Source: an uncultured Pelagibacteraceae bacterium
Lineage (GTDB): Bacteria > Pseudomonadota > Alphaproteobacteria > Pelagibacterales > Pelagibacteraceae
Direction: 5' to 3'
NCBI GenBank assembly: GCA_913050185.1
Contig: CAJXBA010000002.1
Location: 1-64,000, forward strand
DNA: 64,000 nt
Shown: in pieces, positions 1 to 64,000 of the stretch
How positions within the stretch are numbered: the stretch's first letter is position 1
How the letters are laid out: each line of letters starts with the position of its first letter
Translations under genes and position numbers: made by a program
Notes under the pieces: model-generated
Seen by the model: the letters and a program-made list of their open reading frames with translations, nothing else
Database searches by the model: none
Told to the model about the DNA's origin: nothing

Positions 1-1
1 A

Positions 2-366
<365 letters not shown>

Positions 367-367
<1 letters not shown>

Positions 368-762
368 TGGAAGATAATTTTAAACTTGAAATAATTAGCC
401 CAGAAAAAATAATTTTTTCTGATGATTGTACTATGGTAACCCTTCCTTCATACGAAGGTGATATGAGTCTATTAAAACATCATATTTCAATAATAACTTT
501 TTTAAGACCGGGAATAATTAAGATACAAAAAAATAATGGAAATTTTGAAGAGTTTCTTGTTCAAGACGGAACAGTTGAATATTTTAATGATAGTCTGGTG
601 GTTCTTTCATCGTCTGTAATAAATATAAAAAATGTATTAAAAGAATTTTTAGATAACTTAAACAAGGATACGCAAAATAGACTTATGGACAAAGATATTT
701 CGGATCATGATCGTTATACGCTAAATCATAAATTAGAAGTAATCAAAGAGATAAGAGTTTAA
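367..762 (+). CDS. atpC: ATP synthase F1 subunit epsilon
   Basis: FKLEIISPEKIIFSDDCTMVTLPSYEGDMSLLKHH; directly after atpD. Confidence 0.93.
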
Positions 763-1238
763 TTCAATTTTTTATAAGTTAGTTCTCCAGCCATTTTCTC
801 GTAAATTTTTACTTTAAAATCTACCGCGACTCCAGGTAAATCCGAAGGCTGAATCCATTTCCAATCTAGGAACTCTGGTTTTTTTGTTTTAATATTTATT
901 TCATCATTTTTTCCAAGAAACTTCATAATAAACCATTTTTGTTTTTGTCCCCTATATTTGCCTTGCCAAATTTTACCTAAAAGATTTTTTGGTAGATCAT
1001 AGGTTACCCATTCGTTTAATTCTTTTATTACTTCTACCGTTCTTACGCCAGTTTCTTCCTCAAGTTCTCTTTTTGCGGCTTGTAAAAAATCTTCATTTTT
1101 ATCAACCCCACCCTGAGGCATTTGCCATGAATTTGCTGGATTATCTATTCTTTTACCTACAAAAACTTTATTTTCATGATTTAATAGAGCTATACCTACC
1201 CCAAGTCTCAATGGCAGTTTTTTTCTATTTGTTGCCAT
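759..1238 (-). CDS. rppH: RNA pyrophosphohydrolase, Nudix family
   Basis: Nudix box GGVDKNEDFLQAAKRELEEETGV; LGVGIALLNHENKVFVGKR. Confidence 0.93.
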   Translation of the reverse strand: MATNRKKLPLRLGVGIALLNHENKVFVGKRIDNPANSWQMPQGGVDKNEDFLQAAKRELEEETGVRTVEVIKELNEWVTYDLPKNLLGKIWQGKYRGQKQKWFIMKFLGKNDEINIKTKKPEFLDWKWIQPSDLPGVAVDFKVKIYEKMAGELTYKKLN

Positions 1239-1244
1239 TAATCC

Positions 1245-2399
1245 TTAGCCATTAAAGAGTTTAACTGCGTAATTTAATTGGTTGTCAGTACTGGTGTTAA
1301 TTGAAAACTCTTTTTCTTGTTCTTCAACCTTGATGTCAGGTGATACCCCAACTTCAGAAATAGATTTTCCTGATGGTAAATAATATTTAGATATAGTTAA
1401 TCGTATCGCTCCCTTATTTCTTAAGGGAATAATAGATTGAACGGAACCTTTGCCAAATGTAGTTTCGCCTAACAACACAGCCCTTTTTTGATCTTGTAAA
1501 GCGCCCGCCACTATTTCGGAAGCTGATGCAGACCCGTTATTTATTAAAACTATTAGAGGTTTACCTTTAATATGATCTCCTTTTTTTGCAAAAAATTTTC
1601 TGTTTTCTCTACTTTTTCTTCCTCTGATGGAAACAATTTCTCCATCATTAAGGAAAAAATCAGTAATTTTAACAGCTTGGGATAGAAGGCCTCCTGGATT
1701 ATTCCTTAAATCAAAAATATACCCTATCAATTTATTATTTTTTTCTAACTTTGAAATTTCTTTTTTTAATTGACTGCTACTATTTTCATTAAACGCTCTT
1801 AATCTAAGGTAACCTATTTTATTATCTATAAATTTAGAAACTACTGATTGTATTTCGATAATTTCCCTCGTGATTTTGAAAATTTTTGCTTTTATTAGAC
1901 CTTTTCTTCTTATGGTAATTTCGATAGAGGATCCTATCGGCCCTCTCATTAAGTTAACAGCTTGCATTAGTGTTTTCCCTTGAACCTGCTCTTCATTTAT
2001 TCTGACAATATAATCTCCAGCTTTTATTCCGGCTCTAGCAGCGGGTGTATCATCAATTGGTGCGATGACTTTAACAACTCCAGCTTCCATGCTTACTTCT
2101 ATTCCCAAGCCTCCAAATTTTCCGCTAGTTTCTGTCTCCATTTCCTCAAAAATTTTCGGACTCATATAAGCAGAATAAGGATCCAAAGATTGAAGCACAC
2201 CATTAATCGCCGAATCCATCACTTCTGCTTGATCTATTTCATCAACATATTCATCTTGCACTTTTTCTAAAACTTCACTAAATAGATCGATTTTTTCATA
2301 CATCTTGTCAATATTTTGTGAAAAAGCTGTACTGAAAATATTTGTTAATATTATTGTCACGATTATTAAAATATAGTTTACTTTAAAAATTTTTTTCAT
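1245..2399 (-). CDS. ctpA: S41 carboxyl-terminal processing protease
   Basis: PDZ plus S41 motifs (GSASASEIVAGALQD, TFGKGSVQ), signal peptide. Confidence 0.94.
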   Translation of the reverse strand: MKKIFKVNYILIIVTIILTNIFSTAFSQNIDKMYEKIDLFSEVLEKVQDEYVDEIDQAEVMDSAINGVLQSLDPYSAYMSPKIFEEMETETSGKFGGLGIEVSMEAGVVKVIAPIDDTPAARAGIKAGDYIVRINEEQVQGKTLMQAVNLMRGPIGSSIEITIRRKGLIKAKIFKITREIIEIQSVVSKFIDNKIGYLRLRAFNENSSSQLKKEISKLEKNNKLIGYIFDLRNNPGGLLSQAVKITDFFLNDGEIVSIRGRKSRENRKFFAKKGDHIKGKPLIVLINNGSASASEIVAGALQDQKRAVLLGETTFGKGSVQSIIPLRNKGAIRLTISKYYLPSGKSISEVGVSPDIKVEEQEKEFSINTSTDNQLNYAVKLFNG

Positions 2400-2752
2400 A
2401 GCGTAAATCTCTCTTTCGGGATTAATTCAGACCACATTCTTTCTAGATCATAAAATTTTCTTTTTTCTGGATGAAAAATATGAATTATAATATCAACAGC
2501 ATCTATAAGTTTCCAATCATTACTGTTATGTCCTTCTAAACGGCAATTTACAATCCCATTTTTTTTGAGTTTTTCTAACAACACTTCCGATAAAGCTTGT
2601 ATGTGTCTTGATGAATTACCACTTGCAATTATCATAAAATCTGCAATTGAAGTTTTATCTTTGAGATTTATTGATTTTACTTCCATTGCTTTGTTATCGT
2701 TTAAAATATTTTCTATTTCTTCTTTCAGCTGAACAATTTCTTTTAATTGCAT
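2396..2752 (-). CDS. rsfS: Ribosomal silencing factor RsfS
   Basis: DFMIIASGNSSRHIQALSEVL, EGHNSNDWKLIDAVDIIIHIF. Confidence 0.93.
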   Translation of the reverse strand: MQLKEIVQLKEEIENILNDNKAMEVKSINLKDKTSIADFMIIASGNSSRHIQALSEVLLEKLKKNGIVNCRLEGHNSNDWKLIDAVDIIIHIFHPEKRKFYDLERMWSELIPKERFTL

Positions 2753-2763
2753 AAAAGTTTACG

Positions 2764-3300
2764 TTACCAAAATTTTCTAATTAATGAAGATGAAATATTT
2801 ATCTTTTTCCCTGGTATATATAACCAATCTTTTTTTCCAAATTTTTTTGATGCAATAGAATTAAGCGCTTTGGTAGAATATTTTTGTCTAGCAAAAACTA
2901 CCAGTTTAGCAAGCTCAGGTATTTTTCTCCAATTTTTCCACTTATGAAAATTTATTAAATTATCAGCACCAATAAAAAAATATATTTTTGACTTTTTATT
3001 TTTACTTTTCATATACTTGAGCAAATCAAATGTATTTATTGATTTTACTTTTCTCTCTAAGCTTTGAACAAAAATTTTTCTTTCTCTCCTTATAATTTTT
3101 TTTGATAATATCATTCTAGTCTTTACAGTTAAATAAGGTTTTTTTTTCAATGGATTTTTTTTTGTTATAATCCATATAAGTTTAGCTAATCCAAATTTTT
3201 TTATGCCAATTTTAGAAATATGTAAATGGCCGATGTGAGGCGGATCAAAAGTTCCTCCCAGAATTCCAATCTTAATATTTTTTTTAGACAATTTATGCAA
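2764..3300 (-). CDS. nadD: Nicotinate-nucleotide adenylyltransferase
   Basis: IGILGGTFDPPHIGHLHIS; neighbour of rsfS. Confidence 0.93.
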   Translation of the reverse strand: MHKLSKKNIKIGILGGTFDPPHIGHLHISKIGIKKFGLAKLIWIITKKNPLKKKPYLTVKTRMILSKKIIRRERKIFVQSLERKVKSINTFDLLKYMKSKNKKSKIYFFIGADNLINFHKWKNWRKIPELAKLVVFARQKYSTKALNSIASKKFGKKDWLYIPGKKINISSSLIRKFW

Positions 3301-3303
3301 AAA

Positions 3304-4566
3304 TTACTTCCTTATTTGTCCTTTGCCTTCTAAAATATATTTGTAGGTAGTGAGTTGATCAACACCAATCGGGCCGCGAGGATGAAGCTTGCTAGTTGAT
3401 ATACCAACTTCTGCACCGAAACCAAATTCTCCACCATCAGCAAATTGCGTTGAAGCATTATGAACAGCTATAGAACTGTTAATATTTGAAAGAAATTTCC
3501 TGGCTGTTTTTTTATTTATTGTAACTATGGAGTCTGTATGAGAAGAACCGTATTTGTTTATGTGATCTATGGCCTCCTCTACCCCATTTACACTTTTTAC
3601 AGAAATTGTGGGAGAGAGATATTCTGTTCCCCAGTCTTTTTTTGTTGCAATTTTCATTTTGTCGGAAATAAATTTTTTTATCGTCTTATCTCCTATGATT
3701 TTACACCCTGATTTGCTTAGCTGATCTAATATAGGTTTACAATGAGTTTTTAGGCACGTTTTATCTATTAATAAAGTTTCAGCAGCTCCACAAATACTAA
3801 CATTTCTCATTTTTGAATTTTTAACGACTTTTATTGCCATGCTTAAATCTGCTTCTTGATCTACGTAAACATGACACAAACCCTCATAATGTCCAATAAT
3901 CGAAACTGTTGATTTTTTTAAGACTTTCTTAACTAAACCTTTTCCACCTCTGGGAATTATTACATCGATATAATTTTTCATACTCGATAAAAGATAATTA
4001 ACATGATTTCTGTCTTTACTTTCAACAAATTGGACACAATTTTCATTACATTTTTTCTTTTTAAGGGCTCTCTTGAAAAGCTTAGCTAAAATTTTATTAG
4101 AATGAAATGCTTCAGAACCTCCACGCAAAATTACTACATTACCAGTTTTAAAACATAGAGCGGAAACGTCCGAAGTAACATTTGGTCTACTTTCATAAAT
4201 TACACCGATTACACCAATTGGTATAGAAACTCTTTTTATTATCAGTCCATTTGGTCTTCTCCAAGAAGATAAGGTCTTTCCCACAGGATCCTTGAATTTA
4301 ATTATTTTGTCTATCGAACTTCTAATTTGTTCAATTTTTTTATTATTTAATTCGAGTCTTTCAATCATGCTATACTTAATTTTTTTAGATCTTGCATTAG
4401 ATATATCTTTTTTATTTGAATTCAAAATCAATTGGGTATTTGTTTTTAAATATTGACTAAATTGTTTTAAGACGGCATTTCTCTTATCAATATTTAAACT
4501 AGAAAGATGTGAAGAAGCATGTTTTGCTTTTTTGCCCATTTTTTCCATGTATAAATTTTTTGACAT
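3304..4566 (-). CDS. proA: Gamma-glutamyl phosphate reductase
   Basis: IGVIGVIYESRPNVTSDVSALCFKTGN. Confidence 0.96.
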   Translation of the reverse strand: MSKNLYMEKMGKKAKHASSHLSSLNIDKRNAVLKQFSQYLKTNTQLILNSNKKDISNARSKKIKYSMIERLELNNKKIEQIRSSIDKIIKFKDPVGKTLSSWRRPNGLIIKRVSIPIGVIGVIYESRPNVTSDVSALCFKTGNVVILRGGSEAFHSNKILAKLFKRALKKKKCNENCVQFVESKDRNHVNYLLSSMKNYIDVIIPRGGKGLVKKVLKKSTVSIIGHYEGLCHVYVDQEADLSMAIKVVKNSKMRNVSICGAAETLLIDKTCLKTHCKPILDQLSKSGCKIIGDKTIKKFISDKMKIATKKDWGTEYLSPTISVKSVNGVEEAIDHINKYGSSHTDSIVTINKKTARKFLSNINSSIAVHNASTQFADGGEFGFGAEVGISTSKLHPRGPIGVDQLTTYKYILEGKGQIRK

Positions 4567-4568
4567 TT

Positions 4569-6678
<2,110 letters not shown>

Positions 6679-6688
6679 TTATCGGGAA

Positions 6689-6943
6689 TTAACTGGGGAT
6701 AACAGACACAAATGTTCTGTTTAGTTTTTTAGTTTTAAATTGGACTTTCCCTTTAATCAAAGAAAATATCGTATGATCTTTGCCTATACTGACATGGTTA
6801 CCTGGATGTATTCTGGTGCCTCTTTGCCTTACTATAATATTTCCTGGTAGCACTAACTGACCACCATACTTTTTTACACCTAGCCGTCTGCCCGCACTAT
6901 CACGTCCATTTCTTGACGAACCACCTGCTTTTTTTGTTGCCAT
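6689..6943 (-). CDS. rpmA: 50S ribosomal protein L27
   Basis: [28 protein letters not shown]. Confidence 0.97.
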
Positions 6944-6968
6944 AATTTAATATCCTAGTTTGATAATA

Positions 6969-7571
6969 TCATTTTTTTGTTGTTGTTAAAGGTTTCTTTT
7001 TGGTTGTCGTTTTTTTCTTAATCAAATCACTTTTTTTTGTCTGTAATTTTATTTTTTTCTGCACTTCTTCTAACCTTTTCTTTTCTATTTCATTTATTTT
7101 TTTTACTTCTTCTTGTTGCAATCTTCTCATTTCTTCTGCTTTTAATATTCTCAAGGAAATATCCTCAGATTTTATTGACTTAGTCGATTCGGTTTTTTCA
7201 CTCTTGATTGAAATTTTTTCTTTTTTCGGTTCTGATTGTGCAATTAACTTGCCATTTTTTGAGAAAATTTTCGTTATTTTAACAAGGGAGATTGGTTGTC
7301 TATGACCATATTTTTTCCTAGAATTTTTTCTTCTTCTTTTTTTAAAAACTAATATGGTTTTGTTTTTTTTATTTTTAAGAATTTTTGCTTCTACTTTTGC
7401 ACCTTGGATATTTGGATTTCCAATTTCTGTGATCTTGTCATCGTTCAAAAAAAGAACGTTTTTAAATTCAATGATTTTGCCTTCTTGATTGTTAAGTCTT
7501 TCTATTTTAAGGATTTCGTTTGTTGAAACCTTATATTGCTTACCACCCGTTTGAATAACTGCGAAAGACAT
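6969..7571 (-). CDS. rplU: 50S ribosomal protein L21 with long Lys-rich C-terminal extension
   Basis: MSFAVIQTGGKQYKVSTNEILKIERL...GHRQPISLVKITKI then about 95 extra charged residues. Confidence 0.94.
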   Translation of the reverse strand: MSFAVIQTGGKQYKVSTNEILKIERLNNQEGKIIEFKNVLFLNDDKITEIGNPNIQGAKVEAKILKNKKNKTILVFKKRRRKNSRKKYGHRQPISLVKITKIFSKNGKLIAQSEPKKEKISIKSEKTESTKSIKSEDISLRILKAEEMRRLQQEEVKKINEIEKKRLEEVQKKIKLQTKKSDLIKKKTTTKKKPLTTTKK

Positions 7572-7642
7572 TGTATTAATTTCATATTTAGAAATGTTGG
7601 CAATATAACTCGTTAGCTAATCAAGTCAAGTTATAACAATGA

Positions 7643-8404
7643 CTAAAAACTATCTTTTAAGTCCCTAATTTTTCTAAAAACTCTATAATCTTCTTGGTTT
7701 TCCATGTTTAACTTAATTTTAAGATCATCCTGATCACATCTAAGAAAAATATTAGTTCTTAGCTCATCATCTAGAATAGCAGGAATTGTTGGTAAATTGT
7801 TTGATCTTAATTTTTTTATTTTTTCGAACCGTTTTTTTAGACTAATATTATCTTCATCATACTTCATGCAAAATTCTGCATTTCTGTAGGTATATTCATG
7901 ACCACAGTAAATTTTTGTATCTCCAGGAAGTTTTTTTATTTTATTCAAGGACCTTAGTAATTGTTCGTGGTCTCCTTCAAAAATTTTTCCACATCCAAGA
8001 GAAAACAGAGTATCTCCTGTAAATGCGATTTTTTCTTTTTTAAAAAAAAAACATATATGACCCAAGGTATGCCCAGGAATATGCAATATTTTTACTTGTG
8101 AGTTTCCAAAGACCCATTCTTCTTTGTCATTGAGCGTAATATCGATATCCGGAATTCTATGTTTATCACCATTAAAACCAACAATTTTAGCGTTATATTT
8201 TTTTTTTAATTCAATATTTCCTCCTATGTGATCGAAGTGATGATGTGTATTTAATATATAATCTAATCTTAGATTTTGCTGTTGAAGAAAATCAATGACG
8301 GGCGATGCTTCGGACGGATCAACTACGCCAACAATTTTAAAATTATTATCATTAATAATATAGGCATAATTATCTGTTAAACACGGTATTGGAGTAATTT
8401 GCAT
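7643..8404 (-). CDS. gloB: Hydroxyacylglutathione hydrolase (glyoxalase II)
   Basis: THHHFDHIGGN metallo-beta-lactamase motif, CGHEYTYRNAEF. Confidence 0.95.
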   Translation of the reverse strand: MQITPIPCLTDNYAYIINDNNFKIVGVVDPSEASPVIDFLQQQNLRLDYILNTHHHFDHIGGNIELKKKYNAKIVGFNGDKHRIPDIDITLNDKEEWVFGNSQVKILHIPGHTLGHICFFFKKEKIAFTGDTLFSLGCGKIFEGDHEQLLRSLNKIKKLPGDTKIYCGHEYTYRNAEFCMKYDEDNISLKKRFEKIKKLRSNNLPTIPAILDDELRTNIFLRCDQDDLKIKLNMENQEDYRVFRKIRDLKDSF

Positions 8405-8410
8405 ATTTAA

Positions 8411-9004
8411 TTATTGTATAAGAAATATACCAAGTTGTGAAAAAATATTTTTATAACTCATATTTCTATTTGTAATTTCAGAAATTTTTTCGTTAGTTAA
8501 GCACATAGACTTATCAATTTTTATATTCTTTTTCTTGCAGAAATTAACAAAGTCTTGAATAGTGCACATATGCAAATTTGGGGTGTTATACCACTCGTTA
8601 GGCAAACTTTTAGTTATAGGCATAGTTCCCTTAATTAATAACTGAAGACGTACTTTCCAATATCCAAAATTGGGAATAGAAACAATTGTTTGTTTTCCAA
8701 TTCTAAGCAATTGATCTAAAACTCCTTCGGGATTTAAAAAAGCCTGTAGTGTTTGACTTAGCACAACATAATCAAATGATTTTTTTGGAAATTGAACTAA
8801 TTCTTTTTCAGCATCACCCTCAATTACTGAAAGGCCTTTCGAAATACATTTTTGCACAAGATCTTTCTGCGGCTCAAGACCTCTGACGTCATTTTGTTGC
8901 TTGATTTTAAGATATTCCATTAGCGTTCCATCTCCACATCCGATATCCAAAACTCTTTTATTGCTTTGGATTATTTGAGATATTACTTCAAATTCTTTTT
9001 TCAT
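8411..9004 (-). CDS. metW: Methionine biosynthesis protein MetW
   Basis: [16 protein letters not shown]; overlaps metX. Confidence 0.94.
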
Positions 9005-10115
9005 TATTATTTATCTCGTTATAAGTTGAATTAAGAAATTCACTTATTGTTTTTAAGAATTCTGGCACATCTAACAAAAATGAATCATGGCCTTTATCAG
9101 AATTGATTTCAACAAAACCGACGTTTGCACCACAGGCATTTAAAGCTATCACTATTTCTTTATTTTCAATAGTGGGATAAAGCCAGTCGGATGAAAATGA
9201 TATTACACAAAACTTTGATTTTGTATTTTTGAAGGCGAGTGACAAGTTACCATTAAATTGTTTTTCCAAATCAAAATAATCCATAGCTCTGGTGATGTAC
9301 AAATAACTATTAGCGTCAAACCTATCTACAAAAGTTGCTCCTTGATGACGTAAATAACTTTCTATTTGAAAATCAGCATCAAAACCAAATTTTAAACTTC
9401 CTTTATCTTGTAATTTTCTTCCAAATTTTTCCTGCAATCCTTGCTTGGATAAATAGGTAATGTGTGCAGCCATTCTTGCTATTGCTAAACCTTTATCGGG
9501 TGTTGAGTTTTCTTTTTTCCAATTGGGATCGGTCATGATTGCCTGTCGACCTAACTCGTTTAATGCAATGTTTTGCGCAGAATGACTAGCACTACAAGCT
9601 ATTGGAATAGCAGAATGAGTTTTGTCAGGATACAACGAAGTAAATTGCAATACTTGCATTCCACCCATAGATCCACCTGTTACGGCAAGTAATTTTTTGA
9701 TACCCAAATGATCTAGTAAATATTTTTGAGCTCTAACCATATCCCTTATTGTTATTACTGGGAAAGTGGTTCCATATACTTTGTTGGTTTCTGGATTTAT
9801 TTCTCTTGGGCCAAAGCTTCCCATACATCCACCTAAAACATTTGAACAAATTACAAAATATTTGTTTGTATCAATTGCCTTTCCTGGACCTACAGCAGTA
9901 GTCCACCATCCCTCTCTTTTGGTGATGGGATTGACGTTTGTAACGAATTGATCACCAGTTAAAGCATGAAAAGCAAATACAGCATTATTCTTACTTTTAT
10001 TCAAAGTTCCATAAGTTTCGTAAGCTAAAGGAAAGTTTTTGATTGTTTTTCCACAATCCAACTCAAAAGAACTATTAATAATTATTTTTTTTATATTTTT
10101 AATTTCGTCATTCAT
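8988..10115 (-). CDS. metX: Homoserine O-acetyltransferase
   Basis: [23 protein letters not shown] at 10115 (MNDEIKNI) preferred over the TTG at 10124. Confidence 0.95.
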
Positions 10116-10122
10116 ATCAAAC

Positions 10123-10146
10123 AAAAAAAAACCCAGCTAAACTGGG
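10123..10146 (-). terminator. Terminator of the SAM-II expression platform
   Basis: Minus strand CCCAG-TTTAG-CTGGG followed by a T-run just before metX. Confidence 0.75.
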
Positions 10147-10153
10147 CAAAAAA

Positions 10154-10206
10154 CCTTTTTTAGCTGTTTTTTTTAGGCGCTCGCAATTTAAGTTAAATCA
10201 GCGCCG
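10154..10206 (-). promoter_or_regulatory. SAM-II riboswitch aptamer upstream of metX
   Basis: Minus strand GGCGCTGATTTAACTTAAATTGCGAGCGCCTAAAAAAAACAGCTAAAAAAGG: P1 GGCGCT/AGCGCC, conserved GATTTAAC, TTGC and GCTAAA blocks as remembered for SAM-II. Confidence 0.9.
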
Positions 10207-10312
10207 TCTTTTTGTACTAAAAAGTACATCTATTGTCAATTTGGTTTGTATTTATTTTGCCACAAAGCTGCATATATAGTATTTACCGTTACAATTTATA
10301 TATTAAAAAATT

Positions 10313-11392
10313 ATGACTTTGCCGAAACCAATAAAATTTAGAGTTGAAAGATATATTGGAGGATTATCTCAATTTAAAAAAGTTGATAATCCAATAAAAT
10401 TATCCGCAAATGAATCTGCCTTAGGACCAAGCCCAAAAGCAATTCAGGCATTTGAAAATGATAAAAATAAAATTTTTAAATATCCAGAATCGGACTCGAG
10501 CTCTTTAAGGGAAGTTCTGGCTGAGAAATTTAATATTGATTCCAAAAGAATTATTTGCGGATCAGGCTCTGATCAGATATTCGACCTAACATGCAGACTT
10601 TTTCTAGAACCGGAAGACGAAGTTATTGTTACCGAATTTGGATTTATTATGTACGGAATATATACGCTGCAGCATAAGGCTAAAGTAGTATTGGCTAAGG
10701 AGAAAAATTTCAAAGCATCAGTGGATGAGATATTAAAAAAAGTTACTAACAAAACTAAAATCGTATTTATTGCAAATCCCAACAATCCCACAGGTACTTA
10801 TTTGTCAAAAGATGAAATGCTAAATTTAAGAAAAAGACTTAAAAGCAATATTCTTATGGTAGTTGACGACGCATATTTTGAATTTTTATACTCAGATGAT
10901 TTTACTTCTGGCTTGGAGCTTTTTAAAGATTTTACCAATGTATTAGTCACAAGAACCTTTTCTAAAATTTATGGTCTAGCGGGTTTAAGGTTAGGCTGGG
11001 GTTATTCTTCCAAAGAAATAATTGATGCCATGTATCAAATTAAACCTCCTTTTAATGTAAATAGAGCTGCTCTTGCAGCAGGTGTTGAAGCCATCAAAGA
11101 TGAAGGATGGATAAACAAAGCAATTGAATATAATACACTATGGTCAAAAAAAATATTTTCTGTTTTAAAGGAATATAACATTAAAGTAAATGAACCTACG
11201 ACAAATTTCTTTTTGATAAATTTTGGCGAGAAAAAAATTAGTTCGGATAAGATTTTTGAAAAATTAGCTAGCAAACGTTTGATTTTAAGGAAAATGACAC
11301 AATATAAAATACCTAATGCTCTAAGACTTACCATTGGAAATAAAAAAGCCAATGAACATTTCATACAATCCATTGGGAGCATATTGAAATAA
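10313..11392 (+). CDS. hisC: Histidinol-phosphate aminotransferase
   Basis: KLSANESALGPSPKAIQAF, PNNPTGTYL, RTFSKIYGLAGLRLGWGY. Confidence 0.94.
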   Translation: MTLPKPIKFRVERYIGGLSQFKKVDNPIKLSANESALGPSPKAIQAFENDKNKIFKYPESDSSSLREVLAEKFNIDSKRIICGSGSDQIFDLTCRLFLEPEDEVIVTEFGFIMYGIYTLQHKAKVVLAKEKNFKASVDEILKKVTNKTKIVFIANPNNPTGTYLSKDEMLNLRKRLKSNILMVVDDAYFEFLYSDDFTSGLELFKDFTNVLVTRTFSKIYGLAGLRLGWGYSSKEIIDAMYQIKPPFNVNRAALAAGVEAIKDEGWINKAIEYNTLWSKKIFSVLKEYNIKVNEPTTNFFLINFGEKKISSDKIFEKLASKRLILRKMTQYKIPNALRLTIGNKKANEHFIQSIGSILK

Positions 11393-12291
11393 TGTTCAAG
11401 AAAGTATGTATAATTGGATGTGGTTTGATTGGCTCTTCGATAGCGAGAGCAATAAAAAAAAACAATCTTTCAGTTAAAATAGTTTCTTCTAATAGATCAG
11501 ATACTACAAATAAAAAAGTAATCAAATTAAATATAGTGAACGAATCAAGTTCGGACACAAAAAAAATGGTAAAAGAATCTGATTTAATTATAATTGCCAC
11601 ACCTTTAAGTAGTTATAAGAGTCTGATTTTTAAAATAAAAAATTCACTGAAAAATGGAGCAATATTAACTGATGTTGGATCAGTTAAGGAAAAAGTAATT
11701 TCCTTGATTGAAAAAAATATTCCCAAAAACGTGTCATGGATTTCATCACATCCGATAGCCGGAACAGAGGAAAGTGGGCCTGAGGCAGGATTTTCTGAAC
11801 TTTTTAAAGATAGATGGTGCATTATAACCCCAAGCAGTCAAGCTAAAAAACGAGATATTAAATTACTAAAAAATTTTTGGAAAAAAATAGGAAGTAGAGT
11901 TGATATTATGGATGCAAAACAACATGATTACATTTTATCAATCACAAGTCATATACCACATTTAATAGCGTATAATATTGTAAATACGACGTTAGATATC
12001 AATGAGAAAAAAAAACAAGAAATTGTGAAATATAGTGCTGGTGGATTAAGAGATTTTACAAGAATTGCAGCCTCCAATCCTATTATGTGGAGAGATATTT
12101 TTATTCAAAATAGAGAAAATGCATCAATAATGATTGATAAATTTATTGAAAACTTAAGAGATCTAAAAAAAGCAATTAAAAACAAAAACGAAAAAAAATT
12201 GGAAAAAATTTTTACAAAAACAAAAAAAATTAGAAAAGAAATCGTAAAAGCGGGTCAGGATATAGGCAAAGCTAATTTTGGAAGAAAGTAA
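11392..12291 (+). CDS. tyrA: Prephenate/arogenate dehydrogenase
   Basis: CIIGCGLIGSSIARAIK, SHPIAGTEESGPEAGF. Confidence 0.92.
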   Translation: MFKKVCIIGCGLIGSSIARAIKKNNLSVKIVSSNRSDTTNKKVIKLNIVNESSSDTKKMVKESDLIIIATPLSSYKSLIFKIKNSLKNGAILTDVGSVKEKVISLIEKNIPKNVSWISSHPIAGTEESGPEAGFSELFKDRWCIITPSSQAKKRDIKLLKNFWKKIGSRVDIMDAKQHDYILSITSHIPHLIAYNIVNTTLDINEKKKQEIVKYSAGGLRDFTRIAASNPIMWRDIFIQNRENASIMIDKFIENLRDLKKAIKNKNEKKLEKIFTKTKKIRKEIVKAGQDIGKANFGRK

Positions 12292-12294
12292 AGA

Positions 12295-13002
12295 TTAAGA
12301 AATATTTTTAATTTCGTTGTAAATTTTCATCTCTAAATTTTTAATAAAATCATTTCGATTAAGTCCAGGTTTTATCGGTTCTAAAAAGGATACCGTTATT
12401 TTGCCTGGATATTTAATTATCCCATTTTTTGGCCAAACTTTACCTGAATTTAGCGCAACAGGAACACAAGAAATATTTAATGCTTCATATATTCTTCCAA
12501 CTCCTTTTTTAAAAGGCACTTTATCATCAACCATCACTCTTGTTCCTTGGGGAAATATTAAAAGAGGTCTATTTTCATTTTTGATAATATTTGCAACTCT
12601 ATCAAAGAAATTAAGATTATCTTTTGTGGTTGTGTTTCTTATTATTTCTATTGATTTAATTTTTTTTAAATAAAGCCCAAACAAAGGAATTTTGAGGAGT
12701 TCTTTTTTTAAAATAAAAACAGGATAATCAAGTATACTTTGTAGCGCAAAGGTTTCAAACATGGATTGATGTGCAGAAGCAACAAAATATTTTTCATTTT
12801 TAGGTATATTTTCGGTTCCTTTAAACTCTACTTTTGTATTTAAAAAGATTCTTACTATAAAAATTACATAGTAACCTAAAAATTTTCCGAATAACAAAGT
12901 AATTTTTGCAGGTAAAAATAGTGTCGGCAATGCAATTAAGAAAACAGTAGCAATTCCCGTGTACAAAAAAAGATTAAACAATAATGATCTTAAAAGCAGC
13001 AT
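12295..13002 (-). CDS. plsC: 1-acyl-sn-glycerol-3-phosphate acyltransferase
   Basis: SAHQSMFET, FPQGTRV motifs. Confidence 0.9.
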   Translation of the reverse strand: MLLLRSLLFNLFLYTGIATVFLIALPTLFLPAKITLLFGKFLGYYVIFIVRIFLNTKVEFKGTENIPKNEKYFVASAHQSMFETFALQSILDYPVFILKKELLKIPLFGLYLKKIKSIEIIRNTTTKDNLNFFDRVANIIKNENRPLLIFPQGTRVMVDDKVPFKKGVGRIYEALNISCVPVALNSGKVWPKNGIIKYPGKITVSFLEPIKPGLNRNDFIKNLEMKIYNEIKNIS

Positions 13003-13019
13003 TTAAAATGGATGTTGAA

Positions 13020-14249
13020 TTAATTATTAACCAAATTTTCCAAACTTTGTCTTTTTTTTATCATCTTATGTTTTGAACCGCTTACCATGACCTCAGCAAC
13101 AGTAGGTCTTGTATTGTAATTTGATGATAAAGACATTCCATAAGCACCTACATTAGCTAGAGCGATGTAATCTCCTTCTTTGATTTGCCAAAAATTTTTT
13201 TGATTAGCGAATTTATCTGAGTTTTCACAGACAGGACCCACAAACTCAAGATTTCCTTTGAATAATTTGTTTGTTCTTTTTAAAGGAATAATTTGATGAT
13301 GCGAATCATATAAAGCTGGTCTCATTAGATTATTCATGCCAGCGTTTAATATAACAAATTTTTTGTTATTGCCTTTTTTAATGTAAATAATTTTGGAAAT
13401 TAATACTGCTGTGTTTCCAACAATAAATCTACCTGGCTCGAATATAATTTTAACATTTTTATTTTTTGAAAACTTTTGTACTAATATAGAATATTGTTTC
13501 AAATTTATTTTTTTTTCTTTACTTGAATAAGGGATTCCCATGCCACCACCTAAATCGATAAATTTAAAATTTATTTTCGTTTTGTTAAGTATTTTATTGA
13601 GCACAGACAATACTTCTTTAAATGGTTTAATACTTGTAATTTGACTACCAATATGAACACTCAATCCTTCCAATTTTAAGTTTCTCATTTTGTTAATTTT
13701 TTGACAAAGATTTATGTAATCTTTGTAAAGTAAACCGAACTTTTCATTTTTTCCACCTGTCGAGATTTTTTTATGTGTTTTTCCAGTTACATTGGGATTT
13801 AATCTTATTCCAATAGAAGTTTTTCTAGATAATTTTTTTGAAATTTTATTAATGAGATTGGCCTCACTTTCCGATTCAACATTTATTAATAATATTTTTT
13901 TATTTATTGCTGTCCGAATTTCTTCTTCTGTTTTTCCAACACCAGAAAAAACAATTTTTTTTGGATTAATTCCAGCTTTTATTGCTTTTAATAATTCTCC
14001 AATTGACACAACATCTGCACCAGAACCTAATTTTTTTAGCTCTCTGAGCAAAGTAAGATTAGAATTAGATTTTACAGAAAAGCATATAATCGGTTTAGTA
14101 GCTTTGAATATATTATTAAAACTATTGAAATTATTTTTTAATTGCGAAAGTGAATAACAATAAAAAGGAGTTTTATATATACGCGCCAATTTAAACGCTA
14201 GTATATTTTCAATCCAAAGGCTATTTTTTCTAATTCGAATGTGGTCCAT
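13020..14249 (-). CDS. lysA: Diaminopimelate decarboxylase
   Basis: FSVKSNSNLTLLRELKKLGSGADVVSIGE; EPGRFIVGN. Confidence 0.95.
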   Translation of the reverse strand: MDHIRIRKNSLWIENILAFKLARIYKTPFYCYSLSQLKNNFNSFNNIFKATKPIICFSVKSNSNLTLLRELKKLGSGADVVSIGELLKAIKAGINPKKIVFSGVGKTEEEIRTAINKKILLINVESESEANLINKISKKLSRKTSIGIRLNPNVTGKTHKKISTGGKNEKFGLLYKDYINLCQKINKMRNLKLEGLSVHIGSQITSIKPFKEVLSVLNKILNKTKINFKFIDLGGGMGIPYSSKEKKINLKQYSILVQKFSKNKNVKIIFEPGRFIVGNTAVLISKIIYIKKGNNKKFVILNAGMNNLMRPALYDSHHQIIPLKRTNKLFKGNLEFVGPVCENSDKFANQKNFWQIKEGDYIALANVGAYGMSLSSNYNTRPTVAEVMVSGSKHKMIKKRQSLENLVNN

Positions 14250-14254
14250 CTTTT

Positions 14255-14371
14255 TTATCTTGAATAAATAGTTAGATTGCGAAGGCTTGTAGATTTGTAT
14301 TGTGGATCGCCCTTTTTACCACACGATGAACAAATTATGCATATGCTAATCATTACCAATAACATTCTCAT
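14255..14371 (-). CDS. LptM/YifL-like small lipoprotein (not in supplied ORF track)
   Basis: ATG overlaps the argH stop; MRMLLVMISICIICSSCGKKGDPQYKSTSLRNLTIYSR; lipobox CSSCGKKGDP; lies between argH and lysA as in many proteobacteria. Confidence 0.85.
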   Translation of the reverse strand: MRMLLVMISICIICSSCGKKGDPQYKSTSLRNLTIYSR

Positions 14372-15759
14372 TATTTAAATTCCTTTTTAAGTTTTAATAT
14401 CATTTTTTTTATATTTTTTGTAGCAGTCCCGCCATACGAAGATTTTGAATCTACTGAATGTCTAACATCAAATACTTTCATTACATTTTTGTCTAAATCA
14501 TTTTTCACTTTTTTTACTTCTTTAAAGTCAAGTTGACTCAATTTCTTTTTTTTCTTTTCGGCATAATTCACTAATTTAGCAGAAATTTTGTATGCTTCTC
14601 TAAAAGACAAGTTGTTATTTTTAACAAGATAATCGGCAAAGTCGGTAGCAGTAGTGTAACCTTCATCAGACAAAGAAAGCATCCTTTCTTTGTTAGGTTT
14701 TAAAGTTCTAATAATTTCATTTGTTATAATAATAGATCCTAACAGAGTATCATAACTATGAAATACTAGCGCTTTATCTTCTTGCATATCTTTGTAGTAT
14801 GATAAAGGTAAACCTTTCATCGTTGTTAACATTGCTTGTAATGAACCAAAATTTTTCCCCGCTCTACCTCTTATTAGTTCTACCGGATCAGGATTTTTTT
14901 TTTGAGGCATTATTGAAGAACCAGTCAACATTTTGTCATCAAATTTAATAAGTCTAAAAGCATCAGAATTCCAAATAATTAACTCTTCAGCAAGCCTAGA
15001 GATATGCATTGCACAAATAGAAGCCGATGATAAAAAATCTAAAGCAAAATCCCTATCGGATACAGTGTCGATTGAATTATTAGTCGGTTTTTTAAAACCT
15101 AATTTTTTTGAAGTAAAATTTCTGTCTATTTTATAAGATGTTCCCGCTAAAGCGCAGACTCCGAGAGGACATTCATCAATATAATTAATGTTACTGATAA
15201 ATCTTTTTTTATCTCTTTTAAACATTTCTATATAAGCTAATAAATAATGGGCAAAAGAAATTGGTTGTGCATTTTTTAAATGTGTTAAGCCAGGCATAAT
15301 TGTTTTGATATTTCCTTCTGATTTTTTTAGAAAACTTTTAATCAAGCTATTTAAATTTTTAACAATTTTTTTTGAAGCCTTTTTTATCCATAATTTAAAA
15401 TCTGTAATTACCTGATCGTTCCTCGATCTTGCTATATGCAAATAACCAGCATCTGCACCAATAATTGTATAGAGCCTTTTTTCAATATTTAGATGAATAT
15501 CTTCATATTTTTTATTAAAAATAAATTTATTTTTTTTTATTTCATTTTCAATTTTTTTTAATCCTAAAATTATTCTATTACCCCTTTTTTTGTTGATTAT
15601 TTTTTGTTTAACCAACATTTGTGCATGTATAATAGAACCTAAAATGTCTTCCTCAAACAGTCTTTTGTCCACGTCAATTGATGCACCAATTTTTTCAAAA
15701 ATTTCTGACGTAGCTTTATTGAATCTAGCACCCCAAACGGCTTTATTTTTGTCTTTCAT
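14371..15759 (-). CDS. argH: Argininosuccinate lyase
   Basis: GSSIMPQKKNPDPVELIRGRAGK. Confidence 0.97.
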   Translation of the reverse strand: MKDKNKAVWGARFNKATSEIFEKIGASIDVDKRLFEEDILGSIIHAQMLVKQKIINKKRGNRIILGLKKIENEIKKNKFIFNKKYEDIHLNIEKRLYTIIGADAGYLHIARSRNDQVITDFKLWIKKASKKIVKNLNSLIKSFLKKSEGNIKTIMPGLTHLKNAQPISFAHYLLAYIEMFKRDKKRFISNINYIDECPLGVCALAGTSYKIDRNFTSKKLGFKKPTNNSIDTVSDRDFALDFLSSASICAMHISRLAEELIIWNSDAFRLIKFDDKMLTGSSIMPQKKNPDPVELIRGRAGKNFGSLQAMLTTMKGLPLSYYKDMQEDKALVFHSYDTLLGSIIITNEIIRTLKPNKERMLSLSDEGYTTATDFADYLVKNNNLSFREAYKISAKLVNYAEKKKKKLSQLDFKEVKKVKNDLDKNVMKVFDVRHSVDSKSSYGGTATKNIKKMILKLKKEFK

Positions 15760-15779
15760 ATGTTAAGTTCTTATACTTA

Positions 15780-16319
15780 ATGTTTATAAATCAAAAAATT
15801 ATAAAATTTTTATTTTTTCTCTTTTGTTTTAATATTTTTTTATCAATAGCACAAACAAGCGAAGATGTGCCACTCAATAATATAGCTATAAATGAAACCC
15901 CTAGGGCAATTTCATCGGTTACATTTGAAGACTTTTCGGGTGACACAATTGACCTGAAAAATTACTACGGAAAACTTATAATTGTTAATTTTTGGGCAAC
16001 ATGGTGTAGCCCTTGTAGAGCAGAGATGCCTTCACTGGACGAACTTTATAAAAGTAATAATTTTAAAAATTTACAAGTTTTTGCGGTAAATATGGAAACA
16101 CACAATACTACAAAAACAAAAAAATTTTTTGAAGATCTTAATATTCAAAAATTGGGAATTTTCTTTGACCGTAATTTAAATTTTGTGAAGGAATTTAAAT
16201 TAAGAGGAGTTCCCACAACGATTTTGGTAAATAAAAAAGGTGAAGAATTTGCTAGAATTATCGGATCAATCGATTTTCAGGATAAAAAATTTATAAAATG
16301 GCTGTTAAGTTATGACTAA
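15780..16319 (+). CDS. TlpA/ResA-like thioredoxin family protein
   Basis: Signal peptide, NFWATWCSPCRAEMPSL. Confidence 0.93.
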   Translation: MFINQKIIKFLFFLFCFNIFLSIAQTSEDVPLNNIAINETPRAISSVTFEDFSGDTIDLKNYYGKLIIVNFWATWCSPCRAEMPSLDELYKSNNFKNLQVFAVNMETHNTTKTKKFFEDLNIQKLGIFFDRNLNFVKEFKLRGVPTTILVNKKGEEFARIIGSIDFQDKKFIKWLLSYD

Positions 16320-16968
16320 TTATATTTTGGACTCAATTTCAATACAACCCTATTCAAAAAACAAACCCAAACAAGTTATTGTATTATGCCATGGTTATGG
16401 GGGTGACGGGAAAGATATAAGTGCTCTTGCAATTAATTGGCAGAGGTTCTTGCCCGATGCTATTTTTATAAGTCCAAATGCACCAGAAGTTTGCACGATT
16501 AATTCTCAGGGTTATCAATGGTTTGATTTAACATCAGAAAAAGAAGATGAAATTCTTGAAAAATCTTTAGCTGCAGAAAAAAAATTAAACATATTTTTAA
16601 ATCAAATTTTAGATGATTTACAACTGGAGCCAATCAGCTTAGCAATGGTAGGATTCAGCCAAGGTTGCATGATGAGCATTCAAACTGCACTTAAAAAAAG
16701 TAAAAAAATAAATTGTTTGCTTGGTTATTCTGGGAAAATAATTAATCAAAAACATTTATCTGATAATATTAACTCAAAACCAATAATGTTTTTAATGCAC
16801 GGAGCGAATGATACAATTGTTTCACCAACACATTTGTTAGAAGCAAAGGAATATCTAGTAAGTCACGGTTTGAAAATTAAAATTAAAATGTTTAAGAATT
16901 GTGAGCACAGAATACCCATGGAGGGTTCTAGTCTAGGTCTTAAATTTTTAAAAAAAAATCTTTTATAA
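16312..16968 (+). CDS. Carboxylesterase/phospholipase-type alpha/beta hydrolase
   Basis: VIVLCHGYGGDGKDI, GFSQGCMMS. Confidence 0.88.
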   Translation: MTNYILDSISIQPYSKNKPKQVIVLCHGYGGDGKDISALAINWQRFLPDAIFISPNAPEVCTINSQGYQWFDLTSEKEDEILEKSLAAEKKLNIFLNQILDDLQLEPISLAMVGFSQGCMMSIQTALKKSKKINCLLGYSGKIINQKHLSDNINSKPIMFLMHGANDTIVSPTHLLEAKEYLVSHGLKIKIKMFKNCEHRIPMEGSSLGLKFLKKNLL

Positions 16969-17026
16969 CTGAAAGAATTTTTTAATAAACTATTTCTTGC
17001 AAAATTTATTTTAATCCGTTAACCTA

Positions 17027-17602
17027 GTGCGTATGATAATAGCTGCCTCGGAGAAAGTTCCATTGGAAAAATGCCCTGCATTAGTTTTGAATGCCGACTT
17101 TAGACCGTTGAGCTACTATCCGCTTTCACTTTGGTGTTGGCAGGATGCTGTCAAATCTGTTTTTCTTGAAAGAGTGAGCATTGTATCAAATTATAAAAGA
17201 AAAGTAAGAAGTCCTTCTTTCGAAATGAGTTTACCTAGCGTGATAGCTTTAAAAAGTTTTATCAAACCTTCAGAAAACCCTAATTTCACCAGATTTAATG
17301 TTTTTTTGAGAGATAAATTTGCTTGTCAATATTGTGGGGCTAATAAAGATTTAACATTTGATCATCTACTACCAAAATCAAAAGGGGGAGTGACAGATTG
17401 GGAAAATGTTGTGACGGCTTGCTCAACATGTAATGTTAAAAAGGGTGGTAAATTATACTTTAGTTCTGAGATGAAATTATATAGAAAACCTTTTCGACCA
17501 ACAATCGAAGATTTACATCAAAATGGAAGAAATTTTCCTCCAAATTTTTTACACGAAAGTTGGATGGATTACTTATATTGGGATGTAGAATTACTACCTT
17601 AA
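17027..17602 (+). CDS. HNH endonuclease
   Basis: CQYCGANKDLTFDHLLPKSKGGVTDWENVVTACSTCN; GTG start. Confidence 0.93.
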   Translation: MRMIIAASEKVPLEKCPALVLNADFRPLSYYPLSLWCWQDAVKSVFLERVSIVSNYKRKVRSPSFEMSLPSVIALKSFIKPSENPNFTRFNVFLRDKFACQYCGANKDLTFDHLLPKSKGGVTDWENVVTACSTCNVKKGGKLYFSSEMKLYRKPFRPTIEDLHQNGRNFPPNFLHESWMDYLYWDVELLP

Positions 17603-17639
17603 AAAAGCTAATCTTATAATTTCTTCTAAAGTTTTTTTG

Positions 17640-18122
17640 TCAGTTTTTTCCATAGCTCATAAATAGCTTTAAAAATATAACACCTAAAACAAATGAAAAC
17701 ACGGCATTAATTGCAGCAAGAGACAAACCAAGTATCTTGAAACTAACATCTTTACAACTTATGGTATTTTGCTTTAATTGTTCAAGAATCTCTTCTTTTG
17801 ATAGAGTTTCTGAAAAATTTCCAACTGTACATGCAAATGATTCTTCAAAAAAACCCTGTTCTATTCCAAAATGATAAAAAGCTAGCACTGAACTCACCGT
17901 AAATACTAAGAACAATATTAATAGAGTTAATTTTTCATAACTTCTAATAAAAAAAATTTTTGTTATTAGAAAAACTGCAAGAAAATATGGAATACGCTCA
18001 TAAAGACATAATCTACAAGGTTTGTGATCCATTTTGTATTCAATTACAAAAGCAGATATTAAAACTAGTGAAATAAACACAAGTGTAGTAAATAGAAATT
18101 TTTTATTTATTTGTTTACTCAT
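17640..18122 (-). CDS. dsbB: Disulfide bond formation protein DsbB family
   Basis: CRLCLYERIPYF quinone-reductase motif, four TM segments. Confidence 0.85.
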   Translation of the reverse strand: MSKQINKKFLFTTLVFISLVLISAFVIEYKMDHKPCRLCLYERIPYFLAVFLITKIFFIRSYEKLTLLILFLVFTVSSVLAFYHFGIEQGFFEESFACTVGNFSETLSKEEILEQLKQNTISCKDVSFKILGLSLAAINAVFSFVLGVIFLKLFMSYGKN

Positions 18123-18124
18123 TT

Positions 18125-18721
18125 TTATTTAAAAGACAAAAAGTAAATAGCCATTGCCAATAGAATAACAATTCCAGCAATAATGATACTCAATTTTGTT
18201 CCTTGTTTTTCTAAGAAGGGACCAATTTTTTGACCAAATTTATGAGTTAGATATGCAACTAAAAAAAATCTTAAACCTCGCGTTATAATACAGATTGAAA
18301 TAAAAGTTATTAGGTTATAGTGAATTATTCCACTAGAAATAGTTAAAAGTTTGAACGGAAGGGGTGTGAAGCCTGCTGTGAATAATATACCTAACCAAGC
18401 CACTAAGCCGCCTCCAGTTGAAAACTTTTCTTTAAACGCATCAGAGTATTCATAACCATAAAATTCAAAAATTTTTATTGCAACTTCATTTAAAGAATAA
18501 CCAATATAATAACCAAATAGTGCACCCAAAACTGAAAAAATGGTTGCTATTAAAGCTATTCGAATAAATTCATTTTTTTTTGATATCACCATAGGAACAA
18601 TCATCACATCAGGTGGTATAGGAAAAAAAGAGCTTTCTATAAATGCTTCAATTGCCAAAATTTGTTTTGCGTATTTATATCCTGCCCAAGCAACACATTT
18701 GTCATATAAGCTTTTAATCAT
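18125..18721 (-). CDS. YqaA/DedA-like VTT-domain membrane protein
   Basis: AIEAFIESSFFPIPPDVMIVPMV, FTPLPFKLLTISSG. Confidence 0.88.
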   Translation of the reverse strand: MIKSLYDKCVAWAGYKYAKQILAIEAFIESSFFPIPPDVMIVPMVISKKNEFIRIALIATIFSVLGALFGYYIGYSLNEVAIKIFEFYGYEYSDAFKEKFSTGGGLVAWLGILFTAGFTPLPFKLLTISSGIIHYNLITFISICIITRGLRFFLVAYLTHKFGQKIGPFLEKQGTKLSIIIAGIVILLAMAIYFLSFK

Positions 18722-18764
18722 TTTTTTTGTTTAAAATCGTTTTGTTATACTATACTATTTAATT

Positions 18765-18959
18765 ATGAACATTAAATGTACGTTAATAAAATTAGTTGGG
18801 TCATTGGTTTTGTCCCCGATATTGGTTTATACAGTCTTGGTAATCGCAAGAGCTTTTGGTGCATCTTATGACATGTCGCATGGAGAGGCATTTATTGTCT
18901 GGTTGCTTATGGCTATATTAATTTCTCAATGTGTGTGTTGTTCTAGTCGCAAGAAATAA
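18765..18959 (+). CDS. Small two-TM hypothetical protein
   Basis: 64 aa ORF in an otherwise empty gap, two hydrophobic segments, C-terminal CVCCSSRKK. Confidence 0.6.
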   Translation: MNIKCTLIKLVGSLVLSPILVYTVLVIARAFGASYDMSHGEAFIVWLLMAILISQCVCCSSRKK

Positions 18960-18983
18960 ATCTCTATAAAACATTTTTTTAGA

Positions 18984-19433
18984 TTGGCACATATGAGCAA
19001 GGTAATAGGAATCGCAATCTCGGAAAATCCCAAAGGAGCAATAAGAAGCGTCAATAATGTTAAAGCTATCGCAGGCAAGGGTTTGGTTAATGAATATCAT
19101 TTTAAAAATGATAATGACAAAAGATGTCAAATTACACTTATCGAGATTGAAAATATTAACTACTACAATCACAAGTATGGAGTATCTATTCCATCTATAA
19201 GTTTTAGAAGAAATATTATCACAGAAGGTATTCGGCTTAATGAATTAGAGGGTAGTGAGTTTTTAATTGGAAAAGTTAAAGTTAAGGCACACGATTTATG
19301 TAGACCTTGCAAATATTTACAAGAATCCCTGAAGCAGAAAAATATAATTAAAGAATTTTTACAAAAAGGTGGATTGCGTTGTGAAATATTAACTGATGGA
19401 GAAATTTTTGTTGATGACAAAATAAAATGTTAA
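18984..19433 (+). CDS. MOSC-domain-like protein
   Basis: GKGLVNEYHF, RRNIITEGIRLNELEGSEFLIGKVKVKAHDLCRPC. Confidence 0.8.
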   Translation: MAHMSKVIGIAISENPKGAIRSVNNVKAIAGKGLVNEYHFKNDNDKRCQITLIEIENINYYNHKYGVSIPSISFRRNIITEGIRLNELEGSEFLIGKVKVKAHDLCRPCKYLQESLKQKNIIKEFLQKGGLRCEILTDGEIFVDDKIKC

Positions 19434-19439
19434 CTTTTT

Positions 19440-19622
19440 ATGAAGAAAACAGTAATTTTAAAGGATGATACAGGACAAACGGTAGAAGTTAAATTGGAAA
19501 AATTTGTTGATCACATAAATCGTTATCATAGAATAGGAACAAGCATTCACGATGAAAGAGGGCATTACTTCACGATCAACGAAACATTCAGAGAAAAACT
19601 AAAAAAAATATCAAAAAAATAA
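19440..19622 (+). CDS. Hypothetical 60 aa protein
   Basis: Tightly packed between MOSC and nuclease ORFs with stop/start overlap (taATG). Confidence 0.65.
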   Translation: MKKTVILKDDTGQTVEVKLEKFVDHINRYHRIGTSIHDERGHYFTINETFREKLKKISKK

Positions 19623-20080
19623 TGAAAGAATTTCTGTTGATATGTTTTTTTTTATTTTCAGTATCTTTTTATAACATCGAAGTAAAAGCAGGAGATTTAA
19701 GAATAATTGATGGTGATACAATTATACTTCATGGTGAAAAAATCAGATTTTCGGGAATAGATGCTCCTGAGTTGAAACAAACTTGCATTAAATATGATCA
19801 ACCAGTTTATTGTGGAATATTAGCTAAAGAAGTTCTTTTAAAAAGAATAGGAAATAAAATTCCTACATGCATAAAAGAAGGAAAAGATTTTTATAATAGA
19901 TTTTTGGCCGAATGTTTCATTAATGAAAGCAGTTTATCCAGGTATTTGGTGAGAAGTGGATATGCATTTGCATACCGAAAATACTCAACAAAATTTATTA
20001 AAGATGAAGAATACGCAAAACAAAGAAATCTTGGTATTTGGTCAATGAAATTCAAATATCCTTGGGAATTTAGAAAGTGA
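19622..20080 (+). CDS. Thermonuclease (SNase) family protein
   Basis: Signal peptide, IDGDTIILHGEKIRFSGIDAPELKQ. Confidence 0.92.
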   Translation: MKEFLLICFFLFSVSFYNIEVKAGDLRIIDGDTIILHGEKIRFSGIDAPELKQTCIKYDQPVYCGILAKEVLLKRIGNKIPTCIKEGKDFYNRFLAECFINESSLSRYLVRSGYAFAYRKYSTKFIKDEEYAKQRNLGIWSMKFKYPWEFRK

Positions 20081-20116
20081 ATAATAAAAATTATTAATTT
20101 TATCAAACTTAAATTT

Positions 20117-20758
20117 TCATAAAGGAATAAAACTTTTTTTATATGCTTTTGGCCATTTTTTGTTTAACTCTTTTTCAAAAATTATATCAATATCCAGGTC
20201 TGATAAAATCCAATGATCTCTTTCCATCTCACCCTCGAGTTGACCATTGCCCCATCCAGAATATCCTAAAATAACTAAGCTTTTATCTGGTCCCTTATTT
20301 TCTGCAATGTCAATTAAAATTTTAGAATCTGCCGTAATGGAGATGATGCCAAAACTTTTAGTAGTTTCATTTTGATATTCAGTTGAATGCAAGATGAAAA
20401 TTTTTTTTGTATCAACAGGTCCACCCCAATATATTGGAATGTGTACCTTATATAATGCTTCTCTTTCTTCGGATGTACTTATCGAAGAATCTATTAACAG
20501 AGCCAGTGGTATTGATCCCATGGGTTTGTTTATAACGAGTCCCCAAGCACCATCTTCATCATTTTCTAAAATAACTATCACTGTTTTTTTAAATCTACTG
20601 TCATTCATTTTTTTAGTAGCAATCAAAAAATGATTTTTGACGCTATTATAAAATCTGCCTTTTAAGTAATTTTCTGAAGCTTGGGTTAAGGAGTCTACAT
20701 GGAAAGATGATAAAAATTGTAAAATAATGAATGAAAATATTAATATTCTTTTATTCAT
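20117..20758 (-). CDS. YqgE/AlgH family protein
   Basis: NHFLIATKKMNDSRFKKTVIVILENDEDGAWGLVINKPM; GYSGWGNGQLEGEM. Confidence 0.92.
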   Translation of the reverse strand: MNKRILIFSFIILQFLSSFHVDSLTQASENYLKGRFYNSVKNHFLIATKKMNDSRFKKTVIVILENDEDGAWGLVINKPMGSIPLALLIDSSISTSEEREALYKVHIPIYWGGPVDTKKIFILHSTEYQNETTKSFGIISITADSKILIDIAENKGPDKSLVILGYSGWGNGQLEGEMERDHWILSDLDIDIIFEKELNKKWPKAYKKSFIPL

Positions 20759-20787
20759 AGATTAATTATAATAACATAATCATACTT

Positions 20788-21639
20788 ATGAATATTGTTA
20801 CAGATGTTATTTTACCTTTGGCTTTAGCCTTTATAATGTTTGCATTGGGATTGGGGCTTACGGGAGAAGATTTTTTGAGAGTTGCAAGACAACCTCGTGA
20901 TTTTTTTGTAGGAGCTTTTTCACAGATTATTATACTTCCGATTATTGCGTTTATTCTTGTAAAGATATGGCCGATTGCACCCGAACTGGCAATAGGAGTT
21001 ATGATAATTGCTGCTGCACCCGGCGGCGTGACATCTAACTTATTAACTTATTTTGCAAAAGGTGATGTAGCGCTTTCAATATCACTAACAGCTATTATTA
21101 GTTTGCTAAGTGTTGTTACAATTCCGTTTATCGTTTTAACATCGATTGGACTATTGGCTGACACAAGTATAGCTCAAGATATTTCTTTACTGAGTATGGC
21201 TCGAGATATGTTTTTAATCGTTACGGTGCCAGTTATATTAGGCATGTTATTCAGAAAATTTATCCCAACCGCAGTAATAAAATTCGAACCAATGGCAAAG
21301 AGAGTATCAATGGTGCTTTTTGTACTTGTTTTATTGGGTGCAATAGCAGCTGAAAAAGAAAATATCGTCTCATATTTTGCTCAAGCGGGGTTAATAACTT
21401 TATTACTGAATGTAATTATGATGGTTGTAGCATTTTATCTTGCTCAATTATTGGGTTCAGGTAATGAACAAAAAAAATGTATTACAATTGAATGTGGATT
21501 GCAAAATGGGACACTTGCTATATTTGTAGCAACATCAATTTTTGGTGGAGGTGCGTATGTTATCCCCGCGGCCACATACAGTTTAATAATGTTCTTTACA
21601 TCTTTAATATTCGTATATTTAGTTAGAAAAACTATTTAA
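20788..21639 (+). CDS. Bile acid:sodium symporter (BASS) family transporter
   Basis: MFALGLGLTGEDFLRVARQPR, AAAPGGVTSNLLTYFAKGDVALS, ECGLQNGTLA. Confidence 0.92.
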   Translation: MNIVTDVILPLALAFIMFALGLGLTGEDFLRVARQPRDFFVGAFSQIIILPIIAFILVKIWPIAPELAIGVMIIAAAPGGVTSNLLTYFAKGDVALSISLTAIISLLSVVTIPFIVLTSIGLLADTSIAQDISLLSMARDMFLIVTVPVILGMLFRKFIPTAVIKFEPMAKRVSMVLFVLVLLGAIAAEKENIVSYFAQAGLITLLLNVIMMVVAFYLAQLLGSGNEQKKCITIECGLQNGTLAIFVATSIFGGGAYVIPAATYSLIMFFTSLIFVYLVRKTI

Positions 21640-21690
21640 AAAATAAATAATCTATTTTAATTTTTTTTAAAGTTTTATATTTTATGAAAA

Positions 21691-21765
21691 GGTCCCGTAG
21701 TTAAATGGATATAACGGCTCCCTCCTAAGGAGCAGTTGCGGGTTCGATTCCCGCCGGGATCGCCA
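21691..21765 (+). tRNA. tRNA-Arg(CCT)
   Basis: Cloverleaf readable; anticodon loop CTCCTAA, GGTTCGATTCC T-loop, encoded CCA. Confidence 0.95.
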
Positions 21766-21785
21766 TTTTTTCTGAGAAATAGAAA

Positions 21786-22412
21786 ATGTTAGATAACAAA
21801 GATCTTATTAGAGAACTAAAAATTGAAGGAATTTCTGATAAAAATATATTACGTGCTATAGAAAAAGTTCCTAGAGAGTTTTTTGTTGCACAGGGATTAA
21901 TTGATCGTGCTTATGAAAATATTCCATTACCAATAGATTGTGGCCAAACCATATCACAACCCTATGTTGTGGCATATATGATTTCTTGCTTGAAATTGAA
22001 AAAAACAGATAAAGTTTTGGAAATAGGTACTGGCACAGGATATCAAACGGCAATACTTTCTTATTTGTGCAAAGAAGTTTGTACAATTGAGATATACAAT
22101 AAGTTACTGGATCAGGCTAAAAAAAGAATTCTAAAACTCAATTTAAAAAATATTAATTTTATATTAGGTAATGGAACTGAAGGTTGGAATGCAAAGGTTT
22201 TATTTGATGCTATAATTGTTAGTGCTGCATCAGAAATAATACCTGACAAACTATTGAAAAATTTAAAAAATCATGGATGTCTAATTATGCCTAAAAAAAA
22301 ATCATTAGATATTCAAAAACTTTTATTAATAAAAAAAAGTAATGAAACTTATTTAGAAAAAGAATTATGTAGCGTAAAATTTGTACCTTTGCTAAATGAT
22401 AATATTGAATAA
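21786..22412 (+). CDS. pcm: Protein-L-isoaspartate O-methyltransferase
   Basis: GQTISQPYVVAYMI, VLEIGTGTGYQTAILS. Confidence 0.93.
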   Translation: MLDNKDLIRELKIEGISDKNILRAIEKVPREFFVAQGLIDRAYENIPLPIDCGQTISQPYVVAYMISCLKLKKTDKVLEIGTGTGYQTAILSYLCKEVCTIEIYNKLLDQAKKRILKLNLKNINFILGNGTEGWNAKVLFDAIIVSAASEIIPDKLLKNLKNHGCLIMPKKKSLDIQKLLLIKKSNETYLEKELCSVKFVPLLNDNIE

Positions 22413-22427
22413 CTTTATTATATTTTT

Positions 22428-22700
22428 TTGATGAAAAAACACCTATTAATTTTTGGAAAAGTGCAAGGTGTTGGTTTTAGAAATTGGTTGTATGTGAAAG
22501 CAACAGAAAAAAATGTTCACGGCTGGGTTAAAAATACAATAAAAGGTGAAGTAGAAGTTCTTCTCATTGGCAATAACAAGGATGTTAATGAGATCATAAA
22601 ACAATGCGAGATAGGTCCTTCCACTTCAAGAGTAATGGAAATTAAAATCCAGGACTATAAACAAGATTATTTTGGCAAATCTTTCAGTGTAATTCATTGA
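22428..22700 (+). CDS. acyP: Acylphosphatase
   Basis: FGKVQGVGFRNWLYVKATEKNVHGWVKNTIKGEVEVL. Confidence 0.95.
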   Translation: MMKKHLLIFGKVQGVGFRNWLYVKATEKNVHGWVKNTIKGEVEVLLIGNNKDVNEIIKQCEIGPSTSRVMEIKIQDYKQDYFGKSFSVIH

Positions 22701-22779
22701 CAATAAAACTATTTTTTAGTTGCGTCCTTCGTAATTTCAAAACATAATAACTACATAAACATTAACTAAAAGGAGAAAA

Positions 22780-22866
22780 GGGCGAATGGCGGAACTGGTA
22801 GACGCGCAGGACTCAAAATCCTGTGGTAGCAATACTGTGAGAGTTCGAGTCTCTCTTTGCCCACCA
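22780..22866 (+). tRNA. tRNA-Leu(CAA)
   Basis: Class II tRNA; anticodon loop CTCAAAA, GTTCGAGTC T-loop, encoded CCA. Confidence 0.95.
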
Positions 22867-22873
22867 AAATTAA

Positions 22874-24592
22874 ATGAATTTAAATGAATTTAAAAGCTTA
22901 GTAGATTTATTTTTTTATCAGGCTAAAAAACAAAATCCTCAAATTGCTTTCTTGGAATGGCTTAATCCTAAAAACAACAAAAAGTTCAGTTGGGGCGAAA
23001 CATCATCAAATATTTATAAGTTAGCAAAAACTTTGAAAGAAAACATTGCGAGTGACGATAGATGCCTTTTAGTTTCTGAAAATAGACCAGAGTGGATGAT
23101 TTCCGATATTGCGGTAATGCTAGCGGGTGGAATTACGGTACCTGCGTATACAACCTATACCGAAAAAGATTATAAATACATAATTGAAGATTGCCGACCT
23201 TCTGTAATCATTGTTTCAAATAACGAGATGCATGACAAGTTAAAAAATATAATCGAGGAAAAATCTTTTGTAAGAAAAGTAATTACTTTCGATGAAATCC
23301 AAAAAGAAGATTATAAAGATAAATATTTAGATTTTAATTCTATAATTAAAAACGATTTACAAGAAAATGATAAAATAAAAAATTTAAATTTAAAAAGAAG
23401 TTCTCCAGCCTGCATAATATATACATCCGGAACGGGCGGAAACCCCAAAGGGGTCATTTTAAGTCATGGAGGCATATTAAATAATTTGGAGGGAGCTTGT
23501 GAAATATTAAAACCATTAATTGACAAGAGGCCAATTTTTTTAACCTGGCTTCCTCTATCACATTCTTATGAGCACACAGTCCAGTTTGCGCAAATTGCAG
23601 TTGGTGCAAAAGTTTTTTACGCAGAAAAAATAGAAAAACTTTTAGATAATATTTCAGAAGCCAAACCAACTATTATGACTGCAGTTCCACGATTTTATCA
23701 AAATCTTTATAACAAAATAAACATGAATATGAAAAAAGCGAAAGGATTTAAGAAAAAATTAATTAAAGCAACAATCGATTTAGGAAAAAAAGAGCTATTA
23801 AAACAAAAAATGAATTTTCCAGAAAGACTTATGAATTCAGTGGTAAACACTTTGGTTAGAAAAAAAGTAAAAAAACAGTTTGGTGGAAATTTAAAAGCTT
23901 TTGTATCAGGGGGTGGTGCTCTGGATAAAGAAATAGGAGAATTTTTAAATGCCATAGGATTACCCACTTTGCAAGGATATGGTTTGACCGAAACTTCTCC
24001 AGTGGTTAGCTGTAATCCAATTCATAAAATTAGGGTAGAAACCGTAGGACCACCATTTAAAGGAAATGAAGTTAAAATTGCTGAAGATGGAGAAATTTTG
24101 GTTAAGGGAGAGAATGTAATGTTAGGTTATTGGAATAAAAAAGAAGACACCGCAAAAGTTATTAAAGATGGTTGGTTATATACGGGAGATATTGGAGAAA
24201 TAGATCCTAGAGACGGTTACTTAAAAATAACGGATAGAAAAAAAGATATAATTGTCAGCGCAGGGGGAGATAATATTTCTCCAGCTAAAATTGAAAATCA
24301 ACTATCAAATTCTCCAGAAATAGACCAGTGTTTGGTATACGGAGAAGGAAAAAAATATTTGGTTGCGCTAATCGTCCCAAGTAAAGAATTCAAAGAACAA
24401 AAAGAAAAAATAAACGAAATAATAAATGAAATAAATAAAAATTTAACTTTAGTTGAAAAAATAAAAAAATTTCATTTAATTAATGAAAACTTTTCAATTG
24501 AAAATGGATTGTTGACACCAACAATGAAAGTAAAAAGAAACAAAGTAACTCTAAAATACAAAAATATTTTAGAAAATTTCTATAAAAAATAA
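22874..24592 (+). CDS. Long-chain acyl-CoA synthetase (AMP-forming)
   Basis: IIYTSGTGGNPKGVILSH, GYGLTETSPV, GWLYTGDIGEID. Confidence 0.93.
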   Translation: MNLNEFKSLVDLFFYQAKKQNPQIAFLEWLNPKNNKKFSWGETSSNIYKLAKTLKENIASDDRCLLVSENRPEWMISDIAVMLAGGITVPAYTTYTEKDYKYIIEDCRPSVIIVSNNEMHDKLKNIIEEKSFVRKVITFDEIQKEDYKDKYLDFNSIIKNDLQENDKIKNLNLKRSSPACIIYTSGTGGNPKGVILSHGGILNNLEGACEILKPLIDKRPIFLTWLPLSHSYEHTVQFAQIAVGAKVFYAEKIEKLLDNISEAKPTIMTAVPRFYQNLYNKINMNMKKAKGFKKKLIKATIDLGKKELLKQKMNFPERLMNSVVNTLVRKKVKKQFGGNLKAFVSGGGALDKEIGEFLNAIGLPTLQGYGLTETSPVVSCNPIHKIRVETVGPPFKGNEVKIAEDGEILVKGENVMLGYWNKKEDTAKVIKDGWLYTGDIGEIDPRDGYLKITDRKKDIIVSAGGDNISPAKIENQLSNSPEIDQCLVYGEGKKYLVALIVPSKEFKEQKEKINEIINEINKNLTLVEKIKKFHLINENFSIENGLLTPTMKVKRNKVTLKYKNILENFYKK

Positions 24593-24800
24593 TATAGGTA
24601 ACAGCATCTCAAACAATAAAATGATTAAATAAGTAACGTTATTACTTGTTTATTTTAATAATAAAAAAATTAAATTAATTTATTTTAAATTTGCCAACAT
24701 AATTAATGTTTGACATCAGTAAAAAAAAACATAAAGTTTAAAACAACAAACGAATCACTTAATGATTTGTTTAAATTAAAATATAAAGGGAGTTGAAAAA

Positions 24801-24860
24801 ATGGCTAAACGTAGAAAAAAAGCAAAAAAGAAGAAGAAAGCTAAAAAAAGAAGAAGATAA
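24801..24860 (+). CDS. Polybasic 19 aa microprotein MAKRRKKAKKKKKAKKRRR (not in ORF track)
   Basis: ATG with AAAGGGAG RBS about 8 nt upstream, TAA stop, strong terminator 12 nt later. Confidence 0.75.
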   Translation: MAKRRKKAKKKKKAKKRRR

Positions 24861-24872
24861 GCTTTTTTGTTA

Positions 24873-24903
24873 AAAACGCCCTCCAAAAGAGGGCGTTTTT
24901 TAT
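24873..24903 (+). terminator. Intrinsic terminator, likely bidirectional
   Basis: AAAAACGCCCTC-CAAAA-GAGGGCGTTTTTT; A-run and T-run on either side. Confidence 0.92.
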
Positions 24904-24916
24904 TGACTTTTATTTA

Positions 24917-25561
24917 TTAAGTGAGCTTTTCTGCACGTCTTAAAGCTTTATCCATCTTTTGTTGAGCTTTATGTCCGAGAACTACCTCAATTTCACTTTT
25001 TAATCTATTGTATGCTTTTTCAAAAAGTTGTCTTTCACTATAAGATTGTTCTGCAATCTCGTCTGTTTTATTATTTAAGTCTCTTACTACTTCTGCCAAC
25101 TCATAAATCTTTCCCGAGTTGATTTTTTGTTCATATTCTTGAGCTCTTCTACTCCACATAGTTTTTTTTATTTTTGGCTTATTTTTTAAAATATTGATTG
25201 TTTTATTGATTTGGTTGATACTGGAAATGGGTCTCAAAAACGATTGCTGATTTAAAGGTATACTTAACGTAAGTTTTTCTTTTTCTATAAAAATCTTGTA
25301 AAAATTTATGTCTATATCACCTATTTTAGCTTTTTCAACAGCAACGATTTTTCCAACACCGTGTTTTGGATACACAATATAGTCTTTAATATTATAAATT
25401 TTTTTTTCACTAGGTTGTTTTTTTATTTTTTTGATCTTAATTTTTTCTCCATTTGGCTTAAAGTTACTTGGATCAATCTTTTTTTTTAATTCTTTTTTTC
25501 CTTGTTTTTTCTTTAGGATTTTCTTTGATTTTTTCTTTCTTCCTCTTTTCTTTTTTCTCAT
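24917..25561 (-). CDS. carD: CarD family transcriptional regulator
   Basis: YNIKDYIVYPKHGVGKIVAVEK...FYKIFIEKEKLTLSIPL; very basic N-terminus. Confidence 0.92.
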   Translation of the reverse strand: MRKKKRGRKKKSKKILKKKQGKKELKKKIDPSNFKPNGEKIKIKKIKKQPSEKKIYNIKDYIVYPKHGVGKIVAVEKAKIGDIDINFYKIFIEKEKLTLSIPLNQQSFLRPISSINQINKTINILKNKPKIKKTMWSRRAQEYEQKINSGKIYELAEVVRDLNNKTDEIAEQSYSERQLFEKAYNRLKSEIEVVLGHKAQQKMDKALRRAEKLT

Positions 25562-25570
25562 AAGTGAATA

Positions 25571-25912
25571 TTAATCTCCTTTACCTGACGTTTTGCTGAA
25601 ATATTTAAGTTTATTTTTGACCGCGCGCCATTTTTCTTGATCCTGAGGTACATCTTCTTCTCTTTTTTTTGTTATATTTGGCCATAGAGCACCATATTTT
25701 GTATTGTGCTTAACCCAATCGCTCGTGTTATCATTAGTGTCAGGTTCAATGGCATCTATAGGGCACTCAGGTTCACAAACTCCACAGTCTATACACTCGT
25801 CAGGTTTGATTACGAGCATATTTTCACCTTCATAAAAACAATCTACTGGACAAACCTCCACACAATCCATCAGTTTGCATTTAATACATTTATCATTAAC
25901 AATATAAGTCAT
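25571..25912 (-). CDS. fdxA: Ferredoxin FdxA (7Fe-8S type)
   Basis: [55 protein letters not shown]. Confidence 0.96.
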
Positions 25913-25914
25913 AC

Positions 25915-26340
25915 TTATTTTATTGAATTTTTAACTTTCAGTTTAATCAACCCAGAGTCTCTGTCAGGAACATACAACAAACCGCAAACTCTTCTGATTA
26001 AATTAGATTCATAGTTATTACTGACGGCATCCGAATACACAATTTTCCAAAGTATTTCAACTATTTTAAGTCTGAATTCTATTGAGTTTTTTTTGATTTC
26101 CTTTGTGAATTCAATAATTTGATTTGATTCCTTCTCTTTTTTTTCTGCTTCTATTAATAATTTTTCTACTTCGTTTGATGTTGTTAAGTTTAGATTTATT
26201 AACGCTTTTTTAATTATTTCTTTTTCAATATTTGTATAATTGTCATCTATTTTTGCGGCATGTATTAACAATGATGTTACCAAAATATTTTTGTTTCCTA
26301 TTTCTTTTTCGTTATCTTTCTTAAATATTTTTCTAAACAT
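25915..26340 (-). CDS. TerB-like domain protein
   Basis: Helical [29 protein letters not shown] ... [29 protein letters not shown] pattern. Confidence 0.75.
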
Positions 26341-28830
26341 TTATCTGAATCTCAACTCTGACAGTTTATCAAACAGTTTATTTTTATTTAGTTTTTTGAT
26401 TGCATTTTTTTGTATATTTTTTTTATGTTTAGGTCGATATACAAAATATTCTTCTTCGCTTTTTTCAACTTTTTTATGTTTATATTTCATCAATTTCAAT
26501 AGCTTGAAAAAATTTTCCTTATTACAACCAACTAAATTTATCATATCAGAATCAATTTTAAATGTACCAGCTTTGGTATTTTCAATGATTTTTAAAAAAA
26601 GTCTTTCTAAAATATCAACTCTCACATAAAATTTGTCGAAATTTTCAAATCCACATATTAACATGAATTTTCTGTTTTTTTTTTCATTTGTTAGAAAGTT
26701 TAAGCCAAATTTAGGAATTATATTTTTTTCGTCATGTGGAAAATATAATTTCCACAATTTTATTCTAAGATTCACAGCGCTTGGTTTAAGCATTTTAGGA
26801 AGAAAAATATTATATCTTCCAAGTTTGATGCCTATTTTTCTCAAAATTACCCTATCCTCTTTAGGAATATTTTTTATTATTGGATCAATTATTTCTCTTT
26901 TGATTACTCCATTATTTTCATACAACTGATAGCATAATGCTCTTACATAATTATTTTTAAAATTTAATTTGCTGAGATTAACAAGATCAGATAACTCATT
27001 TGTAATTAACTTGTCTAATTTCTTTTCTAGATTTTTTTTCAATTTTTCTTTTGATTCTAGATCAATAGCTTCATCAACCAGCAACTCTAATTTTGGATTT
27101 AAATAATTTTTGCCTGGTGTGATATGAGCAATAGGATTGTCCATCCAATATATTTTATAATCATCTCCAAGTTCTAAATTTTCTTCGCTTGCTATCTTAT
27201 TAGTTCTTCTCATTAATTCTGGTGCTATTGCCTGTCTAGCAGCCTTTCTAAGCGATTTAATATCAGTTTTTAATGAACCGGTTTTAAGATCTAAGTCTAG
27301 TTCTAGTCCCCTTAATCGACCTATGTATTGGCCATCAATAATCACTTTGTTTTCATTATTGATTTCTGTTCCCAATATAATGTCCTGTTTTAAACTTCTT
27401 GATAGAACACTTATTCTTTTATCTACAAAATTTTTCGTAAGTTCTTCGTGAAGTTTATCAGACAACTTATCTTCTATACTTTTTGTTCTTTCGATCCAAA
27501 AATCAGAATTATCAATCCAACCTTTTTTATTTGCAATATAAGCCCAAGTCCGAACATTTGAAATTCTATTTGTTAGAGTATCAATATTGCCGTCGTATCT
27601 ATCCACGTATTTAAGTTGTGTTTTTATATAGTCATTAGAAACTTTTCCAACTTTTGATGTTAAAAAACTAAAAACTTTTTTTACTATATCTATATGGTTT
27701 CCATAGGCTTTTTTTGAAAAATTTGGTATTTGACAACATTCCCAGAGGATTTGAACAACTTCTTTTGTATTAATAATTTTTATATCGTTATTGTTTTTTA
27801 TTATAAATTTTAATACTTTTTCATCTTCGCAATCATTAATTCTCCTCAAAAATTCGTTATTTGGTTTTTTTTCGAGTGAAAAAAGCAAATTATCTAAATT
27901 TTCAAAATTAAGTTCAAAATTTCTCCAATAAATTATATTTATTTTTCCAAGTTCATGTTTTTCTAATTTTTCAACTATATCAGACGAAAAATTTTGACAT
28001 TGTCCCGTTATTCCAAAACTTCCGTCATTAATGTGCCTACCTGCTCTGCCGGCTATCTGTGAAATTTCACTTATATTTAATTGTCTAGTTTTTTTCCCAT
28101 CAAATTTTTTTAAATTAGTGAAACTTACATTGTCAATATCCATGTTGATTCCCATTCCAATAGCATCAGTAGCAACAAGAAAGTTTGTATCTCCAGATTG
28201 ATAAAGTTTTACCTGTGAATTTCTAGTCTTGGGACTTAAAGATCCCATTATAATTGCAGCTCCACCCTTTTGTCTTCTTACTAATTCTGCTATTGCATAA
28301 ACTTCATCGACAGAGAAAGCTATCAGAGCGGTTTTTGGATTTAGTCGCGATATTTTTTTATAACCACTGTATGTTAACTTTGAATAACGTTCTCTATCAA
28401 CAAATTCAACATTATCAATTAAAGGAGTGATTACGTGCTTTATAGTACTCGAACCAAGAAACATTGTAAGTTTATCGCCCCTTGCATTTAATAATCTTTC
28501 TGTAAATATATGACCTCTTTCATGATCAGTGCACATCTGTATTTCATCAACGGCAACAAAATCTACCATTATATTTTGAGGCATAGATTCTACAGTGCAT
28601 ATATAATACTTTGGTGATTTCGGGATTATTTTTTCCTCTCCTGTAATAAGAGCTACTTTTTCTTGTCCAATTTTATCTACACATTTATCAAAAATTTCTC
28701 TAGCCAATAATCTAAGAGGAAAACCTAAAATTCCACTTTCGTAACTTAGCATAGTTTCAACAGCCAAATGTGTTTTGCCGGTGTTAGTTGGGCCCAGGAT
28801 AGCAGTAATCTTTTTTATGTTAGTTTCCAT
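26341..28830 (-). CDS. SUV3/MgpS-like DEAD-family RNA helicase
   Basis: ILGPTNTGKTHLAVE Walker A, VDEIQ, QIAGRAGR. Confidence 0.93.
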   Translation of the reverse strand: METNIKKITAILGPTNTGKTHLAVETMLSYESGILGFPLRLLAREIFDKCVDKIGQEKVALITGEEKIIPKSPKYYICTVESMPQNIMVDFVAVDEIQMCTDHERGHIFTERLLNARGDKLTMFLGSSTIKHVITPLIDNVEFVDRERYSKLTYSGYKKISRLNPKTALIAFSVDEVYAIAELVRRQKGGAAIIMGSLSPKTRNSQVKLYQSGDTNFLVATDAIGMGINMDIDNVSFTNLKKFDGKKTRQLNISEISQIAGRAGRHINDGSFGITGQCQNFSSDIVEKLEKHELGKINIIYWRNFELNFENLDNLLFSLEKKPNNEFLRRINDCEDEKVLKFIIKNNNDIKIINTKEVVQILWECCQIPNFSKKAYGNHIDIVKKVFSFLTSKVGKVSNDYIKTQLKYVDRYDGNIDTLTNRISNVRTWAYIANKKGWIDNSDFWIERTKSIEDKLSDKLHEELTKNFVDKRISVLSRSLKQDIILGTEINNENKVIIDGQYIGRLRGLELDLDLKTGSLKTDIKSLRKAARQAIAPELMRRTNKIASEENLELGDDYKIYWMDNPIAHITPGKNYLNPKLELLVDEAIDLESKEKLKKNLEKKLDKLITNELSDLVNLSKLNFKNNYVRALCYQLYENNGVIKREIIDPIIKNIPKEDRVILRKIGIKLGRYNIFLPKMLKPSAVNLRIKLWKLYFPHDEKNIIPKFGLNFLTNEKKNRKFMLICGFENFDKFYVRVDILERLFLKIIENTKAGTFKIDSDMINLVGCNKENFFKLLKLMKYKHKKVEKSEEEYFVYRPKHKKNIQKNAIKKLNKNKLFDKLSELRFR

Positions 28831-29003
28831 CGATTGTGTTTGATTTGTATGGGTACACTATATCTTGATTAATTATTAGAACAAAAGATGATTAAAACAT
28901 GACCGAATCAACATTATAAAAGTTCTCATTTTTTAAAATTAATATGTAATCTTAACATAATATTAAAAAATTCAATATTAAATTTTTTGGAATTAATAGT
29001 CTT

Positions 29004-30962
29004 ATGAACAAGCAAATTTGGAAGATTAAAAAAGAAGAAATGAAAGAAACTAATTTGTTTTTGTATTCTAATTTTATCAAGAAAAATTTTAATATTGATA
29101 TAGGCGACAACTATAACAAGCTCTGGAAGTGGTCAATTAATAATCCAAAAATTTTTTGGAAATCTATTTGGAATTTTACAAAGGTTAAGGGCAATTTAGG
29201 AAATATTTTGCTTCAAGAATCGGATGCTTTTTACAAGACTAGATTTTTTCCTGATACTGAACTTAATTATGCAGAAAATTTACTGGCAAAAAATAATTTG
29301 GAAACAGCCATAATATTTAGAAGTGAAAATGGATTCAAAACAATCATTTCTTGGAGGAATTTAAATTTAAATGTTCAAAAAATTTCAAATTGGATGAAAT
29401 CTAACGGAATAAAAAAAGGAGATCGCATAGCTGCATATTTACCAAATATACCAGAAACTGTAATCGCTTATCTTAGCACTTCAACCATAGGGTCCATATG
29501 GTCCTCATGCTCGCCAGATTTCGGTGCAGATGGAGCTATAAGTAGATTCTCTCAGATTGGACCAAAAATATTATTTATTGGGGATAAATATTTTTATGAC
29601 GGTAAAATAATCAATATTTTGGATAGATTACCAGAAATTCTTAGCAAAGTATCCTCGATTAACAAAGTTGTAATAGTTCCTTATCCTGGCACAGAGTGTG
29701 AAAAAAAAAATAATATTAAAAAAGCTACATATAATTGGAATGAATTAATAAATTTAACAAATAAAAATAAAATTCAATATAAAATGCTAAGTTTCAATGA
29801 TCCTTTGGCTATTCTTTACTCAAGCGGCACAACTGGAAAGCCTAAATGTATTTGTCATGGAACTGGAGGAGTATTGTTACAACATAATAAAGAATTGCAA
29901 TTACATTGTGATGTTAAAGAAAATGACCGTATATTTTATTTTACTACCTGCGGGTGGATGATGTGGAATTGGTTGGTAGGTTCGCTTGCATCAGGAGCAT
30001 CAATTGTATTGTTTGATGGTTTTCCATTATATAAAAAAAAAGATTTATTATTTGAGATTGTAAGTGAAGAGCAAATTACGCTTTTAGGTGTTAGTGCAAA
30101 ATATATTGATACTCTCAAAAATAATAAAGTTATTCCAAAAGATAATTACGATTTTCCAAAATTAAGAACCATTTGTTCAACGGGTTCTCCTCTGTCTGAT
30201 GATGGATTTAGATATATTTATAAAAACATTAAAGATGATGTTCATTTAGCCTCTATTTCGGGAGGAACTGATATTGTATCATGTTTTGTTTTGGGAAACT
30301 TATTTCAACCAGTCAATGCTGGAGAAATTCAAAACAGAGGATTGGGTATGGACGTAGATGTGTTTGATGAAAAAGGCTTTTCTATAAAAAATAAAAAAGG
30401 AGAATTAGTTTGCAAGAGGCCTTTTCCTTCTATGCCAGTTAAGTTTTGGAATGATGATGGTGATAGTAAATACAAATCTTCATATTTTGAAAAGTATAAT
30501 AATGTTTGGCACCATGGTGATTTTGCAAAAGTGACAGATAATGGAGGATTTATAATATACGGTAGATCTGATACTACACTTAACCCAGGGGGTGTTAGGC
30601 TAGGAACCGCAGAAATATACGATGTAGTTGAAAAATTTAGAGAGATAAAGGAATCAATTGTTGTCGGACAATCATGGAAAAATGATATAAGAATAATTTT
30701 GTTCATTGTTCTAAATACAGGTTATAAATTAAATATTGAAATAAAAGAAAAAATTAAAAATGCAATTAGATCTAAAACTTCACCAAAACATGTACCTTCG
30801 AAGATTGTATCAGTTTTAGACATTCCTAAAACAAAAAATGGAAAACTTATGGAATTAGCTGTTAAAAAAACTGTCGAAGGAGAAGCAATAAAAAATTTGG
30901 AAAGTTTAGCTAATCCAAATAGTTTAGAACAATTTAAAAATATTAAAGAATTAAGTGAATAA
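29004..30962 (+). CDS. Acetoacetyl-CoA synthetase-like AMP-forming ligase
   Basis: ILYSSGTTGKPKCICHGTGG, FFTTCGWMMWNWLVGSLASGA, ISGGTDIVSCFV. Confidence 0.92.
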   Translation: MNKQIWKIKKEEMKETNLFLYSNFIKKNFNIDIGDNYNKLWKWSINNPKIFWKSIWNFTKVKGNLGNILLQESDAFYKTRFFPDTELNYAENLLAKNNLETAIIFRSENGFKTIISWRNLNLNVQKISNWMKSNGIKKGDRIAAYLPNIPETVIAYLSTSTIGSIWSSCSPDFGADGAISRFSQIGPKILFIGDKYFYDGKIINILDRLPEILSKVSSINKVVIVPYPGTECEKKNNIKKATYNWNELINLTNKNKIQYKMLSFNDPLAILYSSGTTGKPKCICHGTGGVLLQHNKELQLHCDVKENDRIFYFTTCGWMMWNWLVGSLASGASIVLFDGFPLYKKKDLLFEIVSEEQITLLGVSAKYIDTLKNNKVIPKDNYDFPKLRTICSTGSPLSDDGFRYIYKNIKDDVHLASISGGTDIVSCFVLGNLFQPVNAGEIQNRGLGMDVDVFDEKGFSIKNKKGELVCKRPFPSMPVKFWNDDGDSKYKSSYFEKYNNVWHHGDFAKVTDNGGFIIYGRSDTTLNPGGVRLGTAEIYDVVEKFREIKESIVVGQSWKNDIRIILFIVLNTGYKLNIEIKEKIKNAIRSKTSPKHVPSKIVSVLDIPKTKNGKLMELAVKKTVEGEAIKNLESLANPNSLEQFKNIKELSE

Positions 30963-32190
30963 AATTATTAAAGAACAAATCAGTCTACTAAAACATTCAG
31001 CTACCTTGGCAATTAACGAGGAATCCGATAGGTTAAAAAAAAAAGGAAAAAAAGTTTATAAATTTGGTTTTGGCCAATCTCCATTTTCCGTACCAGAATC
31101 TGTTATTTCTGCACTAAAAAAATATGCAAATAAAAACACTTATTTGCCCATGCAGGGACTTGAAGAATTAAGATTAGCAATATCAAACCATTTAAATCAG
31201 AATAACGATAATATTTTCACGTCTGAAGACATTGTTATTGGTCCAGGAACAAAAGAATTAATGTTCTTAACCCAAATTGCTTTTGGAGGAGAAATACTAC
31301 TTTCTGCTCCTAGTTGGGTTTCCTATCAACCTCAAGCAATTATTGCAAAAAATAAAGTTCATTGGATGCAAACTTCAGCCGATACAAATTGGTTTCCAAC
31401 GCCAGAGCAATTAGAAAGTAAAATTAAAAGTGCTAATAATCAAAATTTACTATTCTTTATGAACTCTCCAAATAATCCATCTGGTACAGTTTGTAGCAAC
31501 TTGCAAGAAATTGCAGAAGTTGCAAAAAAATATAAATTAATTATACTTTCTGATGAAATATATTCCCAATTGACTTTTGAAAATCGATATAGATCCATTT
31601 CTAATTTTTATCCGGAGGGAACAATTGTAAGTTCAGGACTAAGTAAATGGTGTGGAGCAGGTGGTTGGAGACTGGGATTTTTTGCAATACCGAAGCAATT
31701 GAATAAATTGAAGAATAGTTTAAAGATATTATGCAGCGAGTCCTTCACTTCTGTAAGCACACCAATTCAATATGCTGCAGTTGAAGCATACAGAGGTGAT
31801 CATTCAAAATATTTAAACGCTATAAAAAAAATATTATCTTTTACAGGAAATTATGTTTATGAAAACCTAAAATCGAACGCTATTAATGTTACAAAACCAG
31901 AGGGAGGATTTTATTTATTTCCAGAATTTACTAATGCAAGGTTTTCTTCATCTTCAGAAATGTGTAAGAACATTTTGAACAAAACCGGCGTAGCTTTATT
32001 ACCAGGTAGTGATTTTGGAGTTGATAGCGAAAAAATGCTTGCTAGACTAAGCTACACTGATTTTAATGGAGACAATTTTTTGGCTAATATTAAGGGTAGT
32101 AAAAATCTAAATAATATAGATATTAATAAATTTGCACCAAATATAGCTGAGGGCATATCTAAGCTCAAAGATTGGTCAAAATCACTTTAA
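30955..32190 (+). CDS. PLP-dependent class I/II aminotransferase
   Basis: NSPNNPSGTVCSN, ILSDEIYSQL, SGLSKWCGAGGWRLGFF; GTG start overlapping previous stop. Confidence 0.92.
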   Translation: MNKIIKEQISLLKHSATLAINEESDRLKKKGKKVYKFGFGQSPFSVPESVISALKKYANKNTYLPMQGLEELRLAISNHLNQNNDNIFTSEDIVIGPGTKELMFLTQIAFGGEILLSAPSWVSYQPQAIIAKNKVHWMQTSADTNWFPTPEQLESKIKSANNQNLLFFMNSPNNPSGTVCSNLQEIAEVAKKYKLIILSDEIYSQLTFENRYRSISNFYPEGTIVSSGLSKWCGAGGWRLGFFAIPKQLNKLKNSLKILCSESFTSVSTPIQYAAVEAYRGDHSKYLNAIKKILSFTGNYVYENLKSNAINVTKPEGGFYLFPEFTNARFSSSSEMCKNILNKTGVALLPGSDFGVDSEKMLARLSYTDFNGDNFLANIKGSKNLNNIDINKFAPNIAEGISKLKDWSKSL

Positions 32191-32259
32191 AATCAATCTT
32201 AAAATTGGTATCCTCAAACCATTAATTATTAATAATTAAGAAAATCAGGAGGGAAAATA

Positions 32260-33258
32260 ATGAGAAAATTTATTTCCGCTATTGCAGGGTCTTTAATGAT
32301 GTTTGCTTTATCTGCGCCATTGGCGACGGTAGCAAAATCAGCAGAATACTTTTCAATAGGCACAGGCGGTCCTACAGGAGTTTATTTTCAAGTAGGTAAC
32401 GCTATTTGCAAGATGGTAGCAAAAATTCAATCAGCAGAACACGGTAGAAAAAAAGGTACAGGTAAGGCTTATCGTTGTTCAGCACCATCAACTGGAGGAT
32501 CGACTTATAACATTGGTCAAATAATGCAAGGTGAACTTCAGTTCGGTGTTGCGCAATCTGATTGGCAGTATCATGCTTATAACGGAACTAAGCCAAAAAA
32601 AGTTAAACCATTTAAGGGCTTAAGAGCCGTATTTTCAGCACACCCAGAACCATTCCAAATTATTGCTGGAAAAGATTCTGGAATAAAAAATTGGGCTTCT
32701 TTGGCAGGCAAAAAAGTTAATATTGGTAATCCTGGCTCTGGTCAAAGGGGAACATTTGAGGTTCTTTTGGAGGCACATAACAAAGACACAGGTTACTTTG
32801 GTGCAACATCCGAACTTACTTCATCAGAACAATCTGGAGCCCTTTGCGATGGGAAAATCGATGCATTTGGTTACACTGTTGGTGTTCCAAATGCGGGAGT
32901 TGCGCAATCTACAGATGGATGTGGAGCATACATAATTGATCTAAAGACATCTCCGGTGAAAAGGTTAGTTGCAAACAATCCTTTTTACGCTTTTGCAACA
33001 ATTCCAAAAGGTACTTATAAAACTTCAGCGAAAGATGTAACGACTTTTGGTGTAATGGCATCAGTAGTAACAAGTGACGCTGTACGAGATGAAGTAGTTT
33101 ACGCTGTGGTCAAAGCTGTTTTTGAAAATCTTGATGATTTTAAAAAACAACACCCAGCATTTGCTAATCTTGATCCTAAGAAAATGATCGTAGACGGTCT
33201 ATCTGCACCACTACATCCTGGGGCAATCAAATATTATAAAGAAGCAGGCTTAATGTAA
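32260..33258 (+). CDS. TAXI family TRAP transporter solute-binding protein
   Basis: Signal peptide, FSIGTGGPTGVYFQVGNAICKMV, LAGKKVNIGNPGSGQRGTFEVLL. Confidence 0.94.
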   Translation: MRKFISAIAGSLMMFALSAPLATVAKSAEYFSIGTGGPTGVYFQVGNAICKMVAKIQSAEHGRKKGTGKAYRCSAPSTGGSTYNIGQIMQGELQFGVAQSDWQYHAYNGTKPKKVKPFKGLRAVFSAHPEPFQIIAGKDSGIKNWASLAGKKVNIGNPGSGQRGTFEVLLEAHNKDTGYFGATSELTSSEQSGALCDGKIDAFGYTVGVPNAGVAQSTDGCGAYIIDLKTSPVKRLVANNPFYAFATIPKGTYKTSAKDVTTFGVMASVVTSDAVRDEVVYAVVKAVFENLDDFKKQHPAFANLDPKKMIVDGLSAPLHPGAIKYYKEAGLM

Positions 33259-33270
33259 GTTATAAAAATT

Positions 33271-33304
33271 AAAGGCCCAGTTGATTAACTGGGCCTTTTT
33301 TTTT
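33271..33304 (+). terminator. Intrinsic terminator between TRAP binding protein and permease
   Basis: AAAGGCCCAGTTGATTAACTGGGCCTTTTTTTTT. Confidence 0.92.
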
Positions 33305-33315
33305 ATTCTTCTTTA

Positions 33316-35679
33316 ATGAATATTGATCGAAAAACTAATAATCAATCAAGTCATCTGGAAAAATTTGATGAAGACGGAGGTTCTAGAAAAAATCTTCGTG
33401 GGTGGAATTTAAAATTAGCAGCTACGGTTGCTATAACCTGGTCATTATTTCAATTATGGTATGCATCTCCTTTACCTTTCATCTTAGATTTTGGTAAAAT
33501 TATAGATGTTCCGGCTAGAGCAATTCATTTAGCTTTTGGAATGATTTTATGTTTTTTAATTTATCCAACCTTTAAATCGAAAAAAAAATCGAAAATACCT
33601 ATTTCGGATTTTATCTTAGCTTTCATATCACTTTTAGTGACCTTATATATTTTTTTTGGTTACGTAGATTTGGTTCATCGTCAAGGAATTTTAGCTAAAA
33701 TTGAACTCGGATCACTTACCATACCTTATGAAGTAATTATTGGGGCAACTGGTATTATTCTTTTATTAGAGGCGACACGAAGAGCTATAGGAATTCCCTT
33801 GGTAACAATAGCTCTTATTTTCTTACTTTTTTCAGTTTTTGGTCAATCAATGCCATATTTAATTTCACATCAAGGTTTATCTATTACAAGGTTAGTCGGA
33901 TACCATTGGTTTGGCGGAGAAGCAATTTTTGGCATTCCAATAAGTGTTTCGGTTAGTTTTATTTTTTTATTTGTTTTATTTGGAGCTATTTTGGATGCGG
34001 CTGGTGGAGGAAAATATTTCTTAAATCTAGCTTTTGCTCTGGTTGGAAAAATGAGAGGTGGACCTGCAAAAGCGGCCATTCTTGCTTCAGGACTTACAGG
34101 ATTAATTTCCGGATCATCAGTAGCCAATACTGTTACAACAGGAACTTTTACAATTCCCATTATGAAAAAAACTGGTCTTCCAGCGGTCAAAGCTGGGGCC
34201 ATAGAAGTTGCAGCTTCTGTGAATGGCCAAATAATGCCACCCATTATGGGAGCGGCAGCTTTTGTCATGGCAGAATTGTTAGGAATTTCTTACTTTACTG
34301 TAATCACTCACGCAATATTGCCAGCCGTTATATGTTATATAGCTCTTTTTTATATTTCGCATCTTGAATCTGTTAAATTAAACATCAAAGGATTACCGGA
34401 CGATCAAATTCCAGCACTTGGAAAAACTTTTTTTAGTGGAATACATTTTTTAATTCCAATTTTTATTTTAATCGACCTTCTTTTGATTGAGAGATGGACA
34501 GCAGCTTCATCAGTATTTTATTCCATTCTTTCACTAATGATTATTATTATTGTTAGAGAAGTATTAGCGGCAAAAAAAAATCACCTCAACTTATTTGATG
34601 GATTAAAATTAGGAATTAATGAAATAATTGCTGGTCTAGAAAAGGGTGCGATCAACATGGTTAGTGTTGCCATTGCCATTGCAACAGCAGGAATTATTGT
34701 GGGAGCAGTAGCTTCTACTGGATTGAGCAATAATTTAATTGTAGTTGTTGAAGCAATTGCTGGTGATAATATAATTATATTATTAGCGTTAACCGCTATT
34801 CTTTGTATTGTTTTGGGCATGGGTTTGCCCACAACGGCAAATTATCTTGTTGTTGCAGCCTTAATGTCCCATGTTGTAGTAGAGGTGGCAGGAGCTTCTG
34901 GATATGTTTTTCCTTTAATAGCGGTGCATTTATACGTTTTTTATTTTGGCTTAATGGCTGACGTTACCCCACCTGTGGGTTTAGCATCTTATGCGGCTTC
35001 TGCAATATCGAAAGCGGATCCTATAAAAACTGGTATCCAAGCATTCTGGTATGAATCGAGAACGGCAATATTGCCTGTGGTTTTCATATTTAACAATGAA
35101 CTTTTACTTATAGGAATTGAAAATTTTTGGCATGGCTTAATGATACTGGGAACTTCATTAATTGCTATACTAGTTTTTTCATCTGCAACACAAGGTTGGT
35201 TTATAAATAAATTAAAATGGTATGAAATAATAATTTTTATTCTGATTTCCTTATCACTATTTAGACCTGGCTATATACTTGATAAATTTTATCCAAAATA
35301 CGAATATTCTCAATTGCAGTCAAAAAATTTAGAGCTAATAAATTTAAAACCAGATCGCGACGTTCATATCAAAATTACTAGAAGAACAGGGTATGGCGAT
35401 AGATACAAACTTTTTATAATTAAAAAAAACAGCTTTACAAAAAATTATTCACTAGAGGATTATGGTATTAGTCTTGTTGATCAAGAAGGCAGAATGACAA
35501 TAGACACACTTAAATGGAAAGGTATTGCAAAAAAATCGGGCATTGAAAGCGGTGACGTGATAAGTGAATTTAAAATTGAAATTTTAGAAAGACCTAATAA
35601 GGCAATAGTTTATCCTTTTGCTTTACTGATATTGTTTATTTTTGGATATTTAAATTACAAAAGAAAACCTACTTTATAG
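33316..35679 (+). CDS. TRAP transporter fused permease (4TM+12TM) with C-terminal DUF3394-like domain
   Basis: GGPAKAAILASGLTGLISGSSVANTVTTG, LGMGLPTTANYLV. Confidence 0.94.
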   Translation: MNIDRKTNNQSSHLEKFDEDGGSRKNLRGWNLKLAATVAITWSLFQLWYASPLPFILDFGKIIDVPARAIHLAFGMILCFLIYPTFKSKKKSKIPISDFILAFISLLVTLYIFFGYVDLVHRQGILAKIELGSLTIPYEVIIGATGIILLLEATRRAIGIPLVTIALIFLLFSVFGQSMPYLISHQGLSITRLVGYHWFGGEAIFGIPISVSVSFIFLFVLFGAILDAAGGGKYFLNLAFALVGKMRGGPAKAAILASGLTGLISGSSVANTVTTGTFTIPIMKKTGLPAVKAGAIEVAASVNGQIMPPIMGAAAFVMAELLGISYFTVITHAILPAVICYIALFYISHLESVKLNIKGLPDDQIPALGKTFFSGIHFLIPIFILIDLLLIERWTAASSVFYSILSLMIIIIVREVLAAKKNHLNLFDGLKLGINEIIAGLEKGAINMVSVAIAIATAGIIVGAVASTGLSNNLIVVVEAIAGDNIIILLALTAILCIVLGMGLPTTANYLVVAALMSHVVVEVAGASGYVFPLIAVHLYVFYFGLMADVTPPVGLASYAASAISKADPIKTGIQAFWYESRTAILPVVFIFNNELLLIGIENFWHGLMILGTSLIAILVFSSATQGWFINKLKWYEIIIFILISLSLFRPGYILDKFYPKYEYSQLQSKNLELINLKPDRDVHIKITRRTGYGDRYKLFIIKKNSFTKNYSLEDYGISLVDQEGRMTIDTLKWKGIAKKSGIESGDVISEFKIEILERPNKAIVYPFALLILFIFGYLNYKRKPTL

Positions 35680-35680
35680 C

Positions 35681-36103
35681 TTATTTTTCTACTGCACTAG
35701 GCAATTTCTTATTCAAAATTTTCCATACACCTGAAGCTGTAGCAACAATTTTTTTTTCAACAAATAGTTCACAAGTTAAAAAAACCATCGAATTAGTTTT
35801 TTTTTGAATTTTTGTTTTTCCAAATAGATCTTCTCCCAATTGAATAGCGGAAATAAATTTTAATTCTAACGAAATAGTAACACACGGATTACCATCAGCT
35901 GATCTATGCGCCGCCGTACCGACTCCAGAATCAACTAAAGCTGCAATAAAACCACCATGTGTAATTCCGGCGGTATTAAGATGATTTTCTTTGATAGTTG
36001 TTTTGAAATGATATTCGTTTTCCGAAATAGTTTTAAATAATATTCCACCATTATGTTTCATAAAACCTGATTTAAGGCTTATCTGTTCAAATTCATTACT
36101 CAT
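35681..36103 (-). CDS. PaaI-like hotdog thioesterase
   Basis: HLNTAGITHGGFIAALVDSGVGTAAH; MSNEFEQ start at 36103 preferred over upstream M. Confidence 0.88.
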   Translation of the reverse strand: MSNEFEQISLKSGFMKHNGGILFKTISENEYHFKTTIKENHLNTAGITHGGFIAALVDSGVGTAAHRSADGNPCVTISLELKFISAIQLGEDLFGKTKIQKKTNSMVFLTCELFVEKKIVATASGVWKILNKKLPSAVEK

Positions 36104-36233
36104 AAATATTATAATATTAGTGTTAAAATTATTATAAATAATACTATTAAGACCAAGAAACAAACAACTGCCTTTTGTAAAGACATATGTGTCAACCATT
36201 TAAAATTCATAGTTAGTCTTCAACATTTTTTGG

Positions 36234-36307
36234 CGCGCCTGCTAGGATTCGAACCCAGAACCTCCTGGTCCGTAGCCAAGCGCTCTATCCAATTGAGCTA
36301 CAGGCGC
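36234..36307 (-). tRNA. tRNA-Arg(ACG)
   Basis: Minus strand GCGCCTGTAGCTCAATTGGATAGAGC...CTACGGA...GGTTCGAATCC...CAGGCGCG. Confidence 0.95.
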
Positions 36308-36609
36308 TCAATGTTTTTCTATCAAAGAATGTCTATTATTTAAAGTGTATTTCTATAAATTTATTTCGAATGCTAATAATGCTTGATGTTGCGGGATAAT
36401 GGAAATGGTAAAACACTATATGTGAAAGGATTAATTTTTTTTGAATATTTTTTTAAAATTAATTTTTGTATCCAAAACTTTGCATCTAAATTTTGGGATC
36501 TATACTGTAGTGGTTTTTCAATATTTTTTATAATAAATGTCATACTTGAACTATCATTAATTACATGGCTGAAAAGAGATAAAATTGTGTTATAATTAAA
36601 ACATAAATC

Positions 36610-37167
36610 ATGATTACCCAGATAATTGTTCCCGATATTGGTGATTTTAAAGATTTTGAAATTATTGAAATTTTGGTTAAGTCTGGAGATGTAGTTAAAA
36701 AAAATGACTCAATTGTTACTCTTGAAAGCGACAAATCAAGCATGGAGATTCCCTCACCTTTTACTGGAAAAATTTCTACATTAAAAGTTAAATTGGGAGA
36801 CAAGGTATCAAAAGGAAGTATTTTAGCTTTAATTGTAAGTAGAGAAAAAATTAAAAAAGAATCTATAAAACAAAAAAATGAAAAAGCAAAACTAACCGCT
36901 AAGAAAGAGATTTTACCAGAGACTGAAAAAATTATTAAAGAAGCTGAATCAGCTATAACTCAAGAACTAATAAAAAAACCAGTAATTCAAGAATACGAGA
37001 TAAGTGATATATTGGGTGCGGTAGATAGTATTTCTAAAATAGAGAAAAAAAAGAATAAAATAGTAGAAAAAAAAGGTTCTGTTGATAAAGATGATGTTTT
37101 AACTCTCAACAATCAAGTAAAAACAAAAAAAAGTGAAATCCTTGTTCTTAACCGAACGATTGAATAA
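36610..37167 (+). CDS. Stand-alone lipoyl-domain protein (E2-like N-terminus only)
   Basis: MITQIIVPDIGDFKDFEIIEILVKSGDVVKKNDSIVTLESDKSSMEIPSPFTG; no E2 catalytic domain. Confidence 0.85.
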   Translation: MITQIIVPDIGDFKDFEIIEILVKSGDVVKKNDSIVTLESDKSSMEIPSPFTGKISTLKVKLGDKVSKGSILALIVSREKIKKESIKQKNEKAKLTAKKEILPETEKIIKEAESAITQELIKKPVIQEYEISDILGAVDSISKIEKKKNKIVEKKGSVDKDDVLTLNNQVKTKKSEILVLNRTIE

Positions 37168-37254
37168 TATATTGAAACTTTTAATTAAAAAAACCACTTA
37201 AAATAAAGTCTTGAAAAGATTTTGCCTATAAATTAGCGATATAGTTATAGTTCT

Positions 37255-38148
37255 ATGAAAAAGACAATATCGTTTACTTGTTTAATTATTTGTACTTTAA
37301 TTTGGGGAACAACATTCGTTGCCCAAGATACAGGAATGGATAATATAGGCCCATTTACTTTCAATTCTACACGTTTTTTTGTTGCTTTTTTAGCGGTTTC
37401 ACCATTCGTTTTTTTATTTGAGAAAAAAAAAATAATTACACAAATAAAAAATAATATAAACCAATTCACTAAACTTATGATACCCGTCGGAGTATTTTTA
37501 TTTTTAGGAACTGTATTTCAACAAGTTTCATTACTTTATACTAATGTGGCAAATTCTGCTTTCTTTACAATTTTTTATGTACCGATGGTTCCAATCATAA
37601 TTTATTTTATATTTTCCGAAAAATTACACTGGTCCATATGGCCCTCTGTGGTAGCGTGTGTCGCCGGAGGTTATTTTTTGAGCAATATGAGTGATGCCGC
37701 AATCCGGTTTGGTGATGGTTTGGTATTGATTGGCGCTTTATTTTGGGCATTGCATATTATTTATATAGGAAAATTGGTTAAAAAATTCGACCTACCTTTC
37801 TTTATTGCCTTGTTTCAAAATCTATTAGTCGCAATATTATCTTTTTTATTAGTGATTGTATTTGAAGAAATTGATTTTTCTAAAATTAGATTAGAAACAT
37901 TTGAAATTTTGTTTGCAGGAATTTTATCGGGAGGAGCAGCATTCGTTTTACAACTTTTTGGTCAAAGAAATATTCCACCAGCACCCGCAGCAATCGTTAT
38001 GTCACTCGAGGGTGTTTTTGCAGCAATTGCTGCGTGGATAATTTTAAGTCAAATTTTAGATTTTAATAATATTATAGGTTGTACGCTAATACTTGGTGGT
38101 GTTTTGTTATCCCAACTTGTTCCGATTTATGAAAAAAATTATAAGTAA
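37255..38148 (+). CDS. EamA/DMT-superfamily transporter
   Basis: Ten hydrophobic segments, LIWGTTFVAQ, SLEGVFAAIAAWIILSQ. Confidence 0.92.
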   Translation: MKKTISFTCLIICTLIWGTTFVAQDTGMDNIGPFTFNSTRFFVAFLAVSPFVFLFEKKKIITQIKNNINQFTKLMIPVGVFLFLGTVFQQVSLLYTNVANSAFFTIFYVPMVPIIIYFIFSEKLHWSIWPSVVACVAGGYFLSNMSDAAIRFGDGLVLIGALFWALHIIYIGKLVKKFDLPFFIALFQNLLVAILSFLLVIVFEEIDFSKIRLETFEILFAGILSGGAAFVLQLFGQRNIPPAPAAIVMSLEGVFAAIAAWIILSQILDFNNIIGCTLILGGVLLSQLVPIYEKNYK

Positions 38149-38906
38149 ACAATAAACAGTATTAGCAGCGAAAGAAAGATTCTGTAGATTACAAATACAT
38201 TTAAGTTAAATTTTCTAATATAATTTAAAAAAAGTGCAATCGTAAAATATGAAAAAATAGATGAAAATATTACAGCAATAATTGCTAAAAAATTAAGTTC
38301 GGCACTCTCCACTTTGTATATATTATAAATTCCCAATACGCTAGCTGCAGCCAAAGTTGGAATTGATAAAAAAAATGAAATTTTTGCAGAATCAAATCTA
38401 CTAAATCCTAAAAACCTTCCCGAAGTAATTGTAATACCCGATCTACTGACCCCGGGTATCAAAGATATGATTTGAAATAAACCGATTATAATTGCCGATT
38501 TATTAGTAAAACCAGTGATAATATTTTTATTACTTTTTGTTTTATCGCTAATATATAAGATTATACCAAAAATTAAAGTTGTCCATCCAATGATTTCTAA
38601 GTTTCTTAAATGATTGATTAATCCGGTTTGATAAAGAACGTAACCTACTGGGATTATTGGAATAGTTCCTATGAGAATTTTTATTAAAAATTTTTTATTT
38701 TGAATAAAATTATATAAATCTTTTCTAAAATAAAATATGATTGCTATTAATGACCCAAGGTGTAGACAGATATCGATTAGTAAATTTTGATTATTGAATT
38801 CATAATACCTGGAAATTAAAACAAAGTGGGCCGCAGAACTTATCGGCAAAAATTCAGAAACACCCTGGATTAGTGCCAAAATCAAAATTTCTATGGAGGA
38901 AAGCAT
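38139..38906 (-). CDS. uppP: Undecaprenyl-diphosphatase
   Basis: ALIQGVSEFLPISSAAHFVL, LIPGVSRSGITI. Confidence 0.94.
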   Translation of the reverse strand: MLSSIEILILALIQGVSEFLPISSAAHFVLISRYYEFNNQNLLIDICLHLGSLIAIIFYFRKDLYNFIQNKKFLIKILIGTIPIIPVGYVLYQTGLINHLRNLEIIGWTTLIFGIILYISDKTKSNKNIITGFTNKSAIIIGLFQIISLIPGVSRSGITITSGRFLGFSRFDSAKISFFLSIPTLAAASVLGIYNIYKVESAELNFLAIIAVIFSSIFSYFTIALFLNYIRKFNLNVFVIYRIFLSLLILFIVYL

Positions 38907-39050
38907 CTAAAAACAAGTATCGCATACCAGATATGCAAATTAAATCACAAATTTGTTGGATTATTGAAATTATAGGTCAATGCTTATGTCCTAAAAAGGC
39001 TTTAAGCCTTATTTATCTTAGTATAAAAGCAATAAATACAGAAATAGACC

Positions 39051-40490
39051 ATGTCAAACAAAATGCTTAAATTTGTAGAAATAGATCAAGAAACGCCGAA
39101 CAAAAGAACAGCAGATCAAAGAGTGGACGATTTTAAAGAAATTTACGATCGATTTATTCTTGATATGGTCAAACAACAATCAAGCAGATGTTCTCAATGT
39201 GGAATTCCTTTCTGTCAGATTCATTGTCCCTTACAAAATAATATTCCAGATTGGTTAAAATTGGCATCTGAAAATAGATTCGAAGAAGCGCAAGAATTAG
39301 CTCACAGCACTAATAATATGCCAGAAGTCTGTGGAAGAATTTGTCCGCAAGATCTTTTGTGTGAGGGAAATTGTGTCATTGAACAGTCTGGACATGGAAC
39401 AGTTACAATAGGATCTGTTGAAAAATACGTAGCTGATATTGCATGGGAAAAAGGATGGATTAAACCAATTAAAGTTTTAAAAAATATAGACCAATCTGTC
39501 GGTATTATTGGAGCAGGTCCCGCAGGAATAACGTGTGCAGAGGAACTCAGAAAATTAGGCTACAAAGTTACTATATACGATAGATATGATCGACCAGGTG
39601 GGTTATTAATTTATGGGATACCTAATTTTAAATTAGAAAAATTTGTTGTTGAAAGAAGAACAAATCTTTTAAAACTCGGGGGAATCAATTTTCAACAAAA
39701 TATTGAAGTTGGTAAAACTATATCACTTGATGAGCTTAAAATAAAACATGATGCAATTCTGATTGCCGCAGGAGTTTATAAACCTAGAGAAGCAGATTTA
39801 CCTGGCAATGATTTAAAAAATATATTTTCAGCTTTAAAGTTTCTGACGGCATCAAATCGAAAAGGATTAGGAGATAAAGTAATAGATTTTGACAATGGAA
39901 TTCTTAGCGCTGAAAAAAAAGACGTTATAGTAATCGGAGGTGGCGATACCGCGATGGATTGTGTGAGGACTGCTGTGAGACAGAATGCAAAATCAGTAAA
40001 ATGTTTGTATAGACGAGACAAAGAAAATATGCCGGGTTCAGCAAGAGAAGTTTGTAACGCTAAAGAAGAAGGTGTTGAATTTATTTGGCTTTCAAATTTA
40101 AAAAAGTTTATTGGTACAGAAAAAATTTCGTCAGTTCTTATAGAAAAAATGAAACTTGGTCAGCCTGATTCATCAGGGAGAAAAAAACCAGAGTCCATTC
40201 CAAACTCTCAATTTGAAATTAAAGCCGACATGGCTATTAAAGCTCTAGGTTTTGATCCTGAAAATTTGCCAAAATTATTTAATTGTCCTGATCTGTTAGT
40301 TTCCAAATGGGGTACAATAAAAATTAATTTAAAAACTATGGAAACAAGCCTTCCCGGTGTTTTTGCCGCTGGAGATATAGTAAGAGGTGCATCTCTGGTA
40401 GTTTGGGCGATTAAAGATGGCAGAGATGCAGCGACTGCAATTAACAAATATCTAGAACTCAAGCGAAAAAGTAAAACAAAAGCTGCATAA
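39051..40490 (+). CDS. gltD: Glutamate synthase small subunit
   Basis: SRCSQCGIPFCQIHCPLQNNIPDWL, GAGPAGITCAEELRKLGY. Confidence 0.95.
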   Translation: MSNKMLKFVEIDQETPNKRTADQRVDDFKEIYDRFILDMVKQQSSRCSQCGIPFCQIHCPLQNNIPDWLKLASENRFEEAQELAHSTNNMPEVCGRICPQDLLCEGNCVIEQSGHGTVTIGSVEKYVADIAWEKGWIKPIKVLKNIDQSVGIIGAGPAGITCAEELRKLGYKVTIYDRYDRPGGLLIYGIPNFKLEKFVVERRTNLLKLGGINFQQNIEVGKTISLDELKIKHDAILIAAGVYKPREADLPGNDLKNIFSALKFLTASNRKGLGDKVIDFDNGILSAEKKDVIVIGGGDTAMDCVRTAVRQNAKSVKCLYRRDKENMPGSAREVCNAKEEGVEFIWLSNLKKFIGTEKISSVLIEKMKLGQPDSSGRKKPESIPNSQFEIKADMAIKALGFDPENLPKLFNCPDLLVSKWGTIKINLKTMETSLPGVFAAGDIVRGASLVVWAIKDGRDAATAINKYLELKRKSKTKAA

Positions 40491-40491
40491 A

Positions 40492-43400
40492 ATGAATCTG
40501 TATAACAAGAATTTAAAAAAGTTGATTGAAGGAAATGTTTACAATCCTAATTTTGAACATGATGCTTGTGGAGTTGGTTTGGTTGTATCAACAGAAGGCA
40601 AGAGATCAAGAAAAGTAGTTGAATTTGGAATAGAGGCCTTAAAAGCTGTTTGGCATCGTGGAGCTGTAGATGCTGATGGCAAAACAGGAGACGGAGCTGG
40701 TATTCATATAGAAATCTCAGATAATTTTTTTAAAGAAAGGATCGAAAATGCGGGCCGCAGACATGAAGAAGGCACAATTTGTGTTGGTATGATTTTTCTG
40801 CCAAGAAACGACTATGCTTCTCAAGAAAAATGTAAGACTTTAATCGAAAATGAACTTCTAAATAAAAATTATTATATATACAGATGGAGGCAGGTTCCTG
40901 TTAATACTAGTGTGCTTGGTGTTAAGGCAGAGAATAATAGACCCGAAATTGTTCAGGTAATTTTTAAGTCAAATATTGAAAATTTAGCAGATGAAGATCT
41001 TGAAAGAGATTTATTTGTTATAAGAAAAAGAATTGAAAAACAGTCTAGTATTTTGAAACTAAAAGATTTTTACATTTGCTCTTTCAGTTGTAGATCAATT
41101 ATTTATAAAGGAATGTTTTTAGCAGAAAGTTTATCGAAATTTTATCCAGATTTGATGGATAAAAAATTTATTTCAAGATTTGCAATTTTTCACCAAAGAT
41201 ATTCTACCAATACTTTTCCAAGCTGGGATTTAGCTCAACCTTTCAGAATGTTGGCTCATAATGGAGAAATTAATACACTTAAAGGAAATATTAATTGGAT
41301 GAAAATTCATGAACAAGATATGAGCAGTAAATTTTTTAATGACATTGAATCATTGAAGCCAGTTATTGCGGAAGGCAACTCAGATTCGGCAGCCCTAGAC
41401 AATGTATTTGAGTTACTAGTTAGATCGGGAAAATCAGCTTTATTAACAAAACTTATGTTAATTCCTGACGCATGGTCTAAAAGAAGAAAAACTGTTTCAA
41501 AAACCCATCAACAATTATTTAACTTTTTAAACAGTACTATCGAACCATGGGATGGGCCCGCAGCAATTTCAGCAACAGATGGTAAGTGGATTATTGCCGC
41601 AGAAGACAGAAACGGACTTCGTCCTTTAAGATATACTGTATCCTCTGACAAGTTTTTATTTGCCGGATCAGAAACAGGAATGGTTTCAATTCCACAAGAA
41701 AAAATTATTTCCAAAGGAAGATTGGGACCGGGTCAAATTATTGCAGTCGATTTAGATAAAGGAAAAGTTTATGATAGCAAAAGTATTAAAAATAAAGTTT
41801 CAAAAATTTACAAAAGATATAACAAGCAAATAGTAGATTTAGATAAAAAATTTTGTGTTTCAAAAGAAAAGTTTGTTTACTCAAACAATGAACTGAGGCG
41901 AAGACAATATTTGGCTGGAATAAGTATTGAAGACCTAGAGTTTATCCTACATCCAATGGTTGAAGATTCAAAAGAAGCTGTTGGATCAATGGGCGACGAT
42001 ACACCCATAGCAGTATTATCAGATAGATACAGACCTTTATCACATTTTTTTAGACAAAACTTTAGTCAGGTAACAAATCCTCCAATTGATTCTTTAAGAG
42101 AAAACGAAGTTATGAGTTTAAGAACTCGTTTTGGGAATTTGGGCAACATTCTTGATTTTGAAAATTTAACAGAAGATGATATTTATGTTTTAGAGAGTCC
42201 AATTTTATCTAATGCTCAGTCAGAAAAGTTTATTGATTTTTTTAAAAAAAGTGTAAAAGTTTTAGACTGCACATTTAACATTCAAGGCGATCTAAAAGAA
42301 AGGTTAGATCAATTACGACTTGAAGCTGAAATTGCGGTCCGTGAAGGCTTAAAACATTTGATTTTGAGTGATAAAAAAATCGGTGAAAAAGAAGCTCCAA
42401 TACCAATGGTATTAGCGATAGGTGCAATAAACTCAAGGCTTATTGAATTAGGTATTCGTAGCTTTGCTTCAATTAATGTTCAAACAGGAGAAGCTTTGGA
42501 TACTCATTCTTTTGCTGTTTTACTGGGAGTTGGAGCCACTACTATTAATCCATATATCGCTATTGATTCAATACACCAAAGGCATGAAAAAAAATTATTT
42601 GAAAATCTTAGTTTTGAAGAATGTGTTCATCGATATGTAAAATCTGTGGATAATGGTTTGTTAAAAATTATGTCTAAAATGGGCATTTCGATTTTAAGTG
42701 CCTATAGAGGAGGATGTAATTTCGAAGCGATTGGATTGAGTAGATCAGTTGTAGCAGAGTATTTTCCAGAGATGATATCCCGAATTTCTGGCATCGGATA
42801 TTTTGGAATTGAAAAAAAAATAAAAAAGTTACATAAAAAAACTTTCCAAAAAAATATATCAATACTTCCGATTGGAGGGATATATAAATATAGAAAAAAC
42901 GGCGAAACTCATCAATTTCAAGGACAATTAATTCATACTTTACAACATGCGGTAACCACAAATTCATACGCAGCTTACAAAAAGTATACTGAAGGCATTT
43001 ATAATTTACCCACAATTAATTTGAGAGATTTGTTAGAATTTAAAAAATTAAAAAATCCAATAAATGTTGAAGAAGTTGAATCTGTAGACAATCTAAGAAA
43101 AAGATTCGGAAGTGGAAGCATGTCTCACGGAGCTCTATCCTCCGAAGCTCATAAAACCTTGGCAATTGGCATGAACAGAATAGGTGCTGCATCTTGTAGT
43201 GGCGAAGGAGGAGAAGATTCTAAAAGATTTGCAAAGATGAAAAATGGCGATAGCTCTAACTCAAAAATAAAGCAAATTGCTTCCGCTAGATTTGGGGTAA
43301 CCATTGAATACTTAAATAATTGTGATGAAATAGAAATAAAAATAGCCCAAGGAGCCAAACCTGGAGAAGGAGGTCAATTACCTGGATTTAAAGTATCAAA

Positions 43401-45033
43401 AGAGATTGCAAAATTACGACACTCTACTCCTGGAGTAACTTTAATATCACCACCACCTCATCATGATATCTATTCAATCGAGGATTTAGCTCAACTTATT
43501 TATGATCTTAAACAGTCGAATCCAAGCGCCAGAGTAGGTGTTAAGTTAGTAGCATCAACAGGAGTTGGAACTATTGCGGCAGGTGTAGCAAAAGCTAAGG
43601 CTGATGTGATTTTAATTTCAGGACATTCAGGTGGTACTGGTGCTAGTCCACAAACCAGTGTGAAATATGTTGGAATACCTTGGGAGATGGGAATTACTGA
43701 AGCAAATCAAGTTTTAACTTTAAATGGACTTAGGCACAAAGTTACTTTGAGAACTGACGGTGGAATAAAAACTGGAAGGGACATAGTCATCGCTGCAATG
43801 ATGGGGGCAGAAGAATTTGGGATTGGAACTACTTCCCTGATAGCAATGGGGTGTATAATGGTTCGTCAATGTCACTCAAATACTTGTCCTGTGGGAGTTT
43901 GTACACAAGATGAAAGTTTAAGAAAAAAATTTACAGGAACCCCAGAAAAAGTCGTGAATTTGTTCACTTTTATTGCTCAAGAAGTTAGAGAAATTTTAGC
44001 AGATCTTGGTTTTAAAACTTTAAACGAAATTATTGGTAGAAATGATCTTTTAAAACAGGTGAGCAGAGGTTCATCAAGTTTGGATGATCTAGATTTGAGT
44101 CCATTGTTAATTCAGGCAGATCCTGGAGAAAATGAAAGATATTGCAAAACTAATTCAATTAATGAAGTTCCATCTTCCCTAGATGAAAAAATTTATGATG
44201 ATATAAAATATTCTTTTGATCAAAACAAAAAAATTGAAGCAAATTATGAGATCAAAAACATACATAGAGCCGTTGGAACTCGATTGTCACATTATATTTA
44301 CAAAAGATTCGGAAAAGAAAAAATTGAAAAAAATTCTATTAAAATAAATTTATCAGGATCGGCTGGCCAATCATTGGGAGCTTTTGGTATTCAAGGTTTA
44401 ATGTTAAATGTTACTGGAGACGCGAATGATTATGTTGGGAAAGGACTTTCGGGAGCAACCATTGTAGTAAAACCTTCTTTAAAAAATAATTTGGTCAGTA
44501 ATGAGAATACTATTATTGGCAATACGGTTCTTTATGGTGCAACTTCGGGAAAGCTTTTTGCATCAGGACAATCAGGAGAAAGATTTGCTGTTAGAAATTC
44601 TGGTGCAGAAGCTGTGATAGAAGGTTGTGACTCAAACGGTTGTGAATATATGACAGGAGGTGTAGTTGTTATTTTGGGTAGCGTAGGTGATAATTTTGCG
44701 GCTGGTATGACCGGAGGTATGGCGTTCGTATACGATTCGAATCAAGAATTTGAAAATTACGTAAATCCGAGTTCAGTGATTTGGCAGACAGTCGAAACTA
44801 ATTATTGGAAAAGCTACTTAAAAGATTTGATCAGTGAACATTTTGAAAAAACTCAATCAAAAGTGGCCAAAAAAGTGTTAGAGAACTTTGATGTTGAGCA
44901 GAAAAATTTTGTTCAGATCTGCCCAAAAGAAATGTTAGACAAATTGTCAAATCCTATATCCTTAAAAAACAAAGATTCCAAAAGCCATTTAATAAAAAAT
45001 AACCTAGGAACGATAAGAAATCATATTGTTTAA
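40492..45033 (+). CDS. gltB: Glutamate synthase large subunit
   Basis: HDACGVGLV, GHSGGTGASPQTSVKYVGIPWEMG, CHSNTCPVGVCTQD. Confidence 0.97.
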   Translation: MNLYNKNLKKLIEGNVYNPNFEHDACGVGLVVSTEGKRSRKVVEFGIEALKAVWHRGAVDADGKTGDGAGIHIEISDNFFKERIENAGRRHEEGTICVGMIFLPRNDYASQEKCKTLIENELLNKNYYIYRWRQVPVNTSVLGVKAENNRPEIVQVIFKSNIENLADEDLERDLFVIRKRIEKQSSILKLKDFYICSFSCRSIIYKGMFLAESLSKFYPDLMDKKFISRFAIFHQRYSTNTFPSWDLAQPFRMLAHNGEINTLKGNINWMKIHEQDMSSKFFNDIESLKPVIAEGNSDSAALDNVFELLVRSGKSALLTKLMLIPDAWSKRRKTVSKTHQQLFNFLNSTIEPWDGPAAISATDGKWIIAAEDRNGLRPLRYTVSSDKFLFAGSETGMVSIPQEKIISKGRLGPGQIIAVDLDKGKVYDSKSIKNKVSKIYKRYNKQIVDLDKKFCVSKEKFVYSNNELRRRQYLAGISIEDLEFILHPMVEDSKEAVGSMGDDTPIAVLSDRYRPLSHFFRQNFSQVTNPPIDSLRENEVMSLRTRFGNLGNILDFENLTEDDIYVLESPILSNAQSEKFIDFFKKSVKVLDCTFNIQGDLKERLDQLRLEAEIAVREGLKHLILSDKKIGEKEAPIPMVLAIGAINSRLIELGIRSFASINVQTGEALDTHSFAVLLGVGATTINPYIAIDSIHQRHEKKLFENLSFEECVHRYVKSVDNGLLKIMSKMGISILSAYRGGCNFEAIGLSRSVVAEYFPEMISRISGIGYFGIEKKIKKLHKKTFQKNISILPIGGIYKYRKNGETHQFQGQLIHTLQHAVTTNSYAAYKKYTEGIYNLPTINLRDLLEFKKLKNPINVEEVESVDNLRKRFGSGSMSHGALSSEAHKTLAIGMNRIGAASCSGEGGEDSKRFAKMKNGDSSNSKIKQIASARFGVTIEYLNNCDEIEIKIAQGAKPGEGGQLPGFKVSKEIAKLRHSTPGVTLISPPPHHDIYSIEDLAQLIYDLKQSNPSARVGVKLVASTGVGTIAAGVAKAKADVILISGHSGGTGASPQTSVKYVGIPWEMGITEANQVLTLNGLRHKVTLRTDGGIKTGRDIVIAAMMGAEEFGIGTTSLIAMGCIMVRQCHSNTCPVGVCTQDESLRKKFTGTPEKVVNLFTFIAQEVREILADLGFKTLNEIIGRNDLLKQVSRGSSSLDDLDLSPLLIQADPGENERYCKTNSINEVPSSLDEKIYDDIKYSFDQNKKIEANYEIKNIHRAVGTRLSHYIYKRFGKEKIEKNSIKINLSGSAGQSLGAFGIQGLMLNVTGDANDYVGKGLSGATIVVKPSLKNNLVSNENTIIGNTVLYGATSGKLFASGQSGERFAVRNSGAEAVIEGCDSNGCEYMTGGVVVILGSVGDNFAAGMTGGMAFVYDSNQEFENYVNPSSVIWQTVETNYWKSYLKDLISEHFEKTQSKVAKKVLENFDVEQKNFVQICPKEMLDKLSNPISLKNKDSKSHLIKNNLGTIRNHIV

Positions 45034-45768
45034 TTCTTTACATATTTTCTTTAAATCATCTTTTCTGGATAAACTATGATCGCCATATTTAATTTTAATT
45101 AACTTTTTTCTCGATTTTTTAAAAATTTTAAAAATTTTTTTAGAAAATTTTAATGGTACAACCTCATCATTTAGTCCATGAAATAAAGTTATTGGTATTT
45201 TCGCATGAATTTCTTTATTCAGTATTTTGTTCTTTCTTCCATCTATAATCAGTTGTTTAGTTAGGGGGTAAGTAAAATCGCCATGTTCAAGATGATAGAT
45301 TTTTTTAGCCATAATTATTTTTTTTATTTTTTTGTTAAATTTTTTCCACATTAATTCTTCTAGAAACTCTGGAGCGGAAGATATACCAAGAAAACCTCTA
45401 ATTTGTTTCTTAAAATCTGAAAATAAATTAAGCGCTATCCAACTACCCATACTTGAACCTACAAAAATTAAATTATTGTTTTTTTTGATTGTTGCTTTAA
45501 TTATTTGTTTTGCGTCATTTGACCATTTAGAAATATTTCCACTTGTAAATTTACCCTTAGATTTTCCATGTCCCGAATATTCGAATTTAAGAAAGTTTAA
45601 TTTCCGTTTTGCGCAAAACTTCTGAATGGCAACAGGTTTTTTTCCTATCATATCACTCATAAACCCATGGAAAAAAACTACTGTAATTTGGCTTTTTTTA
45701 TTTAAAAATAAATATTTTATTTTTCTTTTGCTTGGAAGTAAAAAAAATTTAGATTTTTTGTAGCTCAT
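45004..45768 (-). CDS. Alpha/beta hydrolase
   Basis: FFHGFMSDM, FVGSSMGSWIAL, LFHGLNDEVVP. Confidence 0.88.
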   Translation of the reverse strand: MSYKKSKFFLLPSKRKIKYLFLNKKSQITVVFFHGFMSDMIGKKPVAIQKFCAKRKLNFLKFEYSGHGKSKGKFTSGNISKWSNDAKQIIKATIKKNNNLIFVGSSMGSWIALNLFSDFKKQIRGFLGISSAPEFLEELMWKKFNKKIKKIIMAKKIYHLEHGDFTYPLTKQLIIDGRKNKILNKEIHAKIPITLFHGLNDEVVPLKFSKKIFKIFKKSRKKLIKIKYGDHSLSRKDDLKKICKELNNMISYRS

Positions 45769-45794
45769 TTGACATATTATAATATTTTATAATT

Positions 45795-46964
45795 ATGAAA
45801 ATTAAAATGAAAGTTTTGCAAGTCATACCTAGATTAGGTTATGGGGGAACTGAAACAGGATGTTATGATTTGGCGCATTTTTTAGCTGAAGAAAATTGTA
45901 AATCTTTTATTGTCACAAGCGGGGGAGAATTACTTAAATATATTAAGAAAAAAAGTGTAAAAGTATTCAGATTGCCAGTTCATTCAAAAAACCCTATTTT
46001 AATTTTTTTTAACTCACTAATAATTTCACTAATAATAATTCTTTATAACATAAATATTGTTCATGCCAGAAGTCGTGCGCCAGCATGGTCTTGTTTTATA
46101 GCTACAAAACTTACAATGAGAAAGTTCGTAACTACATTTCATGGAACATATAATTTTAACAACAAATTTAAGAAATTTTATAATTCTGTGATGGTAAGGT
46201 CTCATCTGGTTATTGGAGGTTCCAATTTTATTTTTTCCCATATTAACTCAAACTACGGAAATTTTTTTAGAGGCAGCAGAAGAAAACTTTTGGTAATTTT
46301 TCGAGGAATTAACATAAATTATTTTCATTCCAGTAGGATTCCAATTTCAAAAATTGATAATTTTTCTAAGAAACATAATATAGATCGAAACCAATTTATT
46401 ATTTTAATGCCGGGTAGATTAACCAATTGGAAAGGTCAAAAATTGTTTATAGAATCTCTTAAGCTTGTTTTGAATCATGAGAATTCAAGTATGCAGTCCT
46501 TTCAGGCGATTATTCTTGGAGACGAACAAGGGAGAAGTGTATACAAAAAACAGCTTATTGATTTAGTGCAACAAAATAGACTAGGTAAATTTGTTAAGTT
46601 TATTAGTCATTGCGATGAAATGCCCATCGCGTATGGTATTTCTAATTTAGTCTGCTCGTGCTCAATCGAACCCGAGGCATTTGGGCGTGTTGCTGTTGAA
46701 GCTCAATCAATGGAAGTTCCAATCATCGCAAGCGATATAGGAGGCTCAACAGAGACGATAATTAAAGATAAAACAGGTTTTTTATTTAAAAGTGGCGATG
46801 TAAATAATTTGGCCAATACCATACTCATGGTTATGCAAAAAGATTATAATTCGTTGAAATCTATCGGATCGGAAGGTAGAAAAAATGTATTAAAAAAATT
46901 TGATGTTGATAAAATGTGTCGTACTACCTTTACTGAATATAAAAAATTGATAGAGCTATCTTAA
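45795..46964 (+). CDS. Glycosyltransferase family 4
   Basis: LQVIPRLGYGGTETGCYDLA, MPGRLTNWKGQ, EPEAFGRVAVEAQSMEVPIIASDIGGSTETI. Confidence 0.93.
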   Translation: MKIKMKVLQVIPRLGYGGTETGCYDLAHFLAEENCKSFIVTSGGELLKYIKKKSVKVFRLPVHSKNPILIFFNSLIISLIIILYNINIVHARSRAPAWSCFIATKLTMRKFVTTFHGTYNFNNKFKKFYNSVMVRSHLVIGGSNFIFSHINSNYGNFFRGSRRKLLVIFRGININYFHSSRIPISKIDNFSKKHNIDRNQFIILMPGRLTNWKGQKLFIESLKLVLNHENSSMQSFQAIILGDEQGRSVYKKQLIDLVQQNRLGKFVKFISHCDEMPIAYGISNLVCSCSIEPEAFGRVAVEAQSMEVPIIASDIGGSTETIIKDKTGFLFKSGDVNNLANTILMVMQKDYNSLKSIGSEGRKNVLKKFDVDKMCRTTFTEYKKLIELS

Positions 46965-46967
46965 AAT

Positions 46968-48878
46968 ATGCCAGATATTAAATTACCAAATGGTAATAAA
47001 ATTCCGTTTATTAAATATATTGATGGTTTTGAAATAGCAAAAAAAATTAGCAAAACATTAGCTAAGGAAGCCCGCGTCATGAGTGTTAACGGAGAGCTCA
47101 AGGATTTAAGCTTTTCTATCGATAAAAATGCCCAAGTTAAAATAATTACTTTTAGGGATAAAGAAGGACTGGAAGTAGTTAGACATGATGCAGCCCATAT
47201 TTTAGCAATGGCAGTACAGGAATTATTTCCAAAAACCCAGGTAACAATTGGTCCAGTCATCGAGAATGGTTTTTATTATGATTTTTCTAGAAAAGAACCA
47301 TTCACAAATGATGATCTCAAAAAAATAGAAAATAAAATGGGAGAAATAGTTGATCGTGACGAACCAACAAAAAGAGAGGTGTGGAAAAGAGATGAAGCAA
47401 TCGATCATTTCAAAAGAATAGGCGAACATTACAAAGCCAAAATAATAGAAGATATTCCTAAGAACGAAGAAGTTTCTATTTATCGTCATGGTAAATGGCA
47501 TGACTTATGTAAGGGTCCGCATCTATCCTCTACAGGAAAAATTGGCAAGGCGTTTAAACTTACAAAAGTGTCAGGGGCATACTGGAGGGGTGATTCAAAT
47601 AATGAAATGTTACAAAGAATATACGGAACTTGCTGGTTGAACAAAAAAGAACTTGATGAATATCTTTTAAAAATAGCAGAAGCTGAAAAAAGGGATCATA
47701 GAAAATTAGGAAAAGAGATGGATTTATTTCATTTTAGAGAAGAAAGCCCTGGAGCAGTGTTTTGGCATCATAAAGGATGGACCTTATTTCAAAATCTTAT
47801 TGATTACATGAGACTAAAACAAAGAAAAGCAGGCTATAAAGAAATTAATACCCCAGAAATGCTGGACAAAACTCTATGGGAACGATCTGGTCACTGGGAA
47901 AAATTTGGTGAACATATGTTTACTTCTGAAACTCCCGATGAAAAAATTTTTGCAATTAAACCAATGAATTGCCCAGGATGCGTGCAAGTATTTAATCAAG
48001 GACTTAAAAGTTATAGAGATCTTCCTCTTAAACTTTCCGAATTTGGAAAAGTTCACAGATACGAACCGTCAGGAGCTTTGCATGGATTGTTAAGAGTTAG
48101 AGCCTTTACGCAAGATGATGCACATATTTTTTGTACAGAAGATCAAATTACAAATGAATGTTTAAGCGTAACGAATTTGATATTAGAGATTTATAAGGAC
48201 CTAGGTTTTGAAAATGTATTACTACAACTTTCTGACAGACCAAAAAAAAGAGTAGGTGATGATAAAATTTGGGATAAAGCAGAATCCGCGTTATTAGAAG
48301 CAATAAAACAATCGAAATTAAAATATGAAATCAATAAGGGAGAAGGTGCATTTTACGGTCCCAAGATAGATTTTATTCTAAAAGATTCTATTGATCGGGA
48401 TTGGCAGTGTGGAACATTACAAGTAGATTTAAATCTTCCTTCAAGACTTGGTGCGTCATATATTGATAACACTGGATCAAAAAAGATTCCCGTAATGTTA
48501 CATAGAGCGTTATTTGGATCCTTAGAAAGATTCATAGGGATTTTAATTGAACATTATGCAGGAAAATTACCTTTTTGGTTAGCTCCTTTAAAAGCAATTG
48601 TTCTTCCAATTACATCTGAATATGACAATTATGCAAAAAAGGTATTTGAAGAATTTATGAAAGTAGGTATAAACACTGAAGTGGATTTAAAAAATCAAAA
48701 GATAAATTATAAAATTAGAGAACATTCGTTATCAAAAGTACCGTTGTTACTGATATGTGGAAAAAAAGAGTTTGATGAAAACAGTATTACTATAAGGAGA
48801 TTAGGATCTGAACAACAAGAAACTCTACCACTTGATAAGGCAATTAAAAAAATATATCAAAAAATAAAATTTCTATAA
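46968..48878 (+). CDS. thrS: Threonyl-tRNA synthetase
   Basis: HDAAHILAMAVQELFP, MNCPGCVQVFNQGLKSYRDLPLKLSEFGKVHRYEPSGALHGLLRVRAFTQDDAHIF. Confidence 0.98.
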   Translation: MPDIKLPNGNKIPFIKYIDGFEIAKKISKTLAKEARVMSVNGELKDLSFSIDKNAQVKIITFRDKEGLEVVRHDAAHILAMAVQELFPKTQVTIGPVIENGFYYDFSRKEPFTNDDLKKIENKMGEIVDRDEPTKREVWKRDEAIDHFKRIGEHYKAKIIEDIPKNEEVSIYRHGKWHDLCKGPHLSSTGKIGKAFKLTKVSGAYWRGDSNNEMLQRIYGTCWLNKKELDEYLLKIAEAEKRDHRKLGKEMDLFHFREESPGAVFWHHKGWTLFQNLIDYMRLKQRKAGYKEINTPEMLDKTLWERSGHWEKFGEHMFTSETPDEKIFAIKPMNCPGCVQVFNQGLKSYRDLPLKLSEFGKVHRYEPSGALHGLLRVRAFTQDDAHIFCTEDQITNECLSVTNLILEIYKDLGFENVLLQLSDRPKKRVGDDKIWDKAESALLEAIKQSKLKYEINKGEGAFYGPKIDFILKDSIDRDWQCGTLQVDLNLPSRLGASYIDNTGSKKIPVMLHRALFGSLERFIGILIEHYAGKLPFWLAPLKAIVLPITSEYDNYAKKVFEEFMKVGINTEVDLKNQKINYKIREHSLSKVPLLLICGKKEFDENSITIRRLGSEQQETLPLDKAIKKIYQKIKFL

Positions 48879-48883
48879 ACTAA

Positions 48884-49429
48884 GTGCCATTTCCAAAAAA
48901 ACATTATTTCAAGAGAAGAACTAAACCAAAAGGTCCCCGGATAAACAATAGAATCCGCGCATTAGAGGTCCAAGTTATAGGTAGCGATAAGAAAAATCTA
49001 GGTACATTACCAACCAGGAAAGCGGTGGAGATGGCACAACAGGAAGGACTGGATTTAATCGAAATTTCTCCAAATGCCAATCCTCCAGTTTGTAAGATAA
49101 CTGACTTTGGAAAATATAGATACGATTTACAAAAAAAAGCAAGCAAATCTAAGAAAAAACAGAAAGTTGTTAATTTAAAAGAAATTAAACTCAGACCAGT
49201 TACCGAAATTCATGATTATAATTTTAAACTTAAAAACGCAAAAAGATTTTTGGAAAAAGGAGATAAAGTTAAATTCACAATACAATTTAAGGGAAGGGAA
49301 ATGCAACATTCACATCTGGGCAAAGAATTAATAGATCAAATTATTAATGACATGACGGGCGTTGGAAAAGTTGAGATTGAGCCAAAGTTCGAAGGAAGGC
49401 AGATTATAACGATAATCCAACCTCTATAA
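48884..49429 (+). CDS. infC: Translation initiation factor IF-3 (GTG start)
   Basis: NNRIRALEVQVIGSDKKNLGTLPTRKAVEMAQQEGLDLIEISPNANPPVCKI. Confidence 0.96.
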   Translation: MPFPKKHYFKRRTKPKGPRINNRIRALEVQVIGSDKKNLGTLPTRKAVEMAQQEGLDLIEISPNANPPVCKITDFGKYRYDLQKKASKSKKKQKVVNLKEIKLRPVTEIHDYNFKLKNAKRFLEKGDKVKFTIQFKGREMQHSHLGKELIDQIINDMTGVGKVEIEPKFEGRQIITIIQPL

Positions 49430-49476
49430 TTTTATTGTAAACTAAATATAAAATTTGTATAAACTGCGTTCATTTT

Positions 49477-49683
49477 ATGCCAAAATTAAAAACTAAAAGT
49501 TCAGCAAAAAAAAGATTTAGATTAACTGCAAAAGGTAAAGTAAAGATGCCTCAGGCGGGGAAAAGGCATGGTATGATCAAAAGGACAAATTCACAAATAA
49601 GAAAGCAGAGAGGCACAACAATTATGACTAAACAAGATTCGAAAATTGTTAAATCATATATGCCTTACAGTTTGCGAGGTTAA
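49477..49683 (+). CDS. rpmI: 50S ribosomal protein L35
   Basis: [23 protein letters not shown]. Confidence 0.97.
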
Positions 49684-49684
49684 A

Positions 49685-50041
49685 ATGGCAAGAACAAAAA
49701 GAGGAGTCACAAGTCACGCTAGGCATAAAAAGATTTTAAAACAAGTTAAAGGTCAATACGGCAGAAGAAAAAACACAATTCGCGTTGCAAAACAGGCCTT
49801 AGAAAAGGCGATGCAATATGCGTATAGAGATAGAAGAGCGAAAAAAAGAGAATTTAGATCATTATGGATACAGAGAATAAATGCTGGTGTTAGAGCAGAA
49901 GGTATAACCTACTCTAAGTTTATAAATGGACTAAATAAGTCAGGAATTAAGCTAGATAGGAAAGTATTGGCTGATATTGCTTATAATAACCCAGAAGTAT
50001 TTAAATCTATTGTAAAAAAAGTGCAATCCTCCCTTAACTAA
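49685..50041 (+). CDS. rplT: 50S ribosomal protein L20
   Basis: [38 protein letters not shown]; internal ATG of the listed ORF. Confidence 0.97.
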
Positions 50042-50095
50042 GGGATACATTTCTATTATCTTTGTCAAAGCAGAGAATCATAAAAAAGTTTTGAT

Positions 50096-51163
50096 ATGAA
50101 GAATTTAAATCAAATTGAATCAGAAATATTAAATAAAATAGAAAACGCAAAAAATCGTAATACCCACGATATAATTAAAAGTGAAATTTTTGGCAAAAAG
50201 GGAATTATTACAGAGCTTTTTAAAAAAATTGGAAGTCTAGGTCAAAACGAAAGAAAAGAATACGCTTCAAGACTTAATTCTTTGAAATCAAAATTGATAG
50301 AAATTCTTGAAAAAAAACTTACTGATTTTGATCATTCAGAAATAAATAAAAAACTGAAAAATGAAAAAATAGATATAACTTTACCAGGAAGAACCTATTT
50401 TGCTGGAAAAATTCATCCAGTTTCACAAGTTATAGATGAAGTAACTTCCATTTTTTCAGAAATTGGTTTCTCCGTTGAAGAAGGACCCGACGTAGAAAAC
50501 GAATATTATAATTTTTCTGCACTCAATACACCCGAGGATCATCCAGCAAAAGATATGCACGATACTTTCTATCTTGAATATTCCAAAGATTTGCTTTTAC
50601 GGACTCATACATCTCCGGTTCAAATTAGAACGATGTTAAAAGGTAAGCCACCATTTAAAATAATTGCTCCTGGAAGAACCTATAGACATGATAGTGATCA
50701 AACACACTCACCCATGTTTCATCAATTGGAGGGTTTACATATAGATAAAAACGTTAATATGGGTCATCTTAAAGGCTGCTTATACTATTTTGTTAAGAAG
50801 TTTTTTGAAGTTGAAAAAGTAAAGATAAGGTTTAGACCTAGCCATTTTCCTTTTACTGAGCCTTCAGCAGAAGTAGATATTGGATATAAAATTCAAGATG
50901 GAAAAATTAAGATTGGCGAAGGTGACAAGTGGTTAGAAATACTTGGTTGTGGAATGGTACATCCCAACGTCCTAAAAAACGCAAAAGTAAATTCAAAACA
51001 ATACCAAGGGTATGCTTTCGGTGTAGGAATTGATCGATTAGCTATGTTAAAATATGGAATCAATGATCTTAGAGCTTTTTTTGAAAGTGATATTAGATGG
51101 TTGGAGTTTTACGGATTTGATCCACTTGATGTTCCAACAAATTATAGGGGTTTAAGCAGATGA
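50096..51163 (+). CDS. pheS: Phenylalanyl-tRNA synthetase alpha subunit
   Basis: [35 protein letters not shown]. Confidence 0.97.
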
Positions 51164-53562
51164 TCACTTCATTATTATGGCTAAAAAATCATCTAACTAC
51201 TAAAGCAAACTTAAATCAAGTAGCAGAACGTTTAACTGAAATTGGGCTGGAGGTAGAGAATATAAAATCATCAAATGATAATTTAGATAATTTTGTTGTT
51301 TGTAAAATAGTAAAATCTCAAAAACATCCTAATGCAGACAAACTAAAGCTTTGTGATGTTGATATAGGTTCTGGAAACTTAGTCAAAGTTGTTTGTGGAG
51401 CTCAAAATGCTAGAGATGGACTATTCGCGGTCTATGCTCCTCCTGGTACAGTTATTCCAAAAACCAATATGAAATTGAAAATAGCTAAAATAAGAGAAAT
51501 AGAATCTCATGGAATGCTTTGCTCAGGTTATGAACTTGAAGAATCTTCAGATAAAGAAGGAATTGTTGAATTAAATAAAAAAGAAAAAAATATCGGAGAA
51601 AAATATTTTAAAAACACTGGGGAAAAAACCATGGATATTGCTATTACTCCGAATAGACCTGACTGTTTGGGCGTTAGAGGTATTGCCAGAGATTTGGCAT
51701 CCTCTGGCTTAGGTCAGTTAAAAAAACAACCTTCAATTAAAATAAATCAAAAATTCAAAAACCCAATTAAAGTTTCAATAAAAAAAGAAAAAGGTCAGGG
51801 TTGTAGTGTTTTTGGAAGCGTATATATTAAAAATGTTCAAAATAAAGAAAGTCCGGATTGGCTTAAAAAAAGGATTACATCTTTAGGTCTGAAACCTATT
51901 TCTGCAATTGTAGATGCAACCAATTATGTAATGTTTGATTTAAATAGACCTTTGCATGCTTATGATGCTGATAAGATTGATCAAGAAATTATTGTTAGAA
52001 ACTCAAAAAAAGGAGAGTCTTTTGAAGCTTTAGATAATAAAAAATATGTACTTCAAAACAATATGTGCACAATAAGTGACAAATCAGGTGTTTTAGGTCT
52101 TGGGGGAATTATTGGAGGAACTAGATCTGGCACAGAATTTTCTACAAAAAATGTATTATTGGAATCTGCATACTTTTTTCCATCACTAATCAGAAAAACT
52201 GCCAAAGTATTAAATATTGATACTGATGCGAAATATAGGTTTGAAAGAGGCATAGATCCCGATTCTATAAAACTAGGTTTAGAACTAGGAATGTGCATGA
52301 TACTGGACTTGTGTGGCGGCAAGGCAAGCAAGCTTTCAATTGCAGGAAAAATAAAAGATGAAAGAAAAGTAATCGATTTAGAACCTGAAAAGTTTTCAAA
52401 AGTTATTGGATTTTCAATTACAAACGCAGAAATCAAAAAAATTTTATCCTCGTTAGGATGTTCTTTAAGAATGAGTGGAAAAAAAATGAAGGTTTTGCCA
52501 CCTACTTGGAGACCAGATATTAAGGAAGATATAGACCTTATAGAGGAGTTAACAAGAATTAAAGGTTACAACAAAGTGCCTTTAATAGACCCAGAAAAAG
52601 AAAATATTAAAGACACCTTGAATTATAGGCAAAAGCTTTTTCATTTTGCCCAAAGATCAGTAGCTTCAAAGGGTTATACCGAAGCGATTACCTGGTCATT
52701 TACAGATTCAAAAACAGATACTTTGTTTTCAGAATTAAAAAGTGAAATTAAATTATCTAATCCAATTTCTTCTGATTTAGATGTTCTAAGATCATCTCTT
52801 TATTCAAATTTAATTATTAGTGCTAAAAAAAATATTCATAGAAATTTTGAAGATCTAATGTTGTTTGAAATAGGACCGGTTTTTAAAGGTAGCAAGCCTG
52901 GAGAACAATTAGCAATGATTGGTGCAATTAAAACAGGAAAATATTCCAGAAAAAATTGGATAGAAAAGGAAAGAAATTTTGATGTTTTTGACGTAAAAAA
53001 TGATGCTCTAAGAACTTTAAATGAAGTTGGTATTGACAGTTCTAAGGTAACGGTGAGCAATAAAACAAAAAAATGGTATCATCCAGGAAGATCTGGTCTC
53101 ATATCATTGGGTTCATCTAACGGTCCGGAACTAGCATATTTTGGGGAAATTCATCCATCTATTATTAAAAAGTTAGATCTAAGAACTGATAACGTTTTAG
53201 GTTTTGAAATATTTTTGGACAATATACCCGAGTTAAGAAAGAAAATAAGAGAAGCAAAACCTCAATTTGTTGTTTCTGACTACCAAAAAGTAATTAGGGA
53301 TTTTGCTTTTGTTATTGATGAAAAATATAGCTCCGGTGAAATTATTGGTTTGGTTAAAAAAATTGATAAAGAATTAATTAAAGATGTAAAAATTTTTGAT
53401 GTTTATCAAGGGAGTAATATTATTTCTGGAAAAAAATCTATTGCTTTTAATGTAACTTTAGAACCTAAAGACAAAACTTTGAGTGAGAAAGATATCGATC
53501 AAATAAGTACGAAAATTATATCAACAGTCCAAGAAACAACAGGCGCAACACTAAGATCCTAA
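51160..53562 (+). CDS. pheT: Phenylalanyl-tRNA synthetase beta subunit
   Basis: [42 protein letters not shown]. Confidence 0.97.
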
Positions 53563-55370
53563 TGTCAACGAATGAAGCTATTCGCAATTTTTCAATAATT
53601 GCACACATCGATCACGGTAAGTCTACTTTAGCAGATAGATTGATACATAAATGTGGAGGTCTAACTGATAGAGAAATGAAAGAGCAAGTTCTTGATTCAA
53701 TGGATATTGAGAGAGAAAGAGGAATTACTATAAAGGCTCAAACTGTACGTTTAAATTATAAGGCTAAAGATGGAAAAGACTATGTTTTAAATATTATTGA
53801 TACCCCAGGCCACGTAGATTTTAGTTATGAAGTGAGCAGATCATTATCTGCATGTGAGGGATCAATCTTAATTGTTGATAGTTCACAAGGTGTAGAAGCT
53901 CAAACTTTAGCAAATGTTTATCAAGCTCTAAACAACAATCATGAAATTATACCAATTTTAAACAAAATTGATTTGCCGGCCTCAGATACGGAAAAAGTTA
54001 AAAAACAAATAGAAGATGTAATTGGAATTGATACTAAATATTCGATTAATTGTTCAGGTAAAACCGGTGAAGGAGTTGAAGAGATTTTAGAATCAATAAT
54101 TAAAATTTTGCCTTCTCCCAAGGGAAATGTCAAAGGTCCATTAAAATCACTACTAGTAGATAGTTGGTATGATAGTTATTTAGGAGTTGTTATTTTGGTT
54201 AGGGTAATTGACGGAAGTTTAGAAAGAGGAATGCAAGTTAAAATGATGTCAAATAACAACAAATATATTGTAGAAAAAGTCGGTGTATTTACACCCAAAC
54301 CAAAAAATGTTGATAAGATTTCATCCGGGGAAATTGGTTTTATCATTACTGGAATAAAAAATTTGTCTGACACAAAAGTAGGCGATACAATATGTGATCC
54401 ATCTGATCCCATAGACAGACCTTTGTCGGGATTTAAACCAAGTAAGCCTGTTGTATTTTGTGGCATATTTCCTGTTGATAATTCAGAATATCAAAAAATG
54501 AAAGATGGATTAGCAAAATTGAAGTTAAACGATTCAAGTTTTTCTTACGAACCAGAATCTTCAAGTGCACTTGGCCTCGGTTTCAGATGTGGGTTTTTAG
54601 GATTGCTTCACTTGGAAATTATAACCCAAAGATTAGAAAGAGAATTTGATGTTAATTTAATTACTACAACTCCAGGAGTAATATATAAATTAAATAAAAT
54701 AGATGGCTCCATCGAAGAGTTGCAAAATCCAACAGACATGCCTAATCTAACTCAAATTGCATCTATAGAAGAACCTTGGATTAAAGCTACAATTATTACG
54801 CCAGATGATTACCTGGGAGCAATTATAAAAATTTGTCAAGACAAAAGGGGAAAACAAAATAATATAACTTACTCAGGTAATCGTGCAGTATTAATTTATG
54901 AATTACCTTTAAATGAGGTTGTCTTCGATTTTTACGATCGTCTTAAATCTATTTCAAGCGGTTATGCTAGTTTCGATTATGAAATTACAGATTATAAAGA
55001 AGGCAATTTGGTTAAGATGGGAATTTTAGTAAATGCTGAGTTTGTTGATTCCCTATCAATGATTATTCATAAAGATTTTGCTCATACTCAAGGAAGGTTG
55101 GTTTGTGAAAAATTAAAAAAACTAATTCCAAGACATAATTTTCAAATTCCTATCCAAGCTGCTATTGGTGGCAAAATAATAGCACGTGAAACTATCAAAG
55201 GATTTAGAAAAGATGTGCTTAGCAAAATTCATGGAGGCGGTGCACGAGATAGAAAAAGAAAACTTTTAGACAAACAAAAAAAGGGAAAATCGAGATCTAA
55301 ACAATTTGGAAAAGTTGAAATTCCTCAAGAAGCTTTTATCGGAGTTTTGAAAATAAATAAGGATGCTTAA
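53562..55370 (+). CDS. lepA: Elongation factor 4 (LepA)
   Basis: [41 protein letters not shown]. Confidence 0.98.
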
Positions 55371-55372
55371 AC

Positions 55373-55462
55373 GGAGAGATGGCCGAGCGGTTTAAGGCGC
55401 AGGCTTGGAAAGCTTGTATACTGTTAAAGGTATCGTGGGTTCGAATCCCACTCTCTCCGCCA
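55373..55462 (+). tRNA. tRNA-Ser(GGA)
   Basis: Class II tRNA GGAGAGATGGCCGAGCGG...TTGGAAA...GGTTCGAATCC...TCTCTCCGCCA. Confidence 0.96.
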
Positions 55463-55549
55463 TTTATTTATCGGTTGATTTTAATGTGCAATATTCTATT
55501 CTAGTCGCATAGGTACGAATCAATAAACAATTTAACAGGAGGAGAATCT

Positions 55550-55606
55550 ATGTGGTGGGCAATTGCAGCAGTAGCAGTGGCGTACTGGTGGTATACGAAC
55601 CAGTAG
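55550..55606 (+). CDS. Microprotein A: MWWAIAAVAVAYWWYTNQ
   Basis: ATG with strong AGGAGGAG RBS; Trp pairs flank an Ala/Val/Ile core; member of a local family. Confidence 0.8.
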   Translation: MWWAIAAVAVAYWWYTNQ

Positions 55607-55636
55607 TTGTTTGATTATTACAAGATTATTAGATTT

Positions 55637-55683
55637 AACTCCTACCGTTATGCTCACTAAATAATGAGTATACGGGAGGAGTT
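55637..55683 (+). repeat. Inverted repeat 3' of microprotein A
   Basis: AACTCCTACCGTTATGCTC-(loop)-GAGTATACGGGAGGAGTT, imperfect long stem, no U-tract. Confidence 0.75.
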
Positions 55684-55730
55684 GTGGTTGTTGAAAGTAC
55701 TTTTAGTTAGTTGAAAAAAGAGATGGATTT

Positions 55731-55787
55731 ATGACAGCTATTGTAATTTTATTAGTATTTTTTATTGCAACTGGTACAGTAATTTAG
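55731..55787 (+). CDS. Candidate microprotein F: MTAIVILLVFFIATGTVI
   Basis: 18 aa hydrophobic ORF just after unit A; weaker RBS (AAGAGAT) and no Trp/Tyr. Confidence 0.45.
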   Translation: MTAIVILLVFFIATGTVI

Positions 55788-55891
55788 AAAAATTCATAAA
55801 AAGTATATTTTAATAGTCTGTTAAGGATTAGGCTTGATTTGGTGATTGAGCTGATTTTTTGAGCAGCACACGTTCCTGTGTGTGAATTTGT

Positions 55892-57175
55892 CTATCTGCA
55901 CTCAACAGTGCCGGAAATTCCGAGTTTAGCTTTAGGCTCGATGCCAAATGCTGGGATTTCATCAATTTCTAAAATTTCTATTTTCTTCTCCAATATTTCA
56001 AAATTTCCATAAGAAGAGCAAAGTACAGAAGCTTTTCTTTTGAACGAATTTTCCAGTTTTATCACAATTTTTCTTGCTTTGCCTTTTGATAATTCATATT
56101 CGGCAAGCACAACCCATTTTCTTGCTTCAATAGAAATTTTGCGTCTATTCTTTCCTGCAGAATCTTTAGTGTTAAGCTTTTCTAATACTTTACATTCGGT
56201 TTTCGTTCCGTTTTTATCTGTACAGGTTCCTGTTCCATGTTCAAACCCATTTACAAACTGACCTCTAAATGCTTGTCCATCAGAATATGTCAAAATCCCC
56301 TGTCCATGTCGTTTGCCATCCTTAAACTTACCTACATATTTTGAACCATCAGGATATGTAAGAGTTCCCTCTCCATGAAGTTTATCGTCTTTAAACTGTC
56401 CAGAATATTTTTTGCCATCTTTCCAAGTTTTAACTCCACTTCCATGATTTTTTCCTTCTTTAAATTCTCCATGATAATTTGATCCATCAGAATAAGTAAA
56501 AATTCCTTTTCCATGAGGTTTATAATCTTTAAACCGACCTACATATTTTGATCCACCAGCATAAGTGGCATTTCCTTCTAGAATTTTTCCATCATTAAAT
56601 TGTCCAATAAACAAGTGTCCAATTTTATTCTTATATATGCCTTTACAATTTGACCATTGACTGCGATCATTTCCTTGACACTTGGGAATTGAACTTTGCT
56701 TCTTTGATATCTGATCTTGTTCTTTAGTTATTTTTTCTTGATCTTCGTTAACTTCCTTTTTTTCAACTTTATCCTTGTTCCAATCAGCTTTTACGTTTGC
56801 ACAATAATTTTCTTTTTTTTGGCCAAAAGGTCTAAAAAGATCCATTCCACTTTCTTTTTTATAATACTGTCTGATTATTGTTTTAGAATCAGCTTTTAAT
56901 TGATATTGTAGGTAAAAATCTTTGTTTTTTTTATTTTGTATTTTTTTGCTAACGACTTGATTTTTTGTAATTAATTCTATCTCATCCGTTAATTCTTTAG
57001 AGGTTCCACCTGTTGTTTTTAAGTTTACTTTTATTTCATTTTTTTCAAAATCTATTAAATAATCCCCATATGCATTTTCACTTAGTTGACATTCTTTAAA
57101 ATAATAGGATTCGGCAAAACCTATGCCACAAAATATTGAACTCAAAAAAAATATAAATAAAATTTTTTTTATCAC
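55892..57175 (-). CDS. Secreted/periplasmic MORN-repeat protein
   Basis: Signal peptide MIKKILFIFFLSSIFCGIGFA; repeats YVGRFKDYKPHGKGIFTYSDGSNYHGEFKEGKNHGSGVKTWKDGKKYSGQFKDDKLHGEGTLTYPDGSKYVGKFKDGKRHGQG. Confidence 0.92.
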   Translation of the reverse strand: MIKKILFIFFLSSIFCGIGFAESYYFKECQLSENAYGDYLIDFEKNEIKVNLKTTGGTSKELTDEIELITKNQVVSKKIQNKKNKDFYLQYQLKADSKTIIRQYYKKESGMDLFRPFGQKKENYCANVKADWNKDKVEKKEVNEDQEKITKEQDQISKKQSSIPKCQGNDRSQWSNCKGIYKNKIGHLFIGQFNDGKILEGNATYAGGSKYVGRFKDYKPHGKGIFTYSDGSNYHGEFKEGKNHGSGVKTWKDGKKYSGQFKDDKLHGEGTLTYPDGSKYVGKFKDGKRHGQGILTYSDGQAFRGQFVNGFEHGTGTCTDKNGTKTECKVLEKLNTKDSAGKNRRKISIEARKWVVLAEYELSKGKARKIVIKLENSFKRKASVLCSSYGNFEILEKKIEILEIDEIPAFGIEPKAKLGISGTVECR

Positions 57176-57280
57176 AAAACCACACTACACATAATTGTTT
57201 GTAATGACCCTACAGGATCTCTAGAACCTGGTTAAGAAAATATTTTCCTCTTTAATTTATATCAAAACTCTATGATTTTA

Positions 57281-57304
57281 GCTATATTCTACTGCAAATA
57301 TAGC
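57281..57304. repeat. Perfect 8-bp inverted repeat upstream of microprotein B
   Basis: GCTATATT-ctactgca-AATATAGC. Confidence 0.6.
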
Positions 57305-57414
57305 CCAACTTATCTTCTTAACATATAAACTATATGTTGATTTTAATATAAAAATTATTTATGTGTCTTATAAATAATTAGTATTCGATTAATTAATCTG
57401 AAAGGAAAAATATC

Positions 57415-57471
57415 ATGTGGGTAGAATTAGCAGTATTAGTTGCCTTAGTGTGGTACTTCCAAAATCAATAA
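57415..57471 (+). CDS. Microprotein B: MWVELAVLVALVWYFQNQ
   Basis: ATG with AAAGGAAA RBS; same length and layout as A. Confidence 0.75.
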   Translation: MWVELAVLVALVWYFQNQ

Positions 57472-57504
57472 ATCATTATTGGGTTAAGTGGAGTTATCCA
57501 GCAT

Positions 57505-57548
57505 AACCCTCGTTGTACACTTTGAAATTGAAGTGTGAGATGAGGGTT
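57505..57548 (+). repeat. Inverted repeat 3' of microprotein B
   Basis: AACCCTCGTTGTACACTT-tgaaattg-AAGTGTGAGATGAGGGTT. Confidence 0.75.
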
Positions 57549-57796
57549 GGCACGGCGTCTTGTGTTTTTATTTTGAAATTCAGATATTACACGCATTAAA
57601 GAGTGTGTGTTCTTTTTCAGGATTGTTAAATAAAAATTCAAGGTTAAGTGATAGTTAATAGATTAAAGATTTGTTTGAACTATTAAACAAATGGTTGATT
57701 TTTGTGTGGCATAACTTAATGTACGTCTCGATTGTGATTTAAAAAAGACTTAAATCAAAAAGTTAATAAAGAACGCAAACCAAAGGGAGAGAAAAA

Positions 57797-57850
57797 ATGT
57801 TAGTTTTAGCAGGATTATTTTTAGCACTTTATTGGTTAAATCAACAGTAG
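57797..57850 (+). CDS. Microprotein C: MLVLAGLFLALYWLNQQ
   Basis: ATG with AAAGGGAGAG RBS; same length and layout. Confidence 0.75.
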   Translation: MLVLAGLFLALYWLNQQ

Positions 57851-57874
57851 TTGATAAATCGACTGATAAAAAAT

Positions 57875-57921
57875 TAACCCCCCCGTCTACACGTTCAATA
57901 TGGTGTAAGCGGGAGGCGGTT
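57875..57921 (+). repeat. Inverted repeat 3' of microprotein C
   Basis: AACCCCCCCGTCTACAC-(loop)-GTGTAAGCGGGAGGCGGTT, imperfect. Confidence 0.65.
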
Positions 57922-58061
57922 GTGTGCTGTGTATGCATTTTTGAGTACTTGATTTTTGCACTTCCATCGCTATTTTAGTTATTAACTATTTTTAATACGA
58001 TTTTTTTTTGTATATAATTTAGTTACCGTTTTTTAGTTAAACTTAATCAAAGGAGTAATTT

Positions 58062-58121
58062 ATGGAATGGGTAATAGCAGTTGCTGTTGTTGCATACTTG
58101 TACTGGACAACAACGCAGTAA
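58062..58121 (+). CDS. Microprotein D: MEWVIAVAVVAYLYWTTTQ
   Basis: ATG with AAAGGAGT RBS; same length and layout. Confidence 0.78.
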   Translation: MEWVIAVAVVAYLYWTTTQ

Positions 58122-58149
58122 GTGGTTTTTTTATATAAATAAACTTAGT

Positions 58150-58193
58150 GGTCGGTGTTAACATGACGAACATTTGGTCAGGTAACACCGGCC
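58150..58193 (+). repeat. Inverted repeat 3' of microprotein D
   Basis: GGTCGGTGTTAACATGAC-(loop)-GGTCAGGTAACACCGGCC. Confidence 0.75.
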
Positions 58194-58234
58194 GTATAAT
58201 TTCACTGTTTAAAAGATATACGGTTTCTGATTAT

Positions 58235-58258
58235 ACCGTTTTGTGTGGTTGAAACGGT
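58235..58258 (-). repeat. Inverted repeat 3' of microprotein E
   Basis: ACCGTTT-(loop)-AAACGGT, perfect 7-bp stem abutting the stop codon of E. Confidence 0.6.
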
Positions 58259-58314
58259 TAATGTTGTGTCCACCAGATTGCTACGACGGCCACCGCTACA
58301 ACTGCCCAAATCAT
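58258..58314 (-). CDS. Microprotein E: MIWAVVAVAVVAIWWTQH
   Basis: Minus strand ATG with AGAGGAAG RBS; WA..AVAVV..WWT closely resembles A and D. Confidence 0.78.
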   Translation of the reverse strand: MIWAVVAVAVVAIWWTQH

Positions 58315-58397
58315 ATATTTTTACTTCCTCTCTTTTTTTTATATAAATTTAATTTGTAATTTATTCCAAGTACTGGAGCTTATCATTTTTAATTATG

Positions 58398-59132
58398 TTA
58401 GCCAACTCTTCTAATTCCAATTATTTTTAGATTTGCCGTTTTATAAATTTTATCAATTGTTGTTTTAATAGGCATAACGACAACTTTTTTTAGTGGTCCA
58501 TATGCGTGGATTAACTCGCTCTTCGAAATAACTACAGCTACATGCCCCTTCCAAAAAATTAAGTCGTTTTTTCTCATATTGTTTAGTTTAATTTTTTTTT
58601 TAAAATATTTAATTTGATCTTTGGTATCTCTTGGGCAGAATTTATTATTATAGTTAAGAAATAGTTGAATTAACCCCGAACAATCAACTCCACCAAAATG
58701 CTTGCCTCCCCATTTATACTTTGTATTAACGAATTTTTTTATATTACGAAAAGGATCTTTTCTTATTAAATTTATCTTTTCCAAATCATTTTTTTTGATC
58801 CAAAAATGATCAAATTTATAGAATTTATCTTTTTTTTCCAAAACTTTTATTTTCGATCCAAAACTAAGTTTTTTTTTGATTTTGTATTTAATGCTCGGTT
58901 TTGAGTAGAGTGTTGCGGATACACAACAAATTTTATGTGTATTTTTTTGATTATGTAGGAATGATTTATTTTTTATATATCCTTTGTAATTATCTTTATC
59001 ATTTTTAATTTTTATCCACTTTTTAGCCTTTTTTAATTTTTTAAAAGTATCACCATATAAGAGCTGTGTAACAACTCTTGATCTAACGTTATTCTTTTTA
59101 TGGACGTTTATAACAGAGGTGTAACTTCTCAC
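58398..59132 (-). CDS. NlpC/P60 (C40) cysteine peptidase with SH3-like domains
   Basis: KYKWGGKHFGGVDCSGLIQLFLNYN, GHVAVVISKSELIHAYG. Confidence 0.9.
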   Translation of the reverse strand: MRSYTSVINVHKKNNVRSRVVTQLLYGDTFKKLKKAKKWIKIKNDKDNYKGYIKNKSFLHNQKNTHKICCVSATLYSKPSIKYKIKKKLSFGSKIKVLEKKDKFYKFDHFWIKKNDLEKINLIRKDPFRNIKKFVNTKYKWGGKHFGGVDCSGLIQLFLNYNNKFCPRDTKDQIKYFKKKIKLNNMRKNDLIFWKGHVAVVISKSELIHAYGPLKKVVVMPIKTTIDKIYKTANLKIIGIRRVG

Positions 59133-60499
59133 TGCAATTTAAGTTTATTTCTAATAAACCACAGACAAACCAAAGAAGGTATTACCATTAGTGTAGTTAT
59201 TACAAAAAATGTACCCCAATCACCATTTAACCAATCAACCAATTCTCCTGAAGAAGCTGCTAATGTTGTTCGGCCAAGAGTTCCTATTGAAGCGAGCAAA
59301 GCATATTGAGTTGCTGTGTAAGTTCTATCTACTAAAAGTGAGATGAAAGCAACAAAAGCGACCGTTGCAAATGCTGCGGCAATATCATCCAGTAATACCG
59401 CAAACGCAAAAAGTAATTCGGATTTTCCTGACCAAGCAAGGGCAGCAAACAAAAGATTTGTAGCTGCCATCAATATTCCTGAGACAAACATAGCTTTTAT
59501 TACTCCAGAACGTATTGCAAACAGACCTCCAATAAGTGTAAATACGACTGTGGTAATCCAACCTATACCTTTAGAATAAAGAGCAATATCACCTTTAGAA
59601 AATCCTATCTCTTTGTAAAAGACAATGGACATACGTCCAAGAAAAGCTTCACCTATTTTAAATAGAAAAACAAATCCAAGAATACCTAAAGCGATGGCAA
59701 AACCATTACGTTTGAAAAAGCTTATTACGGGACCAGCAATTGCTCCACTAATCCAAGCAATTATTTTTGTTATAAAGTTGGAAGTTCCTAGCTTTTTTTC
59801 TATCATTTGATCAGTTTGTCTCTGTGCCACTTGCCTTTCAGTAGGCTGGGGTTCATGCACAAACATCAAACCGATGTTGCAAGCAATGACAATTAATCCA
59901 AGAACCAAAAAAGTAGTTTGCCAATAGTTTTCAATTCCTGCCTTTTGAAAATATTCCGCTGCATTTAGTGCAACAACTCCACCTAATTTATATCCGGTCC
60001 ACCATCCAACGACTGCCATAGCGGCACCCGCCTGCATAGATGTTCCTTCATTTTCTCCAATTTGTTCAATTCTTAATGCATCTACAGTTATGTCTTGGGT
60101 TGCGGAAGCAATAGCAATAACTAAACCAATCGCAATCACCGCCCAGAGATTTGCACTTGGATCAATTGCACTCCAACAAACTAAACTAATTAGAATAAAT
60201 AATTGCATGGTTACAATCCAACCACGACGGTGGCCAATTTTATTGGTTAACCATGGAATACGTATTCTATCAATTATTGGTGCCCATAAATAATTAATAG
60301 CATAAACACCAAATATCAGACCAGCCCAACCAATTGTACTGCGACTAAGACCATCTTCCTTAAGCCAAAGGCTCAAACTACTTCCAATAAGTACCCAAGG
60401 AAAACCACTTATAATTCCAAGCAAAAGGATACGAATCATTCTTCTATCTAAATAAATAGAAAATGTTTCTGATAATGTTTGTTTTTTAACTATTTTCAT
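59129..60499 (-). CDS. MFS transporter, AmpG-like (muropeptide permease family)
   Basis: LLLGIISGFPWVLIGSSLSLWLKEDGLSRSTIGWAGL, WAPIIDRIRIP, ASATQDITVDALR. Confidence 0.85.
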   Translation of the reverse strand: MKIVKKQTLSETFSIYLDRRMIRILLLGIISGFPWVLIGSSLSLWLKEDGLSRSTIGWAGLIFGVYAINYLWAPIIDRIRIPWLTNKIGHRRGWIVTMQLFILISLVCWSAIDPSANLWAVIAIGLVIAIASATQDITVDALRIEQIGENEGTSMQAGAAMAVVGWWTGYKLGGVVALNAAEYFQKAGIENYWQTTFLVLGLIVIACNIGLMFVHEPQPTERQVAQRQTDQMIEKKLGTSNFITKIIAWISGAIAGPVISFFKRNGFAIALGILGFVFLFKIGEAFLGRMSIVFYKEIGFSKGDIALYSKGIGWITTVVFTLIGGLFAIRSGVIKAMFVSGILMAATNLLFAALAWSGKSELLFAFAVLLDDIAAAFATVAFVAFISLLVDRTYTATQYALLASIGTLGRTTLAASSGELVDWLNGDWGTFFVITTLMVIPSLVCLWFIRNKLKLQ

Positions 60500-60515
60500 A
60501 AAACATCAAAAAAAC

Positions 60516-61964
60516 CTAATTTTTCCAAAATGAAGGAAAAAATAAAACTAAAACCGCAAACAGTTCTAACCTACCAAGCAACATTCCCAAAGACAAACTT
60601 AATTTAGAAAAATTAGGTAAATCACTATAATTTCCATTAGGACCAATAATTTCTCCCAAGCCCGGACCAACATTTGATATAGCCGAAGCAGAGCCAGATA
60701 GAGCTGTAATAAAATCCAAGCCATTTAAGGATAATAATACTGTTAAAATAAAAAAGATTAATAAATAAAGAAAAACAAATGCTATTATTGAATATATAAA
60801 AGAATTACTAATTTTTTCATTGTTATACTTTATAGAAAATACTCCATGTGGATAAACCAGTTTTTTAATTTGATTTGATATGAAAAGACCAAGCATTTGA
60901 AATCTAAATATTTTAATTCCACAAGTTGTTGATCCAGCACATCCCCCAACAAACATTAAAAAGAGGAAAAAAATCAACGGGAATTTACCCCACAAACTAA
61001 AATCTGATGTTACGTAACCCGTTCCTGACAAAATTGAGACAATATTAAAAGCTGATATTCTTAAATTTTCTATAAAACTATATTCATTGTTGCCAATCAA
61101 CAAATACAAGAACATTAATAAAACAGAAATAATCAAAATATAAATCAACCCTTTGATCTGAACATCTTTAAAAAATATTTTTTTGTCACCTTTTATAAAT
61201 TTTAAATAGGCAATGAAAGGCAGACTTCCTAATATAATGAAAATTATTGCAACAATTTCAATTTTTGGATTTTGAAAATAACCAAATGAGCTACTGTGGG
61301 TAGAAAATCCTCCAGTTGCAATTGTTGTCATGGAGTGAGCGATGCTATCAAAAATATTCATTCCGAATAACCAATAAGTAATTCCACAAGCGAAGGTTAA
61401 TACAAGATAAATTGATGAAATTATTAAGGTTACTTCACGAGCCTTTGGCAAAATTTTTTCAGTAGTATCAGAACTTTCCATTCTAAATAATTGCATACCA
61501 CCAATATTTAACAAAGGAAGTACCGTAATTGCCATAACGATGACTCCAATACCACCAAGCCATTGCATAATCGCTCTCCACATTAGAATGTCTCTAGGAG
61601 AGTTATCTAAATTGACTATAATAGTTGAACCAGTTGTCGTTATTCCAGACATACTTTCAAAAAAAGCGTCAACAAATGATAAGTTAAGATTAGATAATAA
61701 AAATGGCAAACTGCCAAAAATGGCAATACCTAGCCAAGATAAAGTTGTGAGAAGAAAAGCTTGTTGCAGATTCAATTTTTTATTTTTTTCTTGATTGGTA
61801 AGTACGAGAAGTATTCCTATGAATACTGTTACCGAGGCAGATGATAAAAAAGTCTCACTATTTTCACCATATATCCACTGGACAAAAAACGGTATAAGCA
61901 TAAATAAGCCTAATATGATTAGCAGTATGCCAATTGCAAAAAAAACGGTTTTGTTATTATTCAT
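60516..61964 (-). CDS. trkH: Trk-type potassium uptake protein TrkH
   Basis: SMSGITTTGSTII, WLGGIGVIVMAITVLPLL, GGCAGSTTCGIKIFR. Confidence 0.94.
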   Translation of the reverse strand: MNNNKTVFFAIGILLIILGLFMLIPFFVQWIYGENSETFLSSASVTVFIGILLVLTNQEKNKKLNLQQAFLLTTLSWLGIAIFGSLPFLLSNLNLSFVDAFFESMSGITTTGSTIIVNLDNSPRDILMWRAIMQWLGGIGVIVMAITVLPLLNIGGMQLFRMESSDTTEKILPKAREVTLIISSIYLVLTFACGITYWLFGMNIFDSIAHSMTTIATGGFSTHSSSFGYFQNPKIEIVAIIFIILGSLPFIAYLKFIKGDKKIFFKDVQIKGLIYILIISVLLMFLYLLIGNNEYSFIENLRISAFNIVSILSGTGYVTSDFSLWGKFPLIFFLFLMFVGGCAGSTTCGIKIFRFQMLGLFISNQIKKLVYPHGVFSIKYNNEKISNSFIYSIIAFVFLYLLIFFILTVLLSLNGLDFITALSGSASAISNVGPGLGEIIGPNGNYSDLPNFSKLSLSLGMLLGRLELFAVLVLFFPSFWKN

Positions 61965-62064
61965 TTTTGAAGTGGGAGGTTATTCAATAATATTTGAAAT
62001 TCAACATAATAAGACCTTATTATTCCTGTATTTTGCTTAAAAAATTTAATAAATCTTTTATATC

Positions 62065-63627
62065 GTGATTGATAATTCAATAATTCAAGCCACAAGCTCT
62101 TGGCCATTTGTTGAGGCAAGAAAGCTGGTTAAAGAAAGACAAAAGATCTACGAAAAAAAAGGAAAAATTACTTTACAAACAGGCTATGGCCCAAGTGGCT
62201 TACCTCACATTGGAACCTTTGCAGAAGTGGCAAGAACTACAATGATGGTAAATGCCATCAAGCAACTAATTGACGTTCCAACAGAAATTATAACATTTTC
62301 TGACGATATGGATGGGCTGAGAAAGATACCAGACAATATTCCGAACAAGGAAATTTTAGAAAAAAATTTACACAAACCACTTACTAGTGTTCCCGACCCC
62401 TTTAACAAGTATAAAAGTTTCGGTGAACACAATAACGAGATGTTAAAAAAATTTTTAGATAAATTTAAATTTAATTATACTTTTAAAAGTTCAACAGAAA
62501 CATATAAAAAAGGATTATTTAATACTGCGTTACTTTTAGTTTTAGAAAAATATGAAGATATTAAAGAGATTGTTCTTCCCACGTTAGGCAAGGAAAGGCA
62601 AAAAACTTATAGTCCTTTTTTGCCAATATGCCTAGAAACTGGAAAAGTCTTAGAAGTTCCTATTATTGAAATTAAAAAAAAGGAAGGAAAAATTATTTAT
62701 CAAAATGGTGATAAAAAAGTAGAGACAGAGGTTATAAATGGAAAATGTAAATTGCAATGGAAAGTAGATTGGGCAATGAGATGGTATGCTTTTGATATTG
62801 ATTACGAAATGTATGGAAAAGATTTGATTGAGAGCGCAGTTCTTTCTAGTAAAATTTGCAAAACGCTTGGAAAAAAAAGTCCAAATGGATTTGCATACGA
62901 AATGTTTTTGGACGAAAAAGGTGAAAAAATTTCTAAGTCTAAAGGAAATGGAATAACTATTGAACAGTGGTTAAAATATGCTTCGCCTGAAAGTTTATCT
63001 TTATATATGTACCAAAACCCCAAAAGAGCAAAAAAATTATATGCGGATGTCGTTCCCAAAGCTGTTGACGAATATTTAATCTGTATTGATAAATTTAGTG
63101 AGCAAGACGCAAAACATAGACTGCTTAATCCAGTTTGGCATGTTCATAATGGAAATCCTCCAAAAGAAAAATCAATTATGCCATTTTCAGTTTTATTAAA
63201 TTTAGTTGGAACAAGCAATGCAACAAATAAAGATGTCTTATGGAAATTTATAATAAAATATAAAAAAGATATTAAAGTTTTGGATCATCCGATTTTAGAC
63301 CGTTTAATTGAATATGCTTTAAAATATTTTACAGACATAGTTAAGCCAAACAAAAAATATAGAAAACCCAATGAAAAGGAAAAAAAAGCACTTCAAGACT
63401 TAATTAAAAGATTAAGAGATTGTAAAGATCAAATGGACCCTGAGGCTATACAAACAATAGTTTATTCAGTAGGCAAAGATAATGGATATAAAGAGAATTT
63501 AAGAGAATGGTTTAAAGCAATTTACGAAATAATTTTTGGAGATCAGGATGGTCCAAGAATGGGATTTTTTATAAGTTTTTTTGGTATAAAAGAAAGTATA
63601 GAACTGATTAATAAATATATTAAATAA
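62065..63627 (+). CDS. lysS: Lysyl-tRNA synthetase, class I
   Basis: TGYGPSGLPHIGTFAEV (HIGH-like), GEKISKSKGNGITIEQWL (KMSKS); GTG start. Confidence 0.94.
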   Translation: MIDNSIIQATSSWPFVEARKLVKERQKIYEKKGKITLQTGYGPSGLPHIGTFAEVARTTMMVNAIKQLIDVPTEIITFSDDMDGLRKIPDNIPNKEILEKNLHKPLTSVPDPFNKYKSFGEHNNEMLKKFLDKFKFNYTFKSSTETYKKGLFNTALLLVLEKYEDIKEIVLPTLGKERQKTYSPFLPICLETGKVLEVPIIEIKKKEGKIIYQNGDKKVETEVINGKCKLQWKVDWAMRWYAFDIDYEMYGKDLIESAVLSSKICKTLGKKSPNGFAYEMFLDEKGEKISKSKGNGITIEQWLKYASPESLSLYMYQNPKRAKKLYADVVPKAVDEYLICIDKFSEQDAKHRLLNPVWHVHNGNPPKEKSIMPFSVLLNLVGTSNATNKDVLWKFIIKYKKDIKVLDHPILDRLIEYALKYFTDIVKPNKKYRKPNEKEKKALQDLIKRLRDCKDQMDPEAIQTIVYSVGKDNGYKENLREWFKAIYEIIFGDQDGPRMGFFISFFGIKESIELINKYIK

Positions 63628-64000
63628 TGTTTTCTGTCTTAAGGCCTTTTTTATTTAACCTAGATCCAGAAACCGCTCATGATTTAGCTATTAAGTCACT
63701 TAAGTTTAACCCTTTTCCTAGCAAAATGTTTGAGGTTGAAGATGAGCAAATGTTAAATATTCAATTACTAGGAAAAAATTTTCCCAATCCCATCGGCCTT
63801 GCAGCAGGCTTTGACAAAAGTGCAGAGGCATATAATTCACTATTAAAACTAGGATTTGGATTTGTGGAAATTGGAACGGTTACTCCATCAAAGCAATTTG
63901 GCAATCCAAAGCCAAGAATATTTAGACTTGAAGGTGATCACGCTTTAATCAATAGGTTAGGATTTAATAATGATGGGATGAAAATAATAAAAGCTAGAAT
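63627..64000 (+). CDS. pyrD: Dihydroorotate dehydrogenase class 2, N-terminal part (runs off window)
   Basis: MFSVLRPFLFNLDPETAHDLAIKSLK...NPIGLAAGFDKSAEAYNSLLKLGFGFVEIGTVTP; ATG overlaps lysS stop. Confidence 0.95.
   Translation, partial: MFSVLRPFLFNLDPETAHDLAIKSLKFNPFPSKMFEVEDEQMLNIQLLGKNFPNPIGLAAGFDKSAEAYNSLLKLGFGFVEIGTVTPSKQFGNPKPRIFRLEGDHALINRLGFNNDGMKIIKAR

Follow-up and report, generated by a model that had tools for sequence, protein, structure and literature searches.

Bacterial proteins that resemble the tail of histone H1 bind DNA (PMC2848022, PMC9239181) and vary in length by means of Lys-rich repeats, and Hc2, one of their number, is 165–237 aa long (PMC2848022). Hc1 carries a conserved N-terminal dimerisation domain (PMC2848022), and in AlgP and PhaF tails of KPAA repeats are borne on a helical N-terminal domain, the H1-like protein AlgP being located on polyP granules (PMC9239181). 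Judged from sequence, these H1-like proteins (Hc1, Hc2, BpH1 and the tails of AlgP) are the nearest kinds to a family of very short SAR11 peptides, one of which is encoded by the 19-aa ORF analysed here. Like Hc2 (hctB) and BpH1, the SAR11 family is Lys/Ala-rich and polycationic, with the number of repeats setting the length; unlike Hc2, its members are 19–99 aa long, are more densely charged (57–86% K/R in the family of the window), come from free-living bacteria and have no demonstrated sequence domain in common with it. A Lys-rich tail is also the likeness to Hc1 (hctA), of which DNA condensation is a feature, and the longer forms found in the sister family, with their Lys/Ala/Pro repeats, resemble the H1-like C-terminal domains of AlgP and PhaF. 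In contrast to AlgP and PhaF, the tail makes up nearly the whole SAR11 protein, and searches of the genus found no polyP kinases. Hc1 and AlgP have a separate N-terminal domain, folded or helical, to which nothing here corresponds, the tail being basic from residue 2 in own-family members and preceded in the sister family only by about eight residues (MEELKVIF). The family thus has the marks of the H1-tail type, namely a Lys/Ala(/Pro)-rich, low-complexity polycation and repeat-driven variation in length; what speaks against this assignment is that the known H1-like proteins are larger and that Hc1 and AlgP possess the N-terminal domain absent here.

Profile searches against Pfam and NCBIfam returned no family over cut-off at E-values up to 10, low-complexity chains being poorly served by profiles, and a search of phage DNA gave no match. 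No paper naming the gene was found in the portions of the literature covered; short ORFs in SAR11 intergenic regions are reported in one intergenic screen (PMC6429828), and the gene may be listed in the supplements of this and a further screen (PMC2704228).

The window, by which is meant the whole 64-kb stretch of DNA analysed, belongs to a genome of 1.24 Mb; among named organisms, the nearest relatives of its CarD are Pelagibacteraceae (SAR11). The features surrounding the peptide gene are collected in Table 1. The ORF encodes 10 Lys and 5 Arg, 15 of its 19 residues thus being basic, and the rest are Met1 and three Ala, with no Pro; the first-pass annotation had counted 16 basic residues and two Ala, which a recount corrected.

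Table 1. Features of the peptide gene and its surroundings, in window coordinates
Feature	Position	Strand	Evidence
Long-chain acyl-CoA synthetase-like gene, upstream	22874..24592	+	ORF; tblastn synteny
Conserved AACATTGTTATTRCTWGTTT-like block between acyl-CoA synthetase stop and promoter	24631..24652	+	Genus alignment
Promoter TTGACA-16-TAAAGT	24710..24737	+	TTGACA 24710-24715; -10-like TAAAGT 24732-24737
Predicted 5'-UTR hairpin with invariant CGAATC arm	24748..24772	+	Predicted fold, z -1.9
Shine-Dalgarno sequence AAAGGGAG	24785..24792	+	8 nt ahead of ATG
19-aa ORF MAKRRKKAKKKKKAKKRRR	24801..24860	+	Sequence; syntenic ORF conservation; synonymous fraction 0.74 vs 0.23 expected
Bidirectional intrinsic terminator, common to peptide gene and convergent carD	24872..24900	.	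Stem 11 nt past stop
carD, convergent neighbour, with Lys-rich N-terminal tail	24917..25561	-	Pfam CarD_C 5e-20, CarD_TRCF_RID 1e-10

The slot 3' of carD was read in 51 Pelagibacteraceae genomes, with CarD as the anchor. A convergent ORF beginning MAK or MPK, of 19–58 aa and 57–86% K/R, was found in 50 of the 51, with an RBS ahead of it and a hairpin behind it. In the exception (G006; L070 231-88 (-)) the ORF and its leader are present and a change in the length of an A run, which may be real slippage or an assembly error, makes the ORF overrun the usual stop and reach 47 aa. All 17 readable genomes of the sister family have in this slot a protein of 40–99 aa (MEELKVIFAKAKKKAKKKAAPKKKKKAAKRKPAKKKK...) containing AAPKKKKKAA and AKRKPAKKK repeats, which in composition and style of repeat is plainly like the C-terminal tail of histone H1. 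A strict RBS-plus-start pattern matched in 61 of 147 genomes, once in each except G030, which gave two matches and has carD twice on its contig; the reversed control of this pattern gave 0 matches. The slot held no comparable gene in 20 carD 3' regions from other alphaproteobacterial orders and in Rhodobacteraceae loci, and a class-level protein search with an 85-aa homologue, run without a positive control, gave no match. The first-pass annotation had predicted that relatives would retain the terminator and lose the ORF if the gene were spurious. The opposite was seen, the ORF, the RBS and the TTGAC box persisting in two families, and on this comparative evidence the peptide gene is genuine and conserved across SAR11.

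That the ORF arose by chance in an A-rich intergenic region was considered, since Lys codons arise from poly-A tracts. The ORF is the sole example in the window of an ATG ORF of 15–60 aa with at least 60% K/R, and no such ORF was obtained in 200 simulated windows (first-order Markov). Together with the conservation in two families and the pattern of codon changes described below, these empty simulations rule out a chance origin, whose remaining probability we regard as negligible.

Between close relatives with peptides of equal length (26 pairs), 65 codon differences were synonymous and 23 non-synonymous, that is, 74% synonymous against the 23% expected of neutral point mutation; close pairs are phylogenetically non-independent, so these figures are to be read as an effect size and not as a p-value. 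Exchanges between Lys and Arg accounted for 17 of the 26 residue replacements in these pairs. AAG made up 26–32% of Lys codons, compared with 13% in the genes of the window, and A runs are broken up thereby. Arg codons in the family of the window were AGA or CGT, with 0 AGG, and Ala codons mostly GCT, a bias that exceeds the one seen in this genome's ribosomal protein region; slippage in AGA repeats may contribute to this uniformity. Purifying selection is thus shown at the codon level, and it acts on the class of residue rather than on order or length.

Across members the length ranges five-fold, from 19 to 99 aa, with AAPKKKKKAA and AKRKPAKKK as the repeat units of the sister family. The family of the window itself contains intermediates, a 58-aa form with AKKPAKRKVAKKKPAAKK in one genus and forms of 31–38 aa, and together with the sister-family proteins these show the 19-mer to be no oddity but the lower extreme of a graded series; it is the shortest in a polycation family of variable length. 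Lys stands at about 50% in both families although lengths run from 19 to 99, the full composition being K 50%, A 25%, R 9% and P 7% in the sister family and K 50%, R 27% and A 14% in the family of the window. The only invariant columns of the alignment are Met1 and a few Lys.

This pattern bears on the proposal that the product is a ribosome-associated basic peptide filling a crevice in rRNA. Some ribosomal peptides, eL41 and bTHX among them, are just as small and basic, and the size, charge and strong RBS of the 19-mer would fit a peptide of the bTHX, bS22/mS38 or eL41 kind. Those peptides have fixed length and register and specific anchor residues, whereas the SAR11 series expands five-fold through repeats and keeps neither aromatic nor other anchors; the gene does not lie in a ribosomal operon, and a 60-aa homologue found no match in a PDB sequence search. 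A ribosomal role is accordingly judged unlikely, though it is the strongest of the competing readings. With the charge class kept and length tolerated, electrostatic binding fits better than a fixed-register ribosomal peptide.

The expression signals claimed in the first-pass annotation, a good RBS, an upstream TTGACA box and a hairpin terminator just past the stop, were all located (Table 1). A GGAG lies ahead of the start codon in all 82 family members and a GGGAG in 79 of them, the TTGAC box occurs in 75 of 75 complete leaders, and GTTTGACAT of the promoter region is exact in 13 of the 14 sequences of the genus alignment. The leader contains CGAATC, invariant in the same 75 leaders at 37–63 nt 5' of the start and nearly always within a predicted hairpin. 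Exchange of G-C and G-U pairs in the stem among homologues points to RNA pairing and not to a DNA palindrome. In genera g7, g9 and g12 the stem shows compensatory changes, with a covariation score reached by 1 of 500 shuffles and 98% of cells paired, against at most 48% when the stem was slid. In the genome of the window CGAATC-N3-8-GATTYG has a single match, at the peptide gene, and the leader is therefore specific to this gene and not part of a regulon. Sister-family leaders have a second hairpin, in which CCTC and CCC pair with the ribosome site GGGGGGAG; it shows one compensatory change, C-G to G-C, and its score, reached by 48 of 500 shuffles, is statistically weak. The two structures, the CGAATC leader hairpin, conserved in both families, and the sister-family RBS hairpin, form a possible new cis-regulatory RNA. 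As a separate observation, in g7 and g9 leaders (L035, L036, L042, L047 and L050) a CTCC lying 3' of the hairpin is a potential pairing partner of the ribosome-binding site (GGGAGGAACGGAG).

The CGAATC hairpin is better conserved than the middle of the peptide, which would suit a different reading. Here the RNA itself, a small regulatory RNA with hairpin leader and terminator, would be the functional product, and the ORF would be either incidental or the coding part of a regulatory leader. This reading does not explain the strong synonymous excess or the conserved ORF and RBS. Searches of Rfam gave only sub-threshold matches, nearly all on the terminator, and a known RNA family was dropped. 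No same-strand gene follows closely that could be attenuated, since carD is convergent and the next long gene in this direction begins only at 29004; a role as attenuator, or as leader peptide of a gene further on, was ruled out accordingly. We consider an RNA product improbable, and prefer a translated peptide gene.

The terminator stem is the sole terminator-like site in 24000-25500 (0.2 expected), and a hairpin is found at the same place in all members of the genus alignment. Its position between convergent genes, with an A tract before the stem and a T tract after it, means that it can also serve carD. The description of the locus as a stand-alone gene unit therefore holds for its promoter, leader and RBS, which are its own, and not for its terminator, which it has in common with carD. 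The one sister-family locus examined has two terminators on the peptide strand, the first directly past the peptide stop and the second further on. Upstream, the acyl-CoA synthetase is a constant neighbour in the family of the window and was not found upstream of the peptide gene in the sister family by tblastn synteny; the conserved block that follows it perhaps marks the end of the upstream transcript.

The N-terminus of the neighbouring CarD (25561-25430 (-)) is itself a Lys-rich, H1-like tail; genera with short peptides have a short tail, and those with longer peptides a long one. The CarD open frame and peptide length, taken as genus medians, gave a Spearman coefficient of 0.78 across 15 genera (0.76 for the family of the window alone), statistics that ignore kinship. 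A Lys-rich CarD tail occurs also in three other alphaproteobacterial lineages, in which the peptide is absent from the slot. A link between the CarD tail and the peptide is no more than suggestive.

Taken together, the separately transcribed gene probably encodes a free-standing polycation whose action resembles that of the C-terminal tail of histone H1 on its own, with the chromosome as its most likely target and RNA as a possible one. An unstructured, length-tolerant chain of Lys and Arg, with or without Ala and Pro, would neutralise and bridge the phosphates of nucleic acid; on the chromosome it would help to compact the nucleoid beside HU/IHF, and it could also bind RNA. Proteins of the HU/IHF family were found, so that a partner in the nucleoid is available. 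The earlier proposal of a candidate nucleic-acid-binding microprotein is strengthened by the longer, H1-tail-like homologues. We infer translation of the ORF from its conservation, and we further infer that the peptide is highly expressed, binds nucleic acid and acts mainly on DNA; with a charge of about +15 it would bind RNA and membranes as well.

Polyphosphate had been offered as another target, and the location of the H1-like AlgP on polyP granules (PMC9239181) would suit a peptide that binds or organises polyP. Neither ppk1 (PF02503) nor ppk2 (PF03976) gave a match in 23 genus genomes, of which 1 is at least 90% complete, whereas the positive controls did; this target is accordingly disfavoured and a polyP role very unlikely. 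A further idea is that of an exported cationic antimicrobial or cell-penetrating peptide, as Arg/Lys-rich peptides penetrate membranes. The absence of a signal sequence, the conserved position next to carD in a lineage of streamlined genomes and the resemblance of the longer homologues to H1 tails all argue against export, and we give it slightly less credence still. The H1-tail-like polycation is thus retained as the preferred reading. A wider proposal, that naked H1-tail proteins down to 19 residues occur throughout the SAR11 order, that the structured leader tunes their synthesis, perhaps through binding by the peptide itself, and that they may act with CarD, is advanced tentatively and is more doubtful.

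SAR11 bacteria, whose genomes are very streamlined, are among the most numerous cells of the ocean, and a tiny gene has been retained across two of their families despite this streamlining. With 19–25 codons it is too short for the usual annotation cut-offs, and nothing of the peptide is left by trypsin; short length and trypsin-sensitive charge are thus reasons why it could easily be missed. The series from 19 to 99 residues constitutes a natural length titration of polycation length against nucleic-acid compaction. If the peptide binds the chromosome, it would rank with the smallest known chromatin-like proteins that are genetically encoded, and would reveal how short a piece of H1 tail suffices.
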